Notes under the pieces: model-generated
The model's input: the letters and a program-made list of their open reading frames with translations, nothing else
Databases searched by the model: none
Told to the model about the DNA's origin: nothing
Shown: positions 1-64,000 of the stretch, in pieces
Layout of the letters: the number at the start of each line of letters is the position of its first letter
Position numbering within the stretch: the stretch's first letter is position 1
NCBI GenBank assembly: GCA_963681505.1
Contig: OY811987.1
Coordinates: 2,666,124-2,730,123 of the forward strand
Length of the DNA stretch: 64,000 nt
DNA from: Eunapius fragilis
Lineage: Eukaryota; Porifera; Demospongiae; Spongillida; Spongillidae
Reading direction: 5' to 3'
Position numbers and translations under genes: made by a program

Positions 1-800
1 ATGGCCACATGTAGCTATGTGGAAGTGTAAGGATGGCTGGGACAATATGGCCACATGTAGCTATGTGGAAGTGTAAGGATGGCTGGGACATGTAGCTACG
101 TGGAAGTGGCTAGTTGGATATGTGGATGATGTGGCGCAGGTGGGAGGCTTGGCCTCTGTTACAACTGTGTGTGCACTCACATGCACGTGTGCACATGTAA
201 TCCGAGAGTTCTATCTGGTGCCAAATGCATTGACATGATGAAAGGTATCGATGTTTCAATGCATACTTGCATGCATGCATGCATACTGGTTTTGTTGCCC
301 CTTTGGAGTTTTTTGATTGTGTACTGGTTGTCCCAGCAACTGATCTAAAGTCATGGTCAGGTGATAATCGTTTACATTTTTGTATTCAGTTAGAATTTGT
401 ACTTTTAAATGGGCGATGTATGTGGATGCCATTGTGGACAGACAGGTACACCATGCTTGAGGAGACCTATCCGTGTAGACGCTTATATAAATAAAATTCA
501 TTGGGTAGCACAGACTTACAAACATAAAGTATTCTTGTGGCTTAGCCATACTGCCGCACACAGCATATCAGCGAACACTGGTCTCTGTTCCCTCGCTCTC
601 TCCATTCTGCCGGCCCGCCCTTATCCATTCACATTTCTTTTCTGCCTTCATTGGCGGTGGGGCATATGCCAACTGGCTTCACCATGCGATCTTAAAGCTT
701 ATTGGGGGGGGGGGGGGGGGGGGGGGTTGACAGAAAATGGTTGGATTTCTGCAGAAGCTTTGCCTCCCACATTTGAGAGGAATGAAGTTTACCATATGCG

Positions 801-863
<63 letters not shown>

Positions 864-1539
864 GTGCAAAGATACATGCACACCCAAGTATTTATGGTGT
901 GGAGAAACAGCTGTACAATGGCACTTCACGTAACGTTTACCTGTGAGGTGTTCCTTTCTCCTACAACCTTCTGTATGTATGTTGTGAGGTATGCCCTATG
1001 TTTACAAGGTCCCAGACCTCTTCTGTGGGATCTGTCTACTGCTTACATTCCTGTTCACACACACACTGTGGTTGCATTACCCCTGGTGTTATTGGCTATC
1101 TGCACACAGGGGAAAAAATGCTCACCAACATGTGGAACTTACAGTTGATTGATGCCTTTGAAACGTTTGTATTAATTTATGCATGTTTGTAATGTATGCA
1201 GAATGTTTGTGTGCAAACATTATGTCCATGTTGATACTGCGTGATGTCCCTGTGCTCATGGGGTGGTAACTAGATGATGTCATCTATTAATGTCTGTACC
1301 ATATTTCTAAGACACGCATGTTACATTTACGTTCTACATTATTGTGTTTCTGCTGATACATATACTACATTATGTGGATAATCACATGTCACTCCACACA
1401 CATGCACACATGTCCACACACACATGTACACATGTCCTCCACACACATGCACACATGTCCACACACACATGTACACATGTCACTCCACACACATGCACAC
1501 ATGTCCACACACGAATACTCCAACGCTCTTATTTTCTAG
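1..1539. other. Upstream/intronic stretch with simple repeats, no exon recognised
   Basis: Presumably POMT2 intron. It holds a direct repeat of about 47 bases at 1-110 (core ATGGCCACATGTAGCTATG), a G homopolymer at 704-726, a CA run at about 803-860, and a short CACATG-rich repeat at about 1385-1512 ending just before the POMT2 acceptor at 1539. I searched for MIR-domain exons and saw none. Confidence 0.6.
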
Positions 1540-2126
1540 TGCCAATGGTTTCTTTTGAGTTTTATAAGCCATCCATGTTTTCCAAGTTTATTGAATCCCA
1601 TCTTGTGATGGCTGAGGTAAGCTAAAGTGAGAGTTTAGGTGAGGGTGGGTGTGATTGAAGTGAGGTGTGATTGAAGTGAGTTGTGATTGAAGTGAGGTGT
1701 GATTGAAGGGAGGTGTGATTGAAGTGAGGTGTGATTAAAGTAAGGTGTGATTGAAGTGAGGGTATGATTGAAGTGAGGGTGTGATTGAAGTGAGGGTGTG
1801 ATTGATGTGAGGTGTGATGAAGTGAGGGTGTGATTGATGTGAGGTGTGATTGAAGTGGTGGACATCAAGTTGGTGTTAAGGGTTGTGAGGTGTCACTGTG
1901 TGGGTACATGTGAAGGGCACGGGGTCCCTAAGTAGGCTATGTCTAGGACAATTTGGACTGTAGACCAATGATTTGTCTCTGAGCCTGAAGGGAATTGTGG
2001 ACAATTGGTGCTTACAATGATGTACATGTGTGTACTGGCGTTGTATGCCCTTCTCTAAAGCATGGTTCAAGGCTGCATGATCTGCTGAGCATTACTGACC
2101 TTTATGGTGTGTGTGTGTGTGTGTGT

Positions 2127-2159
<33 letters not shown>

Positions 2160-4313
2160 ATGTGCATATATGTGTGTTTGTGTGTGTGTGTATTTTCACA
2201 CGGTTTGGTTGGTTTGTTGGGACCATTCAGGAGTATGCAGTCTAATGGGATAGTAATATCGGTGGTCAGTTACATGTACCCAACACCCACAAAGTTTTGT
2301 GAGCTATGCCTGTCGTCTGCATCGCTGTGTTACGCACGTTTAAAACGGAAACTTGGAGGGTCGTGTCAGGGTCAAAGGTTCATGTGTCTTGGTATTCACC
2401 TGTCAAGGTACACACCCATGACAGGGTCACTTTGGATGTACAAGTAGGTACACGGTTTGGCCAACCATGCAAGGTGGTGTAGCCTGTCTACCGTGGAATC
2501 ACTAATAGACGACTCTCATGGAGGGGAGGGCCTGAATGATGTAACCGTGTGCAACATGTGTGACTATTATACTTCTTCACACTACTTGTACATTGCTGAG
2601 ACATTTTTATTTATTTATGTTTTTTTGGGGGGGGGGGGGGGGGGGGGGAATTAGTGCTCAAAGGACATTCACAAAAGAATTCTGAGAAAAAATCTTGCCC
2701 AGCATATTTCACTGGTACCATGGCAACCTATTTTGCTTTGCATGTGGCGTTGGTACATGTGTGTGTGTGTGTGCATAGTGTGGTGTGGTGTGTATAGTGT
2801 GAGTTGTGTGCATAAAGTGGGTTGTATGTACATGTATGATGTCATGTGTGTGTTTGCTGTGTATACAATATCTGCACCATGGGGCTAATCACAGAGTGTG
2901 TGTGTTTTTGATTGGATGAGCTGTCGTGATTTGTGGACAATCGCATTGCCTTTGGCTACAAACAATGATCTCATTCAGCCTGTGTGCCCGGCAGGGGGGG
3001 GGTTGCGGCAATGTTTGCAAACTGCTAGGTCCATTGCGTTATCCATGTCATCCATCCTGACACTGTTGGTATACACCTAGGAAGCCAGGTGGGGGGGGGG
3101 GGGGAGGAAGCTGTCCTTTAATTGCGGTGCCATATCTGGTGGGGAGGGAGGAGGGGAGGGGACGGGAAGCCTGTTGGAATAATGTACATGTATGTACTGA
3201 TGCATCACATGATGTAGACACATTTGCGGAAGTATTGACACACTGCTCTTTTTTATCCCTCCCTTCTCTCTCTCCTTTTCTCCTCCCTACTTCCTCCACC
3301 CCTTCCTCTACCCCCCCCCTCCCACCCTGCCCCCCCTCCACCCCACCTGCCCCCCTCCCCCAGTCCAACAATAATATGAAACCTAAAGAAGGAGAGATTA
3401 CGTCAAAACCTTGGCACTGGCCTGTGAATTATCAGGTAAACATCTACTTCTGGGTAGGCTGGGTGTAAGTGAGGGGTGATGAAGAGGTGTGTCCACACCT
3501 TGGAAATTGTCATGATAACATTACATGGAAATATCCATACCCTCCCTCCCTGAAATACCCTCCCTTAATACCCTCCCTGTACTAACCAATACATTCCTCC
3601 CTCCCCATCCCTCCCTCTGCAGTATGCCTCCTCCCCATGCTTTCCCCTGCTGTGTGCCTCCTCCCCATGCCTCCCCTACAATGTGCCTCCTCCCCATGCC
3701 TCCCCCTGCAGTGTGCCTCCTCCCCATGCCTCCCCTGCAGTGTGCCTCCTCCCCATGCCTCCCCTACAGTGTCACCCCTCCCCCTGCAGTGTGCCTCCTC
3801 CCCATGCCCCCCTGCAGTGTGCCTCCTCCCCATGCTTCCCTTGCAGTGTGCCTCCTCCCCATGCCTCCCCCTGCAGTGTGCCTCCTCCCCATGCCTCCCC
3901 TGCAGTGTGCCTCCTCCCCATGCCTCCTGCAGTGTGCCTCCTCCCCTCCCCTCCCCCTGCAGTGTGCCTCCTCCCCACCCCTCCCCCTGCAGTGTGCCTC
4001 CTCCCCATGCCTCCCCCTGCAGTAGTCTGCCTACGTGACAGGTTTAAGGTGTTGAGCATGTGTCTGATACGATACAATTCCACTAAACATTCCAACCGTG
4101 TTATGGCACGTTGTCTCCGTAGCAAAAATGTGTGTGATCTTTAGTTATTGTGTTCCTGAAGCAATGTGCGACCATCCTTGAAGCAGTGATGTGTGTGAAC
4201 CACTCTTGATGTAGCCATTTTGTGACCATCCTTGATGCATGTGTTAGTGTTTGCATACTATTTACTGCACTGCAAGGTAGCATTCTATTGTCTTCTTTGT
4301 AGGTTTTAATTAT

Positions 4314-4374
<61 letters not shown>

Positions 4375-7243
4375 GGTCAGTTGTTCTCTGGTGGAGACCA
4401 CAGAGTGTATCTCCTCGGCAATCCAGTAAGTGATGATATCATGCGGGAGAGAGGGAGGGAGGGATGGGGAGGGAAGGAGGAACCTGTACCCATGCCATGT
4501 GCGTGTATGTGGTATGTGGTGGTCTTTTCCCAATAGCTCTACATGTGTGTACATATATTCATATCATCAAGGTCCATTGGTTACCTGGCTGAAGGGTTAT
4601 CTATTGTTCCTGGATACCTTTGACAATTCAGGGAAATTGGTTTGTGTTTCTTCATTGAGTTAAGGAATCATTCCCTTGCACTCCCACATTACTGCCACTT
4701 GGCAATTAGCCTATTTCGAAGCCATTGTTTACCTTCTGTCACCATACCCTTCTGTTTTGTATGGCTTCACCAGGTATACATTGTTTGCATGTTTTAGGAC
4801 TCCCCAAGGTTCATGCCTCATATCTAACACCCCATGATCCACACCTAACACCCCAAGGTTCATACATGTATCGAACACCCTAAGGTCCACACCTAACACC
4901 CCAAGGTTCATATCTAACACCCCATGGTCCACACCTTACACCCCAAGGTTCATATCTAACACCCCAAGGTTCATATCTAACACCCCAAGGTTCATATCTA
5001 ACACCCCAAGGTTCATATCTAACACCCCAAGGTCCACACCTTAGTCTCCCATACATGTACATGTACATGGGGTGGTCTGCCATACAGCCACTATGTAACT
5101 ATGGTATACTGACTTGCCTGGTCACCAGATTGCATGTGGTCTGAACTGCTTTAGAACAGGGAAGGTTTCACCTGGTAATGTTTTCAGAGTATATCCTTGA
5201 GTGCTTTGAAGCCTTGGTGGTCTGTAGTGTGTTCAATGGCTTTTGTTGGTACATGACCAGTTTTAGTCACAGCACTGATTATTGGTATGAATGGATAGGA
5301 GGCAGTGGAGGAAATGGAGGGGATGGTGGGGGAGGAAGTGGAGGGGATGGTGGGGGGGAAGGGAGGGGTTGGTGGGGGAGGAAGAGGAGGGGATGGTGGG
5401 GGAGGGAGAGGAGGAATAGTAGGGAGGGAGAAGTGGTGATGGGGAGGGGGAGGTGGGGATGGGGAGAGAGCTGGTGATAGGGGAGGAAGAGGAGGGAAGA
5501 AGAGGTGGGGAGGGAGAGGTGGTGATAGGGGAGGGAGAGGGGTGATGGGGAGGGAGAGGTGGTGATGGGGGAACTATTGTGTGATCTCACTGATACAACC
5601 TCCTCTCCCTCCCCATCCCCTCCTCTCCCTCCCCTCCTCTTGTCTACTACATGTATTGTCTATACCCTTCCCCCCCCCCCCCCCCCCCCCCCCACCCACC
5701 CCCAGCTCATCTTCTGGGGAGGTGACGCCCTCTTGTTGCTTTTCTCTGTCGTGGTAGTGATCCGCCTGGTAGCAGCACAAAGACGTGTGAACTGTGGCTG
5801 GATGAGAGGTACTTCCCCCTCCTCACCGCTCCCCTCCCCTCCCCCTCCCAACTCCTAAAAACAGTGGGTGTAGTACTTGATCAACCATGTACAGAAAGAA
5901 GACATGTGGGGCTGGGGAGGAGGAAGAGTGATAGTATAGATGGTCCAGTCTGATCAGCTGCAATGGTGTGGTCCAGTCTGACCAGCTGCAGTGGTGTGGT
6001 CCAGTCTGACCAGCTGCAGTGGTGTGGTCTAGTCTGACCAGCTGCAGTGGTGTGGTCCAGTCTGACCAGCTGCAGTGGTGTGGTCCAGTCTGACCAGCTG
6101 CAGTGGTGTGGTCCAGTCTGACCAGCTGCAGTGGTGTGGTCCAGTCTGACCAGCTGCAGTGGTGTGGTCCAGTCTGACCAGCTGCAGTGGTGTGGTCCAG
6201 TCTGACCAGCTGCAGTGGTATGGTCCAGTCTTACCAGCTGCAGTGGTGTGGTCCAGTCTGACCAGCTGCAGTGGTATGGTCCAGTCTTACCAGCTGCAGT
6301 GGTGTATTCTCTCCATTTTTGAGGTTCCTTGTGGAGGAGGGAGCGGGTGAAGGGAGGAGGGTGAGGGAGGAGTGAGAGGGTGGAGGAGGAGGGAGAGGGT
6401 AAAGGGGAGAGGGAAGTGAGAGGTGTGGAGGTAAGAGGCTGGTGGGGGGAGGGGCTAAGTGGTTTGATCTATCCTCTCTTACTGAGCATCCCAACACAAC
6501 TTGTATGGTTTCACACGATGACTTTACTGCAGTTATTTAACTAATGGCATCAAGTATGTTACCACACACCCCTCCCTCCTCCTCTGTGCATCAAGTATGT
6601 TACCCCACCCCCTCCCTCCTCCTCTGTGCATCAAGTATGTTACCCCACCCCCCTCCCTCCTCTGTGCATCAAGTATGTTACCCCACCCCCTCCCTCCTCC
6701 TCTGTGCATCAAGTATGTTACCCCACCCCCCTCCCTCCTCCTCTGTGCATCAAGTATGTTACCCCACCCCCCTCCCTCCTCCTCTGTGTATATTGTGTAC
6801 ATCTTAGTGGTTGTCCAATTGAGCCATTAGAGGCCTCTGTCATGTGCCTCTGTCATGTGCTATGTACACATTAGTGGTCTTTTTAGAACATTAATTGTTG
6901 TAATAAAAGACAATGGTGGCAGCCATAAAGGTGTAGTTAGCACAGCAAATGGTTACATCTTTGGTTGTAAGTGACCCTGTTGCAAGGAAGCCTCTGTTGA
7001 GCGTTCTCGTCCCCCCTCTACCCTCCACCACTACCCCTATTCCCCCTCCTCCACCCTCCCTATTCCCCCTCCTTCTCCACCTCCTCCTCAGGTGCTCTGG
7101 ACCAGACGGTGGGGGCAGGTTGTTGGCTGGTACTTGGATGGCTTCTGCACTATGTCCCTTTCTACCTGATGGGAAGGGTCTTGTACTTCCATCACTACTT
7201 CCCTGCCCTCATGTTCTGCTGCATGCTGGCTGGTGAGTATGTG

Positions 7244-7278
<35 letters not shown>

Positions 7279-7938
7279 ATGTGTGTGTGTTTTATGTGTG
7301 TGTGTTGTGTGTGTGTGTGTGTGTGTGTGGTGAGGGGAATACCCTTATAGTCATCTTACATGTAATTACATCATGGTGGAAAAGGGAATGAACATATTGG
7401 ACCACGTTGTTAATTTTAGCCTAAACTGTTTCAATTTCAGACATGCAGCCTTCAGTTTTGCCCTTATTAAGTCAACAGTTTGTGTGCCCGTTGGCAGCAC
7501 AGCACTTGGGGGTGCACCCAACATTCTGGTGTGGTGTGTTGTGGGGCCTTGTGGGGCCTTATGGTAGTGCATGTCCTGTGGTGGTACGGACTGGGAGCCT
7601 TGGTAAGGACATTTTCATCTGATGGTTGCTCCTCTCGTTGCAGGGATCATGGTAGAATTCACCATCAGGATAATGTCCTCTCTCTTCTCTCCCTCTGTGG
7701 GGTTTGTATTGTACCACTCCTTGATGGGGCTGGTCATGGCTGCTGTAGTAGGAAGGTAAGTGCACGGGGGTCATTGGAGACCTTATTAGTCTTATGTTCT
7801 CTTCATTCCTCACCTCAACACGCACCACATAGCTTCGTCTTATTCAACCCGCTAGCTTATGGAATGAGTGGTCCCAAAGCCGATGACCCTCACAGCTCCA
7901 TGTATGGACTGAAGTTACTATCAACCTGGGATATTTAG
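1540..7938 (+). CDS. POMT2: Protein O-mannosyltransferase 2, C-terminal seven exons (5' part outside or unrecognised)
   Basis: GT39 enzyme of the ER membrane that, with POMT1, moves mannose from dolichyl-phosphate mannose to Ser/Thr of proteins such as dystroglycan. Exons with GT-AG borders and matching phases: 1540-1616, 3364-3435, 4375-4425, 5706-5808, 7092-7232, 7644-7755, 7833-7938. The joined frame runs through conserved POMT2 blocks: [56 protein letters not shown] (split here as [13 protein letters not shown] and [11 protein letters not shown]), and the C-terminal [11 protein letters not shown] ending in STWDI and a TAG stop. The match to human POMT2 from memory is clearly closer than to POMT1, because the block before KPWHWPINYQ has the same LLESHMVM layout. 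At least three membrane segments are visible in the last four exons. The catalytic N-terminal half and the MIR domains are not found in bases 1-1539, so the gene extends to the left. Introns are long only because of minisatellites. Confidence 0.92.
1626..1868. repeat. Minisatellite, about 16-17 bp unit (GTGATTGAAGTGAGGT)
   Basis: About 14 head-to-tail variants of GTGATTGAAGTGAGGT begin about ten bases after the POMT2 donor at 1617. Individual units differ by GG/G and A/T changes. The array lies wholly in the intron. Confidence 0.85.
2104..2200. repeat. (TG)n microsatellite, interrupted
   Basis: Long TG run with a GGTG break and a CATGCATAT interruption, within a POMT2 intron. Poly-G tracts follow in the same intron at about 2627-2648 and 3092-3104. 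The remaining 2200-3363 shows no exon. Confidence 0.85.
3605..4023. repeat. Minisatellite, about 30 bp unit, pyrimidine-rich and ending in TGCAG
   Basis: About 14 copies of a unit reading CCTCCTCCCCATGCC then TCCCCTGCAGTGTG. Every unit contains a pyrimidine tract followed by CTGCAG, which has the form of a 3' splice site. The array lies between the POMT2 exons at 3364-3435 and 4375-4425. Long open frames seen across it on both strands are by-products of the repeat. Confidence 0.9.
4316..4370. repeat. (TG)n run forming the pre-acceptor tract of a POMT2 exon
   Basis: About 27 TG dinucleotides end directly at GCAG, the acceptor used for the exon at 4375-4425. The polypyrimidine tract of this intron is therefore replaced by a TG microsatellite, a context known elsewhere (for example CFTR exon 9) to weaken exon inclusion. 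Confidence 0.85.
4795..5043. repeat. Minisatellite, about 21 bp unit (ACACCCCAAGGTTCATATCT)
   Basis: About 11 units of ACACCCCAAGGTTCATATCT and ACACCCCATGGTCCACACCT type, in a POMT2 intron. Two sub-variants are interspersed. Confidence 0.85.
5296..5700. repeat. GGGGA-rich purine tract, then pyrimidine tract with poly-C
   Basis: About 275 bases of GGAGGGGATGGTGGG-type purine repeats at 5296-5570 are followed by a C-rich stretch with an uninterrupted C run at about 5669-5692, which abuts the CCCAG acceptor of the POMT2 exon at 5706. The strand asymmetry would favour unusual DNA structures. Confidence 0.8.
5938..6306. repeat. Minisatellite, 28 bp unit (TGGTGTGGTCCAGTCTGACC)
   Basis: About 13 nearly identical 28-bp units (TGGTGTGGTCCAGTCTGACC followed by AGCTGCAG) sit in a POMT2 intron. 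A GGGAGG-rich purine stretch follows at about 6335-6455. Confidence 0.92.
6546..6789. repeat. Minisatellite, about 41 bp unit (GCATCAAGTATGTTACC)
   Basis: Six units of GCATCAAGTATGTTACC plus CCACCCCCCTCCCTCCTCC and CTCTGT, in the same POMT2 intron as the 28-bp array. Units vary by a few bases in the C run. Confidence 0.9.
7238..7330. repeat. (TG)n microsatellite
   Basis: TG run with TTTATG breaks starting six bases after the POMT2 donor at 7233. Confidence 0.85.
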
Positions 7939-8063
7939 GAGGGACTTTCCCTTGCGTGGATTGTTTTTTTTTTTTTTTTTTTTTTTTAAAGACAACCGCG
8001 TATAATTTTTGTCTGATCAATGACGTTCATCCGGATTTATGATTAACTAAATACTGCGGCGAT

Positions 8064-8070
8064 TATATAA
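8064..8070 (+). promoter_or_regulatory. TATA box of the RhoU-like gene
   Basis: TATATAA stands 64 bases before the ATG at 8134 and 126 bases after the POMT2 stop, so a start site near 8095 would give a short leader. A T homopolymer at about 7964-7987 separates it from POMT2. Confidence 0.5.
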
Positions 8071-8133
8071 ACTTATCGCCTGTACGGGCTAACCAGTTAG
8101 CAAAGTTAACCTAATCCACAGTGAAGGGCAGCA

Positions 8134-9239
8134 ATGGGTGGCAAAGACAGTCCTCCTCCATGCAAGACCTCCAAGACACCAAAGTGGGGGCAAGTGGCCG
8201 ACAGCAACACGAGCAACGAGCGTGACTCCGTCGTTAGCGTTCAGATGGACAGCCGCCCCCATTTTCATCGCTGCTGCTCTCAAATAAATCTCCACTTTGA
8301 CCTGAACGACCAAGAGCCTGCAGCAATGTCCAGCAGCAATTCCTCCAAATCGCTGCCCAGGGATTACTCACCGGTCAAGGCGTACATGGACTGCATATCT
8401 CCCCAGAGCCTCAAGTGCGCCATTGTCGGAAACAGCGGTGTGGGCAAGACCAGTCTCCTGATGAGTTATACGGTGGAGAAGTTCCCCGAGTCGCATGCAC
8501 CGACCATATACGACAAGTTTACTAGTAAGCCTATATGCACGTGCATGTGTTAATCACCCAAGTGCACGCACGCTTTTTACATGATGATATGTATCAGTCG
8601 TACGCTTTAACTTTAGCGAAACGTTTCTCTTCTCGCAGCTTCCCTCACTGTCAGCGGCAAAAGGATCGTTGTAGTATTGTGCGACACGGCAGGACAGGTC
8701 AGTCTAACGTACCCTTAGATAATAGAGTAGTCAGTAGTCTCTGTGAACGTACGTACTACGTGCCGAGAGAAGTACTGATATGTATCCGACAACACGCGCA
8801 CCGATGTGACCGTCTTCATTGATCCGTTTCTGTATAGGATGACTTCGCCCATCTGAGACCCCTGTGCTATCCTCAACTGGACGTTGCTCTTATCTGCTTC
8901 TCCGTCGTCGACTACGCCTCCTTCGAAAGCGTAAAGGCGAAATGGATCAAGGAGATAAAGAGACACTGTCCCACCACTCCCGTCGTACTTGTTGGGACGC
9001 AGTCCGATAGGAGAGATGACCCGGCGACACTCAAGGCGCTAAAGAACGAAGGGAGAAAGTTTGTCACCAAATCAGAGGGACAGAGGCTTGCGACTCTAAT
9101 CAGGGCGTCTTCGTACATCGAGTGTTCCGCCATGACGCAGTTCAACGTGAAGGGCACCTTCGACGAAGCCATAGCTGCGGCTCTGGAATTAAACTTGCAG
9201 TCAAGAGCACAGTGCGCTCGCATGTGCACGATCTTGTGA
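8134..9239 (+). CDS. Rho-family small GTPase, RhoU/RhoV (Wrch/Chp)-like, complete, 3 exons
   Basis: GTP-binding signalling switch. Exons 8134-8524, 8639-8697 and 8838-9239 join in phase to 283 aa. After an N-terminal extension of about 92 residues with a short PPPCK proline patch come the P-loop GNSGVGKT (99-106), switch I PTIYDKF (about 123-129), DTAGQ (146-150, with the catalytic Gln present), the RhoU/V-like LRPLCYP and VGTQSD motifs, a Rho insert, and ECSAM. The last four residues CTIL form a CAAX box whose final Leu predicts geranylgeranylation. Odd: the residue equal to Gly12 of Ras/Rho is Ser, as in Rab and Rnd proteins, and the N-terminal tail could be shortened if M65 or M85 is used. 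The assignment to RhoU/V over Rac/Cdc42 rests on LCDTAGQDxF, LRPLCY and TQSD, recalled from human RHOU. Confidence 0.9.
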
Positions 9240-9732
9240 TGAGCGCAACATCGATACACTTCATTTGATTATGTGCACCCGCTTTTTCAAGATTCGTGTG
9301 CTCGTCACAACAATTGTCACTGTAGACCATCAACAGGCTCAATAGCAGCTTTTTCAAATCATGACTCGCCCTGGAAAACTGCGCTCATTGTCTTGCTGTT
9401 TGTCCCCTGTGCGTTTATGGAGAGATATAATATTATATATTCATTCCGTGATCACGGTCATTAATCGCGACAATTTTTCGTGCGCGGTCATGCAGCTAGT
9501 ATAGAAACACGAATTTGGATGGTCTAAGATATATAGGCGCAATACGTATAGATATGTCTTTCATGTGTCAACACAAAATAAATCTGCAGACATGTGGCTT
9601 CCGTATTTGGTGATTGGCCAACACCGCGACCATTGCATTGTACCGTGTGGGAATAGAGCGTTTTTTTATGCAAAGAAAAGACAAAATAAGTCTAGAATGC
9701 GGGCACTTCGATCTTGACCGACAGATAATAGC
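9240..9732. other. Convergent intergenic region with poly-A signal
   Basis: Holds the 3' UTRs of the RhoU-like gene (+) and the gene on the minus strand ending at 9733. AATAAA at 9577-9582 is the likely plus-strand poly-A signal. No other feature seen. Confidence 0.5.
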
Positions 9733-11102
9733 TCAATCATCTGATCCTCTGCCTTGCCAAGTCAGACTGCATTCATCCTTGTCAACAAGGGTTTCCCTCT
9801 CCTCCCCGTCATAACTTTTCCATCTAGGACAGACCACAGGACTGCCCACCTCACAGCAGTGCTGTGGTGATGTCTGGTCCTCTGCACCTCCACCTCCAGT
9901 CCTACCCTCTGATACAGCCACCTTACTACTATCAGAATTCTCCGCTGTCTTGTCCTCTGTGTAGACTGTGCCCCTCAATGCAATGTTGCCATGGCAATCA
10001 CCGCTGGACATAAACTGTCTCATGTGATCCTCTCGAGACTGTTGGATGGAGCGCAACATGCTCTTGGATGTCAATGGCTTCCTGTGATTTCTTGATCCCT
10101 CCAGCTGTTGCAAGCGATGTTCTGGAGGTGAGGGGAGGAGGAGGGAGGTGGGAGGAGAGAAAGGAGGAGGAGAAGGAGGGAGGGGAGGAGGGAGGTGGGA
10201 TGAAGAGCACAGTGACTACAATGTAAAACACAAAGACCAGTTCTAGTACAAACATCCATCACATATTGGCCTAATCTAGTACACAAGTGAAGTCTTGATG
10301 TGATTAGTAGCATCAAATTAGAACTTGGTGGTGTTTGCAAAACATATATATCAGTTCCTATCTAAAGCTGACCTTGACAAATGACACAGCAAATTCTTCT
10401 GGGTACACCAGCTCACAGGAAACTTTACAGCACATACCACTAATGGTGCTAATGATCAATTCCATACAAGTCTACGCTAAACATTTTCCAGTAAGAAAGC
10501 GTTCATACCTGATGACTTGACACCATTAAATGCATGGCTACATGAAGACAAACAACAGTGTATGTCTGTGGGGTGGTCTGGGGAGGGGTTACAGTGGTAG
10601 GTCTGGGGAGGGGTTACAGTGGTAGGTCTGGGGAAGGGTTACAGTGATACGTCAGGGGAGGGGTTACAGTGGTAGGTCTGGGGAGGGGTTACAGTGGTAG
10701 GTCTGGGGAGGGGTTACAAGAGGACACTAAGCAACAAAGTATATCAACAAAGATCCTGATCAAGGGGAGTGGTTACAGCATACAGTGGTCCATCACATGT
10801 TGTTCTCCCATAACACACAAACACATCACCTCATATAGTTATTTATACCCCCACCCCAAACCATACAACAGCATAACCCTCGTATGCCATATATTGTGGG
10901 ACCATTTACGTTTTGTTCAGCTATGGGTGTGGCTTTGGTCTGCTATGGGTGTGGCATTTCCTGGATGTTTGATTTTTGAACCCCTCCCCACATACACGCA
11001 CACACATGCACACACACGCACGCACAAACATGCACACACACGCACACACACACACACACACGCATACACGCACACACACGCACGCGCACGCACACACACG
11101 CA

Positions 11103-11148
<46 letters not shown>

Positions 11149-11449
11149 ACAATACCCCAACACAACAGGCAGGCAGTAACTGGTACGTAGGTAGGTATAT
11201 ACGTAGTGTATGGATCTAGAGCTCTTGGGAGACCGACGCCGGAACATATCACAGTACTACTATTAAAGATAAGAGTAGACTAGGCCTACATACACATGTA
11301 TAATTACTTTCTTCATATAACGTTTCCAATCTATAGGGGACGTACCCACCTAAGGAGCAAAGGTAAATCCGTCTTCCGTCTTCTTCAAGGGCTCCGCGAT
11401 TGTAGTCGTCCGGCTCTGGAGGCGGGCCGATTCTATAAACGCCATCCAT
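9733..11449 (-). CDS. Two-exon gene of unknown function, 162 aa
   Basis: Exon 1 is 11449 down to 11350 (ATG, 33 codons plus one base, donor GTGGGT). Exon 2 is 10121 down to 9733, with acceptor CTCCAG and a TGA stop. The phases match, so the junction reads [13 protein letters not shown]. Exon 1 is proline- and acid-rich at the start ([17 protein letters not shown]). Residues about 34-75 are charged and could form a short helix or coil. The C-terminal half is polar, Ser/Gly/Glu-rich and probably disordered, with several Cys. No signal peptide or membrane segment is seen. The intron carries a GGGAGGGGTTACAGTGGTA minisatellite and a long CA tract. I do not recognise the family. The evidence that it is real is the clean splice, the phase match and the convergent spacing with the RhoU-like gene. 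Confidence 0.55.
10557..10716. repeat. Minisatellite, 26 bp unit
   Basis: Six units of GGTCTGGGGAGGGGTTACAG plus TGGTA, inside the intron of the unknown minus-strand gene. Confidence 0.88.
10993..11148. repeat. (CA)n / CACG-rich microsatellite
   Basis: About 155 bases of CA with frequent CACGCA variants, in the same intron. Long frames across it on both strands are low-complexity by-products. Confidence 0.9.
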
Positions 11450-11984
11450 AAGTTTGTCTCGTTCCCTGACTAGTTATTAATTAACACCAATTATAATGAG
11501 TTTTCAGGTGCAGTCCGTATGCTATGTATAATACAACCGTATGCTGTGGTACAGGTTGCAATTACAAGTTTCAATTCACATTACCAACAAACGCAGTTTA
11601 TAAAAAATGGGGTGCTCATTCTTTTGCAAGTTCCTTTCTGAGCTTCCGGAGATTATATATATAGTCATGCTGAAATGCTGAAATTAGAGCCCACAAAATG
11701 TGGAGTATTACGAAAGTATCAGGTATCATTCTCATCCCTGCATCTGCAATGTACCTGAATGCATGGAACGGATTCACAGAAGAGTGCACGATCACTTGGA
11801 AATGACTCACGTGTTTGCCAGTAGTTGGACACCGATTTATTTCTTCAGCTTAATAAGTCAAGGTGTTTGTTGGTGCATCATCAGTGCCTCGTGGGATGAG
11901 GAATACAGTTCTATGCTTCTATTCATGATCATCAAATTGTGAGTGACTTATACGAGGATATTCCTATCAACTGCCTGGATAGAA
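11450..11984. other. Intergenic stretch, no gene supported
   Basis: AT-rich. A 64-codon minus frame at 11616-11810 with a hydrophobic centre and a basic end (LRKLRKELAKE) has no recognisable family and no splice partners that I could fix. Confidence 0.3.
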
Positions 11985-12560
11985 CAAGATAGCTCAGAAA
12001 AAGTCTGTACAGAAATCCAAGAGTGTGGGGCCGAGGTTCATGCCATCCACGACTCCTTCCACTCGGCACAAAGTAGTATTGCTGATTGATGCTCTGAACT
12101 GTAAATCATGCACTCTTCGCAATATCCAGAGTCTATGCCACAATTATGATTAACACCCATGAATTGTTTTTTAACATTACCACCATCATATTTTTTTCAA
12201 AGGAGCAACACAAGGAGACCGACTTGCAATGCCTATAGATGCCCTGGATACCCTGGTTCTTATAAAGTGAACTACTGGAGACATTCTCCAAGTATAGGGT
12301 ATGGTGACAATGCATCAAGCCACCGGAACCATTTGCAATCTAAGAGAATGGTGTTTGCCTGCTCATGGAAAAGTTTAAGCCAACAGGTGTTAATGGTTTT
12401 CTTAAGCTTCCTCCCATTCTTTGGATTAGATAATGTATATTGTCACTTTCTGAGTGTCTCAAGCACTGTATAAGGACCAAGCCATGGTTTTTGCTGCTTA
12501 TCACCCTTTCTGCTATCACGTTGGGAGTACGTAAGAGGACCAATGTTCCAACCTTATGCA
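11985..12560 (+). mobile_element. Decayed LINE reverse-transcriptase fragment (family with GATQGD motif)
   Basis: The three frames together carry RT blocks in the right order: CGAEVHAIHDSFHSA, then LLIDALN and RNIQSLC, then GATQGDRLAMPIDAL, then a YGD-like active-site remnant followed by LREW. This order matches the RT type common in sponges and corals (GCEAAVHAM ... VLLVDASNAFN ... EGTTQGDPLAM). Many stops and shifts; clearly dead. A second LINE family from the one with the GKPAAF motif elsewhere in the window. Confidence 0.6.
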
Positions 12561-14335
12561 GCAAGATTAGTGTAAAATGTGTATAGATTGTATGTAACAA
12601 ATAGTGTAAACATACCTTGCCTTTTACTGATATTACACCATTTCAATTAATGCTTTGCAGGTAGGCTTATTGGCAAATAGTTGTGGTGATGTTATATGAT
12701 TGTACTTTCTTTAGAAAAGCTGTCCTGCCTATTGAAAATGAACCAGGATAGGGAAATGCTATTAACATTAATGGGAAGGCCGATAAAGGATTGTGACAGC
12801 TAAGAAATCATTGCAAGAACGGAAAGCATGAAAAAGGATTTATTCCAATCAGCTGAGGATAACATACGTATAGCCAAGGCACAGAAACTATATAAATGGG
12901 ACTATGATACAATTTGTGCACAGAAGTACATCTGTATCGGATATTTGTGAAGTCGAATAGTCTTTTGCACTGTTAACAAACTCCGTACCGTGATAGCTGA
13001 TAGTTAACCCATGCAGGAGCTCTAAGCCTATAGCAAATACATGTGTGCACACAAAAATAAAATAAAATGGACTTCTAGAGCAATAATGTAGATCAAATAC
13101 CATGCTCATTAAGTACCACGTTAAGTTCAGTATTAATGGTGTTAATAGGATCCAAATTCACAATGCAGATACATGTTCTGTACCTGCACAAGAATGAGGC
13201 CACACCTTTGCTGTCCTGTCTTTCAGTAAAGCTACTTCAGGCCATTAATCCATGAAGGTCACAATATATTATTGCCTGATAAGGTCTTGGGGAGGGTTCC
13301 TATGAGACCAATACCAATCTGTATCATACAAAGCCATTAAAGAAAAATGCATATACTTGCAGTGTCATTCACTTTTACTTTTAAATGGTTGCATGGTTGC
13401 AGGATAGTAGTCCCCTCCCAAAGCGAGGTCACCTTTACCATTGAATTTGCTAAATGCTCGTGTGAATGTAGAGTCTGGGGTTGCTAATTCTATAATTGTA
13501 CGGATTAATTTCTGTTCATTAAAATATTATTATGTCGGGAGGGAAATGCATGGAATGCAGTATAGTAACGATCAAGGCTTTATGTGAATTGGCTTTCCCT
13601 GTTGCCACAGTTTGAACAAGGTGAAAGAGCACATAACATTAGCTACTGGATGGATGTATGAAATCAATTGCTGCCACATGGTTCAGGATTTATGTAGGAC
13701 AATAGGGGAAAGTCATAGTAGTGCATAGCTTGTTTTAACCTTTCGTGGTAAGAACCAGGTAGTACCTGCCATGAATTTTAGTGCGGATTTCCTACGAAAC
13801 AATGCATGACTGTTAACCTTGAAGTAAAATCTACATACGCACCTGACTTGCATGGTCATTATTGATTAACCTGCTTGACCCAGAAGTCAACTTCTAAAGC
13901 ATCTACACATAGAAAAAATAATGTTTCCCTAATAAAGGGCCATTTCAACTTGGCCATTCCCAAGGATGCAGTGGTGCCACTGGCATGAAATGGCAGGCTT
14001 TCACTGTTGTTTCACTTCACACATATACCACTATCACACACCATATATGTCAACTTAGGATATTGGATATCTGAATTGTGGACAGTTGGATTAACAATTC
14101 AAAAAGTGTAGCACTTCCAGGTACACATGCTTGTATGAGTAAACGAATAAAAGCATGCACATTGCCTTGTTCTTTTCCTGGTTAGCATTATATTGTGCAG
14201 AATACTGCATAATAGTAAGCACTCATAGGATAAACTAGAACTGTATACCACTCTATAGACAGATGTTAAATAGAAACATCAATGGCTTATGGTCAGAGTA
14301 AATTGTGAAGTGTCATTAAAGTATTGATATTAGGG
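12561..14335. other. AT-rich stretch, probably more decayed element sequence
   Basis: No open frame above about 73 codons and no recognised exon. It lies between two LINE remnants of the same strand and is likely derived from them, but no protein motif is readable. Confidence 0.3.
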
Positions 14336-14510
14336 TCAAGAGAGCCAAAGGACCCAGCAGACATCCTAGTCACCGATTGTGACAATGGCATCTCAGCTGC
14401 CATTACATCTCCACCCAATTCTAGTACTATTGTGGAAGTGGTCATGAGCGCTGAGTTCATAAAATACTGTGGTGAATTGAGTATTCCACTGGAGTAGGAG
14501 AGTTATGGTG
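14336..14510 (+). mobile_element. LINE C-terminal fragment (restriction-like endonuclease region), plus strand
   Basis: Reads DPADILVTDCDNGISAAITS, the Pro-Ala-Asp endonuclease motif followed by the strand that in better copies reads FDITVTSPL. It fits the GKPAAF family found at 45848-47094. Heavily decayed. Confidence 0.5.
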
Positions 14511-14949
14511 CATGTTGAGCATGTTGAGCACTAAACATCTATGGTTATGTATGAACATATAACCACTGTCATTTCTTGCTGTGTTGGAAGCATTACAAGT
14601 CATAATGAATATTAACATACAGTTCTTTTGAAGCAGTGCATTGAGTATTTGAGTAGCATTTCTTGTAAATGTAAGAACTGACAGAATATTGTGAAAGCTT
14701 GTCCAATTTATTTCATTAAGTTTAGCAATGGTATTCAGAATAAGAAAAGTATTTCATCATTATTTTTATTTTTCTAAGTTTGGCAATTAATACAATATGC
14801 AGCAGAACACACAAAATGCACTATTAACTATTGATCTTGGAATGCTTGATTTCCCTGACATTTGCCATAAAAAGGGTCAAGTCAGTCTCCCATATAGAGC
14901 TGTGAGTTGTACTTTTATTTATTTATTGTTTTTTTAAATTTTTTAAAAA

Positions 14950-15347
14950 TTAGTTACAAAGAAACATACAAATTGTTACACCATTATATCTGGGATTAAC
15001 TCTGATAGATTTAACCAGCCATATAGAGAGCAGACGTGGCCTGTACCTAGGAACACTGGGTTCTGATAGTAAGGTGTGAAGCAAGCCGAGAGAGGTTGCA
15101 CTGTTCAGGACCCCAGCAGCAATAGCCAAAGGCACACTCACCCACCCAAGCTTAGAGCACTTGTGTCATTGCTGGCATGTTTTCTATTTTTTTCTGCTAT
15201 CTGAGCAGTTGACCCACTTGTCACACTGGCTTCATTGAATTGGATAGTGGTGATGTAACTGTTATTTCCAAAAAAAACCCAATTAGGAACCAGTACATCA
15301 GCCAGCACGTGCGCCAGGCACAAACACAGGAATACACATACTATCAT
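14950..15347 (-). mobile_element. LINE C-terminal fragment, minus strand
   Basis: On the minus strand: ADVLVPNW, then FNEASVTSGSTAQIAEKNRK, then VPLAIAA, and in another frame LSRLASHL. These are consecutive blocks of the endonuclease and post-endonuclease part of the GKPAAF family. Frame changes show it is dead. Confidence 0.6.
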
Positions 15348-15389
15348 AATATTCTCACAGTAACTGAGTGAGCCTATGTTCTAGTACCA

Positions 15390-15733
15390 AATGGGGTCTG
15401 GGGAAACCTGCAGCTTTTAATCTCGCTCACCACTTATGCAAAGCATCCTCAATGAAGCACGTATGGCAGTGGGATCATCTGACTGAGTTTCTGAACAAAG
15501 GAAGCATGCCTCTAATGAATTTAAGTGCTAGTGCTAGGTTGAGAATTATTCCTACTGGGCGGGAGCTGAAGCTCACTTACATCTTTCAGACCTTGCCTCT
15601 TGTGAGACAAAATTGCTCCCAATATAATGCCACCTCAACACTGTATGGTAGGCTCGACTTGGTTCTTGTCAGAGCAAATGTAAGAGCACTGTTATACCAA
15701 GCTATGGCATCAGCCCTGACACCCCAGCTTTAA
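15390..15733 (+). mobile_element. LINE C-terminal fragment, plus strand
   Basis: Begins WGLGKPAAFNLA and ends TLYGRLDLVLVRANVRALL, i.e. the endonuclease entry and the last 30 residues of the GKPAAF-family protein, with the middle altered. It lies head-to-head with the minus fragment just before it. Confidence 0.65.
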
Positions 15734-15784
15734 CTATATGATGACATCCAGCAGTCCGGGCATGGTCCTTGTGATTATTAATAG

Positions 15785-15965
15785 CATGCACTGTCTACTG
15801 TGGTGTGTGTGTACATGCTAGAAGAAGCCATCATCGCAGATTGCAGTAAATCCCAAATTTTTGGAGATCTGTATGGCAGGCTCAGCATCATACTTGTGCA
15901 AGAAAATAACCTTGCAAGACCCTTGCAAGTCGCATACATGCGGACTGTCGATCTGATGTATTTAT
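15785..15965 (+). mobile_element. LINE C-terminal tail fragment
   Basis: ADCSKSQIFGDLYGRLSIILVQ matches the C-terminal (here split: ADCSKSQIFG and DLYGRLSIILVQ) KSKxxxDLYGRLNxxLVR block of the GKPAAF family. Only the tail is kept. Confidence 0.5.
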
Positions 15966-16262
15966 GAAATATAATACAACCTATTATTGTTTTATGGTTA
16001 TTTATTAACATGCTTGTACACATGTACATGTATATATACTTTATTCATTATTATTATTATTATTATTATTTTTGAGCGAAAAAAAACTTATGAAACAAGT
16101 ATACACATATACATTACAAATAAAAGGACTAATATACAATAAGTTCTACGGATCTTCCACAGATGATCCTGCTCGTTATTATTATAATATTATAAATTTT
16201 CATGTGTTATTATTTTTATTTACTACCAATATTTTAATTAAAGAATAACAATATACTTATAG

Positions 16263-16448
16263 TTATAAACCTCTAGAACAAAATCCCATAAAAGTCACTA
16301 GATGGAGAGGAATGAGTGTTCCTAAGATGCTGGAGAAGAAACTGTGGCTTCTGGTATCACCAGTTGTGGCTGATAGCCTGTGACCTAGCTCCTTCAGGGA
16401 AAGAGGATCAAGTACTCCTGACAATTCAAAAGCTTCGGGGTGAAGCAT
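16263..16448 (-). mobile_element. Possible transposon-derived fragment
   Basis: Minus frame with GVLDPLSLKELGHRLSATTG resembles, from memory, a block found in sponge repeat-encoded proteins. Family not settled. The surrounding 15966-17470 is AT-rich with an ATT microsatellite at about 16047-16073 and nothing else recognised. Confidence 0.25.
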
Positions 16449-17474
16449 ATGCCAGTGTGTCCCTCCAAATAAGCATACTAGACCTTCTTCAGGTCCTCTG
16501 CCTGACTAGTGACAGTGCCTGCTGCCATATTGGACTGTGCCAGGTGTGAAGGAGCATAGGCTCATAGTTCAGAAGTGTCCAGTAATACTGACTTATTTTT
16601 AATGTTGTAGAAAAAAAGCCTGTCAAGCAATGAGAGTTATTTGTACTACTATTATCGACATTCCTACATTCTAGAGCTCAATAAGTACTTAAATCAGCTT
16701 CAATTTTAATTTTTAGCACGCGTCACCTAATTACATACATTATAGCCACCCCACCATGTGTATGGTAGAATTATCACACTGAAGTTGAACATCAGTCATT
16801 AGGCCGATGCAAACAACCTATTGAGATGTAAATTATGATTTTTCAAACTTTGAAGTTGTCATGCTTTATTCAGTTGTCAATTGGAGGCTACAGTATGTGT
16901 ATTTGATTTTTTTTTTCTTTTTAATCATTAAAGGTTGTTATATTTGCCTAACGTAGGCATTGTATGTTAGCACTTTTGTTAAGGAATAGTATCCATTTCT
17001 AACTCTTTTCCCTTCTTAGCAGTTCATTCCAATGCGTTCATTACATGTATTATGTGTAGTATTGGCCTTTATTCTATAAATGCATGCAGAATACGACCAC
17101 TGCAAAGCAATGTATATATGTATTTTTGTATTTTCCGCTTTAATAACAGGATTAACCACACATTTCAAATTGATATCAAAGTATTCAACATACCATTAAT
17201 TAACATGTTTGCTTCTCCACCTCTGGTGGATAATCAGCAGACCAACTCCCAAAGAAGCCCAACAACTGTTATGGGCTGGTTGAGATGCTGTCTCAGTTGT
17301 CATACTGTGCAGTGCTATTGTGTGCCTGCATAGAAGCAGGCTTTGTATTCACCATGCATGTGTTGTGAGCTGGCCCTAGCACATGTGAGAGCAGAGTGTT
17401 GTAAATTATTGTCTACATCTTAGTCTGGATCCTCGTGTTGAAGCAGGAAGTGGTGTGGGGCATGAAAGACATCC

Positions 17475-17800
17475 TCATTCCTCATTGGGATTTGGGTAAA
17501 CCAGCAGCCTTTGATCTGACTGTTACGCTAAATTCAAGCCAGTAGATTACTAGAAGCAAGTGTGACAAGTGGATCTGCAGCTCTGGCAGCCGAGGTGTGC
17601 AAGCTCAACTCTAATGTTGCCAAATGCTTAGAGCTTGGCTATTCATGTACAGTAGAGACTCTGGGGTTACAGAGGCCATGCATACCTTGTCATGCCTAGC
17701 CACCACTCTCATGCCATTTGTCAATTGTATGGCCAGCTTAGCCTTACTTTGAGCCATCTTACGGGCACTCCTGTCACAGGGATCAATTGTTGAAGCTCCA
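17475..17800 (+). mobile_element. LINE C-terminal fragment, plus strand
   Basis: KPAAFDLTVTLN, LLEASVTSGSAALAAEVCK and AKCLELGYSC occur in order, the same blocks as in the copy at 50460-50800, to which it is clearly closest. Broken by stops and shifts. Confidence 0.65.
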
Positions 17801-18060
17801 TAGGACTTAACTATCTGTAGCCTGTAATGTTTTATTGTAAGTTTCCAGTCCATCTCTCTTAGTATACTGTATTGTATGGGGCTGTTCATAAATTACATCA
17901 CGCTAAGGGGGCAGGGGGAGGGGGGGTGACGATGGGATAATGCGTGACGAGGGGGTGTTCATAATGGTCAAAATAAGCGTGATGTACCTTATGGATGGCC
18001 CCTATTATTAAGCTAACCTATACCATCCATTTGTTAATGATGCACAGATGTTGTCTTTCA
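17801..18060. other. Short spacer with a G-rich patch
   Basis: GGGGGCAGGGGGAGGGG at about 17905; nothing coding seen before the acceptor at 18060. Confidence 0.3.
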
Positions 18061-18247
18061 GTTATATGGCATAGATTATGAAGGTCCACTGCCAGAGATG
18101 CAGGAAGATGGAGGTGTCCATGTACCTGCAATTTCCACAAGCATTTCAGAGGATGAATATGAAGACCTGTGTTTAATGATAGACCCAATGGCTAGGAGTC
18201 GTAATTATGGAATTGACATTTATTTAGACGTTGATGTGAGGCCTTGA
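18061..18247 (+). mobile_element. Exon-like tail of an integrase-core transposon-derived protein
   Basis: After a good acceptor (TGTCTTTCAG) the frame reads YGIDYEGPLPEMQED ... ISEDEYEDLCLMIDP ... YGIDIYLDVDV. This layout matches the C-terminal end of integrase-core proteins found in many invertebrate and fish genomes (YGIDWxGP ... L ... YGIDIYL). No integrase domain is visible upstream within the window, so only the tail is kept. The stop falls inside the jacalin-gene duplicate described next, so it is probably fortuitous. Confidence 0.45.
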
Positions 18248-18560
18248 GTAATAAAAGCACTCCCTCCTCCTTCACCGTAGAGCGGACTGTCAGCCTGCAC
18301 CTCTCTGAATGGTAATTTACATGCAACAAATGCGCCAGGTATATGATTGATTTATGCGAGAATTATTTTATCCTTACGTTACTTCTTCGATCCCTAGCTC
18401 ATCTGCAATAGCCACGAACGTTCCATTGGCCTTAGTAGACTTGAGACTGCGCCGAGTATAGCTACTTTGAGCGACCAATGTTCGACCAGCATCCCGCGCA
18501 CTGCAAATCCCAAAGAGCAGAGCGACAGTACACACGAAGCAGCTTTAAATTAGAGTGCTT
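18232..18560 (-). pseudogene. 5' part of a jacalin-like lectin gene, inverted copy of 28760-29080
   Basis: Reverse complement of the stretch at 28760-29080 with few differences by eye. On the minus strand it includes YGEGGGSAFITQGLTS, the first strand of a jacalin-type domain, and then stops abruptly at GATGTGAG. The upstream exon-like pieces (SALWDLQCAGCWSN and ATFVAIADELGIEEV) are shared by both copies. Truncated; likely non-functional. Confidence 0.5.
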
Positions 18561-18611
18561 GTATATTATTATGCTTGCTTGCTTGCATGCGGAGAACGAT
18601 CGTCTTATACA

Positions 18612-19562
18612 AGTAAATAAAAAAGCTTCTCTATGAGAAAGTTGGTGGGATATAGGATTTGAAGGCAATGGTAGTGTAAAAAGCAAGGAAACAAGGGTCT
18701 GTAATAGTAAGGGAAAATGTCATAGTCCTATATTTAGCCCGTTTGTAGCATATACTATGTTCGTGTCCTAAATATAGGACTATGACATTTTCTTTACTAT
18801 TACAGACCCTTTTTTCCTTGTTTTTACACTACCATTGCCTTCAAATCCTATATCCCACCAACTTTCTCATAGAGAAGCTTTTTTATTTACTTGTTTAATT
18901 CATTTTTTCTTTGTTCGTGCACATTGATCCGTAATGTTCAGCCACCAATGTCATATTGTAAACCACGCTTAGTAAGAGTAGATAGCTACATTTACATACC
19001 TTTGAATAACTTTTATTCTTTATCGGCATTACTCTTTCGATGGCCTCGTTTGGTTTTTCAGGGTACACTTAGCCTTCCCGTACCGCACTCTCTTCGCCAA
19101 GCGAGCAGATTCAGGACTCTCCCAATAACGTTGCCTTTTAGAGGACCGCTTCTTTTCTACGTTCAGCGAACTGTTTCTATTTTGGGTCTGCTTGATACTG
19201 CCATTTTTAAATTTAAGATACCAGTTTACCAAGATATAACATCGGCTATTTTATATGAAAGCGACTCTTCCAACCTATTCATTGTTTAAAAGTGTTCCTA
19301 TCCCGAGTTATGCGTTGCCAAGAGGAGACCATGTTCCGGGATTGGGTACGAGGATGGCAGTACCCTTTTGTTCTCTACAACCGCGCGGTTCTATGACATA
19401 AAACAAAGACGAAACTGCTCATTTTCGACTCTAGTTCGATTGCTATAACAAACTAAACGATCCGATCGTCGGAGTCTTGTTAGAGACGGGTCGCGTGTTT
19501 TTAATGGGTTCATAGTCGGGGTCAAATCCTATATGGAAGTTTCTAGCGAAACTTCCGATCCT
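18612..19562 (-). mobile_element. Composite foldback element, copy 1
   Basis: Unclassified element, read on the minus strand: a terminal hairpin at 19537-19558 (arms GGAAGTTTC, loop GCTA), ATATAGGATTTGACCCC, a conserved leader of about 270 bases with ATAACTCGGGATAGGAAC, a short remnant of a basic protein (KKRSSKRQRYWESPESARLAKR at 19029-19232, here truncated, in two pieces KKRSSKRQRYWES and PESARLAKR), then a 280-bp foldback at 18612-18893 whose long arms end in ACAAGTAAATAAA. The same parts in the same order are present at 26873-28014, 29745-30347 and 55458-57876. Looks non-autonomous and broken. Class not resolved; no transposase or RT domain is visible in any copy. Confidence 0.65.
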
Positions 19563-19868
19563 CTGTGTGTAGCTCTAACTCCACTCTCTCCCTCACCCCC
19601 TCACCCAATGAACAGGTGATGCAACGTTTGATGGGTATCTCTGGGGACTACTGGCGACAGTACTTGTTTCCTGTGGACAATCCTGAGCCCCAGTCCCCAG
19701 CCCCATCTGGTCAGTTCAGTCCCAGCATGGCTTTGCTTGTGCAAACCCACAGGAGACAAGTGCTGTCGCCAGTAGTCCCCAGAGATACCCATCAAACGTT
19801 GCATCACCTGTTAATTGGGTGAGAGGATGAGGGAGAGGGTGGAGTTAGAGCTACACCACAGAGGATTC
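19557..19868. mobile_element. Foldback with about 120-bp inverted arms
   Basis: Left arm about 19557-19677 and right arm about 19747-19868 are inverted complements with a handful of mismatches (for example GATGCAACGTTTGATGGGTA against TACCCATCAAACGTTGCATC). The 70-base centre contains GACAATCCTGAGCCCCAGTC, which recurs as a direct repeat at about 19923-19962. It abuts or cuts the hairpin end of composite element copy 1. No flanking duplication found. Confidence 0.75.
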
Positions 19869-19869
19869 A

Positions 19870-22099
19870 AATAGACAACCTCTGGTTGCAGCTGTGTGTC
19901 CTTCCACATGTCTGAAGGCTCTGGACAATCCTCAGCCCCAGTCCCCAGCCCCATCAGTTCAAATGCTTCTAAGCCCAAGAGGGCTGGGACATTCTTTGCC
20001 CCTCCTAACTGAGCTGTGTGGTATACCAGACCTTCAATATTACGTGTATTCATGTCTGTGACATATTCATGTTGAGCAAAAGTTTGTATTTGTATGGCAG
20101 CTAGCTATGATGAAATGAAAGTAATATATTTTGTAAGGTTACTTTCAGGTGATGTGCATAGTAACCGCATACGATTCTTTGTTAACATATTTAGCTAGGA
20201 TCCATACATGACAAAAGGAGTCACACCCTCTCGTAAACCCGTCCCGTAAGTACGTGGCATATTACCGTTTTCGAATATTGTCCGCGATGTTGAAATCCTC
20301 CGAACGTAGCAGGTAAGCTCAAACACCCAATAACAGATATGGGCTATTGCTATACGAATGGACCCCCCTAGTTACGGGCGCAGGCCTGTACAGCTATACA
20401 GGGCAGTAGCCACATTATCTTAAGTGGTCCGGTTGTAATGACTGTAAGCCCGGTACATGTAGGAAAATAATCATCAGGGGAAGGGCGGAAGAAGCTCTGC
20501 GACGCAGTTCAATTTATTTTTCAGCGTCAACACATGCAGCTGACAAAAGCAAGGTTATTTCAATTATGCGTAGGCCTACACGTATATCGAAAGGGCCGGG
20601 GTTCCTACCCCCACCCCCACCCCCCCCCCCCCCCCCTAGCCTCCCCTCCCCTCCCGCATTACGTTCTGTAACTGGTAAATATATATTTTTCAATGCCATG
20701 ATGGATCACGTAATAATCAAATGTGAGAGTACAGATGAGAGTACAGTGTAAACTTGGATAACCTTGTATACTAGGTAAACATGACTGTTAAAGGACTTAT
20801 TTTAGTGTATATAATAATAAATGTGCATTTATTCCTTTTTATTCCGTATACATATTAGTATACTGGTATATATCAGCATGCACGATGGTATTACGCAATT
20901 TAGTACGCAATATTGGACAGGAGTCTTTTTTTTTCCTCAGGGAAAATGAGGTCTGGTTAAAACCGTAGAACCGGACTGTAGCGGTACGGCCCTGCTACAA
21001 GGACGGCGGAAGGTGTTTTTCAGTGGGGGGATAAAACTATGACATGTAATTACATGGGCGTGGCAGATAAGGTAACGCAGATTTTCATGTCCTCAGTATG
21101 TTCCTCGTTTGCGTGTACGCACCTCTACTAATGAACCCGGTAAAGCCCGCCCCACGCCACTGATAATACCCAGGTCTGGGTACGAGACTACACCCCCCCC
21201 CCCCCCGCCCCACCCATGCCACTGATAATACACACATTTAAGTTTCACATTTCAGAGACGTTGACCTTACTTTCAGTGTCAGAGGTCAATGTATGATGTT
21301 GTGAAAAGAAGTTGTGGCCTGTGTACTCAAATGCTCTACCCCACTGCATCCAAACATGAGTTAGCAGCAATCACCCTGATGTCCATGTTTAGTGGCTGTG
21401 AGCAGGGGTGATATCGATGGAATTCTGTAGGCCGTACGCACCACTTTTAACCATCTTGGAAAAGATTACATTCTTGTGAGGGTACATGTATGGTGTGATG
21501 TCATTTTAAGTTGGGGTATGGGATATGTGGTTCTTAAATGTGTACGATGTATGTTTGTTTGTATGGTCCAAAAATCAAAGAGTGACATCATTGATGGACG
21601 CTCCCTATGCCCCTGTCAGTTACGTAAGAGGGATTTGACCTTTATTAATTCACATAGCCCCTATTTATAACCAGTCACATAGTATTTGAACCGCAGCAGA
21701 TATTGTGGTCGCCCGGCAACACCGGTTCTAAACTGGTTTATACGCAGATGTTCGTGTTTGTTCAGTACATACTATGTATGTAACATGTGTTCGTGTTCTT
21801 GTTGTGTCGTCTGCACCTCGTAACCGTGATCATGCACTCACCCCTCACACTTTACACTACACAGTGGTAAATGCCATTTGCATGTGCAGTAATGATATTC
21901 ACAGGTCAGATCCCACCTACTTGGGGCGTGGTCACGTGACAATGATAGACGCAAAAGAGATGTTGCGTGGTGTGTGCTGACACTTCCAGGCTAGAGCACA
22001 CACCACACTGCCCCCCTGATTATAAGGAAAATATGTCTTCTCAGGCTGTAATGTTGCTTGTTCCTGTGGTATCAATTCATGTTCTTTTTCCCCACACAG
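19870..22099. other. Intergenic region before the TRIM gene
   Basis: No exon identified. It has a C-rich run at about 20608-20637, a second at 21193-21206, and at about 21171-21190 a half end (GTCTGGGTACGAGAC) of the small Mutator-like foldback seen whole at 31647. The motif CCACTGATAATAC occurs twice nearby. The upstream exon(s) of the TRIM gene, including its start codon, must lie here but could not be fixed. Confidence 0.4.
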
Positions 22100-24284
22100 A
22101 TCTGGCCTCTTCCCTCCACACACCATATGTCAGCTGTGCTCTAAGCCCTACACAGACCCTAGGATCCTTTCATGTCTACACTCTTTCTGTGGGCAGTGTC
22201 TGCATATGGAGATAGAGAGGTCTGGGAACAAGCAGACGATGGAGTGTCCTACCTGTCAGAGAAGTATCACCATACCAGTGGGTGGAGTCAATGCTATACC
22301 TCAGAACCTCCATCTTGGTTTTGAGGTGGAGGTGGCTGGGTGCATGTCCAAGATTGGCAGTGGTGGTGAAAAGTCATGTGATGCTTGTGATGGGGGCAAG
22401 GGGCCTGCAGTGGTGTTCTGTTGTACATGTGGTCAGTTCCTCTGTACCTTCTGTCATGAGCACCACAAACACAGTAAGGTACTGCGCCATCACCAGATGG
22501 TAGGACTAGACCAGGAGTTTATCAGTCTACTTCCATCCATCATGACACCAACTGAACATCTCTGCTCCCAACCTCATCATGAGAAAAAGAAGTTAAAATT
22601 CTACTGTGAGTCCTGCCAGTGTCTGGTTTGCAGAGACTGTACCCTAGTCCTTCACAAGGACCACAGGATTGCTGAGGTGTGCAATATTGCAAAGGTCCAC
22701 AGAGATGGAATGAGAGAGGCACTTGTGTGTGCACAGGAAATGGCCTCAAAGCTGACCAGTGCCATTGGTGCCAATGACAAGATGGCAGAACAGGTTGAGA
22801 CTTCCAGGGAGAATGCCACACTGCTCATAAACCAAACCTTTGAACAGCTCCACCAAGCCATAGAGGAAAGGAAGAAGACACTGTTGTCAGAGATAGGGGC
22901 CATTTCACTTTCCAAGACAACAGCTCTGTCCCTCCAGAAGGAACAGTTAGTGAAGATACAAGATGAGATTGGTCGCTACACTGAGATGACCTCCCACATC
23001 CTCCAGACCCACACTGAACATGAGGTGGTAGCTCTTGGAGATCTGCTACCCACTGAACTGAAGGCCACCCTGAAGAAGGTTGGGGGAGTCTCCCTCACTC
23101 CCAGTCAGTCCAGTGACATACATGTGACCCTACACACTGACTCTCTGATGAAGGAACTCTCCATATTTGGTCATGTAATGACCTCATCTCCATTCCAAAG
23201 CACATGGTCTTCTAAGTCAGCAGCCAGGATGGACAAGGTGTATGGTGTAAAAGTGGAGACCAAGAGCTCAGAGGGAGAGAGGTACCCATATGGGGGTCTG
23301 CAGGTGAAGGTTGAGCTGAGGCCCAAGTCACATGATGGAGCAGTTGTCCCAGGAAAGGTGGAGGACCATGGAGATGGTACCTATACCATCACTCTCACCC
23401 CTCAGGCTGCTGGTCCTCACCAGCTCCTCATCACAATGGATGGTGAACATGTACAGGGCAGTCCTCATGACTTTGATGTGAGGCCTAGCTACAGCACCTT
23501 ATGTAACCCCCAGCAAGTTATCAGTTGTAGTGGTGGTCCATTAGATGTTGCCATCCATGACAGTGGAGACATCTATGTAGGCTATTATGGCGATAACAGT
23601 ATTCATGTGTTTGACCAAGGTGGTCATGAGAAGAGAGCCATAGGTAGTCGTGGGAGTGGAGATGGCCAGTTCATTTCTCCATATGGTATATCCATCAAGG
23701 GAGATGTGATGTATGTTGCTGATTTTAATAATAATCGCATTCAGAAGCTGACAACAGGAGGACAGTTCCTACAAAAGTTTGGCCAACATGGATCAGGTCA
23801 GGGACATTTTAATGGACCAGTATCAGTTATTGTTGACCAAAGAGATAGGATGATTGTTGCTGACCGTAACAACCAAAGGGTAATGACGTTGGATCAAAAT
23901 GGCAGCTGGCTATTGGTCATAAATGGTAATGTCTCTGGTGCTCAGGGTTATAATAATCCATGGGGTCTTGCCTTGGACCCTCAAGGGAACATCCATGTTG
24001 CAGCCTGGGGTTCTAACACCATCAAAGTCTTCACACCAGAGGGGAGCTATGTCAGATCATATGGAGATGTTACGGGTCCAATTGGAATAGCAATTGATGA
24101 AGAAGGTTACAGCCTTGTCTGTGAGTGGAGTGGCAATTGTCTCTCCATCTTTGATCCTAAGGGAAACAAGATCCACACAGTTGGAAATCTCACTAATCCC
24201 CATGGTGTTGCTCTGGATCCTATAAGTGGTAGTCTGTATGTAGCCAACTATGGTGCTAACACCGTCTTGAAGTATTCTTTGTAG
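22100..24284 (+). CDS. TRIM-NHL protein: RING, two B-boxes, coiled coil, filamin domain, NHL repeats (last exon)
   Basis: Likely E3 ubiquitin ligase of the TRIM2/3/71-like class. An ATG at 22206 gives 692 aa, but the same frame stays open upstream to an acceptor (CCCCACACAG) ending at 22099 and there completes a C3HC4 RING: CQLC, CLHSFCGQC, CPTC. The true start is therefore in an earlier exon not found. Numbering from M at 22206: RING end 1-20; B-box 1 about 58-100; B-box 2 about 120-160; coiled coil about 160-290; filamin-type Ig about 345-440 (DGTYTITLTPQAAGPH, VQGSPHDFDV); about six NHL repeats 455-690 (GDGQFISPYGI, MYVADFNNNRIQ, GNIHVAAWGSNTIKVF). All domains look intact and the frame ends in TAG. 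TRIM-filamin-NHL genes are numerous in sponges, so orthology to one vertebrate TRIM is not claimed. Confidence 0.9.
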
Positions 24285-24302
24285 TAGTGATGTAATGATG
24301 AT

Positions 24303-24584
24303 TCATGTTGTTAATAATGTACATAGAATTGAGGCGTAGTAAGACTGTGGGAATGAGGTCAATAGCATGGTAAAAATTAAGGTTTCTATGGCAACGGAGG
24401 AAGGTTTCCTCAGTCTGCATGGGTATTCTTCGTAGACATACCTCCCAGCCTTTGCTCTTGTGCAGTTGAGCGAACCGTTGAGTGGTGGTGTGCCATCTTC
24501 AACATCAGAGAGAGATACATAAGACATCATCCATCCCATCACTAACCCCAGCTACACCCACTACCCATGGTGGGATCTCGGGAT
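24303..24584. other. 3' flank of the TRIM gene with a segment repeated at 25740
   Basis: The stretch about 24475-24512 (GTTGAGTGGTGGTGTGCC and CTTCAACATCAGAGAGA) recurs at about 25748-25785. The minus strand of both reads SDVEDGTPPLNG or SDVEEGTPPLNG. Meaning unknown. Confidence 0.35.
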
Positions 24585-24838
24585 GAGAGAGCTAGCCAAT
24601 GATACATGAGGGGGCTAGCCAATGATACATGAGGGGGCTAGCCAATGATACATGAGGGGGGCTAGCCAATGATACATGAGGGGGGCTAGCCAATGATACA
24701 TGAGGGGGGCTAGCCAATGATACATGAGGGGGCTAGCCAATGATACATGAGGGGGGCTAGCCAATGATACATGAGGGGGGCTAGCTAATGATACATGAGG
24801 GGGCTAGCCAATGATGCATGAGGGGGCTGGCCAATGAG
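24585..24838. repeat. Minisatellite, 23-25 bp unit (GCTAGCCAATGATACATGAG)
   Basis: About ten units of GCTAGCCAATGATACATGAG followed by 4-6 G. Length changes fall mainly in the G run. Confidence 0.92.
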
Positions 24839-25060
24839 AGCTACTATAGCTCGTCCATCCAAAAAGATGCTATAGTTGTGCACTCCATGACTACCTCCAG
24901 CTGGTAGAGACATTCTTCACATCTGGATCACTGATGGAGACACCGTTAAGGTCCACAATTGGGATGGGCCTGGCATCTTCACAGTAAGTGATTATGTAGG
25001 TGGGGCCAGGAACTGAGGTTCAGAGGTGGGTCCAGAGGTGGGTCCAGAGCTGGAAATCAG

Positions 25061-25291
25061 CATCAACACCAGACCCATGACCTTATCAATAACCTCACCC
25101 ACGGGATCCACCTAGCCATCTTCTGTGTGGTGGTCAATGCCATCATCCTGGTGGTGGTGTTCTACTGTTATCACCAGTACAAGCTCAAGAGCCAAATGAA
25201 AGAAGCACTTCATGTTGTCCAGAGATGGAAGGACACCTATGCCCCTGGGAAAGCATTTAAGAAGGATGATGGAGATTCCAAGGTTTGGTGA
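25061..25291 (+). CDS. Putative terminal exon: membrane anchor plus cytoplasmic tail
   Basis: Open frame after an acceptor-like AAATCAG at 25060, ending in TGA. It reads a short polar lead, one hydrophobic segment (LAIFCVVVNAIILVVVFYCY) and a charged tail (YKLKSQMKEALHVVQRWKDT), 76 aa. It may be the last exon of a type I membrane protein whose earlier exons are not seen; a possible short exon ending in GTAAGT lies at about 24910-24983. Minus frames at 25390-25910 overlap the following spacer and are not supported. Confidence 0.35.
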   Translation, partial: HQHQTHDLINNLTHGIHLAIFCVVVNAIILVVVFYCYHQYKLKSQMKEALHVVQRWKDTYAPGKAFKKDDGDSKVW

Positions 25292-26150
25292 AAGGACACC
25301 TGTCGGTCTGGGGACCTATGTCGTATGAATAAATTTATTCAGAGCGTTATATCCGTATGGGCAGTGTCGCATGACTCTGCCCTTGGATACTACCCGACGA
25401 CAGGAAATTTGCAAAGTCCACGTCTGTTATAATGGCGGAGCCGTTCCTTACCCTGGGATCCAATCAAGATTCTGATCATTACAAGGTTTTGTGCTCTGAA
25501 GACAGTCATTTGTAGTCGATCCATCAGACCAGAGAGATCTGTAGCACCAGACATGTACCCTGGAAGAAAATATAGAATACCAAAGACCATTAAGTCTGGG
25601 GACTGGCATCTATGGGTCCAGATCTACAATACCTGTAATAAATAATGTTGCCATAGCAATGTGGGAGGTAGGCCACACCCACTGCTGCTGTAGGGTGCAG
25701 TTGAGGGGGAGGGACCATCCCAACTCTGCCCCCCACTTGGGGTGTACCGTTGAGTGGTGGTGTGCCTTCTTCAACATCAGAGAGAACTGCTGAGATGTTC
25801 AGAGACGTGAAGGTAGTCTGGTCCTCCAGAACACGTATATCACAGCTGGGGAGAGTGGTTGAGGAACAGCACACGGATGTAGATGGTAGCTGTCTGGCAC
25901 TTAGGGACATTTCAGGGGACCATTAGGTCTGGGGACCTGGCTGGCATCCTTCCAGCAACTGCCATTCCTGATGTAGAAAATCATCCTCTGTTGCCACAGC
26001 TACGCTTATTATTACCATGTTTCAGTTCAACCATAAGCCTCAATTCCATACACTATATTGTATACAACATGACATCATCATTACATCACCACTACATAGA
26101 GTACTTCAATACATGTATGTATGTACTTAAGTAAGCAGTCCTATTGGCCC
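25292..26150. other. Intergenic, no gene supported
   Basis: Contains three scattered copies of a GGTCTGGGGACCT-like motif (25298, 25595, 25925) and the segment shared with 24475. No splice-consistent coding region seen. Confidence 0.3.
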
Positions 26151-26740
26151 AAAAGCTCTGGCTAGAATGGCCCTTGCAATGGCCCTCATCAGGGTTATAT
26201 TTAGTGTCCATAGAGGCTACCGATAACTTTAATTTAGACTTTGGTTGTGATGAGTCAGTAGCCAGATGAGGTGCCAATCGTGAAAATGTCTGCTTTGCAT
26301 CTTGACCCCAATTCCCGTATGTCTCCACAGCAATGGGAACACATGCCCAATCCAACTCTTGGCACTTTATATCATTGGCTATGTGCTTTCGGGTTTCTGC
26401 AGCTAGAGCTGCTGCCCCAGCCACCTGACTAGCCTCACCTAGAAAGACTGGGCAGAGTGGAGAAGTAACAGTAATGTCAAATGCTGCTGGCTTTCCTCTT
26501 TCCCACCCTTCTACAAGCACATCAGCAGGACGAGAATGGTTGTGGTCAGGAGTGAGCCCACTGTACCCATCTCAATTCTCACTGGAAAATGGGCAAGCTT
26601 CTGCAAATACATGCACCCAAGTCCTCAGTTGGTTGTGCCGAATCACTGCATCTACACCTCGCTTACAGGAAACTGCACGATGGCCAAGAGGGTCAAGAGC
26701 AACTTCAGGACAACGAGAACTCAGGGAACCTCCTGAGGTA
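26150..26740 (-). mobile_element. LINE C-terminal fragment, minus strand
   Basis: On the minus strand: ALDPLGH of the zinc-knuckle region, DHNHSRPADVLVEGWERG (PD motif), KPAAFDITVTSPL, LGEASQVAGAAALAAETRK, CVPIAVETYGNWGQDAKQTF. Same family and order as 45848-47094. Middle frames change and the end is lost. Confidence 0.7.
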
Positions 26741-26872
26741 TCCATACTTAATATTATTATTATATCCGTAATTAGGCCCTATAGAGTATCTACGCTGATC
26801 ATTCCTGTCTATCATGGCATAAATATTCTGAAATAGTTCTAGAACAGAGATAGGCTTTGCTGAACGGTCTTT

Positions 26873-28014
26873 TAAATTGGTTACAAGTAAAGAAAAACAT
26901 TCTCTAACGAGAAAGTTGATGGGATATAGGAATTGGAGGCAATGGTGGTGTAAAAAGGAAGGGAACAAGGTTTTGGGAAAAGGAAAATGAGACAAAAATC
27001 CTATATTTAACACTTCTTTTGGTTCTGTTACATTTACACGTGCTAAATATAGGATTTTTGTCTCCGACATTTTCCTATTCCCAAAACCTTGTTCCCTTCC
27101 TTTTTACACCACCATTGCCTCCAATTCCTATATCCCACCAACTTTCTCGTTAGAGAATGTTTTTCTTTACTTGTTTTTTCTATTTTTAATTTTATTGTCG
27201 ATGATTTCTGCAAATACTGGCAAGTGCTCACAAGTTATAGTTATAACGTAGCCTCTTTAATTGAAGAATGGGCACCTATGCAGCCCCCCGCACTTCAATT
27301 ACCGTCACGAGCAAACGCCCGCTTTTGTTAAAGATCAGCAATTGTACCGAAGCGGGAGGACTCTAACTCGTCGACTGTCTCGATTTGGAGGTATTCCTCT
27401 CGTCGTTTAGTTCTCCTCTTTTGTTGACATGAAGGCATTTTGACAAAAAAAACTTCGCTAGCCGGCCAAAAGTGGTGAAAACTGCGATCAAATGAAAAAA
27501 CTGCGATCAAATGAAAATCTCACCTGTTCTAACGCTGCACAATTCTAATTATACGTGAATGTTGCCATGGGAACGCTTTATTTTAGCACACCGCATTACG
27601 TAATGATTGCGTATGTCAGTTTCATGCTTTACTGATACCTGAAGATGTCCTTCCATGAGATTCTAAAGCGATTGGTATAATTTGCGCTCATTTAAACCAT
27701 TCCTATCCCGAGTTATGCTCACCCGAGAAGAATTAGAAGACGACGACGACGACGACGACGACGGAGAAGAATTGGCCTGGGGACGTGGAAAAACACGAGC
27801 GTTTTTGTTCTCTTTAAAAAAACAGTTTGAAGACTGGAACAAAACATTAAAATGACCATCTTTGCCTTCTGGTTCGATAGCAACAAAGAGCTAAACTATC
27901 CGTTTCTTGATACGCGAGTTATACGCGGGTCGCGTTTTTAAAATGATATTCACGACCCGGGTCAATTACTATATAGGAACTACTACCGTAGTTCCTGATA
28001 TACGCTGCTCATTT
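26873..28014 (-). mobile_element. Composite foldback element, copy 2
   Basis: Foldback at about 26876-27176 with arms ending ACAAGTAAAG, a remnant of the basic protein start (MPSCQQKRRTKRREEYLQ, minus, from about 27440), a GAC/GTC trinucleotide run at about 27739-27763, the conserved leader with ATAACTCGGGATAGGAA, and the terminal hairpin at 27990-28009 (arms GGAACTAC, loop GGTA on the minus strand). Same order and orientation as copy 1. Truncated protein; broken. Confidence 0.65.
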
Positions 28015-28116
28015 TGGTTCATTTGAAGGTAAATGCGATTGATGAATAAATGCCAACAAAAAAAATGAATCCACTGTCAAAGCAAAGGAAGAGAAAATTA
28101 AGGGTGGAATGAATAA

Positions 28117-28449
28117 TCAGTACATATATCTCATTCTTATGCACCCACTCCTCACACACAAGAAGAATTTACCATCACAGTTGGGAAGTGTGCACGAGAA
28201 GACCAATTCAACACATTCGGTATGGAACCATGTTAAGTTGTGACAGTTTTCACATAATGATTGAACCATGTATCCATATGTGTCTGGCATCAAACATGTG
28301 CAATAAACATCAATTTTCTCAGTGTATAGGTTTTTCCTTTTTGCGGCAATCGACCGCACAGTCAGACACATCCGCCGCAAAGCTCGCGCGCTTGTGTCCT
28401 TGTGATACCCCGAGGGGTACGTTCCAGAAGACCCCAGAAAGCTGAACAT
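28117..28449 (-). pseudogene. PHD-finger-like fragment
   Basis: 110-codon minus frame with VYCTCLMPDTYGYMVQ, CENC, WFHTECVEL and two later CxxC-like pairs. This is the layout of the divergent PHD finger (YCxCRMP ... MVQCD ... WFHxxC) often found at the end of repeat-encoded proteins in sponges and corals. The first zinc pair is present but the spacing between later ligands is disturbed. No upstream exon assigned; probably the relic of an element-borne gene. Confidence 0.4.
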
Positions 28450-28759
28450 GTAATCGTACTCTTCATACGTCCATAAAGCTGATACTAAACACTAGCAGCT
28501 GCTCAACTAACGCACCACGTGCAACCTAAAAGGGCAGACTGGAGAAATAGGAGAGCGTCATCTATAGCGATTGGGCGGGCTGAGGAGAGTGGACAATTAC
28601 TGCGAAAGGGGGACATGCACAACCCGCTAGCGGATTATATGCATGTCCGGGGAGACAAAATCTGCTCCGATACCGGACCGGCGTTTCGACATTTTTTCGT
28701 GACTCTAACTGTCCCATATAGCTTTTAAAAGTATACAAGCACTTTAATATAAAGCTGCT
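28450..28759. other. Spacer, no feature assigned
   Basis: GTGCAACCTAAAAGGG at about 28517 also occurs at 29350 inside the lectin relic, so part of this spacer may be a further lectin fragment. Confidence 0.3.
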
Positions 28760-29440
28760 TCATGGATGTTCATCTACATGAGTACTGTCGCTCTGCTCTT
28801 TGGGATCTGCACTGAGTGCACAGGATGCTGGTCGAACATCAGCCGCTCAAAGTAGCAATCGTCTCAAGTCTACTATATGGCCAATGCAACGTTCGTGGCT
28901 ATTGCAGATGAGCTAGGAATCGAAGAAGTAGCGAAATAGTTCTCGCATAAATCAATCTTATACCTGACGCATTCGTTGCATGTAAATTACCATTCAGAGA
29001 GGTGCAGGCTGACAGTCCGCTCTACGGTAGAGGAGGAGGGAGTGCTTTTAATACTCAAGGCCTCACATCAGTGAAGTCGATTCGCATTCGGTCTGGTTCG
29101 TTGATCGACTCAATTCAACCCGTTTATAGTAACGGACAAACTTCTGTATGCATGGGTACTACTGCGGCGGTGGAGGAACCCCAGCCCAAATCGATCCGGC
29201 TAAATGTGAGTGAAAAAATAGTTGCGATCTTTGGACGAAGCGGTGCATTGGTGGATAGCCTCACATTCGTAACCAACCTTGGGCGGATCTTCCGTCCGTA
29301 CGGAGGAGGTGCATGGAGGCAGCCCTTTCCAAGTATCCCAAGTACTACAGTGCAACCTAAAAGGGATCTACGGTCGTTCAGGAAGCCTGATAGATGCAAT
29401 TGGGTTCCATTGCTGAACACGGGTGCGTGGATCTATGTTA
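28760..29440 (+). pseudogene. Jacalin-like lectin gene relic
   Basis: Mannose/galactose-binding beta-prism fold. Readable in order: YGRGGGSAFNTQG, KSIRIRSGSLIDSIQPVY, a glycine-rich HGYYCGGGGT, EKIVAIFGRSGALVDSLTF, TNLGRIFRPYGGG, and LKGIYGRSGSLIDAIGF with a stop. These are the three Greek-key repeats of a jacalin domain. They lie in more than one frame, so the gene is broken in at least two places unless short introns are involved. Its 5' third is duplicated in inverted orientation at 18232-18560. Confidence 0.6.
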
Positions 29441-29744
29441 CTGCATGTATCAATTGCTGCATGCATGCAAGGTCCACATAGGTTGCTGCATGCATAATCT
29501 CTTTGTATTGGTTTATATATTGTTCGTTAATTGCATGTGCATGTAGCAGATGCGTATATCTTAAGCCAAATAATGGGGTTGAGGCAGCGAAAAGGAAACT
29601 ATAGCATCTTATTAAAAATTTTCCAGGAAGGAGCATCAAAGTTGACGCGTGCAATTAAAACGTGTATGGGTAATTAAAAACTGGAACTCCTTGATGGACA
29701 GACTAATTTCCAGTGCGTTAAAATAAATTTGTAGAGGGCAAGCG
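29441..29744. other. Spacer between the lectin relic and composite element copy 4
   Basis: TGCATG-rich; nothing recognised. Confidence 0.3.
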
Positions 29745-30347
29745 CATAATGACATTTTCCCTTACTATTATACAGACCCTTGTTTCCTTGCTTTTTACAC
29801 CACCATTGGCTTCAAATCCTATATATATCTCACCAACTTTCTCATCGATCATAGAGAATGTTTTTTGTTACTTGTTTAATTGATTTTTATCTCATATCTA
29901 ATTATATGCCTTGCACAGACTGTGCAGTTGATCGTAATTCATTTGCTACTGCTCCTGTAGTTGTCTGGTTTGGTATCAACAATTCTAAACATTCGGCCGT
30001 AATGGTACGAGTAGAGTTTAGTACGGCCCAAATCTAACGATACAATTACCAAAATATACCATCGACTATTTGATTACAGTAGGCACTCCTCCAGCCAATT
30101 CTGATTCTTTACATGTTGTCAAGGAGAAGGGGAGGATGCTAATTCCGGGGCTGGGTACGAGGACGGGCAGTACCCTTTTGTTCTCTACAACCGCGCGGTT
30201 TTGCGACATAAAGCAAACGACGAAACTACTAACTTTCGTCTTCTCGTTCAATTACAATAACTAGCTAAACGATCCGATTGTCAGGAGGCTCTTTATAAAC
30301 AGTTCGCGTGTTTTTAATTATATTCATAGCTGGGGTCAAATATTATC
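29745..30347 (-). mobile_element. Composite foldback element, copy 4 (half foldback, no hairpin), abutting GSTZ1
   Basis: Only one foldback arm is kept (29745-29881, ending TTACTTGTTT). The leader at about 30125-30347 is close to copy 1: GGTACGAGG, GGCAGTACCCTTTTGTTCTC, ACCGCGCGGTT, AACGATCCGAT, then GGGGTCAAAT. The terminal hairpin is absent, the element sequence fades at about 30347, and the GSTZ1 ATG is at 30359. Broken. Confidence 0.6.
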
Positions 30348-30358
30348 CGTTAACTAAA

Positions 30359-33300
30359 ATGGCGGAAAAGGTACTTGCTTCCTGCTCTCCCAGCAGGCAC
30401 AGTCGTGCTGTATTCACCCGTTTCCTCACTACCAGCCTGTTCTGCACTCTTATTTCAGAAGCTCTTGCTCGTGGCGAGTGCGCATCGGTAAGTTCATATA
30501 TGCACACCTACGTTTGGACGCGTATAGTAACTAATCTTATCGGCGATGGGAAACGCCCTTCACGTATTTACTAACATGTCTTTCAATGTTGCAGTTTTAG
30601 CGATGAAGGGGATTGAGTACGCGTACAGAGTGGTTAACCTCGTGAGCAACCATCATGTTAGTGCGATCCGCGCATGGCGCACGTGCTGTTAAGCGTCTGC
30701 TGCCGCCACCCACACGGTTTAGCTGGAGGACGCCTACGTGTCCCTGAATCCTCAATGTGTGGTACCCACGTTGGAGATCGACGGCCAAGTAATGACCCAA
30801 TCCGTAAGTTAACCCCTCGGCTCTGCGTCGGGAACGGGGACGAGGGTCCACACTGATCTGTTTGATGTCTTTGGTGTATTAACCCTGTCAACATTTTTGC
30901 AGCTAGCGATAATAGAATATCTTGATGAGACCAAAGGACCTCCTTATCTCCTCCCCAGGGATGACCCAGTCTTGAGACAGAAGGTAATTTCCATTGTCTA
31001 CCAGCCCACACATACCTTAATTAATCACACACTCCTACATCTACTAAAAACAGTTACTGGGAAGTGACATCAGTGGTCCTGGTAGTGTGTATATGAATTT
31101 GTATGGTGGGTGCAGTGTGATGAATGGCTTGTACATGTATCCATCTCTTGTAAGGTGTGTACCCACAGATTTCTTACTGGTGACATATATATATACAACT
31201 GTTACATTTGGAAAGCCCAGATGTGTCATTATACATGTGCTCCTTTGTTAAAACATCACATGCACACCAAGGTTACACACAACCCAGTAGACCCACACAT
31301 ACACACTCACGCAATCACATGTAGGTACAAGTGCTGTGTTATCAGTGCCGATCCACCCATGCCTGTAGGTGCGTGCAGTTGCCAATGTAATTGCTTGTGA
31401 CATCCAGCCAATTCAAGTGAGTTGCTGTGTGCTTGTGTGTAGATGTGGATATGTGTACATGTGCATGTGTTGATGAGGATATGTGTTGATGAGAGTATGT
31501 GTGCCTGAAAAGCCCCTTTCAAAATAGTCACAGTAAAAACTTCAGTGATAACATTGGATGTGGTGGGGGGTATAAACATTGGAGGGTGGGAGGGTACTAG
31601 TCTACATGCAATGCACTATCCAGGCTCACATTATGATGGTCTGGCTTTGTCTCGTACCCAGACGCAGATTCCCTACAGCTGCGGATGGATTACATCACCA
31701 CTACATGGAAAGTGGACCTAGTGGTGATGTAATCCATCCACAGCTGTAGGGAATCTGGGTCTGGGTACGAGACTAGGTCTGGCTGTCTGGTTAGTACTAA
31801 AGTCTGCGACACCATCGAGGAAGTAAAAATTATGCATTCTTTCAAAGGTGTCTTTGTTGTCTAAATAATAGGTTAGACGTATTATTTTCCGCAGACCATC
31901 TCGTATTAAAATTCAGTGAGTTAAATACTAATGAGTGAGACTATTATTGACGATAATTAACAAGTAGCGCGTGTGGTCACTAATGAAATTCACATGAAAA
32001 CACTTCGAAATGTTTACATAACTCAAACGAATAAGTGTGAATGTATTACATTTCGTCCGCAAGAGTCATATACAAAGGGGCCTCTTGGAGCAAGAACAAA
32101 TAAAGGTACATGGAGCGGCCCTTATCTAACACTAAGCAAACTATGGTTCTGAACAGTTATTTTAGCGAGAACTGTTAAAGGTGGCGCCAGTAATGAGGCT
32201 AAAAAGTAAGGAATGCATTCTTGAAAATCAAACAGACAGTGTAAAAGCAGAAGATGAGATATTGTATATTTAGAGGTATCAATACATGTAGAATCAAAAT
32301 ATTATTCTTTATTTTGGATGCGGTACAAAATAATGGTCGAATTGAATAAATATTTTAAAAGTACCCCCTGTTAACTTGGAAATTTTTGACTAATTGTTAA
32401 GCTGCACAAGGTTTATTTTTATAGTCAACATAGCTATACATTGTGGTATTGTGGGCATGAATTTAATATTTTCATTAAGAAGCCATTTACATCCTGGATG
32501 GTGTCACTGACTTTAATGCCTCAGCATAGTACAGAACTTCATCTCAGAGGTCATCCAGAGAACCAGGAAGGAGGAGGTGTGGTCCTCACCAGGGGACTTC
32601 ATGCAGAGCAAGTTCTGCACGGCTAAGCTGAACCTCGCCGGAAATTCTTTTAATAATGCCACCACCTATAACCTCACTTGATTTTTTTTTTGTGAGGCCA
32701 CTTGTCATTTGCAACCAATCCTGACCCACTAAACTTACCCTCCTTTCCTGGTCTTGGTAACTTATTCCATTTACCTTTATATATCTTCCAAAGTGACTTT
32801 TGAATGTCTTGTCTAGTAGATGTGTCCATTGATGAAAGGCACAACATCACCACACCTCTCCTTTATGCCTGTGCTTTCTGTTCAGTTTGTCTATTGTCTC
32901 TTCAGACAAGGTGTTTAATTAATCCCATGCAACTTGAGGACTTGGTACTTCCAACGTCCGTGGTCTTTAACCCCTTGCACCATTTCTCTTGGACCACCTC
33001 CCATGCCATGGCCAATTTGTACTGCCTTATAAGTCATAGTCAGTTTGGTTAGTATAGCCTCCTTTGAAGTATTCTTGGTGTGTACACTTACCTGTATGCA
33101 TGTACTCCAATACTGCCTCCCCATTGCTGCCTTGGTTGTGCTGGATGTTCCAAAATGGCCAGACACTTTGGCTCAAAGAGTACTAGCCAAGTGGTCCCTG
33201 TGGGGACATCTCTAGCCAAGTGGTCCCTGTGGGGACATCTCTAGCCAAGTGGTCCCTGTGGGGACATCTCTAGCCAAGTGGTCCCTGTGGGGACATCTCT

Positions 33301-34871
33301 AGCCAAGTGGTCCCTGTGGGGACATCTCTAGCCAAGTGGTCCCTGTGGGGACATCTCTAGCCAAGTGGTCCCTGTGGGGACATCTCTAGCCAAGTGGTCC
33401 CTGTGGGGACATCTCTAGCCAAGTGGTCCTTTTGTGCTGTGATGAAGTATCTCCTAGGCAAGAAATACCTCAGGACTGCTGCCATTCATGTTCAGTAGTA
33501 CTGCTACTGGGTATGCAATTCCTATCACTTCTTGCAGTCGATATTTTGCCAGATGGTGCCATTACCACCCTTGGTTACCAGTGCAAAATACTGACATGGG
33601 GATTTGCAGCATCACAGTACACGTGCAGCATACCCAGGAATACATAGTTCACCTCTTGTGCTGGTGTGCATATCAGCAACAATGCAGAGTTGATATCAGG
33701 TGAGAGATCACTTGATCATGTTTCTCTTAACAGAACCTGAAAGTCCTTAAGTATGTTGGTGAGGACAAGAAGGCAGAGTGGGCCAGATACTGGATTGAGA
33801 GGGGCCTTCAAGGTCAGTGGGCACTGGATAGAGAGGGGCCTTCAAGGTCAGTGGGCACTGGATAGAGAGGGGCCTTCAAGGTCAGTGGGCACTGGATAGA
33901 GAGGGGGCCTTCAAGGTCAGTGGGTACTGGATAGAGAGGGGCCTTCAAGGTCAGTGGGTACTGGATAGAGAGGGGCCTTCAAGGTCAGTGGGTACTGGAT
34001 AGAGAGGGGCCTTCAAGGTCAGTAGGTACTGGATAGAGAGGGGCCTTCAAGATCAGTGGGTACTGGATAGAGAGGGGCCTTCATGGTCAGTGGGTACTGG
34101 ATAGAGAGGGGCCTTCAAGGTCAGTGGGTACTGGATAGAGAGGGGCCTTCATGGTCAGTGGGTACTGGATAGAGAGGGGCCTTCAAGGTCAGTGGGTACT
34201 GGATAGAGAGGGGCCTTCAAGGTCAGTGGGTACTGGATAGAGAGGGGCCTTCATGGTCAGTGGGTACTGGATAGAGAGGGGCCTTCAAGGTCAGTGGGTA
34301 CTGGATAGAGAGGGGCCTTCAAGGTCAGTGGGTACTGGATAGAGAGGGGCCTTCATGGTCAGTGGGTACTGGATAGAGAGGGGCCTTCATGGTCAGTGGG
34401 TACTGGATAGAGAGGGGCCTTCATGGTCAGTGGGTACTGGATAGAGAGGGGCCTTCAAGGTCAGTGGGTACTGGATAGAGAGGGGCCTTCATGGTCAGTG
34501 GGTACTGGATAGAGAGGGGACGTCAAAGTCAGTGGGTACTGGATAGAGAGGGGCCTTCAAGGTCAGTGGGTACTGGATAGAGAGGGGCCTTAGAATTTGA
34601 TGAATTAGGACAAAAAAAAAACTGAAGTGTAATTATGGAATCATCTACGTAACATGGCACACATTTCATTCATACCATGTTTTCACATGTGCACACAAAT
34701 GTAGGTCTAGAGAAACTGCTTGTTAAGACGGCTGGAAAGTACTCTGTGGGAGATGAGGTGGGTGTGGCTTAATGCTGGCAGCACAAACTAATAACTTGCT
34801 ATCATCTCAAACGTTTTGAAGGTTACATTGGCAGATGTGTGTCTTGTGCCACAGATGTACAACGCTGTGCG

Positions 34872-34907
<36 letters not shown>

Positions 34908-35313
34908 GCAGTATGTGTGTGTGCGGTGTGTGTGTATGTATGTGTGTGTGTGTGCGGTATGTGTGTGTGTGGTGTGTGTGTGTGTGCGGTGTGTGTGTAT
35001 GTGCAGTATGTGTGTGTGTGGTGTGTGCGGTATGAGTGTGTAGTGTGTGTGTGTGTGTGTGCAGTGTGTGTATGTGTGTGTGGTATGAGTGTGGTGTGTG
35101 TGTGTATGTGTGTGGTATGAGTGTGTGTGGTGTGTGGTGTGTGTGTGTGTATTACCCTCTATATTCTTTGCTCGTGTGGTCCACAGGTTCAAGGTGGACT
35201 TAACCCCATTCCCGACCATCAATCGTATCACTGCAGCTCTGAAGGAGTTAAAGGCTTTCCAGGTGTCAGCCCCCTCAGAACAGCCTGATTGCCCGCCTGA
35301 ACTGAAAAACTAG
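30359..35313 (+). CDS. GSTZ1: Maleylacetoacetate isomerase / glutathione S-transferase zeta, complete, 10 exons
   Basis: Glutathione-dependent isomerisation of maleylacetoacetate to fumarylacetoacetate, the next-to-last step of Tyr/Phe breakdown, in cytosol. Exons: 30359-30370, 30436-30487, 30595-30656, 30723-30803, 30903-30983, 31369-31416, 33734-33812, 34705-34757, 34822-34871, 35187-35313. All borders are GT-AG and all phases match, giving 214 aa (human 216). Key blocks: MAEK|PVLHSYFRSSCSWRVRI with the catalytic SSCSWR motif, MKGIEYAYRVVNL, VVPTLEIDG, QS|LAIIEYLDET (glutathione-contacting Gln-Ser), VGDEVTLADVCLVPQ, FKVDLTPFPTI. Exon 1 is only 12 bases. A longer frame starting at the same ATG and running into intron 1 is not the gene. 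Intron 7 begins with a 34-bp array made from the exon-7 end and its donor. Intron 6 holds a small foldback and a 29-bp minisatellite. The promoter side is composite element copy 4. Confidence 0.95.
31647..31775. mobile_element. Small Mutator-like foldback (MITE) with 9-bp target duplication
   Basis: 129-bp near-perfect inverted repeat with ends TTGTCTCGTACCCAGAC and GTCTGGGTACGAGACTA. Flanked by the perfect 9-bp direct repeat GGTCTGGCT at 31638-31646 and 31776-31784. A second copy is at 42631-42747. The 9-bp duplication points to Mutator-like (MULE) mobilisation. No coding capacity. Confidence 0.85.
33179..33427. repeat. Minisatellite, 29 bp unit
   Basis: Eight to nine almost identical units of AGCCAAGTGGTCCCTGTGGG plus GACATCTCT, in GSTZ1 intron 6. 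Near-identity suggests recent expansion. Confidence 0.93.
33790..34592. repeat. 34-bp minisatellite built from GSTZ1 exon-7 end plus its 5' splice site
   Basis: Each unit reads ACTGGATAGAGAGGGGCC, then TTCAAG or TTCATG, then GTCAGTGGGT. The first unit is the real exon end (TGGATTGAGAGGGGCC TTCAAG) with donor GTCAGT at 33813. The last GTCAGT is at about 34562, 22 periods downstream, and nearly all units keep GTCAGT. One unit has an extra G and one has GATCAG. Confidence 0.93.
34872..35153. repeat. (TG)n-rich intron 9 of GSTZ1
   Basis: About 280 bases of TG with GTATG and GCGG breaks starting directly at the donor GTATGTG at 34872. The frames across it on both strands are by-products. Confidence 0.9.
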
Positions 35314-35423
35314 GTGCAATTGGATGCCAGTTGTGACCAGTAGTTGATTTCTTTTTAGTGTACATCGTCTTTTAACTATTAAATTATGTTTAAGACCGTA
35401 GTATCGGAACCGGACAAGTTATT

Positions 35424-35900
35424 ATGGCGGTGTCAGCTTCTGACAGTGACCGTAGCTTAATCAGTGAAGAATTGGAGCTGAGCCTGGAAGAGGTATGCAT
35501 GCAATACTGATCTGGTTTACGGGATGTGGGCATTCTTGCTTCCAGTCGTGGGGACGTATGTACGTACAAAGTTTAATACTGTCCGTATGTATAAACACAT
35601 GTACATGTAGATATCTATTGTGCGTGTCTTACGTTCTTTGGGTTTGTCGTTACCACCACGTCTTTTCCACACATATATGCGCCACGAAAAACTACTCGAT
35701 CATTTCCGGGTTCGGCATATTAAAAGCTAACCTCGTCACTTGTTGAGGTGTATCAGAGCCTGTCTCCGCTGCTCGAAGAGGCGAACGACCTCACAGCCGC
35801 TGTCAGCGAGCACGCCCAGTTCCTTGGCGCCTTGCACCACTTTGTGAGCAAAGGAGCCGAACAGAGCGCACAGCGAACTAAGGAGACCGCTGAGAACTAG
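35424..35900 (+). CDS. Small two-exon gene, 73 aa, unknown, likely coiled coil
   Basis: Exon 1 35424-35492 (ATG, 23 codons, donor GTATGC) and exon 2 35748-35900 (acceptor TTGAG, TAG stop) join in phase 0. The product is acidic and helical: SLISEELELSLEEVYQSLS then LLEEANDLTAAVSEHAQFL, with Leu/Ala spacing that fits a coiled coil, and a charged C-terminus. No signal or membrane segment. It lies 111 bases after the GSTZ1 stop and 128 before the TMEM184 start, all on one strand. Size and character resemble small subunits of trafficking complexes (BLOC/BORC type), but no orthologue was recognised. Confidence 0.55.
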
Positions 35901-36027
35901 CGCTGCTCTGTGTACATGTGTTTGTGCCAATCACTTTGTAGATCGGTAGTCTGTATCTATATTGTAGCATAATTGTCGTGACCTACCTAGCTACCACCTT
36001 AAAGCACACAAACGAAAAACAAAAAGG

Positions 36028-40457
<4,430 letters not shown>

Positions 40458-41214
40458 TCGTAGATATGTGTGTGTGCATGTGTGTGTGTTTGTGTGTACC
40501 AAAGCTCGAAATGATGAGGTTTCCACAACTCACATGCTTAGATTCTGGTGAAATGTGTGCATTAATGTGCGGTTATCCTCTGGGTGTTAATTTGTCCTCA
40601 TTCTAAGCTAGAGGACTATCAATTTCAGCTACAGATGTCGAAGTGTGCCAATATAGTGTGACATCACACTGACAGAAAAGCAAAGGAAGGGTGTGCCCAG
40701 CTCTTGCCATGTTGTAAACCTAGCCCTCATCCCCAGACCAGCTCTAAATGAGCTAAGCTGTACTTGACACCATGCAGCATCAGAAGATGAAGCAGTGCTG
40801 CCAGTACTATTTTACTGTCTTGTCTTTCATTCCACACAAATGCATGAATGCTTATTTAAAAAATTCGTTTGCTTCGCTTCTCATCAAACAGTCAGCATAC
40901 AATCATATCGTAAGTAACCCATTGCTCCTGGATGGCAAAAAGCATTCCAGATTTCATAGGCAAGGCAGATCTGCCATTTTTATGACGTATAACACAACTT
41001 AATTACCATCACTAAACAATTACGCCAGCGTGGCATCACCATTACCAAGCTGTTAATTATAATCACAAAACTAACCTAATATGGTTGGGCACTATACGTA
41101 AAGTTTTTAAGCACTTCTATTTGCTTTACGTAAAGTGGCAAATGAGAGCTGATTTAATTATTCATAAGTGTGTGGCAAATAGGAGGCGCACGTGATCGCT
41201 TATTGTGTTTTTAA
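40458..41214. other. 3' flank of TMEM184, no gene
   Basis: TG-rich 3' UTR at the start, then AT-rich spacer. Nothing coding supported. Confidence 0.4.
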
Positions 41215-41661
41215 AAGTCTATTCTATCCAGAGTTATCTTGTTCATCTAGTTTTTGGATTCATTATGTTAGTGCATTCTACTTACTAGCAATTAGTGTAA
41301 AGTTGTAATAGCATTGCCATTATAATTATTATAACTATTTTCACAGCTATTTTCACAGCAACATCTGGATTAAGGATTAATAACACATGACATGTTATTT
41401 AACTGCATAGGACACACTAAAGAATAAAATCAAATGTGCATATATGACTATTTGAAAAAATTTGTGCTTATTGCTGGGTTATCCACGGGATCTGTTCTCA
41501 AATGATGATATTTCAGAAAAAAGTCTATGGGTGTTTGGATATGATTGAATGGTACCAGCTTTCATTGGGGATTAAATCCTTCCTTTTGCAAGTAGATACA
41601 AATAATACACCACAATTCCAATAAACACAATGAATACACTCCCAGTGCTTATTGAAACTAA
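41215..41661 (-). pseudogene. Truncated copy of the 3' end of the beta-helix membrane protein gene
   Basis: Aligns along its length with 58425-58888, including the 3' flank. On the minus strand it reads LVSISTGSVFIVFIGIVVYYL, with YLLAKGRI, a stop, then SPMKAGTIQSYPN and SSFENRS, against the intact STGSVFIVFVAIVVFHLYLL and ISSFENRSMDNLK. Homology ends abruptly at 41661 within the last membrane segment. No upstream exons; dead. Confidence 0.75.
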
Positions 41662-42621
41662 AGTATATCTACTATCTACCCCCACCCCTTATACTATCCA
41701 CCATCTACCCCATCCTATCTACCTTCTATCTATACACCACCCCCTATCCTATCTATCTTCACCCCATCCCCTATGCAATCCACCCCCACCCCTTAAGCTC
41801 CACTTATATAAAGGAGCAAGAGGGGCCATCCCTCCCTCCAAAAGGGGAACTTAGAGGGATTGGGAAAATTGGAACTTAGTACTTGCTTTCCACCTTTATA
41901 TACCTTGCATTGATTAAAGTAAATATTTACAGTGTAAGTGCAAACCCACAATTATCCCTGAATTGAATTCACAAGGGATAGGATAGGGGGTGGAGTAGAT
42001 AGGATAGAAGTAGGGTGGCTAGGGTAGGGTCCAATATTGGTATTAGGAGTATAGGGTGCATGCAGTAGATTTGGAAATAGCTGATGTAATGCAATGAATG
42101 TTACTACAGCCACCTAGGAGAGCATTTCATTTAGGGTTTAGGAAAAAGAAACTGTTAGTGTTCTTAGCCTATTACATTGATCACACCCTGTTATGTGGGG
42201 CAGATAACCTCTAATAGGGGTAGGCTAAGAGCACGGAATGTACACTACAAGTACTGTAAAAGAAGGGAACTGCATATGTGATAAATGTTTTCTTGTTGTT
42301 ATTGCATGCCTTTGGTGTGCATATGGATTGATGTATGGATTGGTGTATGGGGGTGTGGGTAAGGGCATTTGCCATATAAATACCCCTCCTTGGCAATAAG
42401 GGATATGTGGGACTAGTAGTGTTCACTGATTGCATTTGTTATTGGGCCTTTGGTTACATGTGAATCACATATTAATTTGTGTTTTGTGCATGCTTTCCAT
42501 GTAATTCTGCTGTTATGTTAAATAATACAACTCCTTGGACCAAGCGTGCGTCTCTGTCTATAATTGGTACTTGTAGGCTGGCCAACTCACTGTACTAGAT
42601 TGGGCTGAACCACGCGACCAC
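41662..42621. other. Spacer with CCTATCTA-rich patch
   Basis: CACCCCCTATCCTATCTACC-type repeats at about 41680-41795 and their reverse-like GGATAGGATAGGGGGTGGAG at about 41970-42010. No gene seen. Confidence 0.4.
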
Positions 42622-42630
42622 GGATTCTCC

Positions 42631-42747
42631 TTGTCTCGTACCCAGACCTCGATTCCCAACAGCTGCGGATGGATTATATCACCGCTACGTCCCACGCAGC
42701 GGTGATGTAATCCATCACCAGCTGTTGGGAATCGGGGTCTGGGTACG
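42631..42747. mobile_element. Second copy of the small Mutator-like foldback
   Basis: Inverted repeat starting TTGTCTCGTACCCAGAC and ending GGTCTGGGTAC, related to 31647-31775 throughout. Perfect 9-bp direct repeats GGATTCTCC lie at 42622-42630 and 42748-42756. The right end is a few bases shorter than in the first copy. Confidence 0.82.
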
Positions 42748-42794
42748 GATTCTCCATCGGCTACCACCAATACATCCCTTCCGCAGCAACTTTA

Positions 42795-43012
42795 GTTCTT
42801 ACAATATGCAGTGCTGTAAATGCAATGGAAGCAATGCCCGATGTAAGGCTAGTATACTGTTGCTGCTAGGGCAATTTTGCATGCGTAGCGCCGAAGACGC
42901 CCGTGTGTTTGCAATGTTTGAGTATCAGAGGGAGAGACGGGTGGATGATTCTGAAGCGGGACGAAAATTGACCCGCCCGGGTGTCAGTCGCCCCGTCAGA
43001 ACTAGCCAAAAG
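42795..43012 (+). mobile_element. N-terminal cysteine motif of the GKPAAF-family LINE
   Basis: Plus frame with MQCCKCNGSNARCKA, the cysteine-rich start known from sponge repeat-encoded RT proteins, then a charged stretch. It is cut at 43013 by the inverted RT fragment X1. Confidence 0.45.
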
Positions 43013-43674
43013 CTGCAAAGGATCAGAGACCAAACTTGGAGGGTGGCTCTTGCGAAGTGAACTAGCTTACAGAACTGCATGAATTCCGAGCAAGAGAATT
43101 GAAGCCACCTGGGGATCAATGGTTGCAACCTCAACCAGCTTAAAATTTATATTAGATATCATAAGGGCATCAAGACGCTTTGAGGCAATGAAATAGGTAA
43201 TCCCCCAGGATGACCATGTGCCTGGGATGTTCTCATTGAAGCGGAAAGGAATGTAGATCATCACGGCTAACAAGCTCACAGTTGCTTAAATTGACAAGAA
43301 TACTCGAAGGTGGACCATATTCCTCTAGGATTGACAAAGCCCGCAATACTGAAGACTTTCATATCAGCCAGTACCCAGAACCATGCTTGGAAAAGTATAG
43401 ATCAAGGCACTCATAATCTGCATCAACATCAATGACAGATACTACTTTGTGAAGGACCTAAGCCGCAAAGAATAAAGGACCCAGTGGGTCTCCCTGTTGC
43501 ATGCACCCCTGCCTCAGAGGATAACTGACTTAAAGAATGCCACAATAATGGGTGTGACCCGTAGCCCCAACTAGCCCATGGCAGGAGTTAGGGGGAAAAA
43601 ATAGCACGCTCATCTAGTAGGGCCTGCCGAGGCACAAGATTGAAGGCATTCTTCATGTCTACCGTTTTAATTAC

Positions 43675-43675
<1 letters not shown>
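43013..43675 (-). mobile_element. LINE RT fragment X1
   Basis: Minus-strand RT of the GKPAAF family: the end of the RT joins VEVATIDPQVASILL (the thumb region). Closely similar to 45148-45803 and 48148-48592 but more decayed. Ends in a TAA microsatellite at 43677-43713. Broken. Confidence 0.65.
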
Positions 43676-43713
<38 letters not shown>

Positions 43714-43715
43714 CC

Positions 43716-44007
43716 TGCAAGCGTTACTGCAGGAACAGCTGCACTACTGGCAGAGCAGAGGAAACACCAGGCAAATGACCCCAAGTGTGATACCCTTGGT
43801 TGGAAATGTATCCCTCTTGCTGTGGAGAGCTATGGGAACTGGGGTCTTGAAGCCAGGCAAGCTTTTTCCCATTTGGCCTCGCGCCTGTCCTTTGGCATAG
43901 GACACCAGAAGTCAAAGACCTTGGTAGATATCTACGGGAAGCTAAACTTGACCCTGGTGAGGTGCAATGCCAGAGCTCTCCTAAGCAGAGCATGCAACTT
44001 GGTTTAG
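43716..44007 (+). mobile_element. LINE C-terminal fragment, plus strand
   Basis: After the TAA run: frame with VTAGTAALLAEQRKHQANDP, then [54 protein letters not shown] and a stop, the well-kept C-terminal 95 residues of the family. Opposite in strand to X1, so the two pieces are not one insertion. Confidence 0.7.
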
Positions 44008-44099
44008 TTTCTCTATGCATGTACATAGTGTAATAGTAGCATATATCCTTGTGATGTAATAAGTTGTATATGTAATATTCTTGAAAATGTAATGAAAAT

Positions 44100-45147
44100 A
44101 ATCCTGCAAGCAAAATCATGCATCACCAACCAGCTATATTACAGCCAGAGCAGCAATGATTGCCAGGCAGCCTTATCAGTAACTGTGCATGAATGTAATT
44201 AATGCATCATGCATTCTGTCGCTGTACTCTTGTATTCATATAATATATGTTTAGTTGTTGTAAGTGAACCAATTATGTTCTTCTCACACCTGCAAAGATC
44301 TCCATTAATTATTCAGATGACGTCACTAATACATTAGTATCACCTCAGTATAACAGGAATGTGCAACCCACTTCAAATCAGTGATGCATGCAAATAAATG
44401 TAAGGTCAGATGCGTTTTTACATGCATGATATATAATGCTGAAGCGGTTGAACATTTTTATTGATTGAAGTGATGCATTGGTGAAGTACCCTACCACCCC
44501 CAATACCCACTTATGCCAGGTTTTAAAAATTATGGGCTGTTGTAACATGTTCTAACGGACACACAAATTGTCCTTAGAACTCCCTACATGTGTCCAAGCA
44601 TTTTTATGTCAACGGGGTATACATACATGTCGGTAGGCATTTAGCCTACCAAGCCAACCAGGCCAGCTTTGTGCCGGATCAGGATAGTGTACATGTGTAC
44701 CGCGTGTGTTTAACTTGTAATTTTCCAGACTGTATAATTGCAATTATACAGTCTGGAAAAATACACTATAAACGAAGGAAAATTTTCTCGTGAACTGCAG
44801 TTTACGAGAAAGATTTCCTTCGTTTATATAAGTTAATAAAATGCTTAATGCTAGAATCACTGTCACTTCCGTACGGTAGACCCTATTAACTTCTTAGTTT
44901 TCAGTACTATATACTACTCTATGAGAAATTCGATTTTCATGTCTTAAACAGGCTTTCAGTTGGCATTGCAAGGTCCGATACCCCACGGGGTTCAAAACCG
45001 CCACATCTTCTAGCAGGAGCGTTCAAATCACCGCTTCAAATCTGGTGTGTATTTAGAGGGGTCTTGTCACTATTTCAGTTCGTTAATTTTTACTTTGTCC
45101 GATTACGGAGATAAAGCTCTGCAAAGTTAATGCACATTTTCTTGGTC
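44100..45147 (+). repeat. Repeat Y, copy Y1
   Basis: Unclassified repeat of about 1.05 kb, repeated at 47086-48147 (only a few differences per hundred bases by eye) and, more diverged, at 48593-49545, with inverted parts at 49565-49935 and 50885-51310. No coding capacity recognised. It carries a perfect 40-base palindrome at 44721-44760 and a second imperfect one at about 44768-44829. Confidence 0.85.
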
Positions 45148-45803
45148 GTTTCGCTGCAAAGGATCAGAGACCAAACTTGGAGGGGTGGCTCTTGCGAGGT
45201 TACATAAACTCCCACATAAGCGTAAGAGAATTGAAGCCACCTGGGGATCAAATGGTTGCAACCTCAACCAGCTTAGATAGCAACTTCAGGGCATCAAGAC
45301 GCTTTGAGGCAATGAAATAGGTAATCCCCTATGGGGGCTTCTAGGATGACCATGTGAGGTAAGTGGGATGTTCACATTGAAGCAGAAAGGAATGTAGATC
45401 ATCACGGCTAACGAGTTCGCACTTGCTTAATAAAATACCCTAAGGTGGACCATATTCCTCTAGGATTGACAAAGCCCGCAATACAGAAGACTTCATACCT
45501 GCCAGTACCCCATCATCCAAGTGGAAAAGTAGATCAAGGCACTCATCATCTGCATCAATGGCAGATACTACTTTGAGAAGGACCAAAGCAAAGAATAAAG
45601 GACCCAGTGGGTCTCCCTGTTGCATGCACCCCTGCCTCAGAGGATAACTGACTTAAAGAATGCCACAATAATGGGTGTGACCCGTAGCCCCAACTAGCCC
45701 ATGGCAGGAGTTAGGGGGAAAAAATAGCACGCTCATCTAGTAGGGCCTGCCGAGGCACAAGATTGAAGGCATTCTTCATGTCTACCGTTTTAATTACTAT
45801 AAT
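45148..45803 (-). mobile_element. LINE RT fragment X2
   Basis: Minus strand: NAFNLVPRQALLDE, then an RT palm with MQQGDPLGPLFFALVL and the active-site block FHLDDGVLAG (45440-45625). Directly joined to Y1 with the same junction as Y2-X3 (CGTTTC then GCTGCAAAGG). Several frame breaks. Confidence 0.75.
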
Positions 45804-45847
45804 ACATAAATTAACAATATGCATTTCTAAACAGGCTACAAAATCAA

Positions 45848-47094
45848 CTAGTTGAACGATCTAGAATTTATTGCTCTGGCAATCGATCTAGCCAGAGCCA
45901 GGTTCAGTCGACTGTACAGGTTAAAAGTCGTCTTGGACTTGCTGCTTGATGTGTGGACAGCCAATCGTGAGGCAAGGAGTGCGAAACACTCCTGGGCTTC
46001 CTTGCCCCAGGCACCGTATGACTCCACAGCAAGAGGTACACAAGACCATCCCAATTCAGAGCACTTCTGGTCATTTGTAGTATGTTTTCAGTGCCTCAGC
46101 AGTTTGAGCTGCTGCACCAGCTGTTGCACCCGCTTCTTTTAAAATGTTTGCATTGAGCGATGAAACAACAGTCAGGTCCAGCGCTGCAGGCTTACCAATG
46201 ATCCCAGTCAAAAACTAGGATGTCTGCAGGCCGAGAATTGGAATGATCGTGGCTAAGACCAGAACCAGCCTCAACTTGAACATGAATGTGGGCCTGATGG
46301 AATGATTCAACCAGAATGTCCCTTAATTTGTTGTGCCTGAGGACAGCATCACCACCACGCTTGCAAGTTGCCGCATGATGGCCAAGAGGGTCAAGGGCAC
46401 TATCAGGGCAGAGAACACAATTGGAGGCATAAGAAGTCTCCATGCCAAGCCACCACTTTACAGCCATCCGACATTCATCAGGATCCAAGTGCAAACCCAG
46501 GCCAACAGAAGGAATGACAGAAAGCCATGAAGCAGCATGAGGTGCTGATACCGAAAGCAAACGTGCTTTATCAGCCAGTGAAGATTGGTCAAAAAGAAGC
46601 TCAAAATCAAAATGGTCTAGCTTTAAGGACAAAGATCTTTGACTTGGTGGAGAGGCAACCAGAGATGTCTCTGTAGTTGCATCACTTTGAGAGACCAGAC
46701 TATTAAAATGAGCAACTGCTTGAATAAGGTGAGAATTGTCTGATGCCGCAAACCCAGAAGAGCAGAAAGAGGCAATGAATGCTGCACAAGAATGCTTTGA
46801 AAGAGACCGAAGGCCAAGACCACCTCTGGATAAACTGATTTGTGCTTGATGCAATGCTGAATCTGAAATTCCATCGGCTATGCATGATGAAAGACAATGC
46901 TTAACATCAGAGTCAAACTGCTGAAATGCCTCAGAAACAAGTGTTGTTGGTGTAGTTCTTGCTAAGTGGACAAGCTTGGAAAAGCTGCCACACATGCGTA
47001 ACAGCAGTAAGGCAACCTGGGGGTCTTTGATAGCGACATCCTCCAGCATTAAATAAAAATAATAACAATAATAATAATAATAATAATCCTGCAA
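45848..47094 (-). mobile_element. Best-preserved C-terminal part of the GKPAAF-family LINE
   Basis: A 300-codon frame (47094-46192) and its continuation (46054-45848) give, in order: AIKDPQVALLLLRMCGSF, LSRGGLGLRSLSKHS, PHAASWLSVIPSVGLGLHLD, the zinc knuckle CVLCPDSALDPLGHHAATC (C-x2-C-x9-H-x4-C), the endonuclease motif SRPADILVFDWD, then a broken stretch and CVPLAVESYGAWGKEAQECF to the end INSRSFN. The knuckle plus RPAD and the following Asp fit a restriction-like (PD-D/ExK) endonuclease as in R2-type LINEs, which is why I call this a LINE. It begins at an ATT/ATA microsatellite at about 47060-47085. Confidence 0.75.
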
Positions 47095-48147
47095 GCAAAA
47101 TCATGCATCACCAACCAGCTATATTACAGCCAGAGCAGCAATGATTGCCAGGCAGCCTTATCAGTAACTGTGCATGAATGTAATTAATGCATCATGCATT
47201 CTGTCGCTGTACTCTTGTATTCATATAATATATGTTTGGTTGCTGTAAGTGAACCAATTATGTTCTTCTCACACCTGCAAAGATCTCCATTAATTATTCA
47301 GATGACGTCACTAATACATTAATATCACCTCAGTATAACAGGAATGTGCAACCCACTTCAAATCAGTGATGCATGCAAATAAATGTAAGGTCAGATGCGT
47401 TTTTACATGCATGATATATAATGCTGAAGCGGTTGAACATTCTTATTCATTGAAGTGATGCATTGGTGAAGTACCCTACCACCCCCAATACCCACTTATG
47501 CCAGTTTTGAAAAATTATGGGCTGTTGTAGCATGTTCTAACGGACACAAAAACTGTCCTTAGAACTCCCTACATGTGTTCAAGCATTTTTATGTCCACGG
47601 GGTATACATCAATGCCGGTAGGCATTTAGCCTACCAAGCCAACCAGGCCAGCTTTGTGCCGGATCAGGATAGTGTACATGTGTACCGCATGTGTTTAACT
47701 TGTAATTTTCCAGACTGTATAATTGCAATTATACAGTCTGGAAAAATACACTATAAACGAAGGAAAATTTTCTCGTGAACTGCAGTTTACGAGAAAGATT
47801 TCCTTCGTTTATATAAGTTAATAAAATGCTTAATGCTAGAATCACTGTCACTTCCGTACGGTAGACCCTATTAACTTCTTAGTTTTCAGCACTATATACT
47901 ACTCTATGAGAAATTCGATTTTCATGTCTTAACAGGCTTTCAGTTGGCATTACAAGGTCCGATACCCCACGGGGTTCAAAACCGCCACATCTTCTAGCAG
48001 GAGCGTTCAAATCACCGCTTCAAATCTGGTGTGTATTTAGAGGGGTCTTGTCATTATTTCAGTTCGTTAATTTTTACTTTGTCCGATTACGGAGATAAAG
48101 CTCTGCAAAGTTAATGCACATTTTCTTGGTCGTTTCGCTGCAAAGGA
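47086..48147 (+). repeat. Repeat Y, copy Y2
   Basis: Near-identical to Y1 over its whole length, with the 40-base palindrome at 47706-47745. Followed without gap by X3, as Y1 is by X2, so Y+X was duplicated as one block. Confidence 0.88.
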
Positions 48148-48592
48148 TCAGAGACCAAACTTGGAGGGGTGGCTCTTGCGAGGTTACATAAACTCCCACA
48201 TAAACGTAAGGGAATTGAAGCCACCTGGGGATCAATGGTTGCAACCTCAACCAACTTAGATAGCAACTTCAGGGCATCAAGACGCTTTGAGGCAATGAAA
48301 TAGGTAATCCCCTATGGGGGCTCCTAGGATGGCCATGTGAGGTAAGTGGGATGTTCACATTGAAGCGGAAAGGAATGTAGATCATCACGGCTAACGAGTT
48401 CGCACTTGCTTAATAAAATACCCTAAGGTGGACCATATTCCTCTAGGATTGACAAAGCCCGCAATACAGAAGACCACATACCTGCCAGTACCCCATCATC
48501 CAAGTGGGAAAGTAGATCAAGGCACTCATCATCTGCATCAATGGCAGATACTACTTTGAGAAGGACCAAAGCAAAGAATAAAGGACCCAAAT
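48148..48592 (-). mobile_element. LINE RT fragment X3
   Basis: Same sequence as the first two thirds of X2, cut at 48592 (AAAGGACCC) where Y3 begins. Truncated. Confidence 0.75.
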
Positions 48593-49545
48593 TAATGCAT
48601 CATGCATTCTGTCGCTGTACTCTTGTATTCATATAATATATGTTTAGTTGCTGTAAGTGAACCAATTATGTTCTTCTCACACCTGCAAAGATCGCCATTA
48701 ATTATTCAGATGACGTCACTAATACATTAATATCACTTCAGTATAATATTCCCAGAACAGGAATGTGCAACCCACTTCAAACGATGCATGCAAATAAATG
48801 TAAGGTCAGATGTGTTTTTTTACATGCATGATATATAATGCTGAAGCGGTTGAACATTCTTATTCATTGAAGTGATGCATTGGTGAAGTACCCCACCACT
48901 CCCAATACCCACTTATGATGCCAGTTTATAAAAATTATGGGCTGTTGTAACATGTTCTAACGGACACAAAAACTGTCCCTAGAACTCCCTACATGTGTTC
49001 AAGCATTTTTATGTCAACGGGGTATACATACATGTCGGCAGGCAATTAGCCAACCAAGCCATCCAGGCCACCATTCTGTATCAGGATAGTGTATATGTGT
49101 ACCGCATGTGTTTAACTTGTAATTTCCAGACTGTATTATTGCGACATGTCGCAATTATGCAGTCTGTTATAAAGGAAGGAAAATTTTCTCGTGAACTGCA
49201 AGTTCACGAGAAAATTTTCCTTCGTTTATAATATTATTATACTGCTAGAATCACTATCACTTCCGTACGGTAGGCCCTATTAACTTCCTTATATACTTAG
49301 TCTACACCATTTCTCTATGCGAAATTCCATTTTCATGTCTTAAACAGGCTTTCAGTTGGCATTACAAGGTCCGATACCCCATGGGGTTCATGAACAACCG
49401 CCACATGTTCTAGCAGGAGCGTTCAAATCGCCGCTTCAAATTTGGTGCGTATTTAGAGGGGTCTTGTCACTATTTCAGTTCGTTAATTTTTACTTTGCGG
49501 AAATAAAGCTGTGCAAAGTTAATGCACATTTTCCTGGTTGTTTCG
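48593..49545 (+). repeat. Repeat Y, copy Y3 (diverged)
   Basis: About 90 percent like Y1/Y2 by eye, lacking the first 100 bases. Its first palindrome is longer by a symmetric GCGACATGTCGC centre and its second has perfect 20-base arms (GGAAAATTTTCTCGTGAACT). Confidence 0.82.
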
Positions 49546-49564
49546 AGCCAATGATTTAGGCAAA

Positions 49565-49935
49565 CCGCGTCCAATATAATGTATGCGAAAATGATTAGCG
49601 TGAATCGAGCGGGAAAATTAACTTGGAACAGTAGTAGGTGAGAAGAACAAATCAATAGCGACACGACCCTTTACATATGCACCTAAATTGAAGCGATTTG
49701 AACGCTCCTACAAGAAGATGTAGCTGTTTTGGACGACATGGGGTGTCGGACCTTGTAACGCCAACATGGAACTTTTCAAAACATGACAATCAAAATTCTC
49801 GTAGAGAAATGGTGTAGTATAAAAGCTGAAAATAGGAGGTAAATAGTGCTTACAGATAGTGATTCTAGCTCAAAGCATTTTGTAACTTTTATATACATAA
49901 ATGAAGGGAATTTTCTTGTGAGCGGAAGTGTCACA
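49565..49935 (-). repeat. Repeat Y, inverted 3' half
   Basis: Reverse complement of the end of Y (compare CGCTCCTACAAGAAGATGTA with the Y stretch ACATCTTCTAGCAGGAGCG). Together with Y3 it forms a large diverged inverted repeat centred near 49555. Confidence 0.7.
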
Positions 49936-49949
49936 ATTATACATGTATA

Positions 49950-50880
49950 TAAATTAATGAACTTGTCTCCCCTGATGACGCATTAGTATTGGACCACTTT
50001 GAGGTTGTGCAGTACCAGAAATCCCTATCTGGTAAAATTGAAGACCATCATCTTGGGGAATTACTTGACAAGGCCTCATTGCCTGACAAAGCACAACTGC
50101 TCTCAGTTTCGTCACCACATGCAGCAGCTTGGCTCTCAGTTATTCCTTCTGTTGGGTTCAATTTCCATCTTGACCCAGCTACTGAGTTCCTGGCTGCTGT
50201 AAAGTGGTGGTTGGGCCATTGCTGTTTCTGACAATCCCTTTGCCCTTTCTGTCCATCCCATGCTTTGGACCCTTTAGGCCACCACGCCTTAACATGCAAG
50301 CATGGGGGGGGGGATGTGTCTCTTGCCACAATGGACTCAGAGATGTCCTCTTAGAATCTTGCCAATGAGCTTGTCTGGGTCCTCATGTTGAGGCAGGAAG
50401 TGGTCTGGGGCATGAAGGACATTGAACATGACCAGCTGACATTCTCCTTCATTGGGATTTGGGCAAACCAGCAGCCTTGGATCTGACTGTCACATCTACG
50501 CTAAAGTCAAGTACTTTACTGGAAGCGAGTGTGACAGGTGGATCTGCAGCTCTGGCAGCCGAGGTGTGCAAGCACAACTTTAATGATGCCAAATGCTTAG
50601 AGCTTGGCTGGCCGTGTATCCCCATTGCTGTTGAGACACATGGGTGTAGGGGTGCAGAAGCCATGCAGACCTTATCTCGCCTAGTAACTCGCCTAGCCAC
50701 CAGGGGAAACCACTCCAAGTCACATGCCATCTGCCAATTATATGGCAGACTTAGCATTAATTACTTTGATGCGAGCCAATGCATGGGCAGGAACAATTAT
50801 TGATTAGAATATCTGTAGGACTTAACTGTATAATAATAAGTATAATGTATAATTTCATGCACGTTTTTCACTTTCAATAA
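49950..50880 (+). mobile_element. LINE C-terminal fragment inserted into an inverted Y
   Basis: Plus frames: DHFEVVQYQKSLSGKIEDHH, LLDKASLPDKAQLLSVSS, PHAAAWLSVIPSVGFNFHLD, a lost knuckle region, GKPAALDLTVTS, LLEASVTGGSAALAAEVCK, LELGWPCIPIAVETHG, then the tail. Family as above. The two halves of an inverted Y lie on either side, so this piece went in later. Broken in several places. Confidence 0.72.
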
Positions 50881-50884
50881 CGTA

Positions 50885-51310
50885 AAAAAAAAACTAAAGC
50901 AGAAAATTACAAGTTAAACACATGCGGTACGCATGTACACCATCATGATACACGAAGGAGGTGGCCTGGTTGGCTTGGTAGGCTAAATGGCCTTTGTTGC
51001 CCTGCCAACACCCCTTTACCAGCCCATAATTTTTATAAACTGGCATAAGTGGGCATTGGGAGTGGTGGGGTACTTCACCAATGCATCACTTCAATGAATA
51101 AGAATGTTCAACCGCTTCATAAACACATCAGTATTAATAGTGGCCTTGCATTTTTTTTACTTGCATGATCAATCTAGAGTGCATGGGCTGCGCGTTCCTG
51201 TGCTGGGGACATTTCACCGATCTATTTAATTAGTGGGGGATCTTTGGCAGATATGAGAAGAACGTAATTGGTTCAAAAACATATATAATACATACGGTTA
51301 CAGGTGTAGC
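50885..51310 (-). repeat. Repeat Y, inverted 5' half
   Basis: Reverse complement of about 44230-44720 of Y1: CCATAATTTTTATAAACTGG, GGTACTTCACCAATGCATCA, AGAATGTTCAACCGCTTCAT. The first part is more diverged than other Y copies. Confidence 0.7.
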
Positions 51311-51388
51311 AAGAATTTGCATGCATCATAAAGTTTTTTGATCAACGCATTTATAAATAGAGAAAGGTCGGGCAGTGAAGGCACTTAT

Positions 51389-54300
51389 ATGGATTTAACA
51401 ATGGTGTGGATCTCTTTGGGTGTGGCTGCATGCCTTCTTCAGCTTGTGGCTGCAACATCACTAGCCTACCCGGCATCAACGTTCCAGCAGACGAAAACAA
51501 CCCCTAACCGGAAGGCGAGAATGGCACCGCCCCATGAAACTGCGTATACACTAGACAAGCAAACCGAGCACAATTGCCCTCCGGGGCCCCCAGGTAAATT
51601 ACTTGAAGTTACATTTATACTTGCACAATTAATCACCTGTAGCTGTATCTGAGTTAAAAATTTAATAACCAGAGCCGTAATAATTATAATGAAAACTAGC
51701 CAATGACCGCTTGCCTACGTAAACATAGCAACGCGTACTTAGCACACACAAGCCTAGATAAACACGTACAGGAGTCATGCATGTACATCAAATGCAGTGT
51801 TCATTCTCATCATACACACATGTAGTTCCATGTGACAGCAATTAATCAATATTACAACATGTAGTGTTTTTATTGCGCTGGCATGTTATATGGGTTGCAT
51901 AGTAAGCCGTATGTTACAGGTGTATATTAAACGGCATGCTGGTAATAAGAGAACGAAATAATAGAATCAACATTATTATTGACTTCTATACATAATAGAA
52001 TCCAGGGTTAAATTTAATAAGCAGAGTCGAAATAATTGTTTATTAAAACTACCCCGTGAAACAATCACTATTGAAATAAGTCAACAAACTTATCAAATAA
52101 GATTATAAATATAACTTTTAATTAATTTGGTAATAATTGAAATCACAAATAGTTATGCAGCATCAAGAGGAAACATCATGAGGATAGCCCTGGCGTTGCA
52201 CCGAACCAGAGTCATGTTGAGGCGACCATTATAGTCTCCAAATAAATAAAATTTTGGAACATGTTAAGTTCACGCTCTTCTTGATGATGATCGTGCATGG
52301 TTGCAAGCTTCACTCTCTGTGAAGTCTGGAGGCCAATTTACACGGCCAATTTTCTATGCAATAATGGCGTAGCGAGGGGGGGGGACTTATGTCCCCGGGC
52401 GCAGGTTGAGGGGCGCCGAAATAGACTAGAGATAATTATCGCCAACGCGAACTCACGAATGCATGGGCGGATACAGGGAGCAGTACAACCCCCCCCCCCC
52501 CCAATTGATATAACCAACCCTGTTCTGTACTGTAGTGTTGTTAGTAGGCTTAGTAGGGGCTTTGTAAGGTGTTCTAAACCACAGTTAGTACAGGCGCTTG
52601 TAAAAGAGCGTCCAATACAGGGCTGGCGGAACGGAACAGGTCCGGCTGGTCACAGGTTTCATGACAAACGTTCATTGGGTCAAAAGTTACAACTAAACTA
52701 GTTGGCGCAGTAACATTTATGGACACCATTTAAAATCTATTCGGGCGCCAAGCAACATGACGCAATGTATGCTGGTGTCTCATGAATAAGGTAGAATGCT
52801 AGGGCCATTCTGCTGATGAGATGTTCCCATATACCACTGTATATGAGTTAAGCCACAGATAACATCTATGGTTAAAAGCTTGCTTGTGTTGTTATTTATT
52901 TCGTTATTATAACAACATGACCTAGCTAGGCCTACAATTATTTATTATTATTTAAATAAATATAAATAGGTACGTGCAACTGTTGGTACGGGAGACAGAA
53001 AATTTATGTATCAATGAGCCAATAAATGAAAACACACTGATATTTCTCAGGACCTAAGGGACACCCAGGCAAAACTGGCCCTCCAGGTGCACCAGGAGTA
53101 CGTGGATCTCCTGGTTTGCAGGGGCCAAAAGGAGATAAAGGACTTCCTGGCAATGATGGTATGCCTGGAGCCCCAGGCAATGATGGTATGCAGGCTAAAA
53201 GTACATACAAATCATGTATGATAATAATCAAATCCTTTAGGTGCAAAGGGTAGTAAAGGAGACATAGGACTTCAGGGTGCCAAGGGAGACCAGGGACCAA
53301 GGGGAGATCGAGGATACAAGGGAGATGCTGGCCAAACTGGACCACCTGGTAATAATGGTGCTCCTGGAAGAAATGGTCAGGATGGTGCTAAGGGAGAAAA
53401 GGGTGTGCAGGGACCAACTGGAACTACTGGAGCACCTGGTATGTAAAAAACCAAGATGCCTTATAAGCATGGTAGATTTTTGATTGAACCACCTTAGGTG
53501 CACCAGGTCCCACTGGTCTTCCTGGACCTGCTGGACATATAGGTCCAAACGGACCTCAGGGAGTTCCTGGATCTAATGGTTAGAGGATTGTCAGTATTTT
53601 TTATCTCATTATGTATTTCATTGTACTGCTCAGGTGCAAAAGGTGATAAAGGAGACATGGGAGCTCAAGGACCTCAGGGAGTCAAGGGAGACCAGGGACC
53701 AAGGGGAGATCAAGGATATAAGGGAGATACTGGTCAAACAGGAGGGTCTGGTAATAATGGTACTCCTGGTCAGGATGGAGCTAAGGGTGAAAAGGGTGTG
53801 CAGGGGCCAACTGGACCTCCTGGAGCATCTGGTATGTGAAAATCCAAAGATGCCTTATAAGCATGGTGGATTTATTGATTGATCCATCTTAGGTGCAGAT
53901 GGAGCACCAGGTCCTGCTGGTCCTGCCGGACCTGCTGGACCCAAAGGATCACAAGGACCACAGGGAGATGTTGGTCCAAAGGGACCTGACGGAGCTCCTG
54001 GGTTTAATGGTTAGAAATGTCAGTATTTGTACTTATGGATTTATTTATTTTATTTTTTAGGTACAAAGGGTGAAAAAGGAGACACAGGATCACAAGGAAC
54101 TCAGGGACCAAAGGGAGATCAAGGATATAAGGGAGAGGCAGGCCAGCCAGGGCAGAATGGTCAAATAGGCGCCCCTGGGAGAGATGGTCTGAATGGTGCT
54201 AAGGGAGAGAAAGGAGATCAGGGACTACCTGGAGAACCTGGTATGTGTCTAGTAGCTAAGATAACTAGTAAGCATGGCGGATTTGTTGATTGATCCACCT

Positions 54301-55339
54301 TACATGTAGGTAGGGATGGAGCAAATGGTTCTGTAGGACCTGCCGGACCTGATGGACCTCCTGGACCTCAAGGATCACAAGGGCCAAAGGGAGATATAGG
54401 TCCAAACGGACCTCAGGGAGTCCCTGGATCTAATGGTAAGGGTTATCAGATTTTTAATTTCATTGTTTATTTTATTTTATTGGTTAGGTGCAAAAGGGGA
54501 TAAAGGAGACATGGGAGCTCAAGGACCTCAGGGCGCCAAGGGGGACCAGGGACCAAGGGGAGATCAAGGATATAAGGGAGATACTGGCCAAACAGGACAG
54601 CGTGGTCAAACTGGTCAGGATGGTGCTAAGGGAGACAAAGGAGATCCTGGACCAGCTGGAACTCCAGGAACACCTGGTATGTGACTAGCAAAGATACCTA
54701 AGGCTTGTAAGCATGGCGGATGTATTGATTGATCCACCTTAGTTACTGTGGTATGGATTATAAATGCATGATTGTTTCAAATGTTCTAATCTTTAATTTA
54801 TTATCTTACATGTATACATTTTTAAAATGATATATGAGTATGTGCTTACCAAATCTGCACAGCAGTCAATTATTAGGAACCATTGTTTTGCAGGTACCGT
54901 ACGTGTATTCTACATTCGTTGGGGTAAAAACACATGTCCTGTTGGTGAAACCAATGTGTATTCGGGTCACTTTGTTGCTAATGGGAATGATGATGGTGCA
55001 AATGGAGACTACCAATGTCTTCCTGAAGCCAACCCACCCCAGACACAAAACACTGATTCTGATGGAAAAAATATACCATGTGCTGCCTGCTTGGCCACTG
55101 GTCGTTCCACAGTTTTCACCTTCCCTGGTAAAACTGTCTGTCCAACAGGATGGACTACAGAATATGTAGGAAAGGATTCCAAGTGGTCAGGACGGAATAA
55201 GAATCTGTGTGTGGACACCGATTATCCTAATACGTTGAGCCAGACTACCTACATTGACCTTGAAATGGACATACAGGACACAGCGGATACAGATTCCAAT
55301 GAGAATCAAAGTAATCCCTGTGCCATCTGCTCCATCTGA
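51389..55339 (+). CDS. Spongin-type short-chain collagen (C4-like), secreted, 10 exons
   Basis: Extracellular matrix protein. Exons 51389-51593, 53051-53185, 53241-53438, 53498-53578, 53634-53831, 53893-54009, 54061-54240, 54310-54435, 54488-54676, 54894-55339 join to 624 aa. Every internal exon is phase 1-1 with a length divisible by 9, so each adds whole Gly-X-Y triplets. Exon 1 has a signal peptide ([17 protein letters not shown]), a pro-stretch and CPPGPPG. The triple helix shows [21 protein letters not shown] and few breaks. The last exon has the C-terminal domain with [21 protein letters not shown] (RWGxxxC), [10 protein letters not shown], ending NPCAICSI with many Cys, as in freshwater-sponge short-chain collagen C4 and related to the NC1 of collagen IV. 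The M at 51389 is chosen because the earlier in-frame M at 51338 would hide the signal peptide. Confidence 0.93.
51594..53050. other. Collagen intron 1
   Basis: AT-rich. A G run at about 52376-52384 and a C run at about 52490-52502 flank a stretch that looks repeat-derived. No exon recognised. Confidence 0.45.
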
Positions 55340-55457
55340 ACTTTTAAATATTACAATATTGACAGAATAAAATTTGTAGAAAAGGTCTGCAGCTATAGTC
55401 TGAGGCATTTTATGCTGTCTGGAGATAGTTTTCATTTGTTGTATACTAATGTGTACA

Positions 55458-57876
55458 AGTAAATAAAAACATTCTCTAACGAGAGAGTTGTTGGTATATA
55501 GGATTGACCAATGGTGGTGTAAAAAGCACGGAAACAAGAGTGACAGAAATTTTACTGGAAAATTGAAATAGGCCTATATTTAGCCAGGTATGCACTGTTT
55601 TTTTGTGAGTGTGCTAAATATAGGCCTATTTCAATTTTCCAGTAAAATTTCTGTCACTCTTGTTTCCGTGCTTTTTACACCACCATTGGTCAATCCTATA
55701 TACCAACAACTCTCTCGTTAGAGAATGTTTTTATTTACTTGTTTCATAAGTTTTTTTCAACCTGTCATAACAGTAACGTAGTCAATAATCAATGTAGGAA
55801 GAGTCTTAAATGCAATAACAAATAACTTTAATAATAAAAATTATAATTGTATGAATTTGTGGTATTAATTATTAATTGTCCTCGTCCGCGCCCTCGTCTC
55901 CTGCGGGGACGTCCTCCTCCCTGACCTCCCCGCCATGCTGAGTTGGGCCATGGTGGCAGTGGCCATGCAGGCCAGGGAGGGAGCACAGGCGGCGGTGGTA
56001 CCAGCGGGAGCGCAGCTGGTGGTGGTGGCGGCGGGGGTATTGCTGCTGGTGGTGGTGGGGCAGTGGGGCTTCTCATGGGGGAGTGAAGGGGAGAGGAGTC
56101 GGAGGATAAATGTCATCCTCTTCCTCCTCCTCTTCATCCTCCGACCCCTCATTATTAAAAAACCCAATAAGGTCTTCAGCTGCCATCTACATGTACGTGA
56201 CAGAGACAGAGAGTATGATTAAACTTTAACCTTTTTCTTTTTAAATGCAAAGTGAATCCACATAGAGTATTTTTAAATTTTTACCTCTTTTTGCAAATTA
56301 AAGTGCACTATAATTCAGCGGGTGCATGAGTGACTTTTATACCTGCAAAGCCTTCACACGAGTGCAGAATGTGCTATACTTCTATTGGTCCAATTCCATC
56401 ACATGTGCTAAAATTTTATTGGTCAAATTTTAAAATACTCCAATCTAAACATGAGGTGTAGCCAACATGCAGTCAAGATGGATAGTGTGGAAACTCAGGA
56501 AGTGAACAACATTTCACCTATACCCTTGCAACTGCAATTATATTCATACAGTTGCAACATACGTTGTACATGTACATGGCTAGACAGATAAGGAAGCCTT
56601 CAAATAAGGAAGCCTTTTTATACATCAGATTAAAACAATAGACACTACTGTACACACAGCTGAGTCACCATGCCATGTGAAGTGAATGGTTTTGTGCAGA
56701 TCCGTGCTGTACATAGTCGGGCGGGCCCTACTACCGCGTTTGGTCAGGTAGTAGGGTGACAAGCCCGACCAAACACCGCCCGACTATGCTGCATGCACAG
56801 CTTTTTAATGTTAATACAACATGCCATAACATACCTTTGGGTGGTATAGTGGTAGTTCTCTGACCCCTGCGGTACCGCGTCCTCTCGGCAGCACGTTTAG
56901 CCAATCGGACAGCAGGGTCATTCCAATACCTACTCCTTTCAGATGCTTTAATGGCAGCTGAATTGTATTTCTGCCTTTTAGCAGCGCGGTTTCCCTCGAG
57001 GTCCTCTTCATATCGCCGCCTTTTAGCAGAACGGTTCTCCTCGAGGTCCTCTTGATATCGCCGCCTTTTAGCAGCACGGTTCTCCTCGAGGTCCTCTTCA
57101 TATCGCCGCCTTTTAGCAGATCGCTTAGATTCGGGATCGACCATGTAGCTGTCGCATGCAGAGGCCTTCTTCTTTTTGGGATTGGCCTTGTAGCTGTCGC
57201 GTGCAAAGGCCTTCATCTTTTCGGGATCGGCCTTGTAGCTGTCGCGTACAGAGGTCTTCTTTTTTCGGGATTGGCCTTGTAGAGCGCTCGGGCTTTAGCT
57301 TTGTTCTCGTCTTGCTTTTGGAGGTATTCCGCTCGTTGCTTAGATCTCTTCTTATGATTACGCGAAGGCATTTTTAGAAAAACAACTTCACTAGCCAAAG
57401 TAACAACTAAACTGCGATAGGAACACCAAATAAATTTAGTGCAGGTTTGAGTGCCAAAAATTATTAATAAAAATCTATTATAGATTATTGAATAGAACTT
57501 GATATATGTGTGTCTATATGACATATAAGGATAACGTGCCGGTAAATTTAGAAGCGATTGGTACTATTCCCGTCCTTCTAAACCGTTCCTAGCTCGAGTT
57601 ATACCTTCCTAAGAAGACGACGACGACGACGATGGAGAATTATTTTAGGACTGGGCACGAGAAACAGGAAATTGTTTGTTTCTCTATAACCTCACCGTTT
57701 TATGACACGGTACCAACGTAGAACTGTAGATCGTTGTGCTCTCATTCCATCGCGATAAAGAGATAAGCGATCCGTTTCTCCGTTGTCCCTCCAGACGCTA
57801 GTGAAGTTTTATTAATGACATTCATCAACCCTCAATCAATCCTATATTGAACCTGCTGCCGCAGGTTCAGATTATT
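55458..57876 (-). mobile_element. Composite foldback element, copy 3 (longest)
   Basis: Foldback 55458-55745 (arms ACAAGTAAATAAAAACATTC and complement, with a GAAATAGGCCTATATTTAGC centre), internal region with a basic-protein gene (next entry), a GAC trinucleotide run at about 57616-57632, the conserved leader, and the terminal hairpin at 57853-57872 (arms GAACCTGC, loop GGCA on the minus strand), followed by ATTATTATACTAG. The only copy with a long coding part. Broken; class unresolved. Confidence 0.68.
55985..57371 (-). pseudogene. Element-borne basic repeat protein, broken
   Basis: Minus strand, start MPSRNHKKRSKQRAEYLQKQ at 57371. Repeats of ALYKANPEKK and DSYKANP type are followed by four tandem KRRRYEEDLEENRAA units, AIKASERSRYWNDPAVRLAK and RTTTIPPK. 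A GTATGT donor at about 56837 and an acceptor TGGCAG at about 56193 would join in phase to AEDLIGFFNNEGSEDEEEEE and DDIYPPTP. The product would be a highly charged protein: basic repeats first, acid- and proline-rich tail last. Such repeats are frequent in sponge gene models, but I cannot name a function. Broken in at least one place. Confidence 0.45.
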
Positions 57877-57914
57877 ATACTAGTATGAATGGAACGGCAA
57901 ATGAGTAAAAAAAA

Positions 57915-58012
57915 AATTCGGCGATTGATTTATCGACAGCTTTTGACCATCGATCGACAGCTTAATTTTGACCATCGATCGACAGCTTCTGACCATCGAT
58001 GATAGATGCATT
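57915..58012. repeat. Short direct repeats (GACCATCGATCGACAGCTT)
   Basis: Three to four copies of TTTGACCATCGATCGACAGC just outside composite element copy 3; the core ATCGATCGA is palindromic. The following 58013-58424 has a G run at about 58085-58095 and no gene. Confidence 0.7.
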
Positions 58013-58686
58013 GATGATGCAGGGGTGTACGCAGGACTTTGAAAAGGGGGGTTATATATAGGAAGGGATCAACTGGGGGCCCCGGGGGGGGGGGGTTGTG
58101 TCCCCTCCCGCGCGAAGCGCGGAAGCCCAGCGGTGCAGTACAATTAGAAGATGTTATTTCGTTGAGAAATCAATAAGACATGCACAGTACAGTACATTTA
58201 GCTGAATAATAAACTTGCATCTAACATTTTTCTAGGATATTTTTCCACAAACAATTAACATACGTGGCTTACATCTAATTTAACGTGGTAGTTACAATGA
58301 ACCAATGCTAGAGTACTTAGTCGCTCTTCTGAGTGTGAACACCTTAAATAAGTAGTTATTCAGTCGTCTGAGAGTAGAAGCTGACCGTTTCACATGAATA
58401 TGAGCTCAAAGGAATAAGGCCAGTTATATCCAGGGTTATCTAGTTCATCTGTTTTTGTATCAAGTCATTATTTTAGTGCATTCTACTTAGTAGTTATTAC
58501 TGTAAAGGTGTAATAGCCATTGTCATTATTAGACAGTATAATTGTAATAATTATTTTTCACAACATATACAACATATGGATTAAGGATTTATAATGCATG
58601 ACATGATATTTAACTGCATTGGACACATGCACTAAATAATAAAATCAAACAGTTATTTTAAACTTATATATCCTGTTGTTTCGTGG

Positions 58687-61600
58687 TTATTTCAGGTTAT
58701 CCATGGATCTGTTCTCAAATGATGATATTTCTATTTCAGAAAGTGCACGGACGTTTGGATATGATTGAAGGATTTCAGCTTTCATTGGGGGTGAAATCCT
58801 TTTGAATTTTCCTTTTACAAGTAGATACAAATGAAACACCACAATTGCAACGAAGACAATGAATACACTCCCAGTGCTTATTGAAACTAAGATATTGCTC
58901 TTGCTATTAGTGGGATTGTTAATGTATAAAAAGGACACTGACAAATACACCAACTCAATCAAATAAAGGGTTTCCAAAATGTTCAGTAACCAATTTTTGT
59001 AAACTGAAAAAATATTTATTATTGCACAATAAAAGCATCCAAGCACAGCACATGCCAGGAGGTTAACATTGATATCATTGGCTTGATTAGTGGTGAACAC
59101 AAGGTAGAGGACAACACGTATCATGAGTTGAACCCCAGGCCAGTAACGATACTGATCCTTGAATGGAGCCTGATAGGCATCAATGAAGGGTTTCAATTTA
59201 TTCACCCAATGAAAACATTTAATGTGTGACTTGGCCTGTAACCATGGTGATAGAAATAGTAGGGAAGTGTATGGAATGATGAAAGCTGCAGCTACTGCTA
59301 ATCCAGCCACGAAAAGGTAAGCATGTATCCCTTGAACATATAAAATGTTGCCATCAGGCAGCCACACTGGTGGATTGTGTTCAGAAGAGTTAATTGTGCA
59401 TGAATTAGAAGAGCCGGTTGTGTCTAACTTTGTAAATGAAAATATTGTAATAGTTGTTTGAAAAATTTTTGTGTATGAAAGTAAGATCAGTGTTGCCAGA
59501 ACAGGTACTGCATTGTGCTTACTGAGCCATGCTAGTTTGGATGACCATCTGCTTCCAATGATGATGGCCCCCACCAGGGTTAGGATATACAGAGGAAACA
59601 AGAACTGCAGCCAAGTCTTGGCATATGTGTCCATGCCGTCATAGAAACATGTCTCAATTCCCAGGTCTAGGTTCAACCAATCTATAAATACAAAGAGAAA
59701 CTTCTCAAAGCCATTCTGATTGCTGGTTGGTAACAAGTTGATTATCCCAGGCCTGACTATGTTGGCATACAGGATGACGCCATTGATAGTTCCAACAGAC
59801 ACAGTACAGTTGAGAAGAAATATCAAGATCATCAGGACCACACCCATCAGTAAAATAGGAATCAGAAGCCATATATAATGATTCGTACACAGCTTGCACT
59901 GAGTACTACCAAATACTGCACTCAAGTTAGCTTTGCACCCTCCACACAAGACTCCACCATGAGTAGGTTCACATTGTTCATCTTGGTTCTCAAGACTAAA
60001 TGTTTTGTTATTTTTATCACAGTAGTTGTAAGGGCAGTGTGTATGAACAGTTAGAATTCCGTCTGAACGTTTTCCAATCCACAATATGCCTGATTTGGAT
60101 ACTGTAAGTGCGTTTGTGTCACACTGTACACCATATTTATTTAAATGATGGCAGTCACACATATGGGTTGTGTCATTCCAAATAAAACCCAATGTAGCTG
60201 GACAAGGTGACATTCTGAGTAATACAGAATATGGATTAGAGCATGAGGTACTAAAAGCTGCATTTTTTGATACAATATTCACTAATAAATTCATATACTG
60301 ATCATTTATTCCTGTGACTTGGTAATTATGGTAGCTGCAATCCTTTCTCGTTGCATGTTGGTTGTTTAGAGAAAATGACAGGAAAGCACAGTTATAAAAA
60401 ATATTCTCATCTATTGCTTGACAGGTGTATGTCAGAGTAGTATCAGGTGATGTTCCATTTAACTGACCAACTGTTACTATAGGGATAGGAATTGTTTGCC
60501 CTGGGTACACATGTATGGTGGTATGATTCTGAGAATTGCAATTTATTGAATAATTATTGCAGCTGCAGACACTTTTAGAATCTGATGATATCATTGATGG
60601 ATTTGTAGGAAAATTGTTTTGACACTGTCCACTGTTAGCACATGACATGGTAGCATTAAGGATAGCAAGCATCAAACTATCTTGTTGTAAGCTACAGTAC
60701 TTAGGAGATAAGGAGCAATTATAGAGACATTCATCAATGTTTCCTCCATAAAGTATATCTCCTGATTCATTTGCAATGTTATTTTCAAAGTAAAGATGAA
60801 CTCCAGGATTTGTCAAGTTACCATCACTGTCATCGAAAAAGATGTTGCATTGCTTTTCGACATCTCTGCGAATAAGGATGGCACCTCCAACAAGGGATGC
60901 ACTATTGTTGATGAAATATATATAACCAGGAGCCTTGAATGTTATATTTGAGAAAGATAGCACAAGTGCTCCTCCACTACCACTTGGAGCTTTGTTGTTA
61001 GTAAAGTTGACATTTCCTGTGAGCAACAAATTTCCATGGTCAAGTGAAATGGCACCGCCATATTCCGTATCTGAAAATGTACTATCAGCAATATAAATGT
61101 CACTCAAATCCCCATAAAGATATGTAAATTTGCTAAAGCTGCAGTTTGACATAACAATATTGGTGCCAACACCCTGCATGCCACCATTGCATCCACTTGC
61201 ACAGAAAACTGTGTTATTGAATATGATTGGATCATTGGTTACACAAGCATCAGTTACAAACAGACTGGTAGCTAGGATGCTTTGTTCAAATTGAATGGGT
61301 GTCCTACACCTATGCGTGAATATACTGATACCCCATGCAGCAGTGAAGTTAGATACCATGTTAGAGTTAATAACTTTCAACTGAACTGTACTATTGTCAA
61401 GGTTGGTGTTGCTTGAAGGGGAAATTGAAAAATACAAAGTGCTACCATCCAAGCTTATTCCTTCCATGCTGCTTACTGATGACAGGATGATCTCGGCACT
61501 CATTGGATCACCGTGGAAGTTAAGATTTCCACCTTGTGAAGCCTGGTTCCTGTATGCTACTGTGTTAGTGATAGCAACACGGACCTTGTACAATGTTTGT

Positions 61601-62555
61601 AGAAACAAGATTCCAAGTCCAGTTCCCACACTATCGTAGTTTGATGATAACTGTTGATTAACACTTAGTCCTAATGATCCGTCAACTCCCAGAGCGAATA
61701 AAGAGTAGGAAATATTTATGATAGGTTCTGTAGGATAACTCTGTGTATAGTTGTTGTAAATTAATGCAACATTGCCACCTGCATATAATTTCCCCGTTGT
61801 GACATAGAGTGTTGTGGAGATGTAGTTAGATCCATCCTTGCAGAAAGTATACTTTTTGCTGAGGCTGAGATTGTTCTTGACAATCTGATTGTTCCCAACA
61901 AAAGATGACTTAGTGATCACGGACTGTCCATGAATGTTTACCCCAATGAGGCCGTATCCTGTGCTGTTCTGCTGTTCTGTATTGAGGTGGCTTCAATATG
62001 AAGATTGGAGACATTGATCATGAGTACAGCCACATAGGAAATCGGGTTAGGCTGTAGAAATGACAAAGTTTCAGTAGAATTTGCCCCGCAGTTCACGAAT
62101 GTTAGATTTATGAGCGATAGGTTAGTGATGGTATTAAAAAGAATACCTGAATCAGTGTTAATACATTCAATAATTGTTGCTGGTTCAAGGAACGTAATGT
62201 TTTCATCCTGAGAGGTTGCAGTGAAGTTGAATTGCTTTGCTTTGTCATTTACAGAACGTTGAACAGGGTTTCCAAAACCAATCAACGTGATATTTGATGT
62301 ACCAATGATTGTAATCACCGTGGTAATGTTTATTACATGCCTACCACTCATAAAGCATAGTACTGTATTTGACTGAAAGTACACAGATGCGTTTTGAGCA
62401 AAGTAGTCAAGAGTATTGCATGATATACTGCTGGAAGCAAAGCAGGTACCATTGGGAGTAGCAATGTGGGTACAATCGTTCCATGTTAGCTCTGCCTTGC
62501 ATGGGTTGATGCATGATACCAGGTAGTAATATATCACAAATTGAAGAAGTAGCAT
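58687..62555 (-). CDS. Large secreted-type beta-helix ectodomain with multi-pass membrane C-terminus; frame interrupted by an 8-bp duplication
   Basis: Frame A: 62555-61938, 205 aa, signal peptide LLLQFVIYYYLVSC. Frame B: 61920-58687, 1077 aa. Between them at 61963-61978 (plus strand) is GCTGTTCTGCTGTTCT, two tandem copies of an 8-mer; with one copy the whole span is 3861 bases, an open frame of 1286 aa reading SIQNS-TGYGLIGVNIHGQS. The ectodomain has many N-glycosylation sites and beta-helix repeats (NFTNNKAPSGSGGAL, YFINNSASLVGGAI), then a Cys-rich EGF-like part (HGGVLCGGC, STQCKLC) directly before eight to nine membrane helices (LIPILLMGVVLMILIFLL, LVSISTGSVFIVFVAIVV). I know of this architecture as an expanded, unnamed family in sponges; role perhaps adhesion or sensing, not established. 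Single coding exon apart from a possible 5' UTR intron (TTAATGTAG before the ATG). Confidence 0.75.
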
Positions 62556-64000
62556 CTACATTAAATAGAATAAAGAATACACTTAGCAATATACCGATGT
62601 AATCCATTACTACAATTCGTCATTGTACAATTACGTTTTATCTGCGAAAGTTAATACGTGGGATCGTGGCAGCAAAAGGGACCTAGCGGATAGTTTTCAA
62701 ATTATTTATTCAGATAAGCAACAGGAGCTGTATAGATTTGCCAAGATGATCAATTAATAAATGCTTCATAGATTTTGAACTGAGAGGATTTAAACTATCA
62801 ATGCTGTGGTCAAAGGAGAAATATAAGAGACGTTTGATGAAACAACCAGTACGACATGCCAAATACTTTTTAATTGGTTTAGAAGAATTACATTATATAG
62901 GTAGCTGTATGCACAATTGTTCGGAAGATATACGCTGTATCTTATTTATCCCATAGATGCCATTTTAGCGTGAATGGTTCCAATTGATTATAATCTGCTT
63001 ATAATAATCAGGTCACAGCTCCCAGCAAAATCACTAAACGAATTTTACAACCGGCACTCCAATACGTATACAGACCGCATGATAATAAATTGCGCGCGAT
63101 TGATTTTACAACTATTTGAGCTTTTTTTTAAAGGCTTGTTTTATAAATTAAAATTAGTTGAATGTTTTGCGGGCCATATATCTTACTTGAGGTACGACAT
63201 TATGAGAAAAGAAAATGCTTTTCAAAACACTCGACCATATCTATAAATGAAACCATCAGTGCACTAGTTGTGAGTTATTACTGGTGGCTCTGCGCGGTCC
63301 GTTTCCAGAGCCATGCAAACCTGGCGGGGGGAAAATGGGGTGTACTTCAGCGCTTTTAGTGAAGGAACCAACGCTATAGGAAATCGGTAGCAATTAATGC
63401 GGAGTCATCAGCACAGATAGGAGAACGCGCACAGAAGTAGCCACATATTTTCAACGTTGATCAGGGTAAGAGTATTATATAAATAATTTACTTCAGTTAT
63501 GGGTGCAAACAAGTGGTGGATAGTCAGTTTCCTTTTTGAGTGGACGCCACATGCACACAGCAGTTGACTGCGTGGTAAAAGGACATCCTCAGGAGCAGCC
63601 CAGCCCACAACTGTCCACTGCAGCAATCCTTGCAATATAGTCCCACTTGCAAGGTGCTCCCTGAGTAAGTCAATTCTAATAATGTTTCTATTCTGGACCA
63701 ACTTATGTGTTCCTTGCACGCGTTTGTCCATATTACATGCACCAATCCCTGAATGCTGCATTGTCGGGCATCAGTCTGCAAAGAATGTATGGTGTCCTGG
63801 TACAAAGAATCTGCAGCTGAGTGAAGTGTCCTTGCTGCATATGGACAGTCCTTTGCATTACTCAAGCCAGCAACACCAATAGTGCATACACTGTTGACGG
63901 GTATTGTGGTCCTTTAGAAGTGATGTTAGGGTGGGTGAGTACAACATTCAAAAGTGTGAAGATCAACCACCTTCAGATGTGGAGACGTCCACTGGTCACA
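62556..64000. other. 5' flank of the beta-helix gene and right edge, no gene supported
   Basis: AT-rich to about 63400. From 63408 to 63865 two overlapping minus frames of about 115 codons exist (for example TLHSAADSLYQDTIHSLQTD), but neither matches a family nor has clear splice sites. They may belong to a gene or element continuing to the right. Confidence 0.35.

Follow-up and report, generated by a model that had tools for sequence, protein, structure and literature searches.

The window analysed here, a 64,000-nt stretch of the genome of the sponge Eunapius fragilis (contig 17, bases 2666124–2730123; 219 Mb in 24 contigs), carries on its plus strand a gene for maleylacetoacetate isomerase, GSTZ1, at 30359..35313, with ten coding exons, whose ends were inferred, and a product of 214 aa. 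The exons lie at 30359–30370 (exon 1), 30436–30487 (exon 2), 30595–30656 (exon 3), 30723–30803 (exon 4), 30903–30983 (exon 5), 31369–31416 (exon 6), 33734–33812 (exon 7, NLKVLKYVGEDKKAEWARYWIERGLQ), 34705–34757 (exon 8), 34822–34871 (exon 9) and 35187–35313 (exon 10). We worked with models of 209 and 214 aa that differ solely in the end of exon 3 (30641 versus 30656), and the 214-aa length given in the first-pass annotation was obtained again once this end was set at 30656. The 209-aa model matches NCBIfam TIGR01262 maiA (E 5.1e-77; 258 bits, cut-off 171) and PDB chain 2cz2_A, a maleylacetoacetate isomerase (E 2.4e-69), and solved maleylacetoacetate isomerase / GST zeta structures match it at E about 3e-69. 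These profile and structure matches confirm the initial assignment of the gene as GSTZ1.

A minisatellite across the exon 7–intron 7 boundary

Most of intron 7 (33813–34704, 892 nt, phase 1) is occupied by a minisatellite with a 34-bp unit at 33788..34591 on the plus strand (TRF: 23.6 copies, 96% matches). The array begins 25 nt inside exon 7, the last 25 nt of the exon being its first, coding part, and each unit consists of 25 exon-like and 9 intron-like nucleotides. There are 24 unit starts: 22 full 34-mers, including the exon copy, a unit 4 of 35 nt and a last unit that is broken off before its donor. TRF and the unit-by-unit reading agree with the earlier proposal of a minisatellite built from the end of exon 7 and its donor, and the copying of an exon end together with a splice signal in this intron is real.

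The 22 downstream units share a mean pairwise identity of 96.6%, calculated after removal of the extra G of unit 4. Against the unit consensus, the exon copy has a single silent change, ATT in place of the ATA present in all 22 downstream units; the inner units are homogenised, and the copy at the array edge stands apart by that base. Variation among the downstream units comprises a C at position 1 in three of them, an A-to-T change two bases before the donor common to seven, one unit without GT, one with a G-to-A change after the donor and one with three changes. The A-to-T variant is spread irregularly over units 2–23 (AAAAAAATATAATAATTTATAA), which is the pattern that exchange or slippage among units would give. 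An assembly artefact, by which the repeat number would be inflated or the repeats misplaced, is extremely unlikely: the 804-bp array is short enough for an ordinary long read, the irregular order of the unit variants is unlike that of a looped assembly, and the gene and its exons are intact on both sides.

Two other introns of the gene also contain repeats. A 29-bp × 8.5 array with 100% matches lies in intron 6 (window 33183–33429) and is probably a very recent expansion, and a GT-rich repeat in intron 9 (window 34872–35150) runs from the donor GTATGT almost to the intron end. Elsewhere, a GT-rich array on the minus strand of L021, at about 5701, likewise begins at a likely donor.

Predicted outcome of splicing at each donor

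The true donor of intron 7, AAG/GTCAGT (33813..33818, plus strand; the slash marks the boundary), is followed on the same strand by 22 downstream donor positions at 33847..34567, spaced by 34 nt (35 nt once). The 23 positions read AAG/GTCAGT (14), ATG/GTCAGT (7), AAA/GTCAGT (1) and AAG/ATCAGT (1). GTCAGT is thereby kept at 22 of the 23 positions and at 21 of the 22 downstream ones, as had been claimed for the periods beyond 33813, and the exact 9-mer of the true donor recurs at 13 of the 22.

Only donor 1 leads into exon 8 in the reading frame of the full enzyme, and each of the 22 downstream positions yields a premature stop, which bears out the expectation that the first donor alone gives the enzyme. 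Use of donor 2 adds 34 nt, as stated before, and shifts the frame, so that translation ends in exon 8 at codon 157, 56 nt beyond the normal exon end; the TAG of the next unit, to which this stop had been ascribed, lies beyond donor 2. Donors 3 to 23 take in the array TAG at codon 156, 53 nt beyond the normal exon end. At six of the 22 downstream positions the added length restores the frame, but the TAG intervenes first. These outcomes were derived for donors 3, 4, 12 and 23 with the 214-aa model and for all 22 positions with the model shorter by five codons, with the same outcome. Since reading passes through the 34-bp unit in each of the three frames in turn, a chance stop within the array is likely, and we take it as no sign of design.

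The usual rule of nonsense-mediated decay sets a distance of 50–55 nt. The premature stops lie 81–799 nt upstream of the last exon junction, so all 22 products satisfy this rule, a result that favours a length-dependent damper, in which the added donors would divert splicing to premature stops and GSTZ1 would fall with copy number. The array would then act as an allele that tunes expression or does slight harm, as has been suggested for human CBS. The 13 downstream donors identical to the true one speak for such a damper as well; we nevertheless judge it unlikely on the evidence given below.

Donor strength, accessibility and constraint

With the 5′ end of U1 as partner, the predicted duplex energy is −7.6 kcal/mol at the true donor; its 13 exact copies come to −7.6 or −8.1, the class with T at −2 to −6.1 and the two broken donors to −3.2. 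Across the nine donors of the 209-aa model the predicted energies range from −4.7 to −12.6, among which the intron 7 donor is middling. Local folding predictions give a mean unpaired probability of 0.43 for donor 1 and 0.37–0.44 for the others. For the entire 9-mer to be open, the predicted probability is 0.020 at donor 1, 0.0004 at donor 2, 0.0003 at donor 3 and 0.0045–0.0315 at the remaining 20. Predicted U1 pairing thus fails to set the first donor apart, and predicted structure may help donor 1 against its two nearest rivals, donors 2 and 3. We found no predicted fold in which donor 1 would be the only one exposed: donors 2 and 3 come out as less accessible than donor 1, and donors 4 to 23 mostly do not. 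With U1 pairing equal and folding separating only donors 2 and 3, the choice of donor would depend mainly on upstream exon sequence, position or transcription order.

The donor has a C at +3, which is off the usual consensus, and there are ideas of shielding and of enhancement by U1. The 22 downstream U1-like sites could be helpers that raise U1 at a middling donor or shield the intron from early polyadenylation. The C at +3, the middling predicted pairing of −7.6 and the G-rich sequence of the unit after the donor are consistent with this proposal; the corresponding intron of a GSTZ paralog, described below, manages without an array, and we regard helper donors as very doubtful.

Sequence variation within the array gives no indication that the donors are preserved. 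Three of the seven variable unit columns fall inside the donor 9-mer (9 of 34 positions), against 1.9 expected by length in this small sample, a count that omits the exon copy and the one-base insertion. With only seven columns there is no depletion of changes in the 9-mer, and the absence of any sign of constraint argues against a damper. The base at −2 is T in seven units, and a change at −1 or +1 breaks two others. These sites could be read as the result of selection weakening the downstream donors; the common −2 T looks like the spread of one variant. A crude test found no acceptors inside the array able to excise pieces of it, but the true acceptor fails the same test (5 of 12 pyrimidines), which makes it a weak one.

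A paralog with the intron and without the array

A second GSTZ gene (L009, contig 17:2638001–2647900) lies on the opposite, minus strand about 20–27 kb before the window. The homolog of exon 7 ends in CCAAG and that of exon 8 begins with GTCTAG, which is the same phase-1 junction, and the last exon shows 58.5% protein identity, so the paralog is diverged. The 34-bp array is absent from its matching intron, which opens with a GT run (a microsatellite). Because the paralog has the same phase-1 intron, the intron predates the split of the two genes. As judged from these two sequences, the intron came first and the array later, and the array would be private to the GSTZ1 gene of the window; possibly the paralog once had an array and lost it. 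A paralog without the array also weighs against the damper.

The paralog bears directly on how the intron arose. New introns can come from tandem duplication, as published (PMC4974935), and the minisatellites of amphioxus discussed below have been proposed as raw material for it (PMC3087553); intron 7 itself might have originated when an exon stretch with AGGT was duplicated in tandem. The paralog, with its intron at the same place and in the same phase and without the array, shows the intron to be the older and already contradicts this origin, to which we give next to no credence. Intron gain by tandem duplication also predicts that relatives lack the intron, which the paralog has. A search of the genome with a 30-base piece of the unit, allowing up to two mismatches, gave at least 21 matches, all within this array including the exon copy. 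An introner or other dispersed element was rejected, as none of the genome matches listed for this piece (at least 21) falls outside the array.

Minisatellites and donor-spanning arrays in the genome

We sampled the genome with 20 pieces of 10 kb, one from each of contigs 1–20, always at 1.5 Mb and chosen blind; in L010–L014 the masked bases number 4411 in L010 and none in the other four. Tandem repeats cover 14.4% of this 200-kb sample and minisatellites (period ≥10) 12.2%, with 62 arrays of at least three copies. To these pieces we added the window and L009, which gave 96 array clusters, and screened for donor-spanning arrays. A pass required at least three donor-like sites and, in one frame or more, an open unique flank of 36 nt; 17 arrays with 37 ORFs passed. 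Ten of the 37 ORFs, chosen by eye, were queried against Pfam, together with 10 of 245 array-edge ORFs, likewise chosen by eye among the ORFs listed after filtering for low complexity. Four of the 20 queried ORFs fit families clearly or fairly, above cut-offs (TFIIS three times, PF03619 once), and an ABC_membrane match fell below the Pfam cut-off. GSTZ1 exon 7 itself has no Pfam match, so the screen is weak and the two homology-supported cases, GSTZ1 and TFIIS, are a lower bound. TFIIS was the only case found unprompted, one against 62 minisatellite arrays in the sample; naive scaling of this one event to genome size puts the number of cases roughly at a thousand, within a range that spans two orders of magnitude.

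The TFIIS array (L018 7631–7805; contig 9:1500001–1510000) consists of six perfect copies of a 28-bp unit and begins 20 nt inside an exon that ends NCSYTQ/gtgatg. All six copies carry CAG/GTGATG, and from donors 2–6 translation runs into a stop at the sixth codon beyond the exon end. The gene was identified by matches to TFIIS_M (1.9e-19) and Zn_ribbon_TFIIS (1e-14). A TFIIS paralog about 5.7 kb upstream has no donor-spanning array; on our reading of its sequence, an intron interrupts it at the corresponding position and contains another, different array, which does not extend across the donor. The GSTZ1 and TFIIS cases look alike: in each the intron is old, and one of the two paralogs has a recent array at the boundary. 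That an unrelated gene shows the same arrangement, in a genome so rich in minisatellites, favours a general mutational process and speaks against a damper as a conserved function.

Several further arrays were recorded. A pyrimidine-rich 25-bp × 31 minisatellite (window 39294–40075) stops 22 nt short of a likely acceptor, that of an exon at 40098 whose open frame matches PF03619 Solute_trans_a (E 1.1e-5), and occupies the place where the polypyrimidine tract would be. On the minus strand of L013 a pyrimidine-rich 23-bp × 17 array (5397–5792) nearly reaches the likely acceptor of an ABC-transporter exon (PF00664, E 3e-5, below cut-off). Two neighbouring 45-bp arrays with KRRRYEEDLEENRAA-like units lie in open frames on the minus strand of the window (56973–57282), and another 45-bp array in an open frame lies at L015 8527–8677. 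On contig 24, COX1 stays open when TGA, which occurs nine times, is read as tryptophan, a trait that, taken with the protein's appearance, points to a sponge. The nuclear contigs (contig 9:9625139–9675257 and other places) hold 11 COX1-like matches, of which five are interrupted by TAA or TAG, and at least those with stops are probable nuclear copies of mitochondrial DNA.

Discussion

Minisatellites across exon–intron boundaries have been described in amphioxus as ‘mirages’, in Adh3, the globin genes BflGb6 and BflGb9, TnC and PGBD5 (PMC3087553; PMC3902484). As reported there, AG/GT signals are possible in many of their units, the arrays are homogenised internally with the cluster edge apart, and regular splicing is undisturbed (PMC3087553; PMC3902484); length instability is another trait of the kind. 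The GSTZ1 array matches them in its anatomy: the repeat lies over the boundary with the edge copy as the real boundary, splice signals are present in many units (21 of 22 downstream), and the inner units are homogenised to the exclusion of the edge (96.6%; one-base difference). The two differ in dimensions and position, with 23.6 copies of 34 bp at the donor in GSTZ1 and, as described, 3 and 6 copies of 150–160 bp at the acceptor in BflGb6, and the PGBD5 duplications of amphioxus are described as imperfect. The mirages also belong to another lineage and other genes, and the GSTZ1 array is known from the DNA of one haplotype. In the GSTZ paralog, a 21-bp × 48 array (L009 2473–3489) begins close to the exon 8 donor; its reading as a decayed mirage is not supported, as 312 of 2000 shuffles score equally well.

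The human CBS VNTR, c.1444_1467+7(16_21), has a 31-bp unit of 24 exon and 7 intron nucleotides in 16–21 copies, a length that varies between people (PMC2630376), as compared with 25 + 9 nt and 23.6 copies in GSTZ1. In both, the unit joins an exon end to an intron start and is present in around 20 copies. Gene and lineage are unrelated, and the likeness is therefore convergent. Expansion of boundary minisatellites with units of about 30 bp has also been described for variable internal tandem repeats in human duplicated genes (PMC2812944). Those repeats are tied, in that account, to new introns and primate segmental duplications, with a mean of 4 copies; in GSTZ1, unlike there, the array arose later than the intron. 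Human donors that stand in tandem, 4 nt apart, compete as the GSTZ1 donors would, and their alternative use is described as often giving out-of-frame, decay-prone RNA (PMC2423196), but they are overlapping pairs and form no repeat array. Among the literature matches listed, none is a sponge example of a boundary-spanning minisatellite, which is no proof of absence. By its anatomy, as far as sequence can tell, the GSTZ1 array belongs to the mirage / CBS VNTR kind, which is known but seldom reported.

We consider it probable, if well short of secure, that the array is a young mirage-type minisatellite whose host intron is spliced mainly from the first donor, with the leak discarded and the array nearly neutral. 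In this genome, where minisatellites abound and grow easily, a segment reaching from the last bases of exon 7 into intron 7 would have been duplicated in tandem and then enlarged by unequal exchange or slippage. Selection on the protein would hold the first copy as the true exon end, and later copies would become intron with copies of the donor. Splicing would go mostly via the first donor, because it is the donor that transcription reaches first beyond the intron-6 acceptor and because the resulting exon is the shortest (79 nt, with at least 113 nt for any other); its use is also assumed because no other donor gives the enzyme. Leak to later donors would produce RNAs with premature stops, and as these would be discarded, the array would be nearly neutral. 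It is probably tolerated and not regulatory.

In experiments with duplicated strong donors the intron-proximal one is reportedly favoured, which here would be the last donor, and this counts against first-donor use. Among the rivals of the neutral reading, the damper carries the most weight. A review associates higher copy number of the CBS exon 13/intron 13 VNTR with lower CBS activity (PMC5188458), which favours a damper and means that neutrality may be wrong; the amphioxus mirages, reported to splice normally, argue the other way (PMC3087553; PMC3902484). The stronger proposition, that donor-spanning minisatellites are widespread in this genome and act as length-dependent splicing rheostats, setting the output of housekeeping genes such as GSTZ1 and TFIIS differently from one individual to the next, appears very unlikely.

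Two genes of one genome, GSTZ1 and TFIIS, have such an array, which suggests that minisatellite growth regularly produces them as a by-product, in lineages other than amphioxus and humans too, and a genome-wide count of them would be feasible. The GSTZ1 array offers a natural test of the choice made by U1 and the spliceosome, with 14 identical 9-mers in near-identical flanks and the protein obtained only from the first. If repeat number alters GSTZ1 output, arrays of this kind would be a simple and common source of expression variation.
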